Below are positions 1-51,703 of a stretch of 51,703 nt of DNA, piece after piece (position 1 is the first letter of the stretch; each line of letters opens with the position of its first letter). The stretch spans positions 1 to 51,703 of the forward strand of contig JAFWKY010000008.1 in assembly GCA_017514105.1 (NCBI GenBank), read 5' to 3'. Under the pieces are notes generated by a model. That model was given only the letters and a program-made list of their open reading frames with translations. It did not search any database and was not told the origin of the DNA. This DNA is from Candidatus Saccharimonadota bacterium. GTDB taxonomy: Bacteria > Patescibacteriota > Saccharimonadia > Saccharimonadales > Saccharimonadaceae. The translations under genes and the position numbers were made by a program.

Positions 1-127
1 CACATTATAGGCATAGTGTAGAATAAAAATCAACCCCCTACCTATACTTGTGGCGAAAAAGTATTGTGCTTCTGGTAAACATATATCATACTTCTGCTTA
101 TTCTTCCAATAAGTGTGAGTAATATAA

Positions 128-469
128 AAGTACGCCGGCGTCGCCAACGGCACAGACTCTGGCTCTAGTGACCCAATTAATGTTAGTTATCAAACTAATG
201 GTTGGCATAAACTTAGTACTTATCCACTCTACTTTACTCGCGCGGGCCTCCTGTGGTCAGCAGAATACTACAACACTACTACTGAGCTGGACTACTGGTC
301 CGCTACGTCGTATACTGGCTCGTACGCTTACATCCTGTACGCGGACTCCGGCGAATTGTATCCGGCACACAGGCGCAATCGCGGGCACGGCTTTAGCGTC
401 CGGTGCATGGAGGGTTCTGTCCTGTATATTCGTTGCATCGTATCGTATCGTGCCACGCCATGCAAATAA
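128..469 (+). pseudogene. Orphan FISUMP variable-domain cassette (copy C)
   Basis: An open frame that begins directly after an in-frame TAA (125-127) and ends at TAA 467-469. It encodes the last part of a FISUMP (Fibrobacter succinogenes paralogous) domain: KYAGVANGTDSGS near the start, PLYFTRAG, DYWSATSYTGS and the closing FSVRCM. No start codon or ribosome site belongs to it, so it is a fragment rather than a gene. It is a near-copy of the cassette at about 805-1110 on the opposite strand. The two are almost identical in framework codons and differ mainly at codons of the form TAC/AAC/GAC/CAC/CGC. Bases 1-127 show nothing I can assign. Confidence 0.7.
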
Positions 470-479
470 TTCTCGTAAT

Positions 480-1145
480 TTATAGGCGTCCGCGTATACT
501 AGCAGCCACGCAGCGGAGGGACCACCCGTAGTAGCGGACGTTGCGGCGCGCCGGGTATACAGCACCGGAACGGAAGTCCAGGTAGTAAGCCTGCGAAGCC
601 GAAACAGCAGTACTAGACCAGTAGAGGGCGTACCCAGTAAAGGTGTAAAGCGTGGAGCCGTCCACGTAGCCGGAACGGACAAAGTAGTAAGGGTTAGTAT
701 TAATGAGTGTATAGCCATTAGGGGTGTAGGTAGTATTAGTAGAGCCACTAAGGTCTGTGCCGATGGTAAGGACGAAGTAATTACCTACCAACTCTGAATT
801 CCGTAAATGGCATACCAGCATCTGACTTGTCACGCACCGGACGCTAAAGCCGCTCGCGCGATTGTACCTTTCCGCCGGATACAATGCACCGGAGTACGCG
901 AACAGGTTGTAAGCGTTCGAGCCACTATACGACGTAGTGGACCAGTAGTACAGGTCGGTAGTAGTGTACCTGTACTCATCTGACCACAGGCGGCCCGCGC
1001 GAGTAAAGTAGAGTGGATGAGTACTAAGTTTATCCCAACCATTAGTTTGATAACCAACATTAGTTATGTCACCAGAGCCAGAGTCTGTGCCGTTGGCGAC
1101 GCCGGCGTACTTTTTATTTATCATTAATGCTATAAACACTAACAA
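480..1145 (-). pseudogene. Two fused orphan FISUMP variable-domain cassettes (copies D and A)
   Basis: One 221-codon open frame, beginning at best with TTG, holds two FISUMP C-terminal modules in tandem. The first (copy D, about 1110-805) runs from KKYAGVANGTDSGSG to GFSVRCV. The second (copy A, about 790-480) runs from TIGTDLSGSTNTTYTPNGY through YYFVRSGY and YWSSTAVSASQAYY to WSLRCVA. There is no signal peptide, Shine-Dalgarno or promoter-like box at the start, so translation is doubtful. Copy D is the inverted partner of the + strand cassette at 128-469. Copy A is the direct-repeat partner of 1149-1452. FISUMP domains are generally found on secreted surface proteins. This looks like a store or graveyard of variable 3' gene ends. 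Confidence 0.65.
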
Positions 1146-1148
1146 CTA

Positions 1149-1452
1149 CTACCGCACCACGCAGCGGAGGGACCTTCCGTAGTTGCGGTCGTAGCGGTGC
1201 GCCGGCCATACACCACCGGAATCGAAGTACAGGTAGCAAGCCTGCGAAGCCGAAACAGCAGTACTAGACCAGTAGAGGGCGTTCCCAGTAAAGTAGTAAA
1301 GCCTAAAGCCATTCACGTAGCCGGAACGGACAAAGTAGTACGGATTAGTATTAATGAGCGTATAGCCATTAGGAGTGTAGAGAGTATCGGTAGAGCCACT
1401 AAGGTCTGTGCCGGTGGTGAGGATGGAGAACCTTACTGGCGTTTTATTCTCT
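1149..1452 (-). pseudogene. Orphan FISUMP variable-domain cassette (copy B)
   Basis: A reading frame that follows the stop codon of the MmcQ/YjbR-like gene in the same frame and ends at TAG 1149-1151. It encodes TGTDLSGSTDTLYTPNGY, YYFVRSGYVNGF, YWSSTAVSASQACY and RSLRCVV, so it is the same module as copy A. Thirteen consecutive framework codons (the stretch LYWSSTAVSASQA) are identical to copy A even at silent positions. About fifteen nearby codons differ, almost all with an amino-acid change. It has no start of its own; it may be an inserted 3' fragment or be reached only by readthrough. Confidence 0.65.
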
Positions 1453-1454
1453 AT

Positions 1455-1757
1455 TTACGATAAATTGTAACTGAGACGAACGAGATCATAAAGTTCGTCG
1501 TCGCTCAGTTGATTACCAGCGAGGACGATTTCAATGCCACCGCGACCAAAGTAGCGAGATTCCATAACTGATTCGTATTTTTCGGTGAGTAATTTCCTTA
1601 ATTCTGAATCCGTACGAATCTCAATAGTGTTTTTGTTAATAACCAAAAATGCCTTGTCGTCTTTGCGATAAATAACTCGTGATTGGTCGTTTTTGTCTTT
1701 TCCCTGTTCTGTGATGTAACCACCGATGCCGGTTACTTTAGAAATGTCAAATACCAT
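1455..1757 (-). CDS. MmcQ/YjbR-like small protein
   Basis: A 100-residue protein resembling the MmcQ/YjbR (DUF419) family, a CyaY-like alpha/beta fold of uncertain function, often annotated as DNA-binding. The match rests on the C-terminal pattern: IYRKDDKAFLVIN, then an EIRTDSELRKLLTEKY helix, ESRYFGRGGIEI and a closing DELYDLVRLSYNL helix. It is slightly shorter than typical members. The ATG at 1757 is preceded by AGGAG at good spacing and lies inside the 3' end of orn (25-bp overlap), so it is translated from the argS-orn mRNA. FISUMP fragments start right after its stop codon. Confidence 0.65.
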   Translation of the reverse strand: MVFDISKVTGIGGYITEQGKDKNDQSRVIYRKDDKAFLVINKNTIEIRTDSELRKLLTEKYESVMESRYFGRGGIEIVLAGNQLSDDELYDLVRLSYNLS

Positions 1758-2257
1758 TTGAGTTCTCCTATTGAGCCTTCAATATCGTCAAGCGCGCGAT
1801 GATTTTCTGGCTTGGTAAATTTTTTGTTCAAAGCGTGTTCAAAATAAATCTTCCAAGCGGAAACGTCCAGCATGCGGTAATGGAGCCGCTTGTTTAACTC
1901 TGGCATTTCGCGTTCAATAAACTTGCGATCTTGGTGAATGGAGTTGCCGGCAAGGTAGACTTCTCTGCCGAAATGTTCATCAAGGAATTTTAATAATTCC
2001 TCTTCAACTTTGGCGACTGGCTGGCCGTTTTCGTTTTGGGCGATTAGAGCATCGCGAGACTCCGCGTTCTTTTCCCAAAAATCACCGACCATGCGTTCTT
2101 TCATTAGTTTTTCTGGGACTTTGATGACGGCTTCGTACCGTGCGATTTCATTTAGTTGCATATCAGTGGCGATAGCAGCAACTTCAAGGATACTATCCTT
2201 CTCCGGTTCTAGGCCGGTCATTTCTAAATCTACCCATAGTAGTTTTGCACGTTTCAT
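1733..2257 (-). CDS. orn: Oligoribonuclease (DEDDh 3'-5' exoribonuclease)
   Basis: A 174-residue protein of normal length for Orn, which degrades 2-5 nt RNA (and pGpG) to mononucleotides in the cytoplasm. The DEDDh exonuclease signature is complete: D10 and E12 in WVDLEMTG, D110 in AGNSIHQD, and H153 with D158 in HRALDDIEGS. Its ATG shares one base with the argS stop (TAATG), so translation is coupled. The following mmcQ-like gene overlaps its 3' end. The three genes form one unit read from the argS promoter. Confidence 0.95.
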   Translation of the reverse strand: MKRAKLLWVDLEMTGLEPEKDSILEVAAIATDMQLNEIARYEAVIKVPEKLMKERMVGDFWEKNAESRDALIAQNENGQPVAKVEEELLKFLDEHFGREVYLAGNSIHQDRKFIEREMPELNKRLHYRMLDVSAWKIYFEHALNKKFTKPENHRALDDIEGSIGELKWYLTFLK

Positions 2258-4068
2258 TACATTTCCTCCGGAATTTCAATACCTAAGATGTTTAGTCCGT
2301 GCGTCATAGTCGCGAGAAAAACCCGAACGAGCCTGACACGCTGTGCCTCTCGGTCGCTGCCAGCAACTGGACAGTTTTCGTAAAAACGTGAGAAATCTTG
2401 GGCGAGTTCATAGAGGTAGTTTGCGACTTTGTGCGGAGCCATTTCGGCGACAGCGTCGCGTAGAATGTCCTTGTATTCTAGAAGTCTCTTGGCTAAAACA
2501 CGTTCAGTCGAATCGCAAGCCGTTACACCGGGGTCGCGTCGCTCACTCCCGTCGCCACGGGGTTCGCGCGCTATCTCTCGCGCTGCCGCGCTCCGAAATA
2601 CCCCTTGTGCAACGCTTTGCGATTCTGCAGATATTTTATCTAGGATTTTCTTGGCGCGAACGGCTGAGTACAGTAAGTATGGGCCGGAATTACCGGTCAT
2701 TTTGACGGATTCGTGTGGGTCAAAGACAATATTGCCGCCCATTTTGTATTTGAGGAAAGCGTATTTGGTGGCGGCGAGAGAGACTTTGGTGTCGTGAGGG
2801 TTATATTCTTCGGCAAGAGCGTCACTAACCATGTCCAAAACGTCAACAGCCTTGAGAAAGTTGCCTTTGCGGGAAGACATTTTTACATTGCCAGGTAATT
2901 TGACAAGGCCATGTGTTAGATGGCTAGTCTTCGCAACTAAGTCTGGAGCGAATTGTTCAACAGATTTCAGAACGACCTTCATATAATCGTGCTGTTCGGA
3001 GCCGGTGATAACGACAGATTTGTCAAAATGATAATCATTGTTCTTTGTGAGAATGAGGCCAACGTCTTTGGCTTCGTAAGTTGGGACACCTTCTTTGTTA
3101 ATAAAGACGCGGGTGTGGAGACCGTATTTTTCTCCATTAAAGATGACAGCACCGTCAGACATTTCGTAGACGCCGTTTTTTAATTGTTCTTTGACGGTTT
3201 TTAAGCCCAAAGCAGCGACGGTAGATTCTGGATAGAATTTGTCAAAATGAACACCGATTTTGGTGTAGAAATCTTTGAAATAATCGTATGACAGTTCCCT
3301 GCCTTGCCAGTACAAGTCCGCAAGTGGAGCGCCATGAATATCTTCGGAGTTGATTTCATAAATCTCTTTGTTTAACTCGGTAATTTTCTGTTTGGCCTCT
3401 TCGTCGTCTTCGTAGGCGGCGGTACCTTCTACGTAGCATTTGGCAATATCTTCAATTTTGAGTTCGGCGGGATTCTTCTGCATGAGGATATACATGGTCT
3501 TTGCTACGTGGAGTCCGACGTCGCCGCCGAAGTTCGCACGGACAACATTTGCACCGGCATATTCAAAGAGTCTAGAAATTGAGTCGCCGACGATACTGGT
3601 ATATAGGTGACCGACATGGAGGACTTTGAAAGGGTTTGGGTCGCTGAATTCGCAAATCACGGTCTTGCCGGTAAATGCGTCGCTCTTGATGGACGCTTCG
3701 TAATCCGCGCTGATTAACTCTATGCGATTTTCGTAATAGTCGTCTGGCAGAGTGAAGTTAAGGAAACCTGGAGCAGAAACGCTGATTTCTGATACGGGGC
3801 CGCGTCCGTCCGGCCCATCGCCATGGGCGGACGGCGCTATCTCTCGCGCTGCCGCGCTCCGAAATACCCCTTTATCAGAAATTAGCGTTTCCCTCAATTC
3901 TTCGCTAATTTCCATAGGCGACTTATGTAATACTTTGGCGAGTTTCAAGGGTGCGTTAGTGGAATAGTCGGCGTTGATGTTGGCTGGAGATGGGGAGAGT
4001 TCGGGATCAAAATCTAGACCGTAGAGGTCCTGAATAACTTTTTTAAGTTGAGCGGATATTTCTTGCAT
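2257..4068 (-). CDS. argS: Arginyl-tRNA synthetase carrying two in-frame palindromic inserts
   Basis: A 603-residue class I aminoacyl-tRNA synthetase that charges tRNA-Arg. Visible parts: the N-terminal additional domain, the HIGH-type motif in FKVLHVGHLYTS, the KMSKS-type motif in VKMSSRKGNF, and a C-terminal anticodon-binding helical domain (HKVANYLYELAQDFSRFYE). Two stretches have no family counterpart: GVFRSAAAREIAPSAHGDG near residue 67 and GVFRSAAAREIAREPRGDG near residue 490. Both are in-frame copies of one GC-rich palindromic element (see the repeats at 2510-2625 and 3777-3890), placed in probable surface loops between conserved blocks. The promoter -10 box TATAAT (4080-4075) ends 6 nt before the ATG, so the mRNA is probably leaderless. 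Confidence 0.95.
   Translation of the reverse strand: MQEISAQLKKVIQDLYGLDFDPELSPSPANINADYSTNAPLKLAKVLHKSPMEISEELRETLISDKGVFRSAAAREIAPSAHGDGPDGRGPVSEISVSAPGFLNFTLPDDYYENRIELISADYEASIKSDAFTGKTVICEFSDPNPFKVLHVGHLYTSIVGDSISRLFEYAGANVVRANFGGDVGLHVAKTMYILMQKNPAELKIEDIAKCYVEGTAAYEDDEEAKQKITELNKEIYEINSEDIHGAPLADLYWQGRELSYDYFKDFYTKIGVHFDKFYPESTVAALGLKTVKEQLKNGVYEMSDGAVIFNGEKYGLHTRVFINKEGVPTYEAKDVGLILTKNNDYHFDKSVVITGSEQHDYMKVVLKSVEQFAPDLVAKTSHLTHGLVKLPGNVKMSSRKGNFLKAVDVLDMVSDALAEEYNPHDTKVSLAATKYAFLKYKMGGNIVFDPHESVKMTGNSGPYLLYSAVRAKKILDKISAESQSVAQGVFRSAAAREIAREPRGDGSERRDPGVTACDSTERVLAKRLLEYKDILRDAVAEMAPHKVANYLYELAQDFSRFYENCPVAGSDREAQRVRLVRVFLATMTHGLNILGIEIPEEM
2510..2625. repeat. Palindromic element inside argS, copy 2 (core family I)
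   Basis: Outer arms GAATCGCAA (2510-2518) and TTGCGATTC (2617-2625) are inverted repeats. The complementarity continues inward (CGTT/AACG, CAC/GTG) to a core of about 77 bp at 2529-2605. The core is shared with the element at 3777-3890, including an almost identical block of about 39 bp (CGCTATCTCTCGCGCTGCCG and onward to TACCCCTT). It is in frame with argS and encodes the GVFRSAAAREIAREPRGDG insert. Confidence 0.75.
3777..3890. repeat. Palindromic element inside argS, copy 1 (core family I)
   Basis: Arms of about 18 bp (3777-3794 and 3873-3890; AAACGCT...TTTCTGATA against TATCAGAAA...AGCGTTT) flank a core with its own strong hairpin (CCGTCCG...CGGACGG). The arms differ completely from those of copy 2 while the cores match, so the mobile part is probably the core, or arms and core evolved separately. 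It is in frame with argS, with no stop codon in the argS frame. Confidence 0.75.
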
Positions 4069-4117
4069 ACATTTATTATACCATATTTCCCCTGTTTATG
4101 TTATAATGAGAAGTGTC

Positions 4118-4192
4118 GCGGGTATCGTATAGCGGCTATTATGTATCCTTCCCAAGGATGAGATCAGGGTCCGACTCCCTGTACCCGCACCA
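4118..4192 (+). tRNA. tRNA-Gly(CCC)
   Basis: Cloverleaf read by eye: acceptor GCGGGTA/TACCCGC, anticodon loop TTCCCAA giving anticodon CCC, T-arm CAGGG-TCCGACT-CCCTG, and an encoded CCA at 4190-4192. A TATAAT box at 4102-4107 lies just upstream, back to back with the argS promoter. A terminator follows. Confidence 0.93.
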
Positions 4193-4200
4193 GAAAAAGT

Positions 4201-4221
4201 AAGTCCTGACGGGACTTTATT
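4201..4221 (+). terminator. Terminator after tRNA-Gly
   Basis: Stem AAGTCC/GGACTT (4201-4217) followed by TTATTTTATT. It lies against the stop of the convergent foldase gene and may serve both strands. Confidence 0.7.
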
Positions 4222-5229
4222 TTATTGTGCGGTTTTTAGTTCGATAAGTTCGTTGATTTTGTTTTCTTTGCGGAGCGCATCAAAACGTTTTTGAAATTCA
4301 GTGAATGGAACCTTGATGGAAACAAAATCTACTTCCGTTTCGGTCTTCTTGATGAGTTTGACGAAGTAATAACCATCACCATTAATGGAGACGAAACGAC
4401 CGCTTTGCTGGCCTGGTTCCAACTTAATGGCTTCGGACGCACGTCCACCATCAATATTTTGACTGCCGACCATGCCACCTGTTTCCTGATATTCTACCTT
4501 GTCGCCGAGGGCTTCGGCAATCGCGGCATAGTTGCCGCCGTTTTCGGAGAGGAGTTTTTCTACTTGATTGGCGATTTTGTTGGCGTTTTCATCGGTTTCC
4601 ATTTCAACCTTTGACTTGATGATGGTGAGTTCTAGCATGCGAAGGTATTCATCTTTGTCTAGACCAAAGTTCTCTTTGATAATTTTGAGAAAAGCCTCTT
4701 CGCTACGCTCTACGCCACCGAGACTACGATGTCGTTCGTATTCTTGGTTAATCTCGTCCTCGGTAACTGTAATTCCCTGCTCCTTGGCGAGTTTTAATGC
4801 GAAAGTATATTCCTCCGCTTCGGATAATGCGGCGCGCATGTATTGCTCGCGAAGGACCTCGATGGAGCCTTCATTGTCTACATCGCCAGACTGGCGTTCG
4901 ATAGACAATAAACTGCTGCGATAGAACATCAGATAGTCTGAAAAGCGCACGCTTTCTTCGTCTACGATGGCAACTGGCGCTGGGATGATTTTGGTGATGC
5001 GGAAAAGCATATCGTCGGTCATATTGAAACGATAAAGTGCGAGCCAACCGCTAGTGACAACAATTGCAAGGACGATAAAAGCGATTAGCATAGTGCTAAT
5101 AACAACACGATGTTTGGTCCATTGAAGAGGATATTTAAACTTGCGACCGCGCGCAAGGACTTCCTCGCGGCGTTCGTCGACTTTTTCTTGTTCAGTCTTT
5201 TTCTCTGCTTTTTTCTTTAAGAGAGTCAT
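4222..5229 (-). CDS. Membrane-anchored SurA/PrsA-like foldase
   Basis: A 335-residue protein. A charged cytoplasmic N-terminus (about residues 1-50, Lys/Glu-rich) is followed by one transmembrane segment (VVISTMLIAFIVLAIVV) and an extracytoplasmic region. That region has a SurA-N-like helical section (DEINQEYERHRSL, ENFGLDKDEYLRML) and a degenerate parvulin-like module near the C-terminus (GGMVGSQNIDGG, then GYYFVKLIKK). It probably helps secreted or surface proteins fold; prolyl-isomerase activity is not assured. I chose the ATG at 5229 because TATAAT (5241-5236) ends 6 nt before it. A longer frame upstream would overlap tRNA-Arg. Confidence 0.75.
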   Translation of the reverse strand: MTLLKKKAEKKTEQEKVDERREEVLARGRKFKYPLQWTKHRVVISTMLIAFIVLAIVVTSGWLALYRFNMTDDMLFRITKIIPAPVAIVDEESVRFSDYLMFYRSSLLSIERQSGDVDNEGSIEVLREQYMRAALSEAEEYTFALKLAKEQGITVTEDEINQEYERHRSLGGVERSEEAFLKIIKENFGLDKDEYLRMLELTIIKSKVEMETDENANKIANQVEKLLSENGGNYAAIAEALGDKVEYQETGGMVGSQNIDGGRASEAIKLEPGQQSGRFVSINGDGYYFVKLIKKTETEVDFVSIKVPFTEFQKRFDALRKENKINELIELKTAQ

Positions 5230-5250
5230 GTTATAATTATAGCATAATAT

Positions 5251-5326
5251 GGCCCGGTGGCTCAATGGATAGAGCAATTCCGTCCTAAGGAAGAGGTTGT
5301 GCGTTCGACTCGCACCCGGGTCACCA
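5251..5326 (+). tRNA. tRNA-Arg(CCU)
   Basis: Acceptor GGCCCGG/CCGGGTC, anticodon loop GTCCTAA (anticodon CCT), T-loop TTCGACT and encoded CCA at 5324-5326. Its last 22 bases (5306-5327) recur downstream at 5381-5402. Confidence 0.93.
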
Positions 5327-5334
5327 TAGAGTCT

Positions 5335-5355
5335 AAGGCCTCCAGAGGGCCTTTT
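5335..5355 (+). terminator. Terminator after tRNA-Arg(CCU)
   Basis: Stem AAGGCC/GGCCTT with the loop TCCAGAG, followed by a run of T. Confidence 0.75.
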
Positions 5356-5356
5356 T

Positions 5357-5402
5357 CAGTTAGGAGTCGGCCTTCGGGGGCGACTCGCACCCGGGTCACC
5401 AT
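5357..5402 (+). repeat. tRNA 3'-end duplication with hairpin (tRNA micro-island scar)
   Basis: The 22-bp tail of tRNA-Arg(CCU) is repeated exactly at 5381-5402. Directly before it a small palindrome, GAGTCG...CGACTC (5364-5386), overlaps the start of the copy. The same arrangement (intact tRNA, terminator, T-arm remnant with a palindromic insert) is found at tRNA-Gln and tRNA-Arg(GCG). Confidence 0.7.
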
Positions 5403-5453
5403 TTTTTATTATAAAATGTTTATGTTAATACAAAAAAGATGTATAATAATATT

Positions 5454-6305
5454 ATGCGAAAGGTCAAACATGCTATATTTATTATTTTGTTTGTAGTAGT
5501 AACTATTGGCATGGGGGCGAGTGTCTATTTTTCTATTCAGGGTGACAATAATTATGATTATGTGGTGGAAACTAATGCATTTTTTGCGCCGTTTGAGTTT
5601 TATAAAGATCGTAAAATCGTAGGCGTAGATGTAGATATTGTTAACCGCGTCGCCGAAAAAATGAATAAAAAAATTCAAATTAAGAATGTGGAATTTGACG
5701 TAATAATTGACAACGTAGAAGCTGGATTAATTGCGGATGCCGGTGCGGCTGGACTCACGATTACACCAGCGCGCAAGGAAAAAGTTAACTTTACAATTCC
5801 CTATTATGATTCGGTACAATATGTGATTTTCAATCGTAATAATCCGCCATCGCTTCGCGATAACCATGTTGTTTGGGAAGCATTGGCTGGCGCAAAGTTG
5901 GGATCGCAAATCGGAAGCACTGGTTATATTTTCGTGGATAGCGAAATCGAAGACGGGGTGCTGTCTGGCACGAATACAGAAATCAAAGGTATTGATTCGC
6001 ACCAATTAGCGGCTGACGCAATTAATGCACACATTATTGACTATGCGATCGCGGACGAACTCGCGGCAAAATTTATCGTAGAAAAAAATCCGGAATTTGA
6101 CGCTTTGCCATTATATTATTCTGGTCCGACACGTGCAGAAGACTATCCAGTAGAAGAATCTTACGCGATTGCAGTCAACAAGTCGCGTGGAGATTTGCTA
6201 GAGGCATTTAATGCGGTACTTGGGGAGATGCTAACTGAAGACGAGAATGGACAAACAGAAATTGACCGTTTGGTATTAAAATATATGGGGCTAACAGATG
6301 AGTGA
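5454..6305 (+). CDS. Amino-acid ABC transporter substrate-binding protein
   Basis: A 283-residue family-3 solute-binding protein (SBP_bac_3). An N-terminal hydrophobic anchor (AIFIILFVVVTIGMGASVYF) is followed by NAFFAPFEFYKDRKIVGVDV, GLTITPARKEKVNFTIPYY and a two-lobe binding fold. There is no lipobox cysteine, so it is held by an uncleaved anchor rather than a lipid. The ATG at 5454 is preferred over the one at 5439 because TATAAT (5442-5447) ends 6 nt before it. It overlaps the permease by 8 bp, and with the next two genes it forms a complete polar amino-acid importer. Substrate unknown (Gln/Arg/His class). Confidence 0.9.
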   Translation: MRKVKHAIFIILFVVVTIGMGASVYFSIQGDNNYDYVVETNAFFAPFEFYKDRKIVGVDVDIVNRVAEKMNKKIQIKNVEFDVIIDNVEAGLIADAGAAGLTITPARKEKVNFTIPYYDSVQYVIFNRNNPPSLRDNHVVWEALAGAKLGSQIGSTGYIFVDSEIEDGVLSGTNTEIKGIDSHQLAADAINAHIIDYAIADELAAKFIVEKNPEFDALPLYYSGPTRAEDYPVEESYAIAVNKSRGDLLEAFNAVLGEMLTEDENGQTEIDRLVLKYMGLTDE

Positions 6306-7002
6306 TTTTTTCGCAAAAATAGCAGAATTGTTTAGTACACCGGAGTATATTGATTCTTTGTTGCACGGATTTTTGCTGACGATTCAGGTATCGTATTTCG
6401 CAATATTGATCGGGATTTTGCTCGGTACAATTATCGCGCTCGTAGACACAGCAAAGCCATCCAGGTGGCTGGTAGTACCAAAGTTTATTTGCAGCACATA
6501 TGTGGCGATTATACGCGGTACACCAATGGCATTGCAACTGTTTATTATGTTCTTTATTATTTTTGCGATTCGGGGATTCCCGAGTATCATCACTGCAATT
6601 ATTGCGTTTGGGCTAAACTCTGCCGCGTATACTGCAGAAGTGATTCGTGGCGGGATATTGTCGGTAGACAAAGGCCAAACTGAAGCCGGAATGGCACTCG
6701 GACTTTCGCAGACTACAATTTTTATGAAAATTGTAGCACCACAAGCAATTAAAAACATTATCCCGGCACTCGGCAACGAAATTATTACCGTGATTAAGGA
6801 GACCGCGATCGTAAGTATGGTAGGCATGTACGACCTAAATATGGCCGCAAAAGATATCGGTTCTGGACAAAATATGGCGAGTTATATCGTGCCAATGTTC
6901 ACGGCGGCGCTGTTCTATTTGGTAACAATTTATTTGATTACATTTATCGTGAAGCGAATAGAAAAAGGCCTAAGGCGAAGTGATTTGAGGGCGGAAGAAT
7001 AA
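6298..7002 (+). CDS. Amino-acid ABC transporter permease
   Basis: A 234-residue membrane permease of the His/Glu/Gln/Arg family with several transmembrane helices. The EAA-type coupling loop is visible as GQTEAGMALGLSQTTIFMKI, followed by VAPQAIKNIIPALGNEII. It pairs with the ATPase encoded directly downstream (1-bp overlap) and the binding protein upstream. Only one permease gene is present, so it should act as a homodimer. Confidence 0.93.
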   Translation: MSDFFAKIAELFSTPEYIDSLLHGFLLTIQVSYFAILIGILLGTIIALVDTAKPSRWLVVPKFICSTYVAIIRGTPMALQLFIMFFIIFAIRGFPSIITAIIAFGLNSAAYTAEVIRGGILSVDKGQTEAGMALGLSQTTIFMKIVAPQAIKNIIPALGNEIITVIKETAIVSMVGMYDLNMAAKDIGSGQNMASYIVPMFTAALFYLVTIYLITFIVKRIEKGLRRSDLRAEE

Positions 7003-7733
7003 TGGAAAGAAATACAGAACTCATCATCAAAGATTTAAAGAAAACTTACGGCAAAAATAAAGTAATACGTGGGATTGATTTTGAGTTGCACGAAGGCGAG
7101 CGCGTAGTAGTGCTAGGTCCGAGTGGGTCTGGTAAATCTACGTTTCTTAGGTGTATAAATCGGATTGAAGAACCGACGGGCGGAATGATAAGTTTTGATG
7201 GAACAATTGTGACCGACAGAAATATCCGCAAAATTCGCCGTGACATAGGAATGGTTTTCCAACATTTTAATTTGATTAATAATTTGACAGTAATGGAGAA
7301 TTTGACGTTGGCGCCAGTGAAATTACGGGTAATGAAGCGCGATGCAGCGGAAAAACGCGCAAAAGAATTACTCAGGCACATTGGACTATCCAACAAAGCA
7401 AATTCTTATCCTGCTTCCCTATCTGGCGGGCAAAAACAGCGTATAGCGATAATTCGGGCAATGATGATGTCGCCAGAAGTACTATTGTTTGATGAACCAA
7501 CTTCGGCACTAGATCCAGAGTCTATAGGTGATGTGCTCTCGCTGATTCGCGAACTCGCTGACCGCGGGATGACCATCATGATAGTAACACACGAAATGAG
7601 TTTTGCACGGGAAATTGCAACGCGAATTGTTTTCATTGACAAAGGTAAAATCATTGAGGAAGGTACGCCAACGGAATTCTTTGAACATCCAAAAACGCCA
7701 AGAGTACGAGAATTCTTGAACAAGGTGCTTTAG
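7002..7733 (+). CDS. Amino-acid ABC transporter ATPase (GlnQ type)
   Basis: A 243-residue nucleotide-binding subunit powering the importer. All motifs are present: Walker A GPSGSGKS (39-46), Q-loop Q87, signature LSGGQ (140-144), Walker B LLFDEP with catalytic E165, and H-loop H197 in VTHEMS. It starts with an ATG overlapping the permease stop (TAATG), the last gene of the three-gene unit. Confidence 0.95.
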   Translation: MERNTELIIKDLKKTYGKNKVIRGIDFELHEGERVVVLGPSGSGKSTFLRCINRIEEPTGGMISFDGTIVTDRNIRKIRRDIGMVFQHFNLINNLTVMENLTLAPVKLRVMKRDAAEKRAKELLRHIGLSNKANSYPASLSGGQKQRIAIIRAMMMSPEVLLFDEPTSALDPESIGDVLSLIRELADRGMTIMIVTHEMSFAREIATRIVFIDKGKIIEEGTPTEFFEHPKTPRVREFLNKVL

Positions 7734-7787
7734 CGTTTTCTCTGCAGATGATTTTATGATATAATATGGCTAATAAAAAGGAGTAAA

Positions 7788-8981
7788 ATGAAAGTACTAT
7801 GTGTTAATGCTGGTTCATCGTCGTTAAAGTTTCAACTATACGATATGCCGGCGGAAATTTCTATTATTGGCGGTTATGTAGAAAAGATTGGGGCGAAGGA
7901 CAGTTTTTATACGATCAAATTTGAAGGCAAGAAAACTGAAACTAAGCGCGAAATCAGAGACCACTCTGAGGCAGTGGCGGTGATGCTAGAAGAATTAGTG
8001 AACTACGGGGCAGTCTCCGAGCTGAGTGAGATTCGTGGCGTAGGACACCGCGTACTTCACGGTGGCGAAAAGTATTCTGATTCAGTAATAATTGATAATC
8101 AGGTACTCAAAGATATTAAGGATTTGACAAAACTCGGGCCTTTGCATCATCCTGGCAACATTGCCGGAATTAAAGCAATGCAAAAAGCATTGCCGGATGC
8201 GGTGCAGGTGGCAGTGTTTGACACAGCTTTTCACCAAACAATTCCAAAAGAACAGTTCATGTATCCAGTGCCAATGAAGTGGTATGAAAAATATGGTGTA
8301 AGAAAATATGGTTTCCATGGTACGAGCCACAAATATATTACAGAAGTAATGCAGAAGAAGCTCGGCAAAGAAAATATTAATTTGATTATCTGCCACGTAG
8401 GTTCTGGAGCTTCGATTACAGCTGTAAAAGACGGCAAAAGCTATGATACGACGATGGGTCTGACTCCACTCGATGGACTAATGATGGGTACTCGCTCTGG
8501 ATCAATTGATCCATCTATCATCAAGTACATGATTGATGAAGCAGGAATGACCTATGACGAAGTAGATGAAGCATTGAACAAAAAATCTGGTTTGCTTGGA
8601 GTTTGTGGTTTTAACGATAATCGCGACGTAGAAAAAGCCATTGAAAGAGGTGACGAAAATGCACGACTAGCACTGGATATGTACGTAGACCGTATCGATC
8701 GCTACATTGCAGAGTATTACTTGGAACTCGGTGGCGAAGTTGATGCAATTGTATTTACGGCTGGCGTACTGGAAAACGGTGCCGAAACACGCGAATCTAT
8801 CATTAAAGGCCTTGCACCACTAGGAATCAAGATTAATCGCGAAGTAAATAATGCGATAGCCAGCTTTAAAGAAATCACAAGTGGCGTAATCACTGCAGAA
8901 GATTCAACGGTCCCAGTATACGTAGAACCGACGAATGAAGAAGTGATGATTATTCGCGACGCATACAGGTTTTGTAAATAG
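7788..8981 (+). CDS. ackA: Acetate kinase
   Basis: A 397-residue enzyme of the normal AckA length, interconverting acetyl phosphate + ADP and acetate + ATP. ASKHA-fold motifs are intact: VNAGSSSLKF at the start, HRVLHGGEKY, FDTAFHQTIP, KYGFHGTSHKY, HVGSGASI, GLTPLDGLMMGTRSG and FTAGVLENG. It is expressed from TATAAT near 7759 with a short leader and AAGGAG before the ATG, unlike its leaderless neighbours. A strong terminator ends the unit. No phosphotransacetylase gene is nearby. It fits fermentative ATP production. Confidence 0.97.
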   Translation: MKVLCVNAGSSSLKFQLYDMPAEISIIGGYVEKIGAKDSFYTIKFEGKKTETKREIRDHSEAVAVMLEELVNYGAVSELSEIRGVGHRVLHGGEKYSDSVIIDNQVLKDIKDLTKLGPLHHPGNIAGIKAMQKALPDAVQVAVFDTAFHQTIPKEQFMYPVPMKWYEKYGVRKYGFHGTSHKYITEVMQKKLGKENINLIICHVGSGASITAVKDGKSYDTTMGLTPLDGLMMGTRSGSIDPSIIKYMIDEAGMTYDEVDEALNKKSGLLGVCGFNDNRDVEKAIERGDENARLALDMYVDRIDRYIAEYYLELGGEVDAIVFTAGVLENGAETRESIIKGLAPLGIKINREVNNAIASFKEITSGVITAEDSTVPVYVEPTNEEVMIIRDAYRFCK

Positions 8982-8992
8982 ATAGCTAAAAG

Positions 8993-9020
8993 CCGAAACG
9001 AGGGGGCGTTTCGGTTTTTT
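8993..9020 (+). terminator. Terminator after ackA
   Basis: Stem CCGAAACG (8993-9000) / CGTTTCGG (9007-9014) followed by six T. Confidence 0.88.
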
Positions 9021-9047
9021 GTTTGCTAGATTTGATATAATAATGTT

Positions 9048-9986
9048 ATGGACATGTATGATTTGTTAAACGATTTTTTGGAGCATTTGGAGATTGAAAG
9101 CGGTCGCAGCAAGAAGACGGTCAATAACTATAAACTATATTTAGAGCGATTTTTGGAAATTTGTTCGGAGATTTTGAACAAAGACGATTTGAAGCCATCA
9201 GATATTACCCGCGAGGTGCTGAGAAAATATCGTTTAAAATTGAACCGGTACGGTTCGGAAAATGGTGGTGATGACTTAAAAGTGATTACGCAGGCGTATC
9301 ATCTGATTGCCCTTAGAGGCTTCATGAAATACTTAGCGCGACGAGAAATAAAATCGCTAGATCCATCACTAATTGAATTACCTCATGTCGTGCGCAAGCA
9401 AGTGACGTTCTTGCATTTTGATGAGGTGGAAGATATGCTGGAACAAATTGACTTGTCCACTGAATCTGGACTACGCGATAGGGCGATTATTGAGTTGTTG
9501 TATTCTGGCGGGCTACGTGTATCAGAACTTACGGCGCTGAATCGCGATTCAGTAAATCTGGAACGCCGCGAGTTTATGGTGCGTGGAAAGGGTTCCAAGG
9601 ACCGTCCGATTTTTATTAGTCAGTCGTGTGCAGACAGGGTGCGTGATTATCTGGATGCGCGGACCGATTCCCTGCCGGCATTGTTCTTGAACAATTCGCG
9701 AAATTTGCAGGCAGTGGATACGTCAGGTGATTACCGCAGGATGACGCCGCGGTCGGTAGAAAGAGTAGTGCAAAAATATGCAAGGCTAGCCGGCATTACG
9801 AAGCACGTTTCGCCACACACTCTGAGGCATTCGTTCGCAACGGATTTGTTGATGAACGGCGCAGATATTCGCGCAGTACAGTCAATGCTAGGGCACGCGG
9901 ATATTTCTACGACACAAATCTATACGCATGTGACGGATGCGCATCTCAGAGATATTCACGAAAAGTTTCATAGTGAAACGAAATAG
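9048..9986 (+). CDS. Tyrosine recombinase (XerC/XerD family)
   Basis: A 312-residue site-specific recombinase with an N-terminal SAM-like core-binding domain (about 1-95) and a C-terminal catalytic domain. The active-site set is complete: R157 in GLRVSEL, K181 in RGKGSKDR, H257 and R260 in HTLRHSF, H283 in LGHADIS, and nucleophile Y292 in TQIYTHV. The length fits XerC/XerD, so chromosome-dimer resolution is likely, but an integrase role cannot be excluded. TATAAT (9036-9041) ends 6 nt before the ATG. Its stop abuts the convergent stop of the next gene with no terminator between. Confidence 0.9.
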   Translation: MDMYDLLNDFLEHLEIESGRSKKTVNNYKLYLERFLEICSEILNKDDLKPSDITREVLRKYRLKLNRYGSENGGDDLKVITQAYHLIALRGFMKYLARREIKSLDPSLIELPHVVRKQVTFLHFDEVEDMLEQIDLSTESGLRDRAIIELLYSGGLRVSELTALNRDSVNLERREFMVRGKGSKDRPIFISQSCADRVRDYLDARTDSLPALFLNNSRNLQAVDTSGDYRRMTPRSVERVVQKYARLAGITKHVSPHTLRHSFATDLLMNGADIRAVQSMLGHADISTTQIYTHVTDAHLRDIHEKFHSETK

Positions 9987-12080
9987 TTATTCGCGATATG
10001 AAGTATTTGGTGAACTCGTGATAGTGTTCTTGATAACGAACTTGCCGTCGATGTAGGCAAAAACGTTCCAGTAATTGTAAGTACCCGTAAGTGTGCCGTT
10101 TGCATTCTTTGACTCAAAGGTGTATGTACCGAGTTGAGGGCTAGAAACCACAATAGTTAGGCCGTTGGTAGCGAAACTACCGGTACGATTGTAGACATAG
10201 TAATAGTAGTTCCTACCGCCAAGAGTATTAATGACGAAGGTTTCATCGCCACAGGAAGAAATGCAGTCGTGGTCCAATTGGGCAATAGTAGTACCGTCTA
10301 AGTCGCTACTAATTTTGCTACCGTAATAGGCAAGGAAAGTGGTGCCATTGGACTTTTGACCAGAGACATATGTATCAAAATCTGGGTACTGAGTGGTAGA
10401 TCCTACGCGTCCTCTATTCCAAGTGGCCCTTGCGGTGATCGTGTCATTAAAGATTGACCAAATGGCATACAGAGTAACATTATTGTTCCCATCGGCTCTG
10501 CTCTTCAACGTGTCGTAATCTATGGTATTGCTGGAATAGAATGTCCTGCCACTACAAGTTTCGCCGGCGGATAAGCCAACTGTACACCAACCATTGAAGA
10601 GATAGCCGGATTTAGTTGGTTTTTCTGATGAGACATAACAGTCGCCAGCAGATTGATGACAATAGTGTGAGTTCACTTGCTGAACGCTGTCGGTGCTATA
10701 GTTGATACGATAATTAGGCTCCCAATTGGCGCGCAAGGTAAGACGAACATCTGCACCTTCTGTGTCGGTAGGATTATTGCCGGCGGTGAGGACCTGCGTA
10801 GTGTTGTTCCTGGACCACGAGGTGAGGCTCTCGTCGCTGTAATTGGTGGCGTCAGTCCAACCAATGAAGAAATAGCCGCTGCGAGTTGGAATAGTGTTAA
10901 TATTGATAGTATCTAAATATTTGACATTGTTATAAACTGACTCACCAATATTGTTGCCTCCCTGCGTATCGTATGCAATGTGCAAAGTATACGGAATAGG
11001 TTCCCAAATGGCATAAAATGTTTTGTAGTCGGAATATTTGTCGTCAAGCCAATTCGGAGCCTGGTATGTTTCGCCAGCCAAATAAGTTTGGACGTCGTCG
11101 TTTTTGAGACCGCTTTTTACTTCGTCTACAGTGGTATCGCGTTTTGTACTCCAACCGACAAATTTGTAGCCCTGCCTGTAGAAGTTTTCTACGCCTGGCA
11201 ATACAAATGTGCTACCGAATGGTACTTTTTCCATGCCAATTCTGCCGGAAGTGGCGCCGTTACCGTTGAATGAAATCTTGACGCTATGGTCCTGTGCGGA
11301 TTCGGTGATGGCATCTGGGTCGTAGAGGCGGATTACCGTAGAAATCGTGGAAGGGCGTTCGGCGTTGCCGGCATACCAACAACTCATAATGTAAAAGTCG
11401 TAATAGGCGGCGCCGTGTTCAACGGTCTCGGATGTAACAATGGTAGTAGAATCGGCGTCTTTGACTGGGATGATGTAGAGACCTTCGGCGCTGGTGAGAG
11501 TTTGGTTAACATTGTTAATGTCATCGAGATAACTAGTTACTTCGTTTTGGCTGATTTTGCCGCCATAAACTAGACGCGGAAAGGTGACGGCTGGAATGAA
11601 CTTGTTGGCGCCGCTATCTTCTGCTGGAGTGAGAATTATTTCGTCAACGCTGCGATTTTTTACGTTGCCTAGTGCGCGAGTATTAATAATGAAGGCACCG
11701 TGATCGCGAAGCGTGTTGCCATTATAGACACTAGCACAAGTGTCTGGGGTCAGGTGGGCACGCAATTCTTCTTCACCAAACTCGTCTTCAGTGTTGGCGC
11801 GACGCGTAGCCGCACGCCAGAGTGAGGTATATGGTTCGGTAGTGGTAGCGTTGCCAGCAGCGTCTTGGTCGGTCTTGACGTCGGCGATATATGAATTATG
11901 AATGAAGCGTAGAGCCTCGGCTTGAGCATCAATTTGTTCGCGCGTGACAGTAGTCTCAAGCGCAGACTGGGCGCCAGAAGTACTGCCGCTAACTACGGCG
12001 ACAACAGCAATCGCGACCATAGAAAAAATACCGATAGCCAGTGTTACTTCCACCAAAGTGTCACCTACACGCTTATGCAT
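9987..12080 (-). CDS. Large prepilin-headed surface protein with InlB repeats
   Basis: A 697-residue protein. The N-terminus is prepilin-like, VGDTLVEVTLAIGIFSMVAI, with the G-x4-E pattern of type III signal peptides. After a pilin-like region come three InlB/Listeria-Bacteroides repeats, recognised by YKFVGWSTKRD...YAIWE, YFFIGWTDA...LRANWE and YLFNGWCTVG...YAIWS. The C-terminal 150 residues are Tyr/Asn/Thr-rich and unassigned. It is probably a minor pilin carrying an adhesive head at the pilus tip or shaft. The start is ATG 12080 because TATAAT (12092-12087) ends 6 nt before it. It lies just downstream of pilD. Confidence 0.75.
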   Translation of the reverse strand: MHKRVGDTLVEVTLAIGIFSMVAIAVVAVVSGSTSGAQSALETTVTREQIDAQAEALRFIHNSYIADVKTDQDAAGNATTTEPYTSLWRAATRRANTEDEFGEEELRAHLTPDTCASVYNGNTLRDHGAFIINTRALGNVKNRSVDEIILTPAEDSGANKFIPAVTFPRLVYGGKISQNEVTSYLDDINNVNQTLTSAEGLYIIPVKDADSTTIVTSETVEHGAAYYDFYIMSCWYAGNAERPSTISTVIRLYDPDAITESAQDHSVKISFNGNGATSGRIGMEKVPFGSTFVLPGVENFYRQGYKFVGWSTKRDTTVDEVKSGLKNDDVQTYLAGETYQAPNWLDDKYSDYKTFYAIWEPIPYTLHIAYDTQGGNNIGESVYNNVKYLDTININTIPTRSGYFFIGWTDATNYSDESLTSWSRNNTTQVLTAGNNPTDTEGADVRLTLRANWEPNYRINYSTDSVQQVNSHYCHQSAGDCYVSSEKPTKSGYLFNGWCTVGLSAGETCSGRTFYSSNTIDYDTLKSRADGNNNVTLYAIWSIFNDTITARATWNRGRVGSTTQYPDFDTYVSGQKSNGTTFLAYYGSKISSDLDGTTIAQLDHDCISSCGDETFVINTLGGRNYYYYVYNRTGSFATNGLTIVVSSPQLGTYTFESKNANGTLTGTYNYWNVFAYIDGKFVIKNTITSSPNTSYRE

Positions 12081-12087
12081 AAAATAA

Positions 12088-12885
12088 TTATAACATGGAT
12101 TCAAGAATATTTGCGAAAGTAAACGTAATTACAAAAGCGAATACGAGAAAGGGGCCAAAGTGCAGTTTGTGGTTCCCTTTTTGCTTGATGATCGGAAACA
12201 TAACTACGGTCGCCGAGAAATTTGCAGCAAATAATGCGATTATGGCGAGCCATGGTGAACCAAGCGACAAACCAACGGCGAGCGCCAAGAGCCAGTCGCC
12301 ATCACCAACCCATTTGCCTTTGGAAATCAAATATAGTAATAAGTAGAGACCTCCTAGGACGGCTCCGCTAGCGAGTGCCATCAGGGTTGGAGTCCATGAT
12401 GCGCCACCAGATGCAAAAATGGCAGCCTGGCGCAAAATAACTATAACTAGCGAAGTAGCAATCGCAAGGTAAAGAAATAACACAGGAAGTTCGCCGTATA
12501 GCCCGTCATAGATGCCGAGAAAACACATTATAGTAGCAAAGATAATGACAGTCACAAATATTCCCCATTCCATTGGCGATGCGTGCAGCACGTCAATTGT
12601 GCTGCCAAGCGCCAAGAAAGTTAGTGCGCAAAAGATTTCTGACAAGAATTCTGCAATGCCGATTTTGTGATGACAGTTACGACATTTGCCGCGCAGAACC
12701 AGCCACGAGATGATAGGAATATTGTCGTACCATTTGAGTTGTTTTTTGCAATGCATGCAGACGGAGCGGCGGCCAAGTTTTTTCTTTTTGGTGTCCCGCA
12801 AATGTAACCGGCGAGCCTGACAACATAGGAACGAACCGATAGCGGCGCCGAGTACGAACAATAATATGAAAAACAATAGTTGCAT
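12088..12885 (-). CDS. pilD: Prepilin peptidase / N-methyltransferase
   Basis: A 265-residue polytopic membrane aspartyl protease that cleaves and methylates prepilins. The N-terminal domain has the zinc-ribbon cysteines (CMHCKKQLKW...GKCRNCHHKIG). The two catalytic aspartates are expected in LGIYDGLYGELP and in the GxGD motif VGDGDWLLA. TAATAT (12897-12892) ends 6 nt before the ATG. It is flanked by its likely substrates. Confidence 0.93.
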   Translation of the reverse strand: MQLLFFILLFVLGAAIGSFLCCQARRLHLRDTKKKKLGRRSVCMHCKKQLKWYDNIPIISWLVLRGKCRNCHHKIGIAEFLSEIFCALTFLALGSTIDVLHASPMEWGIFVTVIIFATIMCFLGIYDGLYGELPVLFLYLAIATSLVIVILRQAAIFASGGASWTPTLMALASGAVLGGLYLLLYLISKGKWVGDGDWLLALAVGLSLGSPWLAIIALFAANFSATVVMFPIIKQKGNHKLHFGPFLVFAFVITFTFANILESML

Positions 12886-12942
12886 AGTTTTATATTACCA
12901 TAAGTATCTTGAAATTTTGAAGAATTAATTTATACTTAAATT

Positions 12943-13512
12943 ATGAGGAAAAAAGGTTTTACTTTAATTGAAGTCGCTTTAGTGCTAGCGATTGCGGGCC
13001 TAATTTTTATGATGGTATTTATTACCCTGCCGCAGGTATGGCGCACCCAACGCGATACGCAACGTCGTGATGATATGCTTACCTTCGTGCAGAGGTTAAA
13101 AAATTTCCAAACAAATAATAATCGCGGTGCGTTGCCGAGCAAAAATTCAAGTGCTACGACCATTTCGTTTACGCGCAGTGACGCAACCAATACCGCGATA
13201 ACACCAGCTACGGATAAAACTTCGTGGCAGGCGTTTTATCGTGATTTCTTTGACGACAGCTTCACCGATCCAGTTGGTGAGCCATATAAGATAGTAGTTA
13301 CGAAATGTACAAATTCAGCAAGATACGACCAGGCATGCGATATAAGCGAGGCTAATGCTGCAAATAATGCGACTTTTCCGAACGAATATAAAATCTATGT
13401 AGTTGAAGGTGCGAAGTGTAACGGTGAACAAGCAGTTGGCGCTGCAAACACGCGAAAAGTGGCGGTACTATATAAATTAGAAGGAGGCGGAGTTTATTGC
13501 GGAGAATCTTAA
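12943..13512 (+). CDS. Type IV prepilin-like protein
   Basis: A 189-residue prepilin. A very short leader is followed by the cleavage motif KKGFTLIEVALVLAIAGLIF (G then Phe+1, Glu+5) and a hydrophobic alpha-1 helix, then RTQRDTQRRDDM. The C-terminal globular domain has cysteine pairs (CTNSARYDQAC, and CNGE to GGGVYC near the end) consistent with a disulfide-bonded D-region. It resembles the next gene throughout (VVEGAKCNGE versus VVTGATCDGE), so the two are paralogues; this one may be a minor pilin. Confidence 0.88.
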   Translation: MRKKGFTLIEVALVLAIAGLIFMMVFITLPQVWRTQRDTQRRDDMLTFVQRLKNFQTNNNRGALPSKNSSATTISFTRSDATNTAITPATDKTSWQAFYRDFFDDSFTDPVGEPYKIVVTKCTNSARYDQACDISEANAANNATFPNEYKIYVVEGAKCNGEQAVGAANTRKVAVLYKLEGGGVYCGES

Positions 13513-13530
13513 AAGTGTATTAAAATACTA

Positions 13531-13559
13531 TTGACTATTTAAGCATAATCATGTAAGAT
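13531..13559 (+). promoter_or_regulatory. Promoter of the main pilin gene
   Basis: TTGACT (13531-13536), a 17-bp spacer, then TAAGAT (13554-13559). It predicts a leader of roughly 45 nt with AAAGGA before the pilin ATG. Most single genes here are instead leaderless, so this may mark a highly expressed gene. Confidence 0.65.
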
Positions 13560-13611
13560 AAAATCAAGTACCATCTCAAGTGTGGTGATAAAATAATTTA
13601 GAAAGGACTTT

Positions 13612-14121
13612 ATGTCAAAAGTTAAAAGCAAAAAAGGTTTTACGATCATCGAAGTTGTGCTCGTGCTCGCTATCGCTAGTCTCATCTTCCTTATGGTGTT
13701 TATTGCGCTTCCAGCAATGCAACGTTCTCAGAGAGATACACAGAGGCGCGACCAATTGTCTGGTATGATGACCCAGATTACACAGTATCAAGCGAATAAC
13801 AGGAATAAGTTGCCAGAAACTCAAAATGACTGGAATAGTTTTATTACCAACTATATGAAGGCTGGCGGTGACACATTTGAAGATCCAAACGGTAATGAAT
13901 ATACAATTAAATTGGTAGCGTGCGGTGCAACTTCTGGAAATGGTGACTGTGCGAACACTGCTCAACGCAACGCCACAGATTTTGCAACGCAAAATTACGA
14001 AATCTTGGTTGTAACTGGCGCCACCTGTGACGGCGAAAAGACAGTTGCCAATAGTGGCACGCGTAAGGTATCTATCGTCTACAAGCTTGAAGGCGGTGGT
14101 ACTTACTGTAGCAATAACTAA
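13612..14121 (+). CDS. Probable major type IV pilin
   Basis: A 169-residue prepilin with the motif KKGFTIIEVVLVLAIASLIF, conserved RSQRDTQRRDQL after the helix, and a compact C-terminal domain with cysteines (CGATSGNGDC, then CDGE to GGGTYC). It has its own sigma-70-type promoter, a Shine-Dalgarno (AAAGGA) and a strong terminator, as expected for an abundant structural subunit. It is a paralogue of the upstream prepilin. Calling it major is an inference from size and expression signals. Confidence 0.88.
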   Translation: MSKVKSKKGFTIIEVVLVLAIASLIFLMVFIALPAMQRSQRDTQRRDQLSGMMTQITQYQANNRNKLPETQNDWNSFITNYMKAGGDTFEDPNGNEYTIKLVACGATSGNGDCANTAQRNATDFATQNYEILVVTGATCDGEKTVANSGTRKVSIVYKLEGGGTYCSNN

Positions 14122-14140
14122 CGAATCTCCTGTCATCAAA

Positions 14141-14165
14141 AATCACCCGCAAGGGTGATTTTTTG
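14141..14165 (+). terminator. Terminator after the pilin gene
   Basis: AATCACCC/GGGTGATT stem with GCAA tetraloop and six T. Confidence 0.9.
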
Positions 14166-14265
14166 GAGGCGAATGACAAGTTATGCTAAGATTCGTGAGT
14201 ATTTTGCAAGCCAAAGCGATAATTGAGGAGGTGAATCAGGACTGCGCCCGGTGCTAGCAGTTCTG

Positions 14266-14368
14266 TAACGAGAGCGTCCGAAAAGGCTCTTTCTCGGGCC
14301 GCTCCGGGCCGCTCGGCCAAGTCTTAGGCCCTTCAAAAGAGTCTTTCTCAGACGCGATCGCAACGTTA
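14266..14368. repeat. Palindromic element between pilin and pilC (core family II)
   Basis: Nested inverted arms (TAACG, GCGTC, GAAAG, CTCTTT matched by AAAGAG, CTTTC, GACGC, CGTTA) enclose the core CTCGGGCCGCTCCGGGCCGC running to CTTAGGCCCTTC. The core is nearly identical to that inside tlyA (22303-22401). The rest of 14166-14385 shows no gene. Confidence 0.75.
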
Positions 14369-14385
14369 ATGACTTAGATAGAACG

Positions 14386-15597
14386 TTACGCGGAAACGCT
14401 GTTTACGAGTGAGTAGATTGGGAGCAAGGTACCACCGACCACGACACCGATGAGACCCGCCATGATGACCATGAGAATTGGCTCAATCATGGTAGAAATG
14501 TTGTTGATTTGTTCGTCTAGTTCGTTTTCATAAACTTGCGCGGCTTTGCCAAGCATTTCGTCAATTTTACCAGACTGTTCGCCAATGCCAGCCATTTGTG
14601 GAACAAGTGGAAGCATATATTCTAGGCCAGTCAATGATTCGGAAAGGTTCTTCCCTCCTTTGAGACCTTCAAGAGATTTTGAAAACTCTTTTTCGATAAC
14701 AACGTTGTTAGTAGATTCAATGGCCGTAGTAATAGATTCCACCATTGGCACGCCGGTCGCCAACATCATTTCTGATGTGCGAGCAAAACGTGAAACGTAG
14801 AGTTTGCGGAATAGTCCACCGAAGAGAGGGACGTGAATCTTGAAACTATCGGCAACTTCGCGACCCATTGGCGTACGTTTGACAAAGAACCACGCACCCA
14901 CGCCGATACCGATAACAATGATTGCAACCAACCAACCAAATTGGCCGAAAAACTCTGTAATGTTGACCAAGGCCTGAGTAAGACCTGGAAGTTCTTCGCC
15001 CATGTCTTCATAAAGACCTTGAACCTGAGGCACAACGAGAATCATCATGAATGCAAGCACTGCGATAATAACTACGAGAATAATGGCTGGGTAGACAAGT
15101 GCGCCTTTGATTTTGCTCATCATGGCGGCGTCTTTTTCTTCTTGGTCGGCAAGACGCTTCAGGGCGAGATCTAGCGTACCAGACTTTTCACCGGCCTGAA
15201 TGAGCGCGAGATAAACGCCATTGAAAATCTTTGGATGAGCAGAGAAAGCCTCGTATAGACTCTTACCAGATTCTACGGAAGTGATGATTTCTTCGGCGAC
15301 GGCACGCATACCCTTGGATTCGGTCTGGTCGGCGACAGTGCGAAGTGATGCGGAAAGTGGAAGACCGGCACCAATCAAAGTGGCAAGTTGGCGCGTAAAA
15401 ACGATGCGGTCTTTGGCTGTAATACGGTTTTTGACTTTGACGAAAGGATCGTTCTCTCCTTCTTCAACAACAGACTGCGGAATGAGGCCTTGTTCAATCA
15501 AAAGGCGGCCGGCGGTTTGCTCATTATCAGCCTGGATGCTGCCTTTGAGCATTTTGCCGGTTTCTTTGTCTTTGGCCTTGTAATCAAAACGCTTCAT
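14386..15597 (-). CDS. pilC: Type IV pilus platform protein (GspF/PilC family)
   Basis: A 403-residue inner-membrane platform protein with two GspF domains. N-terminal hallmarks are FDYKAKDKETGKMLKGSI and RIVFTRQLATLIGAGLPL; the second domain has SRFARTSEMMLATGVPMVES. Hydrophobic segments lie near residues 170-190, 225-245 and at the C-terminus (IEPILMVIMAGLIGVVVGG). It couples the PilB/PilT motors to pilus assembly. It follows pilT by one base. Confidence 0.95.
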   Translation of the reverse strand: MKRFDYKAKDKETGKMLKGSIQADNEQTAGRLLIEQGLIPQSVVEEGENDPFVKVKNRITAKDRIVFTRQLATLIGAGLPLSASLRTVADQTESKGMRAVAEEIITSVESGKSLYEAFSAHPKIFNGVYLALIQAGEKSGTLDLALKRLADQEEKDAAMMSKIKGALVYPAIILVVIIAVLAFMMILVVPQVQGLYEDMGEELPGLTQALVNITEFFGQFGWLVAIIVIGIGVGAWFFVKRTPMGREVADSFKIHVPLFGGLFRKLYVSRFARTSEMMLATGVPMVESITTAIESTNNVVIEKEFSKSLEGLKGGKNLSESLTGLEYMLPLVPQMAGIGEQSGKIDEMLGKAAQVYENELDEQINNISTMIEPILMVIMAGLIGVVVGGTLLPIYSLVNSVSA

Positions 15598-15598
15598 T

Positions 15599-16681
15599 TT
15601 ATCCTCGTACTAAACGGTTTAGTTCTTCAATGTCTACGGCATATTCGCGAGCAGAGTCGTAGGTGATCACGCCAGTCTGAACGAGTTTTGCCAAAGTACG
15701 GTCCATAGTCTGCATACCTTGGTCTGCGCCAGTTTGGATGGCGTTGTCGAGTTGGAAAGTTTTGCCGTCACGAATAAGCGCACGCACTGCAGCATTGGCA
15801 ACCATGATTTCGGTAGCCGCAACACGACCGCCACCAATGGCTGGAACTAGACGTTGCGAACAAATCGCCATCAGCATGTTGGAAAGTTGAGTACGAACTT
15901 GTGGCTGCTGGTGGGCCGGAAATACGTCAATCATACGATCTACTGACTGGGCAGCAGAGTTGGTGTGCAGAGTAGCAAAAACGAGGTGTCCTGTCTCGGC
16001 GATAGTAATGGCGGCTTGGATGGTCTCCAAATCACGCATCTCGCCAATTAGCACTACGTCTGGATCTTCACGCAGAACAGAACGAAGCGCCGCATTAAAA
16101 CTGAATGTATCGTAATGAACTTCGCGCTGAACAATGACGGAACGTTGCGATTTGTGAGTAAACTCAATTGGATCCTCAATGGTGATGATATGTTTGGACT
16201 TCTCGCGGTTGATTTTGTCGATCAAAGCGGCGAGTGTGGTAGATTTGCCAGAACCGGTCGGACCAGTAACGAGCACTAGACCGCGTGGATACTCGGCAAA
16301 ACTTTCTACGACTGGTGGCATACCCAAATCGTTGATAGACTTAATTTGGTTCGGAATGAGACGGAAGGCCGCGGCCATTTTGCCACGTTCATGGAATGCA
16401 TTAACACGGAAACGTGCAATATCACCAAAGGCAAACGAATAATCAAACTCTTTGTCTTTGAGGAAAATTTGTTGCTGGTTTTCGTCGAGCGTGCTAAAAA
16501 TCAGTCCACGCAGCATCTCGTCATTTAGCGCTGGCATGCCGGAAATTGGGATAAGTGCGCCATCAATACGCAAAATAGGTGGCAGTCCATGCTGAATATG
16601 CAAATCAGAAGCCTTGCGACGAATGCATTCTTCTAGGAGTGTTTCAATTTTTGGTGTTACTAATTGCCCACTATTTTCCAT
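15599..16681 (-). CDS. pilT: Type IV pilus retraction ATPase
   Basis: A 360-residue hexameric ATPase that retracts pili. Walker A GPTGSGKS is at residues 140-147. The Asp box, Walker B (LREDPDVVLIGEMRDLETIQ) and His box (ETGHLVFATLHTNSA) are intact, and the PilT-type C-terminal segment is present. It has its own promoter: TATAAT (16693-16688) ends 6 nt before the ATG, although pilB lies just upstream. This suggests retraction can be expressed separately from extension. Confidence 0.96.
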   Translation of the reverse strand: MENSGQLVTPKIETLLEECIRRKASDLHIQHGLPPILRIDGALIPISGMPALNDEMLRGLIFSTLDENQQQIFLKDKEFDYSFAFGDIARFRVNAFHERGKMAAAFRLIPNQIKSINDLGMPPVVESFAEYPRGLVLVTGPTGSGKSTTLAALIDKINREKSKHIITIEDPIEFTHKSQRSVIVQREVHYDTFSFNAALRSVLREDPDVVLIGEMRDLETIQAAITIAETGHLVFATLHTNSAAQSVDRMIDVFPAHQQPQVRTQLSNMLMAICSQRLVPAIGGGRVAATEIMVANAAVRALIRDGKTFQLDNAIQTGADQGMQTMDRTLAKLVQTGVITYDSAREYAVDIEELNRLVRG

Positions 16682-16702
16682 ATTTCTATTATACCATAAG
16701 TT

Positions 16703-18463
16703 TTATGATAAGTCGCTCGCTACACGGTTAACCTCGTCAATTGACGTGATGCCAGAAAGAACCTTGAGGATGCCATCCTGACGCATGGTGACTGTTCCCT
16801 TGCTTCGGGCCAGGCGCATAATTTCTGCAGCGGTTGCATGCTTGGTAATCATCTTTTGAATGTCTTCGTCAACGTCAATTGTTTCGTACAAACCAGCACG
16901 TCCTTTGTAGCCACCTGGGGTTTCTTTGGAATCCATACCTTTGGCAAGCATATAGTTCTTGTCATTCTTGACCGGAAGTCCTGGATAACCTAAATCTTCG
17001 GAGACGGAGGCAACTTCCTCTTCGGTCTGTGGAAGCAAATCTCCGACGATAGAGTTGATACCGGAAGTTTCGAGGTCGGAAGATTTGTAGAGTTCACGTT
17101 TTTCGGTGATGCGACGCACGAGACGCTGGCCGATAACAACGTTGAGGGTGGATGCTAGAAGAAATGGCTCAATGCCCATATCTAAGAGACGCGGCAAGAT
17201 ACCAGCAGCAGAGTTGGTGTGGAGAGTAGAAAATACAAGGTGACCAGTGAGGGCAGCCTGGACAGCAAGGCCGGCAGTTTCACCATCACGAATCTCACCC
17301 ACCATTACTACGTCAGGGTCTTGACGAAGAATAGAACGAAGGCCGGAGGCGAAGGTAAGTCCAGCGTCTAGGTTGACTTGGATTTGGTTAATTCCCTCCA
17401 TTTTATACTCAACTGGATCCTCGAGAGTTACGATATTGATTTCTTCGGATTTGATTTGCTGAATTAGGGCGTAAAGCGTGGTGGACTTACCAGAACCCGT
17501 AGGACCGGAAGTCAGAATCATGCCGTTTGGTTTTCTGATGCCGCTCAAGACCGAACGGAGAGCACGGCCAGTCATACCCATTTTGTCAATTTCCATAGTG
17601 GTGCCTTCCTTATCCAGAAGACGAATAACCACTTGCTCACCCCAAGTGACTGGGGAAATTGCAATACGAAGGTCAATTTCCTTGCCGTCCACCAAAACCG
17701 TAAACTGACCGTCCTGCGGAATGCGATGTTCGTCAATTTTGAGGTTACTGAGAATCTTGATACGTGAGACTAGCGCAGGAGCAACGGTTTTTGGCAAATC
17801 CATGATACGCCGGAGAACACCATCAACGCGACAACGAATAATTAATGAATCTTCGAGAGGTTCAATGTGAATATCGGATGATTTTGTTTTGGCTGCGTAA
17901 CTCAAAATGGTGTTTAGGGCCTTGGAAATCGGGGAGTCCTGAACGATAGTCTTGACTTCGGTTTGGTCTTTTTCTACGATCTCTTCATTGGTTTCGCGAA
18001 CGGCTTCTTTGACGCCGGAGAAATCACCGTGGTTCTTCTCTAGCATTTCGCGGATGCCACGTTCTGATGACATCCAAACGCGAATCGGCTGATTAATGAG
18101 GTTGGAAATATAGTCGGTATACTGAACGTTGGTAACGTCAGCCATGGCGACATTTAGTAGACCGTCTTTTTCGCCGAGTGGGACGGCAAGTACTCGCACT
18201 TGTGCCTCGTACGGAATCTTGGTGAGGATGTCTTGGTCAATAGTAATGTTTTTTAGTTCTACGTAAGGAACGCCAATTACCAGTGCAGTGGCGTGTGCTA
18301 CCATATCGTTTGAAATTACTTTTTGCGTCAATAATTCGTTTAGAACTGACTGCTCTGGCTTGATATTCGTTTGGACACGAGAAACAAGATTAGGATCTGC
18401 AAGGCCTTCCGCCAGCAGTAGACCAATGATTTTTTCTTCTGCTTCTTTAGTAAGGAGTGCCAT
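16703..18463 (-). CDS. pilB: Type IV pilus extension ATPase
   Basis: A 586-residue GspE/PilB motor ATPase. It has an N-terminal MshEN-like domain (1-150), then IHIEPLEDSLIIRCRVDG, Walker A GPTGSGKS (320-327), the Walker B region LRQDPDVVMVGEIRDGE and the His box LTGHLVFSTLHTNSA. The CxxC...CxxC zinc site of classical PilB is missing: the corresponding region (about 425-520) is Ser/Glu-rich with no cysteines. A GGAGG precedes the ATG, which overlaps the upstream gene's stop. Confidence 0.95.
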   Translation of the reverse strand: MALLTKEAEEKIIGLLLAEGLADPNLVSRVQTNIKPEQSVLNELLTQKVISNDMVAHATALVIGVPYVELKNITIDQDILTKIPYEAQVRVLAVPLGEKDGLLNVAMADVTNVQYTDYISNLINQPIRVWMSSERGIREMLEKNHGDFSGVKEAVRETNEEIVEKDQTEVKTIVQDSPISKALNTILSYAAKTKSSDIHIEPLEDSLIIRCRVDGVLRRIMDLPKTVAPALVSRIKILSNLKIDEHRIPQDGQFTVLVDGKEIDLRIAISPVTWGEQVVIRLLDKEGTTMEIDKMGMTGRALRSVLSGIRKPNGMILTSGPTGSGKSTTLYALIQQIKSEEINIVTLEDPVEYKMEGINQIQVNLDAGLTFASGLRSILRQDPDVVMVGEIRDGETAGLAVQAALTGHLVFSTLHTNSAAGILPRLLDMGIEPFLLASTLNVVIGQRLVRRITEKRELYKSSDLETSGINSIVGDLLPQTEEEVASVSEDLGYPGLPVKNDKNYMLAKGMDSKETPGGYKGRAGLYETIDVDEDIQKMITKHATAAEIMRLARSKGTVTMRQDGILKVLSGITSIDEVNRVASDLS

Positions 18464-18747
18464 TACTCCTCCGCATATGATGAACAGTTACCGTTGGCGT
18501 CATAGGAAGTACAAACGCTCTGTGTGCCATCCTGGTCGTCGTCGCCAACATATACTTCTACAGTTGGATTTACGGAGCGGTAGTTAAAGACATCTTCGCT
18601 AGGTTCAACGAGTGAAGCATCTGGTGCGTTTTGGAGGTTTTTGAATGAAAATTCGCTAATGCCAGGAACGAGCAAGTTGGTCACCACGAAAGCAACAACA
18701 AATCCAAAGATGGCGGCGAGTATAGATGTGGTTAGATCGGTTTTCAT
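18463..18747 (-). CDS. Small single-span protein of the pilus cluster
   Basis: A 94-residue protein I do not recognise. One N-terminal membrane segment (SILAAIFGFVVAFVVTNLLV) is followed by an acidic extracytoplasmic tail ending CTSYDANGNCSSYAEE, with two cysteines that could form a disulfide. It sits between pilO and pilB with GGAGG and tight spacing, so it is a pilus-assembly component, perhaps occupying the place of PilP. The role is inferred from position only. Confidence 0.6.
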   Translation of the reverse strand: MKTDLTTSILAAIFGFVVAFVVTNLLVPGISEFSFKNLQNAPDASLVEPSEDVFNYRSVNPTVEVYVGDDDQDGTQSVCTSYDANGNCSSYAEE

Positions 18748-19638
18748 TTATTTACCTCCTGGAGTAATTGTTTTTGTGGTCTCTGTGACGGAACTTGGGT
18801 CCATATAATAAGCAGTAGCCTGGGCTTGGAGACTGAGGGCGTTTTCGCCACGCCATTCAATAGTTGCACGGTTGATATCAAAGTCGCGAATAGAACGCTC
18901 AATGTTGTCAAGAATAGTGCGAGTCTCTGCGGCGTCAGTCTCAATACTGAGGCGAACAGATAATTTGTTCAGGTTTGTGCCAAAATCAGCGACTTCGACC
19001 TCGCCAGTAGGGCTGAGTGATTCTGGTTCCCAGTTAGAAATGAGGAAAATTTTGTTCAGGCTAGCGAGAAGCGCTTCTTCGTTCTTGAATGCTGGAAGAG
19101 CATCTGGAATAACACGAAGTGCTGAACAAGTCTGAATCAAATTAGTGGCGTCGACGAGTTCTTGAGCAGTGGTTGCTTTGTTATATTTTTCTTGTAGTTC
19201 ACTATAAGTGTAGTATTTGTTCTGGTATTTTGGGTCGTTGGCCTTGGCTGGGTTGATACAAGTGTTACTGTCTTCCTTTGGTACGGAACTAAGAGATGCA
19301 TTGTCGGCCATACTTTCTAGGATGTTGGAACGAAGGCTGCCCGGAACACTAGACACGCTAACGTTGTCTGGGTTACACTTCTTTATTTCGTCATCACTGT
19401 AGGTGCTGCCGCTAGGCTTTTGGCAGATACCGATATTCTTGATGGCGTTTGAATAAGTAACAATGGCAGCATCCTCTTCGGAAACGACCTTGGCATTAAA
19501 GGTGATTTGGGAGAAGAAATGAATAACTAGAGAAACTGCTACGCCAAGAACCACTGATGCACCAAGCACAGAAAGAAGCATATATTGTTGTGCCTGTGAG
19601 ATTTTTGCGCGTTTGGTAAATGAGATTTCGCGTGCCAT
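18748..19638 (-). CDS. PilO-like pilus alignment protein
   Basis: A 296-residue bitopic protein. A short basic cytoplasmic N-terminus (MAREISFTKRAKISQAQQ) is followed by one transmembrane helix (YMLLSVLGASVVLGVAVSLV), a helical stretch (SEEDAAIVTYSNAIKNIG) and an alpha/beta C-terminal domain with VRLSIETDAAETRTILDNIE, as in PilO. Position between pilN and pilB supports the call. Sequence similarity to classical PilO is weak, so I give no symbol. The start overlaps the pilN stop by one base, with GGAGGG upstream. Confidence 0.7.
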   Translation of the reverse strand: MAREISFTKRAKISQAQQYMLLSVLGASVVLGVAVSLVIHFFSQITFNAKVVSEEDAAIVTYSNAIKNIGICQKPSGSTYSDDEIKKCNPDNVSVSSVPGSLRSNILESMADNASLSSVPKEDSNTCINPAKANDPKYQNKYYTYSELQEKYNKATTAQELVDATNLIQTCSALRVIPDALPAFKNEEALLASLNKIFLISNWEPESLSPTGEVEVADFGTNLNKLSVRLSIETDAAETRTILDNIERSIRDFDINRATIEWRGENALSLQAQATAYYMDPSSVTETTKTITPGGK

Positions 19639-20930
19639 TAGTTGTTCCCTCCTGTGGTTGTTTTACATTCTGTATCGCCTTCGTCGCAGTCTGTGGCACG
19701 TTCGGTAAACATGCTCTGAATCTGGACGTAAGAATCGGTGACGTTGTAACGGCCGGAAGGTGGGATAGCGAGCATGTGGGTGTTATTGTATTTGAAAACT
19801 TCTGGGTTGAACGTGATGGTCGCCGAAAAGCGAAGAACGAGTTCGGATGAAGCGCTACGTCCGTTTGATGAGTCGGAGATAACGATACCGTCTGAGCCGT
19901 TTGGAACAAGCAAGCACGAATCGTTGGTGGATGACCAAGTGATTTTGTTGTCGCTGGTTTCGGTGCCAGTATATTTTATACAAGCAGATTCAAAGTGAGC
20001 CACGTTGGAGATGTTGCCATCAGTATCCATGTATGGTTCGCCTTCTTTAGGATCTTCCTTGTACCAGGCTGAGAACTGTGGAGTGCGCCAAATCTTTACT
20101 ACGGTTTGGCCATTATAATTCTCGGTAGTGTAATCGTTAATACTGCTTGCCTTGGCGGCGTTGGTAGCGTCAGTTGTGGTGGTGTCTGTAGTGTTAGTGG
20201 TAGTCGTGTCGGTAGTGTTAGAATCGTTAGTAGTGGTCGTATCAGTAGTTTCTAGGAGAGATTCTTCTTCGTCGTCTGCAGCGGAACGGTCCAAAGTAGG
20301 ATCGCAACCTTCGCCAGTGATTAGCCAGTAGGCGTAGTAACTCTTGTTGCTAGCATCATATAGCGATGCGCCGTCATTTCCATGTTCAATCATACAATAC
20401 GATGGGATGGCGTTACCATATTTGTCAATATATTCGCCATAATCATAGCGCATGTATTGCATACTTTTTTTGAACGAATCTAGGACGTTATAATCAATGA
20501 ATGGTTCGCTACCAGCATCGGCTTGGGCGTCAAATGAGAATGTAGGTTCGTCTTCGGCGAGGTTGATGTTGAGTTCGGAAATCTTGATGGTGTCGGCGCC
20601 GGTAGGGATAATGGCGGAAAGAATGCCAAAAGTGCGCGACAAGACTTGTTTGTTATCGGTAATAGATGAAACATTGCTGAGTTGGTCCTTGATAGTAAGG
20701 AAGTGGCTAAGGTCACTATAAGAGTTGAGTTTGCTGGAGAGATTATCAATAGTTCCCTTTTTGCCGTTGACGACTGCTTGCTGGCCGCCGGCGATAACTG
20801 CAAAAACAGCGGTGATAGCAACGGATGCCGAGGCAACGACAATACAAATAAAGAAGATGAGGTTGCGAAGCTTTAGGGCTTTGATCATTTCGTTCTTGAT
20901 ATCTGGAACGAGGTTAATTTCGCGGGCCAT
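19638..20930 (-). CDS. PilN-like protein with Thr-rich linker
   Basis: A 430-residue bitopic protein. MAREINLVPDIKNE is the short cytoplasmic peptide that in PilN binds PilM. It is followed by one transmembrane helix (FFICIVVASASVAITAVFAV) and an extracytoplasmic domain. It is about twice the usual PilN length. The extra part includes a low-complexity linker near residues 220-255 made of repeated TDTTTT/NTTD units, and a further folded region. The linker could be a spacer across the wall or a glycosylation site. It forms a unit with pilM upstream and pilO downstream. Confidence 0.75.
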   Translation of the reverse strand: MAREINLVPDIKNEMIKALKLRNLIFFICIVVASASVAITAVFAVIAGGQQAVVNGKKGTIDNLSSKLNSYSDLSHFLTIKDQLSNVSSITDNKQVLSRTFGILSAIIPTGADTIKISELNINLAEDEPTFSFDAQADAGSEPFIDYNVLDSFKKSMQYMRYDYGEYIDKYGNAIPSYCMIEHGNDGASLYDASNKSYYAYWLITGEGCDPTLDRSAADDEEESLLETTDTTTTNDSNTTDTTTTNTTDTTTTDATNAAKASSINDYTTENYNGQTVVKIWRTPQFSAWYKEDPKEGEPYMDTDGNISNVAHFESACIKYTGTETSDNKITWSSTNDSCLLVPNGSDGIVISDSSNGRSASSELVLRFSATITFNPEVFKYNNTHMLAIPPSGRYNVTDSYVQIQSMFTERATDCDEGDTECKTTTGGNN

Positions 20931-21976
20931 TAGTCATTGCTCCTTTCTGATAAGCCAATCACCACTGCGAATTCGCTGGCTACACTCATTAATGCACGCT
21001 GCTGCTCTGGAGTGGTGCGGACAGACTGCCATGGGTTACCCTTCATGGTTGGGATGTTGGTTTTGGCTTCAATGTATTCTGCGAAGAGAGGAATCATGCT
21101 GGCGTAGCCGGATAGAACAATGCCGCCAACTTTGCCGTTTAGGTATTTGGTCTGGAAGAAACGAACTGACTTTGCGAGTTCGGAAGCATAATTATCTAGT
21201 GAACGGCTGAGAATCTTGAAAACTTGGCCTTCAACTTTGTCTTCGGCAAGACCGAATTTGAGGATGAATTGACGAGACTGATCCTCACGGACACCTAGGT
21301 TGCCAGTAACGGCCTGGACTAACTCGCCGAAACCGCCTGGGATAGAACGGACAAGACGAGGTTGGTTCTTGTAGACGATGACGAGATCGGTAGATTTTTC
21401 GCCGAAGTCAACGATCATGGTGGCATCCATAGCGCCTGGTATCGCAAGAGAGCGAGCCATAGCGAGAGGCTCTGGTTCCATAGCAATGATGTTGAGGCCG
21501 GTCTTTTCGATCATTTCCATGACAGATTCGGCGTATTCTTTGGCGACAGAACTGACCAAAACTTCGGTCTTGGCTGGGTCGTTCGGGCTCAGGCCGAGAA
21601 TGACGTAGTCTGCCTTGGCGTCATTGATGGCCATAGGAACGTACTTGTCTATCTCGTATTTGAAAGATTTTGCGAGTTCTTTTTCTGGGAGGGTGGCAGT
21701 CTCTACGACGGAAGTAAAAGTCTTGCTAGCCGGGAGACCGACTGCGACGTTCTTGGTCTTGATGCCGGCCTGTTCTACGGCACCGAGAATAGCCTCGCCG
21801 AGGCGCTTGCGACCGAGTTCGGATGTGTCGGCGGTCAACTTTGGGTCAATTGGCACATAGGCGTACCGGGATAATGTCCAACCTGTTTTGGCGTTACCAA
21901 AAAGTTGCACAATACGCATTGAATTTGTCCCGATATCTAGCGAGAAGAAGTCGCCCACGCCATGCAATAAGTTCAT
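20930..21976 (-). CDS. pilM: Type IV pilus assembly protein PilM (actin-like)
   Basis: A 348-residue cytoplasmic actin-like ATPase that binds the PilN peptide. Motifs are SLDIGTNSMRIVQL near the start, IVDFGEKSTDLVIVYKNQ in the middle and GIVLSGYASMIPLFAEYIE near the end. It is the first gene of the pilM-N-O-x-B unit. TATAAT (21989-21984) lies 7 nt before the ATG, so the operon mRNA probably has almost no leader. Confidence 0.94.
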   Translation of the reverse strand: MNLLHGVGDFFSLDIGTNSMRIVQLFGNAKTGWTLSRYAYVPIDPKLTADTSELGRKRLGEAILGAVEQAGIKTKNVAVGLPASKTFTSVVETATLPEKELAKSFKYEIDKYVPMAINDAKADYVILGLSPNDPAKTEVLVSSVAKEYAESVMEMIEKTGLNIIAMEPEPLAMARSLAIPGAMDATMIVDFGEKSTDLVIVYKNQPRLVRSIPGGFGELVQAVTGNLGVREDQSRQFILKFGLAEDKVEGQVFKILSRSLDNYASELAKSVRFFQTKYLNGKVGGIVLSGYASMIPLFAEYIEAKTNIPTMKGNPWQSVRTTPEQQRALMSVASEFAVVIGLSERSND

Positions 21977-22001
21977 ACTTATTATTATAAATGTTTATGT
22001 T

Positions 22002-22640
22002 TTATTTTGCAAGACGTAAAAAATAAAATCTTTCAAGATTACCAGTCCTTCCTGGCAAATCATTGTCACGTTTCTTTATAACTATGAAACCGTTTTGTTT
22101 TAGCCAGTACTCGAAATCTTTGATAATTTCGCGGCGAATCTTTTCGTTCTTGACTACGCCTTTCCAAAGTTGGTGGGGTTTGGCTTCGAACTGAGGTTTT
22201 AGCATCACGAGAAAATCAGTGTGGTTTCCTGCTAGGTGATGTTTCGCGTACTTGAGAATTGGTCTTAAACTAATAAAAGAGACATCGGCAACTATAATGT
22301 CCGGGAACAGGGCCTGGCCGAGAATCTCTTCCTCGGGCCGCTCCGGGCCGCTCGGCCAAGTCTTAGGCCCTTCGGAAGAGGTATCTCGGCCACCCGTTCC
22401 CAAATCATAGTTGAAGATGTCGGTTTTTTCGTGAAGTTCAACGCGGGAATCGAAGCGGAGAGGGGATTTCATTTGATGAGAGCCCTTCTCTACCGCGATT
22501 ACCTTCTTGGCGCCGTGATTCAATGCGGCTTCAGTGAAACCGCCGGTGGAGGAGCCGATGTCCAAAACAACTTTGTCGCGGAAATCAAAATTGAAGGCGC
22601 GGATAGCGCCTTCAATTTTCGCGAAGCCGCGAGTAAGCAT
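22002..22640 (-). CDS. TlyA/FtsJ-like rRNA methyltransferase lacking the S4 domain
   Basis: A 212-residue Rossmann methyltransferase of the TlyA type (2'-O-methylation of rRNA). SAM motif I is VLDIGSSTGGFTEAALNHGA; VADVSFISLRPIL and LVMLKPQFE are family hallmarks. The N-terminal S4 RNA-binding domain found in most TlyA proteins (about 60 residues) is absent. A loop of about 25 residues containing SSEGPKTWPSGPERPEEEI is foreign and encoded by a palindromic element (22303-22401). The ATG directly follows the efp stop. Confidence 0.82.
   Translation of the reverse strand: MLTRGFAKIEGAIRAFNFDFRDKVVLDIGSSTGGFTEAALNHGAKKVIAVEKGSHQMKSPLRFDSRVELHEKTDIFNYDLGTGGRDTSSEGPKTWPSGPERPEEEILGQALFPDIIVADVSFISLRPILKYAKHHLAGNHTDFLVMLKPQFEAKPHQLWKGVVKNEKIRREIIKDFEYWLKQNGFIVIKKRDNDLPGRTGNLERFYFLRLAK
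22303..22401. repeat. Palindromic element inside the tlyA-like gene (core family II)
   Basis: Arms GGGAAC, GGCCGAGA and CTCTTCC (22303-22332) are matched in order by GGAAGAG, TCTCGGCC and GTTCCC, ending at 22401. The core TCGGGCCGCTCCGGGCCGCT and following bases match the intergenic element at 14266-14368. The element is in frame and has no stop in the gene's reading frame. Confidence 0.78.
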
Positions 22641-23201
22641 CTACTTGCGCCTTTCACGGTATTCGTAGGTTTCGGTATCTACGGATACGATGTCGCCTTC
22701 CTTGATGAAAGCCGGTACCTTGATAACTACGCCAGTTTCCAAGGTTGCGTCCTTCATAACAGAAGTCGTGGTGTCGCCTTTGACGACTGATTCGGTGTAG
22801 GTGACTTTGAGCCAGAGGTTCTTTGGGAGTTGGAGATTGATAGGAGTACCATTGTAGAATTGGATTTCCATTTCATCACCATCTTTCATAAAATCTTTGG
22901 CGTCGCCGACCATGTCAGCCATGAGTTCGTATTGCTCAAAAGTTTCTGGATCCATGAAGTAGAACTTCTCGTCGTCGCGGTAAAGGTATTGTACTTTGCG
23001 AGTAGTAACCTCGGCTGGTTCAATTTTTTCCTGACCTTTGAAAGTCTTTGGCAAAAGTGCACCAGTGATGAGGTTCTTTACCTTGACGTTGACGATGGAG
23101 CCGCCACGGCCCATGACTTTTTGTGAGTATTCTACCACCTTATACGGTTGACCGTCTAAAGTGATAAGAGTATTTTTCTTTAGATCTGTTGGTCCGTACA
23201 T
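22641..23201 (-). CDS. efp: Translation elongation factor P
   Basis: A 186-residue EF-P with KOW-like N domain and two OB domains; it relieves ribosome stalling at polyproline. The loop that is modified in other bacteria reads VMGRGGSI, with arginine (R32) rather than lysine at the tip. No modification enzyme gene is visible in the window. AAGGAG precedes the ATG, and the gene lies in the rpsF-ssb-rpsR-efp-tlyA unit. Confidence 0.95.
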   Translation of the reverse strand: MYGPTDLKKNTLITLDGQPYKVVEYSQKVMGRGGSIVNVKVKNLITGALLPKTFKGQEKIEPAEVTTRKVQYLYRDDEKFYFMDPETFEQYELMADMVGDAKDFMKDGDEMEIQFYNGTPINLQLPKNLWLKVTYTESVVKGDTTTSVMKDATLETGVVIKVPAFIKEGDIVSVDTETYEYRERRK

Positions 23202-23209
23202 ACTACTCC

Positions 23210-23407
23210 TTAGTTATTAGAAACAAATGGCAAAAGTGCTAGATGGCGGGCACGCTTGACAGCGGTAGCCAATTGGCGCTGTTGCTTGGCAGAGAGACCA
23301 GTCTTGCTGATTGGCTCAATGCGACCATATACATCAATATAGCGTTGCAAAGTCTTTACATCGCGATAATCGAAGTACAGGTTTGGGTCATTTTTAAATT
23401 TTTTCAT
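23210..23407 (-). CDS. rpsR: 30S ribosomal protein bS18
   Basis: A 65-residue bS18 that partners bS6 on the 30S platform. Family residues are visible in [26 protein letters not shown] and [27 protein letters not shown] site precedes the ATG. It follows ssb, the common bacterial order. Confidence 0.97.
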
Positions 23408-23432
23408 TACTATCCTTCCTTCACTATTTCTT

Positions 23433-23888
23433 TTAGAACGGAACGTCGTTCAGATCGATTTCGCCTTCTGGGATATCGTCTGGGGTTCCTACCTTTGCGG
23501 CTGTGGTAGCCGAGCTAGGTGCTGGGCCAAAATTACCGTCTGATGCATTGTCACGTCCACCGCCGATGAAGTTGAAATCTTCAACAACAATTTCTACGCG
23601 TGAGCGCTTGCCGCCACCGTTTTTGTCTTCCCAGTTACGTTGAGTGAGACGACCAGAAACGAGGACGCCAGAGCCTTTTTTGCCGTATTGGGCAATCATT
23701 TCGCCGAGTTTGTTCCAAGCGGAACAATCAAAGAACGATACCTCCTCTTTTTGCTCTCCGCTGACATCACGATAAACACGATTAACCGCAACTCCGAAAC
23801 TACATACGCTAGAACCATTGGTGGTGCTGCGAAGTTCTGGGTCGCGAGTTAGGTTACCGGTAATTATTACTTTACTAAAACCGCGCAT
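23433..23888 (-). CDS. ssb: Single-stranded DNA-binding protein
   Basis: A 151-residue SSB with an N-terminal OB fold ([40 protein letters not shown]) and a flexible Gly/Ala-rich tail. The tail ends in an acidic-hydrophobic tip, IDLNDVPF, used to recruit partner proteins. It sits between rpsF and rpsR as in many bacteria. Confidence 0.97.
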
Positions 23889-23894
23889 AATAAG

Positions 23895-24254
23895 TTATTC
23901 TCCTTTTTCTTCGGTTACTTCTTCTTTGTCGTCAGCCTTGGCCTTGCGACGTGCTGCGAGTTTGGCCTTCAATTCGTCTTCGCGAACGAGAAGGAACCGC
24001 AAAACTTCGTCGGTAATGTTGAGAACCGAGGAAATCTTGGCTGGGGCTTCTGCTGGAAGATTGACATTGAAGTAGTAATAGACAGCAAAATCTTGGCCAT
24101 TGACAGAGTAGGCGAGGCGTTTCTTGCCGTCGTTCTCTTCTTTGGTGATTTTGCCGCCATTCTGTTCGATAAGTTTCTTTACCTTATCGAGGGCGGGGTC
24201 TAGATTCATCTCGAGATCGGGATGAAACACGACCGTAAGTTCGTAATCTTTCAT
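23895..24254 (-). CDS. rpsF: 30S ribosomal protein bS6
   Basis: A 119-residue bS6, first gene of the unit. It starts MKDYELTVVFHPDLE and contains KRLAYSVNGQDFAVYYYFNV and EVLRFLLVREDEL, then a charged C-terminal tail (ADDKEEVTEEKGE). It has a leader of about 80 nt with AAAGGAG before the ATG, in contrast to the leaderless genes nearby. Confidence 0.97.
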   Translation of the reverse strand: MKDYELTVVFHPDLEMNLDPALDKVKKLIEQNGGKITKEENDGKKRLAYSVNGQDFAVYYYFNVNLPAEAPAKISSVLNITDEVLRFLLVREDELKAKLAARRKAKADDKEEVTEEKGE

Positions 24255-24347
24255 TTGAACTCCTTTGGTTAAAGCAAGTGCCGTTCTCTCGTCGCGACCG
24301 CGATGAGGTTGACGCGCTTGCTGAGCTAATATTGTGCATACATTATA
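24255..24347 (-). promoter_or_regulatory. rpsF promoter and structured leader (possible S6:S18 autoregulatory element)
   Basis: TATAAT (24347-24342) is followed by a leader that folds into an outer stem AGCAAG/CTTGCT and an inner hairpin around CTCATCGCGGTCGCGACGAG. The Shine-Dalgarno lies just after it. Known bacteria use an S6:S18-binding mRNA leader at this position. The structure fits that idea, but I cannot confirm the consensus. Confidence 0.5.
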
Positions 24348-24448
24348 GCACAGATAGGGGTGGTTGGCAAGGGGTGGAGGCTGCTTACTGTTGCTATTAC
24401 GTGATAATGTCGTAATGGATTGTTACATTAAAATGTCGCATGAATTAT

Positions 24449-25480
24449 CTAGTGCCTGCCGGTGGGGTCATTTTTGGCGCGGGCGACCATTAGAGCCACA
24501 GATTCGGACATATTTATCGCTTCTAGTTCTATTTCTGGATGGTGTATATTGAACACGCGAAATATCTCGTCAGCAAAGGCCTGACCGATGACTTTGATTC
24601 CGGCGAAGTCAAAGATGATTTTTTTGTATTTATCTAGGCCGGCAAGAACTTTTTTGGCCTGAGAGCGCGAAATCCAGATATCACCACTCTCAAAGAGGCG
24701 AATTGGTATAACTGTAGTATCAAGCGTAAGTTTAGAGTGATCAAAAGAGTATTCACGGAATAGTTGTTGCAACGACTTAGTAGTATCTGCAGCGATGGTG
24801 AACTCCACTTCGGTGCCGATAAGAGATGCCTTGTTTTTTGTAATAGTATAGTCCTTGATGACGTTATCTAGGATTAACTGGTAGTCGTAACTTTTTAGGC
24901 TGAAGCGGTCAGCGACTTTGGATGTCCAAAAAATACCTTCGCCAGAGTGCCAGCCTGGCTGGGTGGTGAGTTTCCCCTTGATGAGTTCGGTAGCGGCGTC
25001 TATTTCGTTATCTAGGTGGCGACTAACCATCACATTGTTGAACACTCCGACACCTTTGTCCCTTACAATGAACTTTATGTTGCCTTTCTCTAGCCAGATT
25101 TTGATATAACCGACGCCAGAACGGGAGTGGTCTATAGCATTGTTTAGCATCTCTGTAAAAGCAAAATAGAGAATATTCTCTGCGTTCTCTGATAGATGTT
25201 GCAGTTCGCTGGTGCTTTGGCGAATTTTGGTCCAGATTTCGTCCTCGTGAAGTCCGACAAGATTAAGATTTTCTTCTGCTAAGACGACGCAGTCAGAAAC
25301 AAAATATATTACTTCCCTGCCGTGACGCTCTTGACGGACACGATTCTCATCAATGAGTGAAGAAAGGAGTTTGCTGACATAGGAACGATCGCCAACGGCG
25401 TACTTTTCGCTAATTTGCTGCGCGGAAAGGCCAGGTTTTTCCTTTAAGATGTGGTAGATTTTTTCCTTATACGTCTTCAT
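24449..25480 (-). CDS. Winged-helix / HATPase / DUF4325 regulator
   Basis: A 343-residue three-part protein. Residues 1-60: winged helix (LSAQQISEKYAVGDRSYVSK). Residues 95-230: GHKL ATPase of the anti-sigma/histidine-kinase type with N-box FTEMLNNAIDH, G1 DKGVGVF and G2 HSGEGIF. Residues 255-335: DUF4325, a STAS-like module (KKIIFDFAGIKVIGQAFADE). There is no dimerisation-phosphoacceptor domain, so it is not a classical kinase. It may be an ATP-dependent transcription switch. I use ATG 25480, because TAATAT ends 6 nt before it. Repeated operator-like sites overlap this promoter, which suggests autoregulation. Confidence 0.8.
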   Translation of the reverse strand: MKTYKEKIYHILKEKPGLSAQQISEKYAVGDRSYVSKLLSSLIDENRVRQERHGREVIYFVSDCVVLAEENLNLVGLHEDEIWTKIRQSTSELQHLSENAENILYFAFTEMLNNAIDHSRSGVGYIKIWLEKGNIKFIVRDKGVGVFNNVMVSRHLDNEIDAATELIKGKLTTQPGWHSGEGIFWTSKVADRFSLKSYDYQLILDNVIKDYTITKNKASLIGTEVEFTIAADTTKSLQQLFREYSFDHSKLTLDTTVIPIRLFESGDIWISRSQAKKVLAGLDKYKKIIFDFAGIKVIGQAFADEIFRVFNIHHPEIELEAINMSESVALMVARAKNDPTGRH

Positions 25481-25481
25481 A

Positions 25482-25571
25482 TACACATATTAGCAAATAT
25501 GTGTAATTTTGTCAAGTATTTGTGAAAAATATGTGTAGTTTTACAGATATATTTTTAATAAAATACGTGTA
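25482..25571. promoter_or_regulatory. Promoter with operator repeats for the HATPase/DUF4325 gene
   Basis: TTGACA (25515-25510), a 17-bp spacer and TAATAT (25492-25487) on the minus strand. A palindrome TACACATATT...AATATGTGTA (25482-25505) covers the -10 box. AATATGTGTA recurs at 25528-25537 and, as AATACGTGTA, at 25562-25571, at spacings of 32 and 34 bp, about three helical turns. Confidence 0.75.
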
Positions 25572-25572
25572 G

Positions 25573-26556
25573 TTAGTTCTCTAAGAGTTTGATAACGAGG
25601 GACGTGATGAGCGGTTTTTCGCTGGGTTCGGATTCGGCGATGAGGAGGGCGAGTGCGGTGAGGGCGCGGTCGCTAATCTTCGTCTCGCCGTTCTTGGTGA
25701 GTTGTTCCCCGTTGATAGTGAGAAACACGATAAAAAGTAGGGCGCCGATACGCTTGTTACCGTCATAGAATGGGTGGTCTTTGATGATGAAATAAAGCAA
25801 ATGTGAGGCCTTTTCGGCAATGGACGGATAGAGTTCTTTGTCGTCGTAACTCTGGAAAATGTTGTGCAGAATGCCTTCAAAACTCTGGTTGCGTGGCTTG
25901 CCAAATAGTTCGCCAGAATGGGTGCTGAGGCGGAGGTTGTCTATAATGTTGTTGCAAGTATCTATATCTAGGGACTTTTGGCGTTTCTTGGTGGTGTTTA
26001 GAGCAGTGAGATCTATGTGGCCGTCGTCGTATTGTTTCAACATTTGGAAACTGGTGGAATATTTGGAGATAACTTCTAAGACGCCGTTGGCCTCGCCAGC
26101 ATCTAGGGCCTGACGCGCGATGAGACGACGAACGACACCCATCATTCCCTCTACCTGGGCAAGTTTCTTGGAGTCTAGAGACTTGAGGCGGCGCTGGTTG
26201 ATGGCGATGCCGTCAGTGAGGTAAGACTTGAGAGTCTTGGTGGCCCAGATGCGGAAATCTGTGGCTTTCTTGGAATTGACGCGGTAGCCGACAGAGATGA
26301 TGGCATCTAGGTTGTAGGTTTTGACTTGGTACGTTTTTCTATCAGCGGCAGTATGTGCGGAAAACGCACATACTGAATTTTCGTCGAGTTCGCCATCCTT
26401 GAAGATGTTCCGAAGATGATGCGTAATACGAGAACGATCTACGTTAAAAATTTGTGCTATTTGCGCTTGCGTAGCCCAAATAGTTTCTTGATCTGTATCT
26501 ACATTAAAGGTAATTTCGCCATTTGGAGATTTATAGATTTCAATTCCCTTTTCCAT
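25573..26556 (-). CDS. RhuM-Fic family protein
   Basis: A 327-residue protein. The N-terminal RhuM-like (virulence-associated) domain is recognised by IWATQAQIAQIFNVDRSRI, YQVKTYNLDAIISVGYRVNS and FRIWATKTLKSYL. The C-terminal Fic/Doc domain carries HPFYDGNKRIGALLF (261-275), the complete HxFx(D/E)GNKRxG active site that transfers AMP or phosphate from a nucleotide. No separate antitoxin gene adjoins it; an internal inhibitory helix is possible but not evident. TATAAT (26568-26563) ends 6 nt before the ATG. Confidence 0.88.
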   Translation of the reverse strand: MEKGIEIYKSPNGEITFNVDTDQETIWATQAQIAQIFNVDRSRITHHLRNIFKDGELDENSVCAFSAHTAADRKTYQVKTYNLDAIISVGYRVNSKKATDFRIWATKTLKSYLTDGIAINQRRLKSLDSKKLAQVEGMMGVVRRLIARQALDAGEANGVLEVISKYSTSFQMLKQYDDGHIDLTALNTTKKRQKSLDIDTCNNIIDNLRLSTHSGELFGKPRNQSFEGILHNIFQSYDDKELYPSIAEKASHLLYFIIKDHPFYDGNKRIGALLFIVFLTINGEQLTKNGETKISDRALTALALLIAESEPSEKPLITSLVIKLLEN

Positions 26557-26604
26557 ACCTGTATTATAGCATGAACTTGTAAGGAAATTTAATAGTTGGC
26601 TGCG

Positions 26605-28818
26605 CTAGGCGTTTGCTAATTCATCAAATTCGTCTAGAGATTTGACGAGGATGTCGCGTGGCTTGTTGCCGTTGGCTGGGCCGATGACGCCGATTTCTTC
26701 GAACCAGACGGCGAGGCCAGAGACGAAACCGTGCGATTTGCTGAGGTAGGTCTGAAGGAGTGAGGTGGAGAATTTGCCTTTCGCTATACAGATCTCTACG
26801 GCTTTGCGGACAAGTGGATCGTTTGGATCAAACTTGCGGCCAAGGCCGTCCATGCCGCCGACTTCGCCTGGCATACCTTTGATGGAGACTTGTTGAGCGA
26901 CAACTTCGTCATTGTATTCTGGGGCACGCTGAGAGCAGAGGAAATTCGTGACTTTGGCGATATCTTCGTCGGAAGACCAGGCACCCTGGATACGGCGAGG
27001 TTTGCCCATCATTTCGGTGGTGAGGAGGAGCATATCACCCTTGCCGAGAAGTTTTTCGGCGCCACCTTGATCCAACATGATACGGGAGTCCATCTGAGAA
27101 CCGACCGCGAAAGCGATGCGACCTGGAATGTTGGCCTTGATGAGACCAGTAATGACCTTGACCTCTGGACGCTGGGTGGCAAGGACTAGGTGGATACCAG
27201 AGGCACGACCCTTCTGCGCGATACGGACGATAAGCATTTCCAAATCTTTCCCTGCCATCATCATGAGGTCCGCCATCTCGTCAATAATGATGACGATGTA
27301 TGGCATCTTGCCTTCTTTTTCTGGGTCGGCGTTTTTGGCCATTTTGGCGTTGTAATCAGAGATGTTCTTGACGCGTTCTGCGGCCATTAATGAGTAACGT
27401 CGTTCCATCTCGCCGACTGCCCATTTCATAGCTGAGAGAGCCTTATCTGTCTGAGTAATGATAGGGGTCAAGAGATGCGGAATGTCGTTATATTGGGCCA
27501 TTTCTACTTGCTTTGGGTCAACGATAATGAGTTTCATATCGGAAGGAGCGTTGCGATAAAGAAGTGAAGTGATGAGAGTGTTGGTCATAACAGACTTACC
27601 AGAACCGGTAGTACCAGCAATGAGGAGGTGCGGCATCTTGGCAAGGTTGGCGACGACGGCGTGACCAGAAATATCCTTGCCGACAGCAAAAGTGAGTGGG
27701 TCTGTGGCTTTCTTCCATTCGGATGATTCCAACACGGCACGCAGACGGACATCAGCAGAACGTGCGTTCGGAATCTCCACGCCGACACTTCTGGTGCCCG
27801 GAATTGGCGCCTCAATACGAATCTTGTCTACGGCGAGATTAAGCGCGAGCTCCTTGTCGCGAGCGAGAATCTTGCTGAGGTTGACACCGGCAGGTGGCTT
27901 CATGGTGTACTGAGTAACGCGCGGACCAACATTGGCACCTTCCATTTCTACGTCAATACCGAACTCGGCGAGAGTAGATTTGATGACGTAGGCGTTTTGT
28001 TGGATGTTGCCAGCGTCGGCTGGGGACTGTTTCTTCTCTAGGAGGTCTGTTGATGGCATCTTCCAGTCTGGATCGCCCTTGGCGACGAGAGCAGTTGGTT
28101 CTTTCGGTGGCTCAGGAGCCTTCGGCGCAGGCTTCGCCTGGGCTTTGTGAATACCAAATTTGCCAAATGACGATTTGGTAGCGGTGGCTGCAGCCTCGGC
28201 TGGAGCGACGCCGGAGTTGACTTTGATTTCTAGTTGGCCGAGTTTTTTGCCTTTTTTGTCGGTAACATCCTCGGTGTTGGTGGCGCGCTTTTTGGGAGTG
28301 GTGACGAGATTCTTGGTACCCTTAAAGAATGTGACTGGAGATAGTTGCAGGATAAAAGCCGCAGTGATAAAAATAAGTACAATATATATAATGATGACGA
28401 ATGCTTGATCAAGGGCCTGAGTAAATAAATTGTTGAGCCAGTTACCAACGTAGCCGCCATTGTGCCAGATAGCACCAACGCCGGAAAGCCAGATGATCAT
28501 CAAAATGCTCGCGAAATAAACCGGGATAGCAACGCGGTTATTCTCGGAGCGGAAGATTTTGACGGCTAGATAGACGAGCAGAGCCGGAATGAAGTAAGTA
28601 GCGAGGCCAAGGATACTAATGAAAAACTCGTGAACGGTGTTCAGAGCGGAGCCGCCGTGACCGAACCAAGTGATGACAAAAAACAATGCCAAGGCAATCA
28701 TTAAGACTGCGCAAATCTGACGCCAGAAACCACCTGGGAGTTCGTGCTCTACTGGAGCCTCTTTGCGTGAACCTCTGGTTGTGCGTTTTTTATTTGTTTT
28801 TCGTTTACCTCTTGCCAT
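26605..28818 (-). CDS. ftsK: DNA translocase FtsK
   Basis: A 737-residue DNA pump for chromosome segregation at division. It has an N-terminal membrane domain with about four helices (residues 35-165), a short linker and the motor. The motor has Walker A GTTGSGKS, Walker B YIVIIIDEMADLMM and LATQRPEVKVITG. A C-terminal winged-helix gamma domain (VRKAVEICIAKGKFSTSLLQ) reads orienting DNA sites and activates XerCD; a Xer recombinase is encoded at 9048-9986. TATAAT (28830-28825) ends 6 nt before the ATG. Confidence 0.96.
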   Translation of the reverse strand: MARGKRKTNKKRTTRGSRKEAPVEHELPGGFWRQICAVLMIALALFFVITWFGHGGSALNTVHEFFISILGLATYFIPALLVYLAVKIFRSENNRVAIPVYFASILMIIWLSGVGAIWHNGGYVGNWLNNLFTQALDQAFVIIIYIVLIFITAAFILQLSPVTFFKGTKNLVTTPKKRATNTEDVTDKKGKKLGQLEIKVNSGVAPAEAAATATKSSFGKFGIHKAQAKPAPKAPEPPKEPTALVAKGDPDWKMPSTDLLEKKQSPADAGNIQQNAYVIKSTLAEFGIDVEMEGANVGPRVTQYTMKPPAGVNLSKILARDKELALNLAVDKIRIEAPIPGTRSVGVEIPNARSADVRLRAVLESSEWKKATDPLTFAVGKDISGHAVVANLAKMPHLLIAGTTGSGKSVMTNTLITSLLYRNAPSDMKLIIVDPKQVEMAQYNDIPHLLTPIITQTDKALSAMKWAVGEMERRYSLMAAERVKNISDYNAKMAKNADPEKEGKMPYIVIIIDEMADLMMMAGKDLEMLIVRIAQKGRASGIHLVLATQRPEVKVITGLIKANIPGRIAFAVGSQMDSRIMLDQGGAEKLLGKGDMLLLTTEMMGKPRRIQGAWSSDEDIAKVTNFLCSQRAPEYNDEVVAQQVSIKGMPGEVGGMDGLGRKFDPNDPLVRKAVEICIAKGKFSTSLLQTYLSKSHGFVSGLAVWFEEIGVIGPANGNKPRDILVKSLDEFDELANA

Positions 28819-28874
28819 AAAATTATTATAACATAATTATTAATCTGTGGTATAATAATTAGTGTTAGATATAT

Positions 28875-28949
28875 TGGACCGTCGCCAAGCGGTAAGGCAC
28901 TGGGTTTTGGTCCCAGCATTCGCAGGTTCGAATCCTGCCGGTCCAGCCA
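28875..28949 (+). tRNA. tRNA-Gln(UUG)
   Basis: Acceptor TGGACCG/CGGTCCA, anticodon stem CTGGG/CCCAG with loop TTTTGGT (anticodon TTG), T-arm GCAGG-TTCGAAT-CCTGC, discriminator G and encoded CCA. TATAAT lies at 28851-28856. Confidence 0.95.
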
Positions 28950-28988
28950 GAAGAATAAAATGAGCCCGAAGGGCTTATTTTGTTCTTC
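28950..28988 (+). terminator. Terminator after tRNA-Gln
   Basis: A long hairpin: GAAGAA...AAAATGAGCCC pairs with GGGCTTATTTT...TTCTTC around a GAA(G) loop. Confidence 0.75.
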
Positions 28989-29000
28989 TGATTAAAACGA

Positions 29001-29077
29001 CAGGTTCGAGCCCAAGGTTCGCACCGAGCGAAGCGAGGTCTAGCCGGAGCGTAGCGGAGGCGTCATCCTGCCGGTCC
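29001..29077. repeat. T-arm remnant of tRNA-Gln interrupted by a palindromic insert
   Basis: CAGGTTCGA (29001-29009) and ATCCTGCCGGTCC (29065-29077) reproduce the T-arm and acceptor end of tRNA-Gln. They are split exactly in the T-loop by 55 bp (29010-29064). The insert begins GCCCAAGGTTCG and holds the palindromes CCGAGCGAAGCGAGG and CCGGAGCGTAGCGGAGG. Confidence 0.75.
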
Positions 29078-29104
29078 CTTTGGAAGACGATTCCTAAACA
29101 TAAG

Positions 29105-29260
29105 AAAAAACCCACTTTAAGCGTGATACGCCGCATGGGTTCCAAAGAAATTTCTTTTTTGACCTTTCGAGGGCTATGCACCCTCGCGGCTTCCCGCTTG
29201 AGGTAATTTAATACCGAGCGGACCATGAGATACTGTTTCAATCTCGACTAGGGATTTCCC
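29105..29260 (-). ncRNA. Candidate structured small RNA, about 155 nt
   Basis: TATAAT (29275-29270) precedes a GC-richer segment starting GGGAAATCCC. The segment has hairpins CCGCTC-GGTA...TACC-...AGCGG and CGAGGGTGCATAGCCCTCG, and ends in AACCCA...TGGGTTTTTT, a good intrinsic terminator (29105-29130). No credible reading frame crosses it. Size and the promoter-terminator pair resemble a 6S-like RNA, but I do not recognise a family signature. Confidence 0.6.
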
Positions 29261-29283
29261 TATAATTATATTATACCACATTT

Positions 29284-29670
29284 TTATTTAATTATAACAA
29301 TTTTGCCACTTTTGGTAATAAGAATCAGTCGTTTTATAGTAGTGCCTTTCTTGAGCACTGCTTTAATGCGCCCAATTGCGCGGGCTGGCGTCATTTTAGT
29401 ACGGTACAGCGAGATAATTATTTTGTCAGACTGCAATTTGGCCCTAGATAGGTTATGCTCTATAGTGTGAACGCCATTACCTCTGATATTTTTGATTTCC
29501 CATAGTTGATTAACCCTAGTAACCAATAAATCTGGAGAGTACGATTGTAGATTTTTTCTGATGATTATATTACTTGCAAAATAATCAATAAGTATTGTCG
29601 CAACCTTTAGTTCGAAACTATCTGGATTAGCGTTTGGCTCAATTATTATCCCAAATTTTTCTGTCCGCAT
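29284..29670 (-). CDS. CdiA C-terminal-like nuclease domain protein (stand-alone)
   Basis: A 128-residue protein resembling the CdiA-CT tRNase-type PD-(D/E)xK domain. YSPDLLVTRVNQLWEIKNIR provides the D...ExK core. It is followed by VHTIEHNLSRAKLQSDKIII, a helix with RAIGRIKAVLKK, and RLILITKSGKIVII. It has no secretion domain or signal peptide, so it is either an orphan toxin module or a cytoplasmic nuclease. The start is ATG 29670: TTGACA (29706-29701), 18 bp, TATAAT (29682-29677), then 6 nt. No immunity gene is evident next to it. Confidence 0.7.
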   Translation of the reverse strand: MRTEKFGIIIEPNANPDSFELKVATILIDYFASNIIIRKNLQSYSPDLLVTRVNQLWEIKNIRGNGVHTIEHNLSRAKLQSDKIIISLYRTKMTPARAIGRIKAVLKKGTTIKRLILITKSGKIVIIK

Positions 29671-29676
29671 GGAGAC

Positions 29677-29706
29677 ATTATAGAGAGGGTGACGTATATC
29701 TGTCAA
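29677..29706 (-). promoter_or_regulatory. Strong promoter of the CdiA-CT-like gene
   Basis: Consensus TTGACA and TATAAT with 18-bp spacing; the -10 ends 6 nt before ATG, so transcription should begin on the start codon. Confidence 0.8.
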
Positions 29707-29751
29707 GCCCCTGCCGGTCCTGCCATCATTATCCTAGCAGTTCTTGCATTT

Positions 29752-30639
29752 TTATTCTCTTTCTATGACTACTTCGTTTTTGTCTTTGTCGTAATAGTAC
29801 TTGAACTGGTACTCTTCTCCGGTCTCTGAATCGGTGATGGCGAAACGGTAATTTCTGCCCGTATCTCCAGAGATGACGAGTGTATAACGCTTGGTACCAT
29901 TGTCGTCGTATTCTTTGATCGTGACTTCACCGCCACCATCACCAGACCAGAACGAGACGTATGGTTCTCCTACTAGTGTGATGTTATTTTCTTCAAGGAC
30001 TGTATTGTTGTAGATTTCAAACGGACTAGTTTGAGAGAGAAGGATATAAACTACCATTGCAATGGCGGTGGCGACTGGCACAAAAATTCTGGAGAATTTG
30101 TCTTTCAGAAGGCCAAACATCAGGATGAGAGAAAATACAAAACAATAGATGGCGCTAATTAGATGGCTAGGCGGGTTATCTATAAACAAATGGACGTAGC
30201 CGACGCCAACGAGAGCAAGATAAATCGTGCCGGCGGAAAGAATGATGCCTGAATACCATTTGTCTTTCTTGATATACCAGGCGACGAAAGCGGCTGGGAA
30301 GGTGAGAAGTGTGATCATGAACCAATATTTGTAGTAGCCAAAAAGTCCCCAGCCCATATCGCTAAATGGTACCTGGATGAGATAGACGAGTGGTTGCGAG
30401 ATGAGGAAGAAAACTATTGTCTTGGTGGCGGCCTCCAGAGGCTTTTTTGAATTAAGGACAATGAATAGCGCCGGGAGCATCCACCATTCGCCAGTGACGG
30501 CGATGTCGTGAAATGAATTGCCATCTGGTACAAACATGGCCATAAGTGCAGTCCAAACACCCATAATGACAGCGAAGATTATCAGTTTTGGCCAAGTGAT
30601 GGTGATACCGCTAAAGATTTTTTTGATTAACTTTTTCAT
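29752..30639 (-). CDS. Polytopic membrane protein, unknown
   Basis: A 295-residue protein I do not recognise. About seven hydrophobic segments occupy residues 15-215 (for example IIFAVIMGVWTALMAMFV, ISAIYCFVFSLILMFGLL and VPVATAIAMVVYILL). An extracytoplasmic C-terminal beta-rich tail of about 80 residues follows (SFWSGDGGGEVTIKEYDDNG, TGRNYRFAITDSETGEEYQF). TATTAT (30651-30646) ends 6 nt before the ATG. It lies upstream of the nuclease-like gene on the same strand; a link as immunity protein is only a guess. Confidence 0.7.
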   Translation of the reverse strand: MKKLIKKIFSGITITWPKLIIFAVIMGVWTALMAMFVPDGNSFHDIAVTGEWWMLPALFIVLNSKKPLEAATKTIVFFLISQPLVYLIQVPFSDMGWGLFGYYKYWFMITLLTFPAAFVAWYIKKDKWYSGIILSAGTIYLALVGVGYVHLFIDNPPSHLISAIYCFVFSLILMFGLLKDKFSRIFVPVATAIAMVVYILLSQTSPFEIYNNTVLEENNITLVGEPYVSFWSGDGGGEVTIKEYDDNGTKRYTLVISGDTGRNYRFAITDSETGEEYQFKYYYDKDKNEVVIERE

Positions 30640-30676
30640 ATTTCAATAATAGCATAAATTGAGTATAATTTATATT

Positions 30677-31108
30677 ATGATACGAATAATCGCGGGTGGT
30701 AAGAAAAACGCAGGTGCGTACGCAGAAATAGTCAGCGAATACGAAAAGCGCCTGAGAAAACCTTATGATATTCATTGGGAGTTTTATGATGAAGAGAAGT
30801 TGGCCAAGAAGTTAGCAAATTGGCCGTTTGACGGGAGAGATTATGTGATTTGCTGCGATGAGCGTGGCAAAAATATATCATCACCCGAATATTCTTCCCT
30901 GTTATCGCGCGCTTTTGTCAACGGGAGAGATGTCATTATTTTAATTGGTGGAGCGTATGGTTTCGCGCCAGAAGTGCGAGAAAAATCTGACTTTGTCTGG
31001 AGTTTTTCCCAGTTAGTGTTCCCTCATATGATAGCGCGAATGATGATGACAGAGCAAATTTACCGAGCATCGCAAATTGCCGAAGGCAGACCATATCACC
31101 ACGAGTAA
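30677..31108 (+). CDS. rlmH: 23S rRNA pseudouridine-1915 N3-methyltransferase
   Basis: A 143-residue SPOUT methyltransferase acting on helix 69 of 23S rRNA in the assembled ribosome. Family blocks: IRIIAGGKKNAGAYAEIVSE, VICCDERGKNISSPEYSSLL, IILIGGAYGFAPEVREK and the knot region FPHMIARMMMTEQIYRA...GRPYHHE. ATG 30677 is chosen because it begins the conserved N-terminus and TATAAT (30664-30669) lies 7 nt upstream. Confidence 0.95.
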   Translation: MIRIIAGGKKNAGAYAEIVSEYEKRLRKPYDIHWEFYDEEKLAKKLANWPFDGRDYVICCDERGKNISSPEYSSLLSRAFVNGRDVIILIGGAYGFAPEVREKSDFVWSFSQLVFPHMIARMMMTEQIYRASQIAEGRPYHHE

Positions 31109-31176
31109 TATTCGCGTGGTGAGATAATTAGTCTGTTAGATTGGACTTATTTATGCGCAAATGGTATAATTAGCGA

Positions 31177-32226
31177 ATGTTAATTCTAGGGATAGAGACG
31201 AGTTGTGATGAGACGGCAGCGGCAGTCGTGAAAGACGGCCGCGAGATTTTGTCTAATGTAGTTGTTTCGCAGATTGATATTTTTGCGGAATATGGTGGGG
31301 TAATTCCAGAGGTGGCGGCCAGAAGTCACCTGGAAGCGATAATGCCGGTAATTGACAAGGCACTCTTGGACGCGTCTTGCACCTGGGAAGATATTGACGC
31401 GATTGCGGTGACACATGCGCCTGGGTTGCTTGGGTCGCTTTTGATTGGGACGTTGACAGCGAGAATGCTTGCGATACTACATAATAAACCGCTTTATGCG
31501 GTGCATCATCTGAAATCACATGTGTATGCGAATTGGATCAGTGGAGTGAAGGCTAATACTTTTTCAGCTTTCCCGCAATTCCCTTTGCTGGCGCTGGTGG
31601 TTTCTGGTGGGCATACGCAAATTTTGTATATGACAGGACATAATCAGTTTGAAATTATCGGGACAACGCATGATGATGCAGTGGGGGAATGTTTTGATAA
31701 GGCGGCGAAAATCCTAGGCCTGCCGTATCCGGGTGGGCCATCTATTGCGAAGGCAGCGCTAGAAGGCGACCCCGATCGCTATAAGTTGCCACATCCGAAG
31801 GTAGATGGGTTGGATTTTTCGTTCTCTGGGCTAAAAACAGCAGTACTGAGAGCGGTACAAAAAGAAGTAGGTGTACTGATTTCCTATCCTTCACATAAAT
31901 TAAAGGAATTATTAACTCCGCAGCAGGTGGCAGATTTTGCGGCGTCATTCCAAAAAACTGCCGTTGACATTCTCCGCGAAAAATTGGCGCTGGCGATGAA
32001 CAGCGGGCGTGAGGTGCAATCTGTAGTACTGGCCGGAGGCGTGTCAGCGAATAAGGCACTCCGCGAGGCTTTGCCGGAGGCATATTTCCCTGAACCTTCT
32101 CTGTCCGGTGACAATGGCGCAATGGTGGCGGCGGCATGTTATTACGAGATTATTTCTGGGGTACAACCAACAGACCCGTACAAGTTGAACATCTATCCTA
32201 GAGTATCCATAGAGGATGAAAAATAA
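31177..32226 (+). CDS. tsaD: tRNA N6-adenosine threonylcarbamoyltransferase
   Basis: A 349-residue Kae1/TsaD, catalysing the last step of t6A37 formation in ANN-decoding tRNAs. It starts ILGIETSCDETAAA; metal ligands H111 and H115 are in HHLKSHVYANW. ALVVSGGHTQI and VVLAGGVSANKALRE are the other ASKHA blocks. TATAAT (31165-31170) ends 6 nt before the ATG. A bidirectional terminator overlaps its stop. Confidence 0.97.
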   Translation: MLILGIETSCDETAAAVVKDGREILSNVVVSQIDIFAEYGGVIPEVAARSHLEAIMPVIDKALLDASCTWEDIDAIAVTHAPGLLGSLLIGTLTARMLAILHNKPLYAVHHLKSHVYANWISGVKANTFSAFPQFPLLALVVSGGHTQILYMTGHNQFEIIGTTHDDAVGECFDKAAKILGLPYPGGPSIAKAALEGDPDRYKLPHPKVDGLDFSFSGLKTAVLRAVQKEVGVLISYPSHKLKELLTPQQVADFAASFQKTAVDILREKLALAMNSGREVQSVVLAGGVSANKALREALPEAYFPEPSLSGDNGAMVAAACYYEIISGVQPTDPYKLNIYPRVSIEDEK

Positions 32227-32244
32227 CCCCAAGTGGGGTTATTT
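32221..32244. terminator. Bidirectional terminator between tsaD and thyX
   Basis: Perfect 10-bp stem AAATAACCCC/GGGGTTATTT with loop AAGT, serving two convergent genes. Confidence 0.8.
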
Positions 32245-32246
32245 GG

Positions 32247-32879
32247 TTAGAGGTCGCTCCAAGGGATATCGTCAAATACAACTGGAACTAATGATTTGAA
32301 TCCCGAAAGCAGATCTAAGGCAACCTCGCGCATTTGAGGGTGTGCTGCTTTGTCGGTCCTCAACTTGAAGAAATGACGCCATTCGCGAAGATTCATTGTA
32401 ATTACGATTTCGGTCTTGAGGCTGTTCGGCAAAACCGTACGGGCTTCTTGTGGCGTTGCGCCCAGTTCAATGAGTTTCATGTAACTGTCTTCGGCATTCT
32501 GCATGGCTTTTTGCCATACTTGGTATTTTTCATTGTCATCCAAGAAGAAAAATGGGATGATAAATGTTAACTCATTGCCGAATTTGTCACTACTGTAATT
32601 ACAATAGCGAGTAGACTCTTGACTGTAACTTGCAATACGATGACGCACAATTTCGTGCGTGACACCTCGGTCACAAACGACACGAACACTGATTTTCTCA
32701 TGCTCTAGAACAGATTCGTGGCCATTTTTAATAATGTTCTGGACGAATTTGCGCGCGGAGATTGGCGAGAGTTGAGATTCGGACTTATAGCAAGTACGGC
32801 CAGCCGCCTCAATTGCTTTTATCATTTCTTCTCCGTCAATGCTTCCTAAAACTGTGTAGCCAGGTCTAATTTCTTTCAT
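32247..32879 (-). CDS. thyX: Flavin-dependent thymidylate synthase
   Basis: A 210-residue ThyX making dTMP from dUMP with FAD/NADPH and methylene-THF. The RHRx7S signature is RHRIASYSQEST (from R79); HESVLEHEKISVRVVCDRG and LREWRHFFKLRTDKAAHPQM are further hallmarks. I set the start at ATG 32879, because GGAGGTGA lies directly upstream; an in-frame ATG four codons earlier overlaps that site. Confidence 0.97.
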   Translation of the reverse strand: MKEIRPGYTVLGSIDGEEMIKAIEAAGRTCYKSESQLSPISARKFVQNIIKNGHESVLEHEKISVRVVCDRGVTHEIVRHRIASYSQESTRYCNYSSDKFGNELTFIIPFFFLDDNEKYQVWQKAMQNAEDSYMKLIELGATPQEARTVLPNSLKTEIVITMNLREWRHFFKLRTDKAAHPQMREVALDLLSGFKSLVPVVFDDIPWSDL

Positions 32880-33030
32880 ATTCACCTCCATGAAAAGAAC
32901 GGGGTATTACCCATAGGGTGATTATATACTAAATCATAGTTAAAGTAAATTAAGAATTTGTTTTCTGAATGTAAAATCGTGGGATATTTCAATGTGTGAT
33001 ATAATGGTAATGTTATAAGAGGTTATTTTC

Positions 33031-33993
33031 GTGGCGGCGGCTGCTAGTCTAAGACAAAGTAAAGTAACGATTCTCTTGTCGCTAAATGCGGCAGCGGTTT
33101 TGGTGGCTGGTGTTTTGATTGCTGGTGCGATTATGCTAAATGGCGGAATAAACTTCCGCGCAGTGGCCGAGCGGTCTGATGAAAACGGTGAAGCCGTAGA
33201 AGCGCCATCATTGATTGATGCGGAAAGCAATTCTAAGGTAGAATTAACGGCGGCGCAAAAAGATTACGTGACTTCCGTTCATACCGCCAATGGCGTGAGT
33301 TCGGCACCAGTACCGGCTGGCGAATTGTGGGGTGAAGATTCCCTGATGATTTATGAGTCGGCGAATTTTGATATTTGCGTGGGTGGCGAATTGTCTGACC
33401 TCGGCGAAATGTACTGGCAGACCAGTAATCCTGATGTTATTTCTGGTTTTTTCTCTGGTGCGAGGACGTGGCTAGGGTATTCGGATGATACATGCAGATT
33501 CCCTGTGATAGTAGGGACTGGAACTACGACAATTACGGCTGGTACTTATGATGGTATGAGGCGCGATTCTATTGAAGTGACAGTGGTAGAAGTGCCAAAA
33601 CTAAAATGGGAATACGAGATATTGTCTCTCGTAAATCAAGAGCGCGTGCGAAATGGACTAGAGAAGTTGACCTGGGGTGACACCTGTACTGATGCGGCGG
33701 AAATTCGCGCCGAAGAACTAGTGGAACTCTATTCTCATACGCGTCCAGATGGCTCGTCATGGGATACGGCTTGCACGGCACCAAATGGCGTGGCTTCATA
33801 CACCGAGGGCGAGAATCTAGTAGTTGGGAACTCAGCGGTTTCGCCAGAGACGACTGTAGCGGCATGGATGAATTCCGAGAAACACCGCGAGAATATCTTG
33901 AACCCAGACTTCACAAAACTTGCGGTTGGGTTTTACTTTGATCAAAATACTCAGTATAAGACACATTGGTCGCAATACTTTTCTAATTTCTAA
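33031..33993 (+). CDS. Secreted CAP-domain protein
   Basis: A 320-residue protein beginning with GTG. N-terminal anchor or signal (ILLSLNAAAVLVAGVLIAGA), then an Ig-like region (WQTSNPDVISGF, GTGTTTITAGTYDG), then a CAP/SCP (YkwD-like) domain. The CAP domain has LVNQERVRNGLEKLTW, ELYSHTRPDGSSW, GENLVVGN and AAWMNSEKHRENILNPDFTK. Extracellular, function unknown. TATAAT near 32999 and AGAGG before the GTG give it a short leader. Its stop overlaps the convergent ATPase stop. Confidence 0.9.
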   Translation: MAAAASLRQSKVTILLSLNAAAVLVAGVLIAGAIMLNGGINFRAVAERSDENGEAVEAPSLIDAESNSKVELTAAQKDYVTSVHTANGVSSAPVPAGELWGEDSLMIYESANFDICVGGELSDLGEMYWQTSNPDVISGFFSGARTWLGYSDDTCRFPVIVGTGTTTITAGTYDGMRRDSIEVTVVEVPKLKWEYEILSLVNQERVRNGLEKLTWGDTCTDAAEIRAEELVELYSHTRPDGSSWDTACTAPNGVASYTEGENLVVGNSAVSPETTVAAWMNSEKHRENILNPDFTKLAVGFYFDQNTQYKTHWSQYFSNF

Positions 33994-36284
33994 GGTTGAA
34001 CATCAGTTAGATATTTGGCGCTGATGTGTTTGGTGATCTTTCTGAGGATTTCGCAGAGTATGACACCAAACACTATGATAACAATAGTCGCGATTAGTCC
34101 GTACTCTGTGAGGAAGGTAAACTCAAAGAACTCGCGCGAGAACGGAACGACGAAGACTATTAGCATGATAAAAAGAACGGTAAGCAACAGTGACTTGCGA
34201 AGTTTGTTGAGCGGGCGCGAGATGCGATAAATTAGCAAGAGGTTAATTGCGAAGGTAACAAAGACTGAGGTCGTAGTGAGTTCGTAGCGAGAGAAGTTTT
34301 GGAAATGCGAAGTGATGGAGAGCGCAAGCATACAGATGGAGACAGTGATACCGATAGGAATAGAGTACTCCATGATGTTGCGCGTGAAGCGGTTCTTGAT
34401 ACGTTCGGTATTGTGTTCTAGGGCGAGGATAAGGCCCGGGAAGCCAATACAGGTGAAATTGAGTAAGGTCATTTCAATTGGACTGTATGGATAACTGAAC
34501 GGCAAGAGTACAAAGACAACCGCAAGAATAGAAGCATAGACAGTCTTTGTGAGAAAAAGGGCGGTAGAGCGTTCAAGGTTGTTGATAGACTGACGGCCTT
34601 CGTCAATAATTGCAGGAACGGCAGCGTAGTCAGAGTCTAAGAGCACCATCTTGGCAGCACGGCGAGCGGCATCTGCGCCATCACCGATGGCGAGCGAGAC
34701 ATCTGCTTCTTTCATGGCGAGAATGTCATTCACGCCGTCACCGGTCATAGCCACAGTGAAACCCTGTTTCTTGAGCGCTTGGACGAGAGACTTTTTCTCG
34801 GCAGGCTTGACGCGAGTGAAGATAGAATAATCTTTGACGAGTTTTGAATAGTCATGTCTTTTTTCTGTAGAGAGATCTATGCCGCTGAGGTCGCGGACGC
34901 CAACTTTCTTGGCAATGTTTTGGACGGTTGAGAGATCGTCACCGGAAATGATTTTGACTGCAACGTCATTGTCATAAAAGTAGTTGATGATTTCGTTAGC
35001 GTCGTGGCGAATTTCGTCTTCTAGGCGAACAATGCCGAGGAGTTTTTGGTTTTTGGAGAGGGCGAGAACGCGATAATCTCCGGCCTGAGATTTGGCCCAT
35101 TTGATGGAATCTTTGTCATCTGTGATGAATTCGACAGCGCCCATAAGGTAATCCGCGGTTTTGGTCTTGATGCCGGAGCATTTGCGATCAGACGAGAAAG
35201 CGATGATGTCAGTAATTTCGCCAATTTCGGAGATATTGGAAATCTGGGCGTTTTTTACATTTTGCGCTGTGACGCGATTTTTGGCCGTTTTGAGGAACTT
35301 TTGTTTCAAAGCCTTTGTGGTTGCGTTTTCGGACAATTGATTGCTAAGAATGGCTTCTAAGGCCGTCAGAAACGATTTTTCGGCTGGGGTTGGTGTCTTG
35401 GAAGGATTTTCTAGTTCTGTGCCGTCTGGAAGAATAAAGTCATGGACTGTCATTTTGCCAGTAGTAAGTGTGCCGGTTTTGTCCAGACAGATACAGTCTA
35501 CTCTGGCTAAAGTTTCGGTAGAATAGAGGTCTTGGACGAGGACATTTTTCTTGCTCAGGCGAATGGTGGCGAGGGCGAGAACAGAGGAAGTCAGGAGGAT
35601 GAGGCCTTCTGGAATCATATTGATGAGCGCCGCGACTGTGCTAGTGATGGCGGTAGCGGTATCCGCTTCGGCGCGAAATCGGCTCCAGAGGAGAAGTGCG
35701 CCGACAGGGATAAGGGCGTATGAGATATATTTGACAATTTTGTTCATTAAGATGAACAATTTGGAATCTGCGGTTTTGATGGCGCTGGCGTCATTTTGGA
35801 GTTTGTTGATGAAATTGTCTTCTAGGGCGTGCTCCACTTTGGCTTTCGCAGTGCCCGATACGACAAAACTGCCAGATACGAGTTCGTCACCTGGTTTTTT
35901 TGAGATGTTATCTTGTTCGCCCGTAATAAATGACTCGTTGACTTCTATCTGGCCTTCTTCTACCACGCTGTCGTACATAATCTGATCTCCCAGAGAGAGG
36001 ACGAGGATGTCGCCTTTTGCCACTTCTTCTGGCGTGACTTGGACTGGTTGACCATTCTTGATAATAGTGGGGTTCTGCTCAGAGAGAAGGCGCATTTTTT
36101 CTACGATTTTGGCCGCGCGGACCTCATTGATGATGCTGATAAGAGTATTCGCGATGGCAATAAAAATAAACAGCATATTCTTGTAACTGCCAACAAACGC
36201 GACCATGGCAGCCAAAATGACATTAACGAGGTTGAACAGGGTGAAAGTGTGTTTAGCGACAATACGAAGATATGGATGCTTCAT
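33990..36284 (-). CDS. P-type cation ATPase (CtpE-like)
   Basis: A 764-residue P-type ATPase. The actuator loop TGEQ (121-124) replaces the usual TGES. PEGL lies in M4 (225-228), the phosphorylation site is D268 in CLDKTGT, and MTGDGVNDILAMKEADVSLA is the hinge. PEGL with a C-terminal block of several helices points to the group containing mycobacterial CtpE, reported as a Ca2+ transporter; the substrate here is not proven. TATAAT (36296-36291) ends 6 nt before the ATG. Confidence 0.88.
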   Translation of the reverse strand: MKHPYLRIVAKHTFTLFNLVNVILAAMVAFVGSYKNMLFIFIAIANTLISIINEVRAAKIVEKMRLLSEQNPTIIKNGQPVQVTPEEVAKGDILVLSLGDQIMYDSVVEEGQIEVNESFITGEQDNISKKPGDELVSGSFVVSGTAKAKVEHALEDNFINKLQNDASAIKTADSKLFILMNKIVKYISYALIPVGALLLWSRFRAEADTATAITSTVAALINMIPEGLILLTSSVLALATIRLSKKNVLVQDLYSTETLARVDCICLDKTGTLTTGKMTVHDFILPDGTELENPSKTPTPAEKSFLTALEAILSNQLSENATTKALKQKFLKTAKNRVTAQNVKNAQISNISEIGEITDIIAFSSDRKCSGIKTKTADYLMGAVEFITDDKDSIKWAKSQAGDYRVLALSKNQKLLGIVRLEDEIRHDANEIINYFYDNDVAVKIISGDDLSTVQNIAKKVGVRDLSGIDLSTEKRHDYSKLVKDYSIFTRVKPAEKKSLVQALKKQGFTVAMTGDGVNDILAMKEADVSLAIGDGADAARRAAKMVLLDSDYAAVPAIIDEGRQSINNLERSTALFLTKTVYASILAVVFVLLPFSYPYSPIEMTLLNFTCIGFPGLILALEHNTERIKNRFTRNIMEYSIPIGITVSICMLALSITSHFQNFSRYELTTTSVFVTFAINLLLIYRISRPLNKLRKSLLLTVLFIMLIVFVVPFSREFFEFTFLTEYGLIATIVIIVFGVILCEILRKITKHISAKYLTDVQP

Positions 36285-36315
36285 GAGAGTATTATAGCAT
36301 GTGGTGGAGCGATTT

Positions 36316-37371
36316 TTAATGCTTGATTCCGGAAAGTATTCGGTGGAGATGGAAGATTGCAGGGCTGATGGCGAGTTCGTAAGTGCCGAGGTATTCTAAG
36401 ACCTTGCCAAATTTGGTATCAAAACCTTTTTTGAATTCGTAGATACCGTCTAGATCACCGTCTTTTGGCAGTCCAGAGATGCCGTAGAAATTGTAGCGCT
36501 TAAAACCATGTTCGGCGGCGTATTTGATGATGTGCCACTGAATGAGATATTGGGCGTTGTATTCTTTCATATATTTTTCGTCGCTGCCAGAAAACAGATA
36601 CACAATTTCATCGCCGTAGAGCATGAACATGGCGGCAGAGAGAATCTTATTCTCAAGCTCTGCTACAAGGAACTTCACCTCGCCTTTTTCGTGAAAAAGG
36701 TCATACATTTGTTCGTAGTAACTGAGTGGGCGATCAGAGAAATGACGACGCTCGGAGGTAGACTCGGTAATCTGTTTGAAAAGTGGGAGTTCTTCCCTAG
36801 TGAGTTCGCGGATTTTGACGCCGGCACGTTCGGCTTTGCGGACGTGATTACGCGTGTTGCGCTTGAAATCGGCCAAAATCTCGTCTGGCGTGCGAGAGGC
36901 TATCTCCATGGCAAACATATACTCGGGCTGACTAGGATGGCTCTCTTTAATGAAACCTAGTTTCTGAAGGTTCTGAAGGGCCTTTTTGCGATTAAAACCA
37001 TTTTCTATCAGTGCGCCGTTGCGGTCACGTTCGGTCACTTCGTAATATGGGCTAATCTGCAAAACGTAGCCATTATGAGTTTTGATAAAATTGCGGAGAT
37101 TTTTGAAGAAAAAATTGACCATTTTGGTATCTTCGTAGTCCAAGAGTGGGCCGCCTGGCGCAATGAAGGTAGATTTACCGAGAAAAGTTGGCTTTGCCAC
37201 AAGCATAGAGGCGGCTTTGATCTGGTCGTTTTCTTTGACAGCGAAATAGTATGAGACCCAGCCGTTCTGCTCGCGAAGTTTGGCGATTTCTTCGGTCTGC
37301 ATGAAAGATTTATAGGGAGATTTGCTGGCGAATTTGGTGAATTCGGCCGGTGTAATTTCGGTAAATATCAT
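36316..37371 (-). CDS. FemABX-like peptidoglycan bridge aminoacyltransferase (1)
   Basis: A 351-residue FemABX-family protein with two GNAT-like lobes. It has YKSFMQTEEIAKLREQNGW near the start, FKRNTRNHVRKAERAGVKIR (the typical basic helix), LSAAMFMLYGDEIVYLFSGS, and YNFYGISGLP...FKKGFDTKFGKVLEYLG at the end. The family adds amino acids from aminoacyl-tRNA to the lipid II stem peptide. A second member lies at 38261-39193. TATAAT (37383-37378) ends 6 nt before the ATG. Confidence 0.92.
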   Translation of the reverse strand: MIFTEITPAEFTKFASKSPYKSFMQTEEIAKLREQNGWVSYYFAVKENDQIKAASMLVAKPTFLGKSTFIAPGGPLLDYEDTKMVNFFFKNLRNFIKTHNGYVLQISPYYEVTERDRNGALIENGFNRKKALQNLQKLGFIKESHPSQPEYMFAMEIASRTPDEILADFKRNTRNHVRKAERAGVKIRELTREELPLFKQITESTSERRHFSDRPLSYYEQMYDLFHEKGEVKFLVAELENKILSAAMFMLYGDEIVYLFSGSDEKYMKEYNAQYLIQWHIIKYAAEHGFKRYNFYGISGLPKDGDLDGIYEFKKGFDTKFGKVLEYLGTYELAISPAIFHLHRILSGIKH

Positions 37372-37449
37372 AAGTTGATTATAGCATAGTTTAGAATTAT
37401 TGTTTGATGAGAGATTTGTTCAATTCTAAGGTGATTGAACTGCTTCTGC

Positions 37450-37478
37450 TTGACTTTTTTAACGTTTCGTGCTATAAT
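37450..37478 (+). promoter_or_regulatory. Promoter of the secreted protein gene at 37523
   Basis: TTGACT (37450-37455), 17-bp spacer, TATAAT (37473-37478). A palindrome GTTCAAT...ATTGAAC (37417-37439) lies just upstream and could be an operator. Confidence 0.75.
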
Positions 37479-37522
37479 TAGAGTGATTATTTTTAATCGT
37501 ATCTTAAAAGGGAGGAAAATTT

Positions 37523-38275
37523 ATGAAAAGTAAAAAGTTTCTGTTAGTATCTGCGTTTTTAGTCGTCTTATCTACATCGGCAATCGCTTTAAGAATTGCT
37601 TGGAGAGATCCAAATGTTCCATCTTCAGAATCACTGCAAGCTACAACCCCGCCACCTCATCAGGAAACGAGTCCTGTTAGTAGCGAACCCGCTGCTACCA
37701 TCAGCTATAGTTACTCGATTTCAGATTTTCTTGATGAAAGATATTCAGAACAGCGGGACAAAATTTCAGATTTACAGCCTATTGAAACATGGGGATATAA
37801 AGGTGGTCCACGTTCCGTAAATGGTAGGCCCGTGCCTACTCCATGGCAAGTATGCTTTAAGCAGAAAGAAGTACTCGAATTAGCGGAAGAGATTCGAGAT
37901 AATCCTGAGACTCGTGCTCAGTTTCAAACTTTTTTGAAACGTTTTCAGATTGGTGGGGATAGTTTGGAATCCTATTTCTTTTATGATAGTCAGAATAATA
38001 TAGAGCGCGGCGTTGGGGATTTCTTCGGTATTAGTACTCTTTTTCTTTATAATGAGAGTATGGGAGAGTTTTTCTTTGAGCATTCAGGCTCTTTTCCTGT
38101 GTGGTCAGAATCAGAACGTTCCAGAAAGAATTTTGATTATTTTCTTAAGTTTACTCGAGATGACGATGGATTTCATGCTATTCAATTTGAGTATCGTGAA
38201 AGCTCCGATCAAGCCACCGATAATTCGGTGGTTTTTTATTTGATGTTTTTGCAAACTAGTTCAAGCGTGGCGTAG
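37523..38275 (+). CDS. Secreted or membrane-anchored protein, unknown
   Basis: A 250-residue protein I do not recognise. An N-terminal signal or anchor (FLLVSAFLVVLSTSAIAL) precedes a Pro/Ser/Thr-rich linker (about 35-65) and an alpha/beta region with aromatic residues. It has a classical promoter, a leader of about 40 nt and GGGAGG before the ATG, unlike the leaderless genes around it. An intrinsic terminator (38211-38237) lies inside the last 22 codons, and the frame runs 15 bp into the convergent FemABX gene, so the original stop may have been lost. Confidence 0.65.
   Translation: MKSKKFLLVSAFLVVLSTSAIALRIAWRDPNVPSSESLQATTPPPHQETSPVSSEPAATISYSYSISDFLDERYSEQRDKISDLQPIETWGYKGGPRSVNGRPVPTPWQVCFKQKEVLELAEEIRDNPETRAQFQTFLKRFQIGGDSLESYFFYDSQNNIERGVGDFFGISTLFLYNESMGEFFFEHSGSFPVWSESERSRKNFDYFLKFTRDDDGFHAIQFEYRESSDQATDNSVVFYLMFLQTSSSVA
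38211..38237 (+). terminator. Intrinsic terminator inside the 3' end of the 37523 gene
   Basis: Stem CCACCG/CGGTGG (38214-38219, 38226-38231), flanked by AAG and followed by TTTTTT. It sits within the reading frame (codons for QATDNSVVF). Confidence 0.8.
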
Positions 38276-39193
38276 CAAACGATTGATTTTGCGAAGAAGT
38301 TGATAGAAACGATATTTAGCTTTATTCATAATAATATCATGAGTACCGGCATACTTTACCTCATGGCCGGCAAAAGTCTTCTTAAAATTAGTAAAGCCGG
38401 CCCATGGATGATTGGCTGGTGCACCCTCTGGAGCAATTCCCCAGAAGTCAAAAACCTTGAGGCCTTTTTCCTTAGCGTCCAAAATCAGTTGAATCGTAAG
38501 AATGCCGGTGGCATGGAGTTTACGTCCGGTATCGTTTTGAGCGCCCTGGAGGTTATAACGTGTAGTCTTGTCGTCAAAAACGAGACCAGAAGCGACAATT
38601 TCTTTCCTGTTGGTATCGGGATTTTGGTATTTGACCAAGTATATGGTGGAAAAATCTTGTCCCGCTTCGGTCTTAAGGTATTCTTCGGAAAAAGTGTTGA
38701 TTCCCTTCTCCTTGGCAAGCGCATTCTGAAGTCTGATAAGATGCTTGATGTCTTCTTTTGCGTGGCTTTTCGTGATAGTGATGCCATTTTTTGAGGCGTT
38801 GCGGTAGTATCTCAGCAGACGTGACGGAAGTTTGGCCTTTAAAGCGTCGTCAGTTCCCTCTAGGTCTAAGAGCCAGGTTTCTTTGGGGTTGAGATCAGTG
38901 GATTTGACCGGTTTTACTGGAAGGTTGTCGGTATATTCAACCATTTGAGGTTCGATTCGCACAAAAATTGCATTGGTCTTTTTGGCTAAATTGTTTAAAG
39001 AATCGTATGAAGGCACAATTCCCTTTTTGCCATTCACGACTGGGCCGTACGGCAAATACAGGTAATTCCCAACAGGGGTAGATTTGACAATAGCAAGATA
39101 GTGAAAGTCCTTCCCTGTTTCCAAAAAACATTCTTCATTTAAGTCTTGTTGAAGTTCCTGCCATTCTTTTGACTGAGTGATTGGAATATTCAT
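38261..39193 (-). CDS. FemABX-like peptidoglycan bridge aminoacyltransferase (2)
   Basis: A 310-residue FemABX-family protein, distant from the one at 36316. Visible blocks are YLYLPYGPVVNGKKGIVPSY, LLRYYRNASKNGITITKSHA, TRYNLQGAQNDTGRKLHATG, FDFWGIAPEGA and WAGFTNFKKTFAGHEVKYAG. The two paralogues probably add successive or alternative residues to the cross-bridge. I use ATG 39193, as TATAAT (39205-39200) ends 6 nt before it. Confidence 0.9.
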   Translation of the reverse strand: MNIPITQSKEWQELQQDLNEECFLETGKDFHYLAIVKSTPVGNYLYLPYGPVVNGKKGIVPSYDSLNNLAKKTNAIFVRIEPQMVEYTDNLPVKPVKSTDLNPKETWLLDLEGTDDALKAKLPSRLLRYYRNASKNGITITKSHAKEDIKHLIRLQNALAKEKGINTFSEEYLKTEAGQDFSTIYLVKYQNPDTNRKEIVASGLVFDDKTTRYNLQGAQNDTGRKLHATGILTIQLILDAKEKGLKVFDFWGIAPEGAPANHPWAGFTNFKKTFAGHEVKYAGTHDIIMNKAKYRFYQLLRKINRLLRHA

Positions 39194-39249
39194 ATTTTCA
39201 TTATAACACACAAAAAACTACTATTTTTCACCTTTAGACACGTGCATAA

Positions 39250-39420
39250 CATTGACAGCGTAACCATTTTATTACATGCTTATGCAAAATTCCCGGCTCT
39301 GCTGCTTTTGGTCGGTCTAAATCAAATTTTCGTTAAACCGTGGGCGATAATCGTTCCGTGTCCAATTAAATGCTCTGCGTAACCCGCGGCGCCTCCCAGC
39401 TGGCGGTTGCCAGTGGTTAC
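39250..39420 (-). ncRNA. Candidate structured RNA upstream of the second FemABX gene
   Basis: The 39194-39586 gap has no credible reading frame on this strand. It has a near-consensus minus-strand promoter (39453-39425). The predicted transcript begins at GTAACCA (39420-39414), which pairs with TGGTTAC at 39266-39260, closing a domain of about 160 nt. Inside are CTGGC-AACC-GCCAG and a GGTTTAA/TTAGACC hairpin. I recognise no known family. No clear terminator was found, so it could also be a long leader of the FemABX gene, which has its own promoter. Confidence 0.5.
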
Positions 39421-39424
39421 TTTG

Positions 39425-39453
39425 ATTTTAGCGCAAGCGGAATTCTTTGTCAA
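39425..39453 (-). promoter_or_regulatory. Minus-strand promoter in the 39194-39586 gap
   Basis: TTGACA (39453-39448), a 17-bp spacer and TAAAAT (39430-39425), pointing into the candidate RNA. Confidence 0.65.
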
Positions 39454-39586
39454 GTTTGGTTGCTAGCCGCGATGGTTGCTAGTTAGCAGGGAATTGGCGA
39501 GAATATGCTTGTGCTTTTTGTGGAAAAGATGGGGAATTATTTGTGGAAAATCCTGCGCAGCCGCGAGTTTCTGCTACAATTAAGAT

Positions 39587-39793
39587 ATGCCTTATATTAG
39601 AAAATTTAAAACAACTTCCGGTGCAACAGGGGTGCAAGTTTGCTACAAGGAGGGGGAACGGGTGGTAAAAACAGTGCATATTGGATCGGCCTCATCATCG
39701 GCGGCGCTTGAAAAACTTTTGAAAAAAGCCCAGGGAATCATAGATGCAGGGAAGACTCCGCTTTTTGATTTGAATAGATACAATAAAAAGTAA
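39587..39793 (+). CDS. Transposase N-terminal domain relic
   Basis: A 68-residue protein matching only the N-terminal domain of IS4/IS1634-type transposases, which typically begin with a short basic segment, SGATAVQ and HIGSAH. Here: MPYIRKFKTTSGATGVQVCY, VVKTVHIGSASSS, LEKLLKKAQGIID. No DDE catalytic domain or terminal repeats follow. TACAAT (39575-39580) ends 6 nt before the ATG, so it may still be expressed. It could be a decayed insertion sequence or a co-opted DNA-binding domain. Confidence 0.65.
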   Translation: MPYIRKFKTTSGATGVQVCYKEGERVVKTVHIGSASSSAALEKLLKKAQGIIDAGKTPLFDLNRYNKK

Positions 39794-39802
39794 ATGCAAA
39801 AT

Positions 39803-39828
39803 AAAAAACCGCTGGATTTCCAGCGGTT
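39803..39828 (-). terminator. Terminator of the small gene at 39835
   Basis: Stem AACCGCTGG/CCAGCGGTT with loop ATT(T); the T-tract lies on the minus-strand 3' side. Confidence 0.88.
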
Positions 39829-39834
39829 AGGAGC

Positions 39835-40140
39835 CTAAAGGTAGAAATTGTAAATCCGGATGTGACTGTTGATATACGCTAAGTATTCGTCAATTTTTCC
39901 AGAAATTTTTGCGCGTTCTACCCGCTCATTAAATGTACTACCTTCGCCTATCATCTCCATCTTCACCTGGAGAACCGATAGTTCTTGGTGTAACTCCTTG
40001 AACCTTCTGACATTATCTGGGGACGAGGGAATCGCCTTGTAATTCATAATGTCAGCGATTAGGTCTTCATAGGATTGAGTAATCTTGTTGAGATCCTCTT
40101 TTATCCTCTGAAGTTGATTAAAGGTATTACTTTTTGCCAT
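39835..40140 (-). CDS. Small helical protein 1, unknown
   Basis: A 101-residue, all-helical, Lys/Glu-rich protein with no recognised domain. Heptad-like runs (FNQLQRIKEDLNKITQSYED, RRFKELHQELSVLQVKMEMI) suggest a coiled-coil bundle. It is a separate transcription unit: TTGTCA-17-TATAAT (40196-40168), AGGAGG before the ATG, and its own terminator. It shares size, composition and gene organisation with the two following small genes, so they may be diverged paralogues. Confidence 0.7.
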   Translation of the reverse strand: MAKSNTFNQLQRIKEDLNKITQSYEDLIADIMNYKAIPSSPDNVRRFKELHQELSVLQVKMEMIGEGSTFNERVERAKISGKIDEYLAYINSHIRIYNFYL

Positions 40141-40214
40141 TTTCCCACCTCCTTATGGCAGTATATAATTATAGCATAAATGTGGTTTTTTGACAAGTAC
40201 GTCTTGACAAAAGA

Positions 40215-40239
40215 TAACCCCCAGCCTTGCTGGAGGTTA
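40215..40239 (-). terminator. Hairpin after the small gene at 40253
   Basis: TAACC..CCAGC/GCTGG.GGTTA stem; on the minus strand it is followed by TCTTTTGTC, a weak T-tract. Confidence 0.55.
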
Positions 40240-40252
40240 CGAAAGGAGGAAA

Positions 40253-40534
40253 TTATGAAATTGGCTCTCTTGATGAAAGTACGCGAAAGATTGCCGAATC
40301 AATCTTTTTGATTTCGTAGATGACAGCCTTTTTGGCTATATCATCTTTTAGTTCTTCGGCTAAGGTACGACAGACACAGAGTTCGCGGTTGAGCGAGAAC
40401 AGAGTGTCTTTTTTCTTTAGAGAAGAGAACTTTTCGTTCTGAGCGGCCGTATCCTGAATGATACTAATAAAACTGGCCTGGATTTTTTTAATTTTCTCCG
40501 TGATTTCGCTCAATGTGCTCGCCTGCTGTGTCAT
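40253..40534 (-). CDS. Small helical protein 2, unknown
   Basis: A 93-residue helical protein (ITEKIKKIQASFISIIQDTA, LNRELCVCRTLAEELKDDIA) with two cysteines as CVC. It has its own TTGTAT-17-TAAAAT promoter and a G-rich Shine-Dalgarno (GGGGGGTG). Second of three tandem small genes, each independently promoted. A coiled-coil or helical-hairpin fold is likely; function unknown. Confidence 0.65.
   Translation of the reverse strand: MTQQASTLSEITEKIKKIQASFISIIQDTAAQNEKFSSLKKKDTLFSLNRELCVCRTLAEELKDDIAKKAVIYEIKKIDSAIFRVLSSREPIS
40255..40311 (+). CDS. Possible 18-residue peptide antisense to the 40253 gene
   Basis: On the + strand AAAGGAGGAAATT directly precedes an ATG that opens an 18-codon frame (MKLALLMKVRERLPNQSF, stop TGA). 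The Shine-Dalgarno is near perfect, but the frame lies opposite the 3' end of a real gene. No clear promoter is seen, so it may be chance. Confidence 0.25.
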   Translation: MKLALLMKVRERLPNQSF

Positions 40535-40620
40535 ATTGCACCCCCCATAGCGCTTATTCTATTTTAACATGGTTATGGTATATATACAAGCAGGGAATTG
40601 CTAGCGTTGGAAGTCGGCAT

Positions 40621-40648
40621 AAAAAATCCCCCTTTCTGGGGGGTTGGG
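40621..40648 (-). terminator. Terminator of the small gene at 40652
   Basis: Stem CCCCCC/GGGGGG (40630-40635, 40641-40646) with a T-rich tail on the minus strand (ATTTTTTAT). Confidence 0.85.
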
Positions 40649-40651
40649 TGA

Positions 40652-40972
40652 TTAGCGGTAGATTTTCTTAAAGATTTCAACCTCAATGTTAACGAGTTTG
40701 TGCACGAAGGCAACTTCGTATTCTTTGGGGTCGTCGCCTTTGGCATGTTCGTCGTTCAGACAATCTACTTCCGCGCCTATATAGGCGTGGAGTGATTTAA
40801 GAAAATCCATGTCGCGTTTTTCGGCTTTTGCGCTCTTTAGTTCACGCGCCAGGGAATTGATGATGTGGATATCATCATTACACTTGTCTTTCGCGCGACT
40901 GAGCCTAACCAGACCGTCATACTGGATATCTGGTAATACTGCAAAAACCTTTGATGTGCTTTTCGTTGCCAT
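40652..40972 (-). CDS. Small helical protein 3, unknown
   Basis: A 106-residue helical protein: YDGLVRLSRAKDKCNDDIHI, INSLARELKSAKAEKRDMDF, VAFVHKLVNIEVEIFKKIYR. The start at ATG 40972 follows an excellent GGGAGGTGATAG; upstream codons in the same frame lie in the leader. Its TATAAT box is near 41014. Together with the two preceding genes it forms a cluster of short helical proteins, each with strong ribosome sites and intrinsic terminators, in contrast to the leaderless housekeeping genes. Confidence 0.68.
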   Translation of the reverse strand: MATKSTSKVFAVLPDIQYDGLVRLSRAKDKCNDDIHIINSLARELKSAKAEKRDMDFLKSLHAYIGAEVDCLNDEHAKGDDPKEYEVAFVHKLVNIEVEIFKKIYR

Positions 40973-41089
40973 TTCTATCACCTCCCTTGGTATGGCATAA
41001 AACAAGTATATTATAGCATATTTTTAGCGACTAGTAAAGTATCTTGCCCTCTTTTGCTAAGTGATTTGAAAAACGAATGGTTGGTGTGG

Positions 41090-41208
41090 TATAATCAAGG
41101 TGCGAAACTACAATTTATGTTACTCATTTGAGCGGTAAATGCGGCTATTTACGTATTTACTCAAATGGGTAATGTAGTTTCGCGACTAACGTAAATAGTC
41201 GCATTTTT
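41090..41208 (+). promoter_or_regulatory. Promoter and leader with terminator/antiterminator switch
   Basis: TATAAT (41090-41095) starts an RNA at about 41102. Hairpin 1: GCGAAACTACA (41102-41112) with TGTAGTTTCGC (41173-41183), plus 13 bp inside (41120-41132 with 41160-41172). Terminator: GCGACTA (41182-41188) with TAGTCGC (41196-41202), then ATTTTT. Alternative pairing: GCGGCTATTTACGT (41141-41154), in the apex of hairpin 1, with ACGTAAATAGTCGC (41189-41202), 14 bp with one G-U, which would destroy the terminator. The gene at 41240 follows. Confidence 0.75.
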
Positions 41209-41239
41209 CGTGGAACTAGTGCGGCGGAATGGAGGAAAA

Positions 41240-42310
41240 ATGGAGGAAACTCCGAAAAATCATGGTGAAGGCGCATCTAGCAATAATGGTGCGGATGTTT
41301 TAAGTGACATGCCTTCTTTTGAAGAACATATGTCTACGAAAGTATTGGCCAACCATGTTGATAGCGAACATCAATCGCAGGATTTAATGAATGATTACAG
41401 AAAAAAGCGATTTGACGGCGAGTTGCCTGATGGAGTGAGGGATTTCCAGGATTATCAAGAATACTTGGAGATGCAAAAAGCGAAGAGCGAAGAGACGACT
41501 CGGCATTTTGATGAGATTTATAATCACATTGAACAAATGGAAAATCGTCATGATCGCGATTTAGCCATAGGGCTCCTCGGTGTATTACAGCCGGACAAGA
41601 CAATTGACGGTCGCAAAAATCACGAAGTGAATTTTAAGGTGTTCAACGATATCCTGGAGACAATCAAGGGTAGCGGCGGTGATTCTATAGAGGAATTTCT
41701 ACACGATAAAAGCAAACAAGCTCTTTATAGTGGAGATAGGGAAACTGCGAAAGCTTCTTCTTCATATCTTAATGCATTAGAAATCACCAGAATCATCTTT
41801 AGTAATAAGATGGACCACGAAAAAAATAATAATGATTCTTTCGAAATTGAATATAATGGCAGAAAATGGCTTTTTCTCGAGACAGAAACGAGTCCGTCAG
41901 TAAGAAGACTACCAGAATCGGAGTTAGAATGGAATAAAAAGGCAGTTTACGCCGCTAGAGCCTGGGCGAAAGAAATATTTAATTCTGCAAAACAGGACGA
42001 TACGCTATTGGAGACTGAGCACAAACAGTACTTGCTGGGTGGTCTATCTGAAATAAACAATTCTTGCTTAAGTGTCAAAGAGAAAATAGATCGTGACTCT
42101 AGCAATACCGCCAAAAAAATATCTAAAACCATAGCTTCTGCCACACGGAATACCGACCCTCGTTCTGCTACTGTCGGCTTATGGGATTCTGGAATATTAG
42201 AAGCGGCTTGGGACGCAGAAATACGTGAATATATTAAACAAAGTGTCGAAAACTATGACGATTATTTAAGAACCTATCTGCCGAGGGGTTTAGAAAAGAT
42301 TAATAGTTAA
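41240..42310 (+). CDS. Unknown 356-residue protein behind a switchable leader
   Basis: A hydrophilic, charged protein with no signal peptide, membrane span or domain I can name. The N-terminal 40 residues look disordered (NHGEGASSNNGADVLSDMPS). The rest is mostly helical with one possible beta segment (SFEIEYNGRKWLFLETE). I set the start at ATG 41240, as GGAGG lies 5 nt upstream; a frame extending to 41210 would run into the terminator. It is the only gene after the attenuator-like leader, so its expression is probably conditional. Confidence 0.7.
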   Translation: MEETPKNHGEGASSNNGADVLSDMPSFEEHMSTKVLANHVDSEHQSQDLMNDYRKKRFDGELPDGVRDFQDYQEYLEMQKAKSEETTRHFDEIYNHIEQMENRHDRDLAIGLLGVLQPDKTIDGRKNHEVNFKVFNDILETIKGSGGDSIEEFLHDKSKQALYSGDRETAKASSSYLNALEITRIIFSNKMDHEKNNNDSFEIEYNGRKWLFLETETSPSVRRLPESELEWNKKAVYAARAWAKEIFNSAKQDDTLLETEHKQYLLGGLSEINNSCLSVKEKIDRDSSNTAKKISKTIASATRNTDPRSATVGLWDSGILEAAWDAEIREYIKQSVENYDDYLRTYLPRGLEKINS

Positions 42311-42367
42311 GTCGCCAGATATGCTTTCTGTGTACCCGTGACTGCTATTACTGTTTTCGACAAATTA

Positions 42368-42583
42368 TCATTGCCAAGAAAGGTTTAGTTTGCGTTCGTT
42401 GGTGGCGCAATCTGATAGGTATAGATTGATTAGTGTCTGATATGGAAGTCCAGTTTCTTTTGATTGTGTCTTAAAATATTCGATAGTGTTGTTATCAAGA
42501 TTGATTGTGACTTGTTTTTTTAACTTTCCGATATATGGATTTTTCTTCGGGTTTAATTCCGAGATGTTGTATTCTTTTTTCAT
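42368..42583 (-). CDS. brnA: BrnA-like ribbon-helix-helix antitoxin
   Basis: A 71-residue RHH protein: KKQVTINLDNNTIEYFKTQS is the beta strand and first helix, and ETGLPYQTLINLYLSDCA the second. BrnA antitoxins bind BrnT and repress the shared promoter. The ATG overlaps the end of the upstream brnT gene by 4 bp. Toxin-first order is typical of BrnTA. Confidence 0.85.
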   Translation of the reverse strand: MKKEYNISELNPKKNPYIGKLKKQVTINLDNNTIEYFKTQSKETGLPYQTLINLYLSDCATNERKLNLSWQ

Positions 42584-42879
42584 AACGCTTGTCTCCTTTT
42601 TTCGTTATAAATGTTTACCTCTTTTTTGGTTGCTTTGCGCGCTGAAATAATTCGGATGATTTGATCATTTTTGCGATAGCAGTGGCTCACGATACAAATA
42701 TGCATTTTAATGCTCATGCCTATTATCAGAAACCTGTCCTCCGATCCAGAATGTTCTGGGTCGTCAAACAATAATGCATTTTCGTCATAGAACACCGTAG
42801 AAGCCTCATTAAATGAAATGCCGTGTTTTCTTTTATTGATGGCGTCCTTGGTTTTATTCCATTCAAATTTCAGCGTCAT
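42580..42879 (-). CDS. brnT: BrnT-like RNase toxin
   Basis: A 99-residue toxin of the BrnT/RelE fold: FEWNKTKDAINKRKHGISFN at the start, VFYDENALLFDD, and C-terminal RIISARKATKKEVNIYNEKR. Family members are ribosome-independent RNases neutralised by BrnA. The promoter TTGACA-16-TATAAT lies in an unusually AT-only, palindromic stretch just upstream. Confidence 0.9.
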   Translation of the reverse strand: MTLKFEWNKTKDAINKRKHGISFNEASTVFYDENALLFDDPEHSGSEDRFLIIGMSIKMHICIVSHCYRKNDQIIRIISARKATKKEVNIYNEKRRQAL

Positions 42880-42882
42880 ATA

Positions 42883-42915
42883 ATTATATTATAATTATAA
42901 TATAATTATTGTCAA
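42883..42915 (-). promoter_or_regulatory. brnTA promoter/operator
   Basis: TTGACA (42915-42910), 16-bp spacer, TATAAT (42893-42888). The spacer and flanks are built of repeated AATTATA/TATAATT units, a likely RHH operator. Confidence 0.65.
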
Positions 42916-42919
42916 CTGT

Positions 42920-43846
42920 TTATATGAATATTTTACGTTCTAGGGAGAGTTGGTCGACGAAGTCGGTGACGACTTTGATGTCGGCGGCGACTTTGGCAAG
43001 TTCAGCCTGTTCATCAATAGGGCGATTCGGCCTCGGAGGTTCAAAAGAATCTTTGCCGTTGTCTAGCAATATGAATAATCGGTTGTCAGTAAAACCAAAC
43101 AGGATTTTGTTCTTGTAGTGCTCAGAGATATCTATCATGCGCGACATTATTTTGGGGTTAAGGATATAAAACGCCTCAAAGCCATCTTCGCCATAGGTCT
43201 TGAAAACGTGGTCAAACTCATTGGATTCGGTGGAGATTTTGGTCATTTTGCGCTGTGTGGCCTTATCTTTGCCTGGTACGCGGTAGGCACGAAATTTCCG
43301 GCCGACCAGTTCTAATTTGAAATTGAACTTTTTGGGAAATTCAAAAATCATAGCACGACCTCTGAAAATAGTAATATATTGAGTATTACCATCGGAATCG
43401 GTATATTCGGTCTGGATATGGACATCAGCCTGAGCGAAGGCGGTATTTTTGTAACTTCCAGAGGTAAAATCGTTGGAGTCGTAGACGTTACCAGTATTGA
43501 CCATGCCAGTATCAGATAGAATCTGACGGGCGAGACCTTTTTCGTGAGAATAAGAGAGATTCGTAAAAGTCTGTGCGAGATTGCGCTCAATAAAATAGGC
43601 TTTGTAGGCCCGGCGGTAATCTGTGGCTTCTTGGCGGGTAGCAAAAGAAGTGACGATAGCGCCGATCCCACCAAAGAAAATAATAGAGAAGAGCAGAATG
43701 ATTATCAGCCCAAAGCCACTGCCGGAGCCGCTAGCAAAGAGCACGACGATAGACAAGATAACAGAGATGCCGAAAGAAATCAAATAACCGTTGCGAAGTT
43801 TTTCGTAATAAGTTTGACGTTTGGTTTCTACGTCTTTGAACTCCAT
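42920..43846 (-). CDS. DUF3137-like membrane protein
   Basis: A 308-residue protein. Two adjacent N-terminal transmembrane helices (GYLISFGISVILSIVVLFAS, LIIILLFSIIFFGGIGAIV) precede a cytoplasmic domain with VNTGNVYDSNDFTSG and FRGRAMIFEFPKKFNFKLEL. The late part is FILLDNGKDSFEPPRPNRPI. This layout matches DUF3137 proteins, whose function is unknown. It begins with TAATG coupling to the valS stop, so it is co-transcribed with valS. Confidence 0.75.
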   Translation of the reverse strand: MEFKDVETKRQTYYEKLRNGYLISFGISVILSIVVLFASGSGSGFGLIIILLFSIIFFGGIGAIVTSFATRQEATDYRRAYKAYFIERNLAQTFTNLSYSHEKGLARQILSDTGMVNTGNVYDSNDFTSGSYKNTAFAQADVHIQTEYTDSDGNTQYITIFRGRAMIFEFPKKFNFKLELVGRKFRAYRVPGKDKATQRKMTKISTESNEFDHVFKTYGEDGFEAFYILNPKIMSRMIDISEHYKNKILFGFTDNRLFILLDNGKDSFEPPRPNRPIDEQAELAKVAADIKVVTDFVDQLSLERKIFI

Positions 43847-46485
43847 TAAATCAACTCCAGTTGGCTTTTAAGTCTAGCGATTAGACCTTCTTTTTCCTTG
43901 ATGGCGTCGCGGGTCTCTTTGACGAGATGAGCCGGAGCCTTGTCTACATAATTTGGATTCATCATGCGGGCATTGAGAGAGTCTAGTTCGCGACCAACAG
44001 CGAGGATTTTTTCGGTGAGGGAATCACGATATTCGGCGACGACCTTTTCTGGGACGTCCAGATAGAGTTCGTGATTTGCCAGAGCAACGCGGAGACCTCT
44101 TGGAGCGCCGTTTAGCGGGTTGATAGATGGGACCTTGGTGAGAGTGCGGATTAGAAGCAGGTTGTCCTCTACGAGGCTATCATTATCATACATGAGCGCG
44201 TATTTTTTCGCGTTATTGGTGCCTGAAAGGGCCTGTAAGGTGCCTCGGACCTCGGATACTATACCGATTAGGCTTTCAAAATTCTCTGCGCTTATAGGGT
44301 CATATTTTAGCTCACGCGGCCATTTCTGAGTGATGATAAAGCCCTCAGTCCAACTGAGATTTTGCCAAATTGCCTCGGTGACAAATGGAGCAAACGGATG
44401 AAGGGCGATCAAGATAGTCTCTAAGGTAACCTTCAGCAATGGAACATTGCGGAAAATCTTTTGGCTCTCCAAGAACCAGTCGGCATACTTGTCCCAGATA
44501 GTCTGGTATAAAGTCTCAATAGCCTCAGAGAAGCGATAATTCTTCATGGATTGTTCGACCTGCTTCAAGCAGTCGTTAATCTCGCGGCAGATCCAGTCTT
44601 CGCCCATGTTGTTGGTGGTATAGGAACCAGAGATATCACCGTCTTCGTCGACGATGGATTGAATGAGGCGGGAAATGTTCCAGAGTTTGTTGCAGAGGTT
44701 GCGACCACTAATAACAGAGTTCTCTGAAAAGGCTTGATTCATACCAGCGGAGCGGCCCCTAATAATACCAAGGCGGAAGGCGTCTGAGCCATATTTCGTA
44801 ACCAGGTCCATTGGATTAATGACGTTACCTTTGGACTTGGACATTTTCTTGCCATGGGCGTCAAGCACCATGCCGTGAAGGTATACTTCTCTAAATGGCA
44901 CTTCGCCAGTAACATAGAGCCCCATCATAATCATGCGGGCGACCCAAGCAAAGAGTAGGTCGGCACCTGTCTCCATAACATTTAGTGGGTAGTACGGATT
45001 ATAATTCTCTTCGGTCCAGTTAGTACAAACGATTGGCCAGTGACCAGAGGAGAACCAGGTATCAAAAGTGTCTTCATCACGAACATACTTAACGCCGGCT
45101 TTTTCGATTTCTTTAAGATTGGTACGTCGGTCAAAAATCCAGTCTGGCTCGTCGGTAGCTTCCTCGGTGACTTTCTTAAACATCGGGATAGCAATGCCCC
45201 ATGGGATTTGACGAGAAATGTTCCAGTCTTTGAGATTTTTGAGATAATTGATGAGAACTTTTTGCTTGTTCTCTGGATGAAATTTGATTTCGTTATTTTC
45301 AAGGTGTTCTATAGCGGTCTTAGCGAGTTTCTCGACATCTACAAACCATTGCTCTTTTAGCATCGGTTCGATTACGGTACCACATTTGTAGCAGTGCGCA
45401 ACAGAGTGGTTGATAGATTTCTCACCTTTTAGCAAACCTTGTTCTTTCAAATCCTTCAAAACTTGTTTGCGGCACTCCATAGTAGTGAGGCCGAGATATT
45501 TCTCTGGAACGTTAATCATGTGACCATCTTCGGAAATCACCTGGATACGTGGGAGATTATGGCGTTCGCCAACTTCAAAATCGTCAAAATCGTGAGCTGG
45601 CGTAATCTTAACTGCGCCGGTGCCATATTCTGGGTCAGCGTGCTCGTCGGCAATAATAGGAATGTCGCGGTCGGTGAGTGGAAGGTGGACGGTCTTGCCG
45701 ATAAGATGCTTATAGCGTTCGTCGGTGGCGTTTACGGCAACGGCGACGTCGCCAAATAGGGTTTCTGGGCGAGTGGTACTAACCACAATGGCGTCTAGAA
45801 TGCCTTCCTCTCTGAGCGCTTCCGCTAATCGATACTCGATCTCCCAGAGGGTGCCTTTTTCGTCTTGGTGCTCCACTTCGATGTCGGCGAAGGCGGTCTG
45901 ATGCTTTGGGCAGTAGTTAACGAGTTTTTCGCCACGATAAATCATGCCGTCATTCCACATTTTTTCGAATGTAGTATAGACCCGGTCTATGACGTTTTCG
46001 TCAAGAGTGAACGTTAGATCATCCCAGGAACAGGAGGCACCAAGAGCACGAAGCTGAAGTTCCATGTTGCCACGCTGCTCGGCGACAAAATCCCAGACAC
46101 GAGCATAAAGTTCGTTGCGGTCGAATTCAAAACGGGTGTGACCTTTGGCCTCGAGGTTGCGTTCGTAGACCACCCAAGTCTCAAAGCCGGCATGGTCAGC
46201 ACCTGGGATATACCAGGTGGACTTACCCCTCAAGCGATAGTAACGAGTAAGAGAATCTTCGAGAGCGATGGTGAGGCCGTGGCCGATATGTAAATTACCG
46301 TTAGCGTTCGGCGGCGGCATGACAATACTATAACAAGGTGAGCCATCTTCACGGTCGTCGTGGCCGTCACTGTTGTCGTCGGTAGGGAAGATAGAGATGG
46401 TGGGTTTGAAGACGCCAGCAGCCTCCCATGCTGCATAAATATCTGATTCAAAATCCCCCGGTTCGTAACTGCTAGAAAATTTCAT
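43846..46485 (-). CDS. valS: Valyl-tRNA synthetase
   Basis: An 879-residue class I synthetase. The HIGH motif is in NLHIGHGLT (66-69) and KMSKS in HGKKMSKSKGNVINP. The editing domain (VVSTTRPETLFGDVAVAVN) and a C-terminal coiled coil (SLNARMMNPNYVDKAP...KEKEGLIARLKSQL) are present. A short acidic insert (DDNSDGHDDREDG) precedes the HIGH block. A TATAAT near 46522 and GAGGA provide a short leader. Confidence 0.97.
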   Translation of the reverse strand: MKFSSSYEPGDFESDIYAAWEAAGVFKPTISIFPTDDNSDGHDDREDGSPCYSIVMPPPNANGNLHIGHGLTIALEDSLTRYYRLRGKSTWYIPGADHAGFETWVVYERNLEAKGHTRFEFDRNELYARVWDFVAEQRGNMELQLRALGASCSWDDLTFTLDENVIDRVYTTFEKMWNDGMIYRGEKLVNYCPKHQTAFADIEVEHQDEKGTLWEIEYRLAEALREEGILDAIVVSTTRPETLFGDVAVAVNATDERYKHLIGKTVHLPLTDRDIPIIADEHADPEYGTGAVKITPAHDFDDFEVGERHNLPRIQVISEDGHMINVPEKYLGLTTMECRKQVLKDLKEQGLLKGEKSINHSVAHCYKCGTVIEPMLKEQWFVDVEKLAKTAIEHLENNEIKFHPENKQKVLINYLKNLKDWNISRQIPWGIAIPMFKKVTEEATDEPDWIFDRRTNLKEIEKAGVKYVRDEDTFDTWFSSGHWPIVCTNWTEENYNPYYPLNVMETGADLLFAWVARMIMMGLYVTGEVPFREVYLHGMVLDAHGKKMSKSKGNVINPMDLVTKYGSDAFRLGIIRGRSAGMNQAFSENSVISGRNLCNKLWNISRLIQSIVDEDGDISGSYTTNNMGEDWICREINDCLKQVEQSMKNYRFSEAIETLYQTIWDKYADWFLESQKIFRNVPLLKVTLETILIALHPFAPFVTEAIWQNLSWTEGFIITQKWPRELKYDPISAENFESLIGIVSEVRGTLQALSGTNNAKKYALMYDNDSLVEDNLLLIRTLTKVPSINPLNGAPRGLRVALANHELYLDVPEKVVAEYRDSLTEKILAVGRELDSLNARMMNPNYVDKAPAHLVKETRDAIKEKEGLIARLKSQLELI

Positions 46486-46560
46486 TATTCGTTTCGTCCT
46501 CTTACCCTATTATTCAATAATATTATACTACTTTTTGGGGATAAAAGGAAGCGATAGTGG

Positions 46561-46941
46561 TTATTCGTGATATTCAAGTTTGGCACGAATATCTGCGAAT
46601 TCTTCTGGGGATAGTTCTAGAGTGTGACCGTGTTGCCACTCTGGATCAAGCGGCATTAGGTGGACGTGGGCGTGCGGAACATCAGTGCCGACCACTTTCC
46701 AGAGGATGCGAGCGCCGAGTTGTTTTTCTAGGTGACGCGAGAGTTTTTTGACGGTATTCATGAGAGCGAGATAATCTTCGTCTGGGAGATCGTAGATTTT
46801 GTCTACTTCGTTTTTTGGGATGACTAGAGTGTGACCTCTGGACTCTGGATGGATATCTAGGAATGCGAGAGTTTTGTCGTCTTCGTAGATTTTGTAACTT
46901 GGTATTTCGCCGTTAATGATTTTGGTAAAAATACTACTCAT
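46561..46941 (-). CDS. HIT-family nucleotide hydrolase
   Basis: A 126-residue HIT protein starting SSIFTKIINGEIPSYKIYED and carrying the HxHxH catalytic triad in PHAHVHLMP (H90, H92, H94). It probably hydrolyses nucleoside phosphoramidates or adenylated by-products. AGGAG precedes the ATG, and the gene follows the PAP2 gene by one base, so the two form a unit. Confidence 0.93.
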   Translation of the reverse strand: MSSIFTKIINGEIPSYKIYEDDKTLAFLDIHPESRGHTLVIPKNEVDKIYDLPDEDYLALMNTVKKLSRHLEKQLGARILWKVVGTDVPHAHVHLMPLDPEWQHGHTLELSPEEFADIRAKLEYHE

Positions 46942-46942
46942 T

Positions 46943-47425
46943 TTACTCCTTTTTGGTGGTTAGTTTGACTATAACGAAATAAATAATAGCAAAGATGAGA
47001 GCGAAGACCGCGCCAGCGATTACATCAGAGAGCCAGTGCATATCCGAGAGAACCCGGCCGACCGCAGTGATAACAAATAGCGCCAACATAACGATATCTA
47101 TGACGGCGCAAGCAAATTTGGACTTGATGAAACGCGGCAGAGCAATGGATGTAATCAAGAAAATAGTTGCTACCACCATAGTGTGAGTGGAAGGGAAGGA
47201 TGGTTCGCCAGAACCATTAGGACGAGTGTTGAGAATAAGAAATTTGTCAAAAACGATATAGACAATAGCCATCAGTGCGAGAGGAATTGGCATAAAGAGA
47301 AGAGATTTGTCTACCTTTTTTAGAGATTTGCGACGAATCCATTGGCATATGGCGAGCAAGGCAAACATCCCGACAATAGCGAAACTAGCGTAAAGGATAA
47401 TATCTGTAGCTTTGTCCCAATTCAT
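46943..47425 (-). CDS. PAP2-family membrane phosphatase
   Basis: A 160-residue polytopic PAP2 phosphatase with all three motifs: KFLILNTRP (C1, K61 to P69), PSFPSTH (C2, 75-81) and GRVLSDMHWLSDVIAG (C3, H130). Likely substrates are undecaprenyl pyrophosphate or another lipid phosphate at the outer face of the membrane. TATAAT (47437-47432) ends 6 nt before the ATG. Confidence 0.92.
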   Translation of the reverse strand: MNWDKATDIILYASFAIVGMFALLAICQWIRRKSLKKVDKSLLFMPIPLALMAIVYIVFDKFLILNTRPNGSGEPSFPSTHTMVVATIFLITSIALPRFIKSKFACAVIDIVMLALFVITAVGRVLSDMHWLSDVIAGAVFALIFAIIYFVIVKLTTKKE

Positions 47426-47450
47426 GATTTAATTATAGCATAATTGTTGG

Positions 47451-48284
47451 TTATTTGGTGGTAGTAGGGGTTTTGGAGCCTTTGGGATCTGGATCGTTGT
47501 CGGTATCAAAAATGATTTCTTTGAATTTCTTTTCTTTAATTTTCTTTGATAGGTTCATGGTTTTTAGGCTGATAATTAAATTAGACAAGCCCGTGTAGAG
47601 AAAAATCAAACCCCATATCATCATAGAGACGCCTGGAAAAATTAGGAGAATGATACCCAGGATAACTGATGCGGCATTGGTGATAATATACAAAATTGAA
47701 TGTTGTTTGGTTTTGTTGACCAGGTTCTTGAGCGGGGTAACGAGTTTTGCTTTTTGCTCTTCCAAACCTTCGTTGATATTGTTGTCTACGTCTTTGAATT
47801 TTTCTAGTTGTTCTTTTTTCTTTTCGTCTTTGATTTCGCGGTTGATGATTTTGTTGTATTTATTGGCGAGTTTCTGGGTGTAATTTGAAACGTTATTCAG
47901 ATGTAGGACGTTCGCAATATTTGACACCCCATCATAGATAATGAATAGAGCGAGCAATAGTTGCATATAGGCCGCGATAAAATCTGGGTAAATATAGGCA
48001 ATGATACCAATCACGATAATGGTTAACGAAATCATAATTGTTTTAATGTCTTTGGTTTTGGCGGCGAGGTTGGTAATCAGGACGGAAACTGTAGCCAAAA
48101 GAATAAGTAGGATGATATTCCGGGCCATTTCTGGCAGAGTGGTATCTGGATTGAGCATAAAAGTTATACCATCCACGATGAGAAAAATCGCGATAATCAA
48201 CCTATTTCGCATAATTTGATCAACTTTACTTGAGATATTCTCGGCCTTTTTTATGGCTTTATCATAATTGATTTTTTTCGGCAT
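47451..48284 (-). CDS. DUF308 (HdeD-like) membrane protein
   Basis: A 277-residue protein with paired hydrophobic repeats typical of DUF308: RLIIAIFLIVDGITFML, ILLILLATVSVLITNLA, IMISLTIIVIGIIAYIYPDF and LLLALFIIYDGVSNI. A charged cytoplasmic loop (EIKDEKKKEQLEKFKDVDN) separates them from two more segments (ASVILGIILLIFPGVSMMIW). Function unknown. GGAGA precedes the ATG. Confidence 0.8.
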   Translation of the reverse strand: MPKKINYDKAIKKAENISSKVDQIMRNRLIIAIFLIVDGITFMLNPDTTLPEMARNIILLILLATVSVLITNLAAKTKDIKTIMISLTIIVIGIIAYIYPDFIAAYMQLLLALFIIYDGVSNIANVLHLNNVSNYTQKLANKYNKIINREIKDEKKKEQLEKFKDVDNNINEGLEEQKAKLVTPLKNLVNKTKQHSILYIITNAASVILGIILLIFPGVSMMIWGLIFLYTGLSNLIISLKTMNLSKKIKEKKFKEIIFDTDNDPDPKGSKTPTTTK

Positions 48285-48323
48285 AATTTCTCCATATATA
48301 ACTACTTTACCACAAAAATGAGG

Positions 48324-48499
48324 GAATCAAAATAAGACCCCTGTGGAGTCTTCTTTTAGCTCTGGTACACCCGACAGGATAAGGACGTCGTCGCTGCGCT
48401 CCTCCGTTCGAACCTTGGGCTCGAATCCTAGCAAGAATACCAGAATCAAAATAAGACTCTTTTGGAGTCTTCTTCTGATTCTGGTACACCCGACAGGAT
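48324..48499 (-). repeat. Duplicated 3' end and terminator of tRNA-Arg(GCG) with palindromic insert
   Basis: A 57-bp segment comprising the tRNA T-arm end, acceptor end and terminator occurs at 48443-48499 and again, with few mismatches, at 48324-48380. Between them an AGGAT/ATCCT T-arm remnant is split by about 40 bp (48381-48420). This insert carries the same CGAACCTTGGGCTCGA block as the tRNA-Gln insert. The proximal AAGACTC/GAGTCTT hairpin (48450-48470) is the tRNA terminator. Confidence 0.75.
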
Positions 48500-48558
48500 T
48501 CGAACCTACGACCTTTTGCTCCGCAAGCAAACGCTCTATCCAGCTGAGCTACGGGTGC
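48482..48558 (-). tRNA. tRNA-Arg(GCG)
   Basis: Acceptor GCACCCG/CGGGTGT, D-arm GCTCAGCTGGATAGAGC, anticodon stem TTTGC/GCAAA with loop TTGCGGA (anticodon GCG), T-arm TAGG-TTCGAAT-CCTG and encoded CCA. The body is typical Arg. G34 instead of the usual A34 (inosine) is unusual. Confidence 0.9.
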
Positions 48559-48683
48559 ACGACTAATTGTATGGGCTACCGTTTAGCCTTTAGGGCTAAT
48601 TGGTAGAAATGTGGATGTAATATATTATGACATCCACCTAGAAATTAAATGAGCATCACTACAAGAGTGACGGTACTATTATA
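48559..48683 (-). other. Leader of tRNA-Arg(GCG) with two hairpins
   Basis: TATAAT (48683-48678) lies about 120 nt before the tRNA. Between them are hairpins GTGGATGT/ACATCCAC (48611-48637) and TTAGCC/GGCTAA within TACC/GGTA (48577-48605). It may be a long pre-tRNA leader or an unrecognised small RNA. I see nothing assignable in 48684-48854. Confidence 0.4.
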
Positions 48684-48866
48684 ACATATTTTTGGAAAAA
48701 TGGGGAGAGATTTTTGAAAAACTCATTTGAGAAACTTTGCGACGAATTGTTCTGGCCGACAAGTGCAATAAATTGTGCGATTTTGGCTCAATATCGTACG
48801 AATTCTCACGGACTCCGCATACTCAAAACTAAGATTCTACTGATAGCGCTATGATATAATAGACCT

Positions 48867-49382
48867 ATGGCAAAGAATAAGAATAGTTCTTCTAGCACTT
48901 CTATTGCAGCGATTATGGCCGCGATGAGAGCCTCGCGTGGCGATTATAAGCCGAAGCCGTATCCGCATAAACATAGCTTGATCCTATGGATTATATTTGG
49001 TTGGATATTGTTGTGGATCCCTGTGTTTTATTATTCTATTTCACCGAAGCACTATTGGGTGCTGGGGCCTTTTAGATTTTGCAGAAATTATAAGCCCGAG
49101 GATAGAAAACTCTCGCGAGTAGTCCGAAAGGGCGACTTAAAGGGAAAAGGGCATGACGCAATATTAATTGCGCTTTTGACGTGGCCGTTTTTGCTACTTC
49201 CGATGGCGTATTTTGATTTGGCAGAGAAAAACTATTGCTATCTAGGCTACAGGACGAAGAATGGAAAAATAGAACACCTAACAAAAACGACTAAGATTAT
49301 ATTGATCGTTTACGCCGTGCTCCTTGGCGTGGGGGTGATTAGGCTGATGCTCGGGATGGTTGCGAGCGCCAACGCGTTGTAA
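48867..49382 (+). CDS. Small membrane protein, unknown
   Basis: A 171-residue protein I do not recognise. A Ser/Lys-rich N-terminus (AKNKNSSSSTSIAAIMAAMR) is followed by transmembrane segments LILWIIFGWILLWIPVFYYS, AILIALLTWPFLLLPMAYF and IILIVYAVLLGVGVIRLMLG. Between them is a basic loop (RNYKPEDRKLSRVVRKGDLK). TATAAT (48855-48860) ends 6 nt before the ATG. Its stop codon overlaps the -35 box of tRNA-Ser. Confidence 0.72.
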   Translation: MAKNKNSSSSTSIAAIMAAMRASRGDYKPKPYPHKHSLILWIIFGWILLWIPVFYYSISPKHYWVLGPFRFCRNYKPEDRKLSRVVRKGDLKGKGHDAILIALLTWPFLLLPMAYFDLAEKNYCYLGYRTKNGKIEHLTKTTKIILIVYAVLLGVGVIRLMLGMVASANAL

Positions 49383-49405
49383 AATAGGGAAGCGTGTGGT
49401 AAAAT
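49377..49405 (+). promoter_or_regulatory. tRNA-Ser promoter
   Basis: TTGTAA (49377-49382), 17-bp spacer, TAAAAT (49400-49405). The -35 box includes the stop codon of the preceding gene. Confidence 0.7.
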
Positions 49406-49412
49406 AAGAGGT

Positions 49413-49502
49413 GGAAGCGTGGCCGAGTGGTTGAAGGCGCACGACTCGAAATCGTGTGGGCGGGTGACCGTCTCGGAGGTTCGAATCCTCTCGCTTCCGC
49501 CA
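49413..49502 (+). tRNA. tRNA-Ser(CGA)
   Basis: Acceptor GGAAGCG/CGCTTCC, anticodon loop CTCGAAA (anticodon CGA), long class II variable arm (GGGCGGGTGACCGTCTC), T-loop TTCGAAT, discriminator G and encoded CCA. Confidence 0.95.
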
Positions 49503-49513
49503 GGAAGTTTCGG

Positions 49514-49538
49514 AAAATGACCCGTGTGGTCATTTTTT
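49514..49538 (+). terminator. Terminator after tRNA-Ser (probably bidirectional)
   Basis: AAAATGACC/GGTCATTTT stem with loop CGTGT and a T-tract. It lies between tRNA-Ser and the convergent FISUMP gene. Confidence 0.85.
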
Positions 49539-49627
49539 GAAACTTTTTGATAGAAGAGGAAAGGCTAGATTTCTGATTTTTGCAAAGTTCGGGGAGAGAA
49601 GGGAAACTACTCACTCTAAAACTGCGA

Positions 49628-51703
49628 CTACTGGAGCAAACAACGTACTGGAAAACCGTAGTCGCGGTCACCGCTGTACCCGTACTGGGGATTCACGTAG
49701 GACGAACTGACGTAGAGGTAGTACATATAGCTGCCATCGTGCCTCGTAGAGGACCAGAAGCGGCCGTACAAGTCCTGAAGGTAGGCCGAGCCATAGTAGA
49801 AGTGGCCAGAGAGGGGAGTAGAAAGGTTATATTGCAAACTACCAGTGTCTGTTGCTGTCTCATTGTTGTTGTATGCGGTTAATAATGCTGCGTATTCTCC
49901 ACTGTTACCACTAGTAGGCATTCGCCAGCCAGCAGGGCAGATATCTTGTGAGGCGCTTGTGTCGTCCTCCGGAGCAGCATTCTTGCTATAACAGTATGAA
50001 CCCGCAGATGCGGCACAGTAGTTATAATAGACACCTATTTTACCAGAACCGTTACCATAGGAAGTAGCAGTGGTATTTGAATCCCATTCATTATCATCCT
50101 CGTTTTTACCCTGTATGGCGATTTGCGGTGCTGAGTAACTATTTGTTCCCCAGTAACTTACGCCAGCGGTGGCGTAATTATTGCCTGCACTTCTGTTACC
50201 ACTTTTTAGGCTAGTAAGCGTTGCTGAATTTGTTATATTGGTGTTGGAAGATGAGATATCATCTTTATGGGCTACAATATCAAAACGAAGGTTGTCTAGC
50301 ATCCAACATTTATTGTCTGCTAGTTTGCCAACGAGATAGACTTCATTATCACGAGTATCGTAGATATATTTTGTATTGCCCACATTGGCTATATTAGAAC
50401 AACTATAATTTTGCATCGGTGTGTCTACGTACTGACTAGTCACATTTATAGTAGCAGTACCGGCTCCAACCGTAAACGTTCCAATGTATCCAGTCTGCTT
50501 AGTGAATGTACCTACGCCTGAAGTTTTTTCAAATACATTAGGCGCATAGCGGGTTGCATAAGTTGGTTTAATAGTATAGGTGTCTCCCTTATAAAGTGTT
50601 AAACTTTGTTCACTACTTGTGATAGTGCCTACTATATTACCATCAGAATCTAATACCTCTATGCTAGATACATTAGAATCTTTATTAAATGTGATACTAT
50701 AGACTTGTCGCCAGACGGCGTAAACATTTAATGTGTCTGTATAAGAGACAATAGTAGATCCTGCATAAAATTTAGGATTAGTATCACTACTATCATTACT
50801 CCATCCCAAAAACGCATAGTTAGGGCGAGTAAAAGAATTGCTACTTAGTGTAATTGAACCAGTATTAGTGGTTTGACTACTCATTGTCCCTGTACCTCCG
50901 TTAGCATTATATATGACAGTAAACGAAGTTTTATCTCCGCCAAGACGACAGCGAACTGGCATACCATAGTATTTATTCATGCCATCAGTAGCAGTAGCTT
51001 TGCCGATTCTCAAAAACATATCGTCACCACTACTAGCAGATTTAGCAGTTCTCTCCCAAGCGTAAGTATGTGTTGTGCTCTGATTATGCAATGTATCTTT
51101 ATAATACCCAGTAATTACATAGTTGGGCAAGGCAGGTGACCAAAGTTTGTTTTCATCGTTACCGTATTGACCTAAAAGCATTGCATATTCCGCCCTATTT
51201 GGTAATACCCAACCTTTTGGACAAATAGAGCTATGAGCTTCAATATCTGCTGCAGTAGAAGAATTGCCAGTACTAGCCGTAGCGGTATACCAGTTATAAT
51301 AGGAACCAAGACTAGTGTCGCCAGAATAGTACGCTTGCGCAGTGTCCACGTTTGCACTCGTAAAAACCCCACTCCAAGCAGGAGCCGAAGTAAAAGAAAA
51401 GCTACTTGTCACATCAGAATCAGAATTTGTAAGTGTTATCATTTCACCATTGCTTCCGAGTCTTAAATTCTGCGTCATCCAACAAGCTCCATCCCCCAAC
51501 GTTGAGATAGTATAATCATTCTGATCACGCGAATCAATAGCAACCTTATCGTCACCCAAACACTCAGTATAGTTTAAACCTTGCAAATGAATTATATCTT
51601 CTTCCCACATAGCATATAATGTACCTACGTTTATGGTAGTTTGATCTATTCCATATGTGAGGTCAGTGCCTGCGCCATCTGGGTTGTAGGTAGTACCAGA
51701 ACA
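49628..51703 (-). CDS. Large surface protein with InlB repeats and a variable FISUMP C-terminus (5' part outside window)
   Basis: The frame is open through the right edge, so the N-terminus is missing; 691 residues are visible. In order: the end of an InlB-type repeat (GTLYAMWEE), FISUMP domain 1 (NDYTISTLGDGACWMTQNLR to YYGMPVRCRLGG), another InlB repeat (YAFLGWSNDSS to NVYAVW), and a beta-rich spacer (YSITFNKDSNVSSIEVLDSD). FISUMP domain 2 follows (TRDNEVYLVGKLADNKCWML to FPVRCLLQ). The last 55 codons of domain 2 are packed with TAC, GAC, CGC, CAC and AGC codons, as in DGR variable regions, while domain 1 is not. Likely a secreted adhesin or ligand-binding protein. Confidence 0.85.
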   Translation of the reverse strand, partial: CSGTTYNPDGAGTDLTYGIDQTTINVGTLYAMWEEDIIHLQGLNYTECLGDDKVAIDSRDQNDYTISTLGDGACWMTQNLRLGSNGEMITLTNSDSDVTSSFSFTSAPAWSGVFTSANVDTAQAYYSGDTSLGSYYNWYTATASTGNSSTAADIEAHSSICPKGWVLPNRAEYAMLLGQYGNDENKLWSPALPNYVITGYYKDTLHNQSTTHTYAWERTAKSASSGDDMFLRIGKATATDGMNKYYGMPVRCRLGGDKTSFTVIYNANGGTGTMSSQTTNTGSITLSSNSFTRPNYAFLGWSNDSSDTNPKFYAGSTIVSYTDTLNVYAVWRQVYSITFNKDSNVSSIEVLDSDGNIVGTITSSEQSLTLYKGDTYTIKPTYATRYAPNVFEKTSGVGTFTKQTGYIGTFTVGAGTATINVTSQYVDTPMQNYSCSNIANVGNTKYIYDTRDNEVYLVGKLADNKCWMLDNLRFDIVAHKDDISSSNTNITNSATLTSLKSGNRSAGNNYATAGVSYWGTNSYSAPQIAIQGKNEDDNEWDSNTTATSYGNGSGKIGVYYNYCAASAGSYCYSKNAAPEDDTSASQDICPAGWRMPTSGNSGEYAALLTAYNNNETATDTGSLQYNLSTPLSGHFYYGSAYLQDLYGRFWSSTRHDGSYMYYLYVSSSYVNPQYGYSGDRDYGFPVRCLLQ

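Follow-up and report, generated by a model that had tools for sequence, protein, structure and literature searches.

What has produced the repeated protein fragments at the start of this contig, and why do they lie there without the front part of a gene? The sequence-only reading had noticed two neighbouring copies that differ almost only at NNC-type codons, and had attributed this pattern to a diversity-generating retroelement (DGR). The stretch of DNA that we analysed (the window, 51,703 nucleotides) is contig C2 of a Saccharibacteria assembly, which comprises 498 kb in 17 contigs (labelled here C1 to C17) and is about 76% complete (75.55%). Genomes of the same genus are denoted by G numbers. 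The assembly has its nearest named relative in Candidatus Saccharibacteria RGIG4349 (roe deer jejunum; acetate kinase identity 99%), and the other near matches of the acetate kinase come mostly from ruminant gut. Cultivated Saccharibacteria are episymbionts that live on other bacteria. Our answer, to which we assign a probability of roughly 0.7, is that the variable repeats (VRs) were made by a DGR and form a silent library that is re-used by gene conversion.

The cassettes in the window belong to two types, X and Y, the latter being a second FISUMP type. Up to the yjbR-like gene that flanks the array (1455–1757, minus strand; PF04237, 26.2 bits, below the cut-off), their order is Y+, X−, Y−, X−. 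The X-type cassettes A (501–790, minus strand; translation TGTDLSGSTNTTYTPNGYTL...SLRCVA) and B (1147–1445, minus strand) are repeats of each other and correspond to the C-terminal part of FISUMP; both are headless, and B starts about 10–25 bp past the yjbR stop. The Y-type cassettes are headless as well. One lies near the contig end (116–415, plus strand; limits by blastn) with in-frame stops just upstream, and the other at 829–1120 (minus strand; by blastn), with a Pfam Fib_succ_major score of 28.3 bits, below the cut-off of 33.9. Together, they form an inverted repeat of 88% identity (116–415 versus 831–1114). As had been proposed, A and B are direct repeats (506–777 and 1157–1428, 272 nt, 88% identity, spacing 651), and they agree at every base of a framework run of 13 codons (LYWSSTAVSASQA). 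In the 184-nt variable part they differ at 21 bases, 17 of them at codon positions 1 or 2. Comparison to the template places the VR at 506–689 in A and at 1157–1340 in B (both minus strand). The two Y cassettes and about 30 further cassettes elsewhere in the genome go beyond what had been noticed from the window.

To check the DGR attribution, a search for a reverse transcriptase (RT), an Avd gene and a template repeat (TR) had been suggested. An RT and a TR are indeed found, on contig C16. The RT (C16:28983–30218, plus strand, locus L036) carries the motifs IGNLTSQL and YVDD and matches the DGR RT of PDB entry 8ub7 (E = 2.4e-26), phrog_1423 (E = 1.3e-76) and an RT of PADLOC. It was recognised by reading the open reading frames (ORFs) that adjoin the template; it has no match to Pfam RVT_1, and a PF00078 search of the genome returned no RT. 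Thus, a search with Pfam only would have led us to reject the DGR reading wrongly. The TR (C16:30280–30474) lies about 60 bases past the RT stop on the opposite strand and is thus convergent with the RT; it reads NVNGSTLYNFTGNANYWSSTAVSASQAYNLNFNSGGVWPANRNNRNNGRSLRC, with asparagine at the variable codons. For Avd, the search yielded a conserved accessory ORF upstream of the RT that has no match in profile searches of PDB and Pfam. This ORF encodes 291 aa, and homologues, some of them weak, occupy the same position in 12 of 13 RT loci of relatives, and 11 of the 13 have an N-rich frame on the opposite strand directly past the RT. Just upstream of the DGR operon lies a gene of the HepT-like ribonuclease family (C16:27633–27968, L036:1634–1969, plus strand; PF01934, E = 2.1e-20). 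Among 60 genomes of the genus, 39 contain a DGR-type RT. In RGIG3299 (G206), a target gene and a TR are present, with no RT beside the TR; in this tandem (contig C8 of G206, L256:6640–7603), a housekeeping gene takes the expected RT position, and the locus is possibly an RT-less DGR remnant.

If the RT has written the cassettes, their mismatches should fall on the adenines of the template. We compared 39 adenines to 145 other bases of the TR and observed this concentration throughout (Fisher p between 1e-13 and 2e-6). Cassette A differs from the TR at 18 of 39 adenines and 3 of 145 other bases (p = 1.5e-11), and cassette B at 12 of 39 and 4 of 145 (p = 1.7e-6). The target gene on C15 has changes at 14 of 39 adenines and at none of 142 other bases, and a VR beside the TR (C16:31043) at 16 of 26 adenines and none of 98 other bases. 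Such changes turn AAC and AAT codons into NNC and NNT. Between A and B themselves, 14 of the 21 differences are at template adenines (Fisher p = 1.7e-6) and 7 are not, so that the exceptions that had been noticed are real. Since VRs that match the TR are spread over many contigs of the bin, the RT and the cassettes belong together. For the Y cassettes, no template is found in the assembly; they have 12 hypervariable codons with C as third base in 144 of 156 cells. With RT and TR present and mismatches at the TR adenines, the VRs of A and B are almost certainly of DGR origin, as judged from the comparison to the template.

One target gene of the expressed type also ends in a VR. This gene, a frame of 542 aa (C15:2–1627, minus strand), has a signal-peptide-like N-terminus and a FISUMP match (TIGR02145, 38.2 bits, below the cut-off). 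Its last 60 codons are the VR, which is cut by the contig end; it is plausible that a single gene, split within its VR, has its ends on C15 and C16. That FISUMP serves as a DGR target had been offered as an inference, and it now stands on firmer ground, as Fib_succ_major and DUF1566 are both reported VR domains of DGR targets and DUF1566 has been tied to TvpA/Mtd, which bears on a putative C-type-lectin-like fold of the target domain (PMC4159848). Judging from what other DGRs target, the expressed protein probably acts at the surface of the episymbiont, as an adhesin or receptor. Choline-binding autolysin repeats were considered as relatives of the cassette profile and dropped; the matches were local, low-scoring and aromatic-rich. 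Towards the opposite end of the window, a 691-aa frame (49637–51487, minus strand) contains two matches to Fib_succ_major.

Among the close copies of X and Y, the N-terminal domain is present in C15 only. A DNA search of the genome gave 31 matches to the array and, counted by type, 18 X and 15 Y places (TR excluded). The genome thus holds at least 33 VR cassettes, in which the two types alternate. Nearly all are headless and located in intergenic arrays; the headless fragments include those of the window and at least 20 others. The array cassettes share their start within the domain (near TTGTDLSG or GVANGTDSG), run to the C-terminus and are flanked on both sides by spacer or unrelated sequence, the spacers having been read by eye. 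In G206, mscL and yjbR are 7 bp apart with no cassettes between them, whereas here each of the two genes lies near a contig end behind cassettes, mscL on C3 and yjbR on C2. The array therefore appears to occupy the mscL–yjbR junction. Further into the window, the argS ORF (2257–4068, minus strand) contains a 34-nt element, GGGGTATTTCGGAGCGCGGCAGCGCGAGAGATAG, twice in frame (2571–2604 and 3837–3870). The element recurs on C10 near 23261, and the alignment to argS of G206 has gaps at both sites; the two copies thus resemble a dispersed repeat that has inserted in frame.

Could every cassette be a live VR of an ordinary DGR target that only looks headless due to a broken assembly, unrecognised starts or read-through from upstream? 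Many cassettes do lie at contig ends: C3, C5 (both ends), C8, C9, C10, C11, C14, C15 and C16 end in or within a few bases of one. As contigs break at cassettes, their true number is probably higher, and some headless copies may be assembly artefacts or gene ends. In addition, all complete cassettes of this genome are open frames with no internal stop. Some Y cassettes contain an ATG in frame (MINKKYAGVANG) and may be translated, and yjbR precedes cassette B on the same strand. In the relative G201, most VRs are inside full-length genes. Against this, interior cassettes are directly preceded by other cassettes or by unrelated genes, and stops lie just before the domain. Furthermore, the array cassettes have 3–17 non-adenine mismatches to the TR, compared to none in the target gene. 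For most of them besides A and B the range is 6–17, often with mismatches common to several cassettes (GCTGTATACCCG, GTTGACTCA), suggesting that these cassettes are older or derive from a second template. Taken together with the relative G178 (described below), this makes the explanation by live VRs unlikely. As they have no start codon, no N-terminal domain and 3–4 non-adenine mismatches to the TR, A and B look more like stored VR copies, or copies of another TR, than like ordinary targets.

Across the genus, the number of matches to the cassette profile ranges from 0 to more than 100 per genome; in RGIG4349 (G205), a DNA search found no X or Y cassettes. In G178, G163 and G187 the copies are nearly all short frames. 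Of these, G178 is 97% complete at 0.7 Mb with 114 profile matches, and no RT was detected in it in the survey of the 60 genus genomes. It contains about 110 headless cassettes, most of them far from contig ends, and two long frames only (C3:14093, 786 aa, and one on C27, 627 aa), which speaks against live VRs in a broken assembly. In 80 extracted cassettes, the hypervariable columns are free at codon positions 1 and 2 and mostly C or T at position 3. This codon pattern is, on sequence grounds, a DGR signature. Many cassettes form tail-to-tail pairs with short gaps in the array flanks (L095–L104, L143–L162), and near-palindromes, TTAGCATGCTAA being one, occur in some of the gaps. Another family of cassettes is arranged head-to-head with type c1.

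The same genome allowed us to ask if the copies exchange sequence. Among its cassette pairs, 3148 of 3160 share at most three consecutive hypervariable codons, and four pairs share 10–14. Three of the shared pairs touch contig ends and were given little weight. In the contig-internal pairs C26:11730/C8:11267 and C10:4337/C23:302, a 3′ block is common to both cassettes while the 5′ part and the 3′ flank differ. A full-length gene of G178, taken as the expressed one, also matches the array cassette C12:34914 at 169 of 171 nt, the cassette being cut by the contig end. Long shared blocks that include hypervariable codons in unlinked cassettes point to segmental gene conversion. In the source genome there is one shared block only (C8:24703/C9:7987); it covers 17 variable columns in 100 nt, has different flanks and lies beside a rearranged junction. 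At this junction (C9:7954–8084, L035), an X fragment in inverted orientation runs into the middle of a Y cassette, and the two meet at 11 nt that they share, GTAGTAGTTCC; the join is either a recombination junction or a chimeric read.

Two other explanations have to be weighed against these observations. The first is gene conversion alone, similar to pilS or vls and with no retroelement, where selection on amino acids gives the NNC pattern. It could draw on the shared blocks, which indicate recombination, and on a library in G178 where no RT was detected. The source genome contradicts it with an RT, a TR and mismatches at template adenines, and the NNC/NNT codons of G178 with free positions 1 and 2 are not what amino-acid selection alone would produce; we thus regard it as hardly credible. 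The second is that duplication or stray cDNA insertion left broken VR copies that are harmless and have no role. This is consistent with the absence of start signals, the duplicated Y–X units and spacers in the arrays, the rearranged X/Y junction on C9 and the stop codons in several copies of G187 and G163. Yet the complete cassettes of the source genome have no internal stop and those of G178 very few, and the high copy number is retained in genomes below 1 Mb. The framework of the G178 cassettes has a pN/pS of 0.16–0.32, compared to 0.84 at the variable codons, although the low framework value may partly come from selection before the copies became silent; for the source genome, pN/pS was too imprecise to be informative. 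The shared blocks moreover show that the copies still exchange sequence. Dead remnants are therefore an improbable account of the arrays.

We infer that a silent library read out by recombination explains the arrays best. DGR retrohoming would write adenine-targeted variants, already diversified copies would pile up as silent cassettes in intergenic arrays and serve as a reserve, and homologous recombination (segmental gene conversion) would reshuffle the cassettes and move some of them into an expressed gene. That the arrays function as a silent library seems to us evenly balanced. The full two-stage scheme, in which the retroelement writes, the headless arrays archive and gene conversion reads into a few surface-protein genes, is tentative and somewhat easier to doubt than to accept. 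If it holds, the library can keep working after loss of the retroelement, as in G178 with its 0.7-Mb genome and more than 100 cassettes. A lineage could then preserve and recombine variants of the binding domain that would be overwritten if it had a DGR only. This bears on how Saccharibacteria with reduced genomes might track changing hosts. Contig breaks inside cassettes would also explain fragmented assemblies, and such libraries are probably undercounted. DGRs and antigenic variation from silent cassettes are treated as separate routes to diversity, and a literature search, incomplete in its coverage, found no paper that joins a DGR with a library of headless cassettes. The DGR itself is of a known kind; the new part is its combination with the headless library.

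Neisseria pilE/pilS and Borrelia vlsE/vls have promoterless partial copies, blocks common to dispersed copies and few full-length genes. The system described here resembles them in its many partial copies with no start or N-terminal domain, in the segments copied between dispersed copies and in the few full-length genes. It differs in that the cassettes carry the codon signature of a DGR, the copies are dispersed over the genome and the transfer into an expressed gene is a proposed step. A paper on Patescibacterium raises pilE-like variation merely as a possibility (PMC11809585).

When comparing our system to known DGRs, we find the RT, the TR and the adenine-targeted C-terminal VRs of the BPP-1 type and of CPR clade 2 (Roux et al. 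2021, PMC8144416). Compared to the BPP-1 type, the TR is antiparallel to the RT, Avd is unconfirmed and dozens of headless VR copies lie outside target genes. The DUF1566 and Fib_succ_major targets (PMC4159848) are similar in domain families and in the C-terminal VR; those targets are complete genes, whereas most copies here have no N-terminal part. Large VR numbers are also reached in DGRs with highly repetitive VRs (PMC6642488), and inverted RT orientation is recorded among them, but most of them keep their VRs within target ORFs; their example with 91 pairs is atypical, with few adenine changes. As RT, TR and adenine bias are all present and transfer into an expression site is a proposed step, we class the system with the DGRs and not with pilS/vls.
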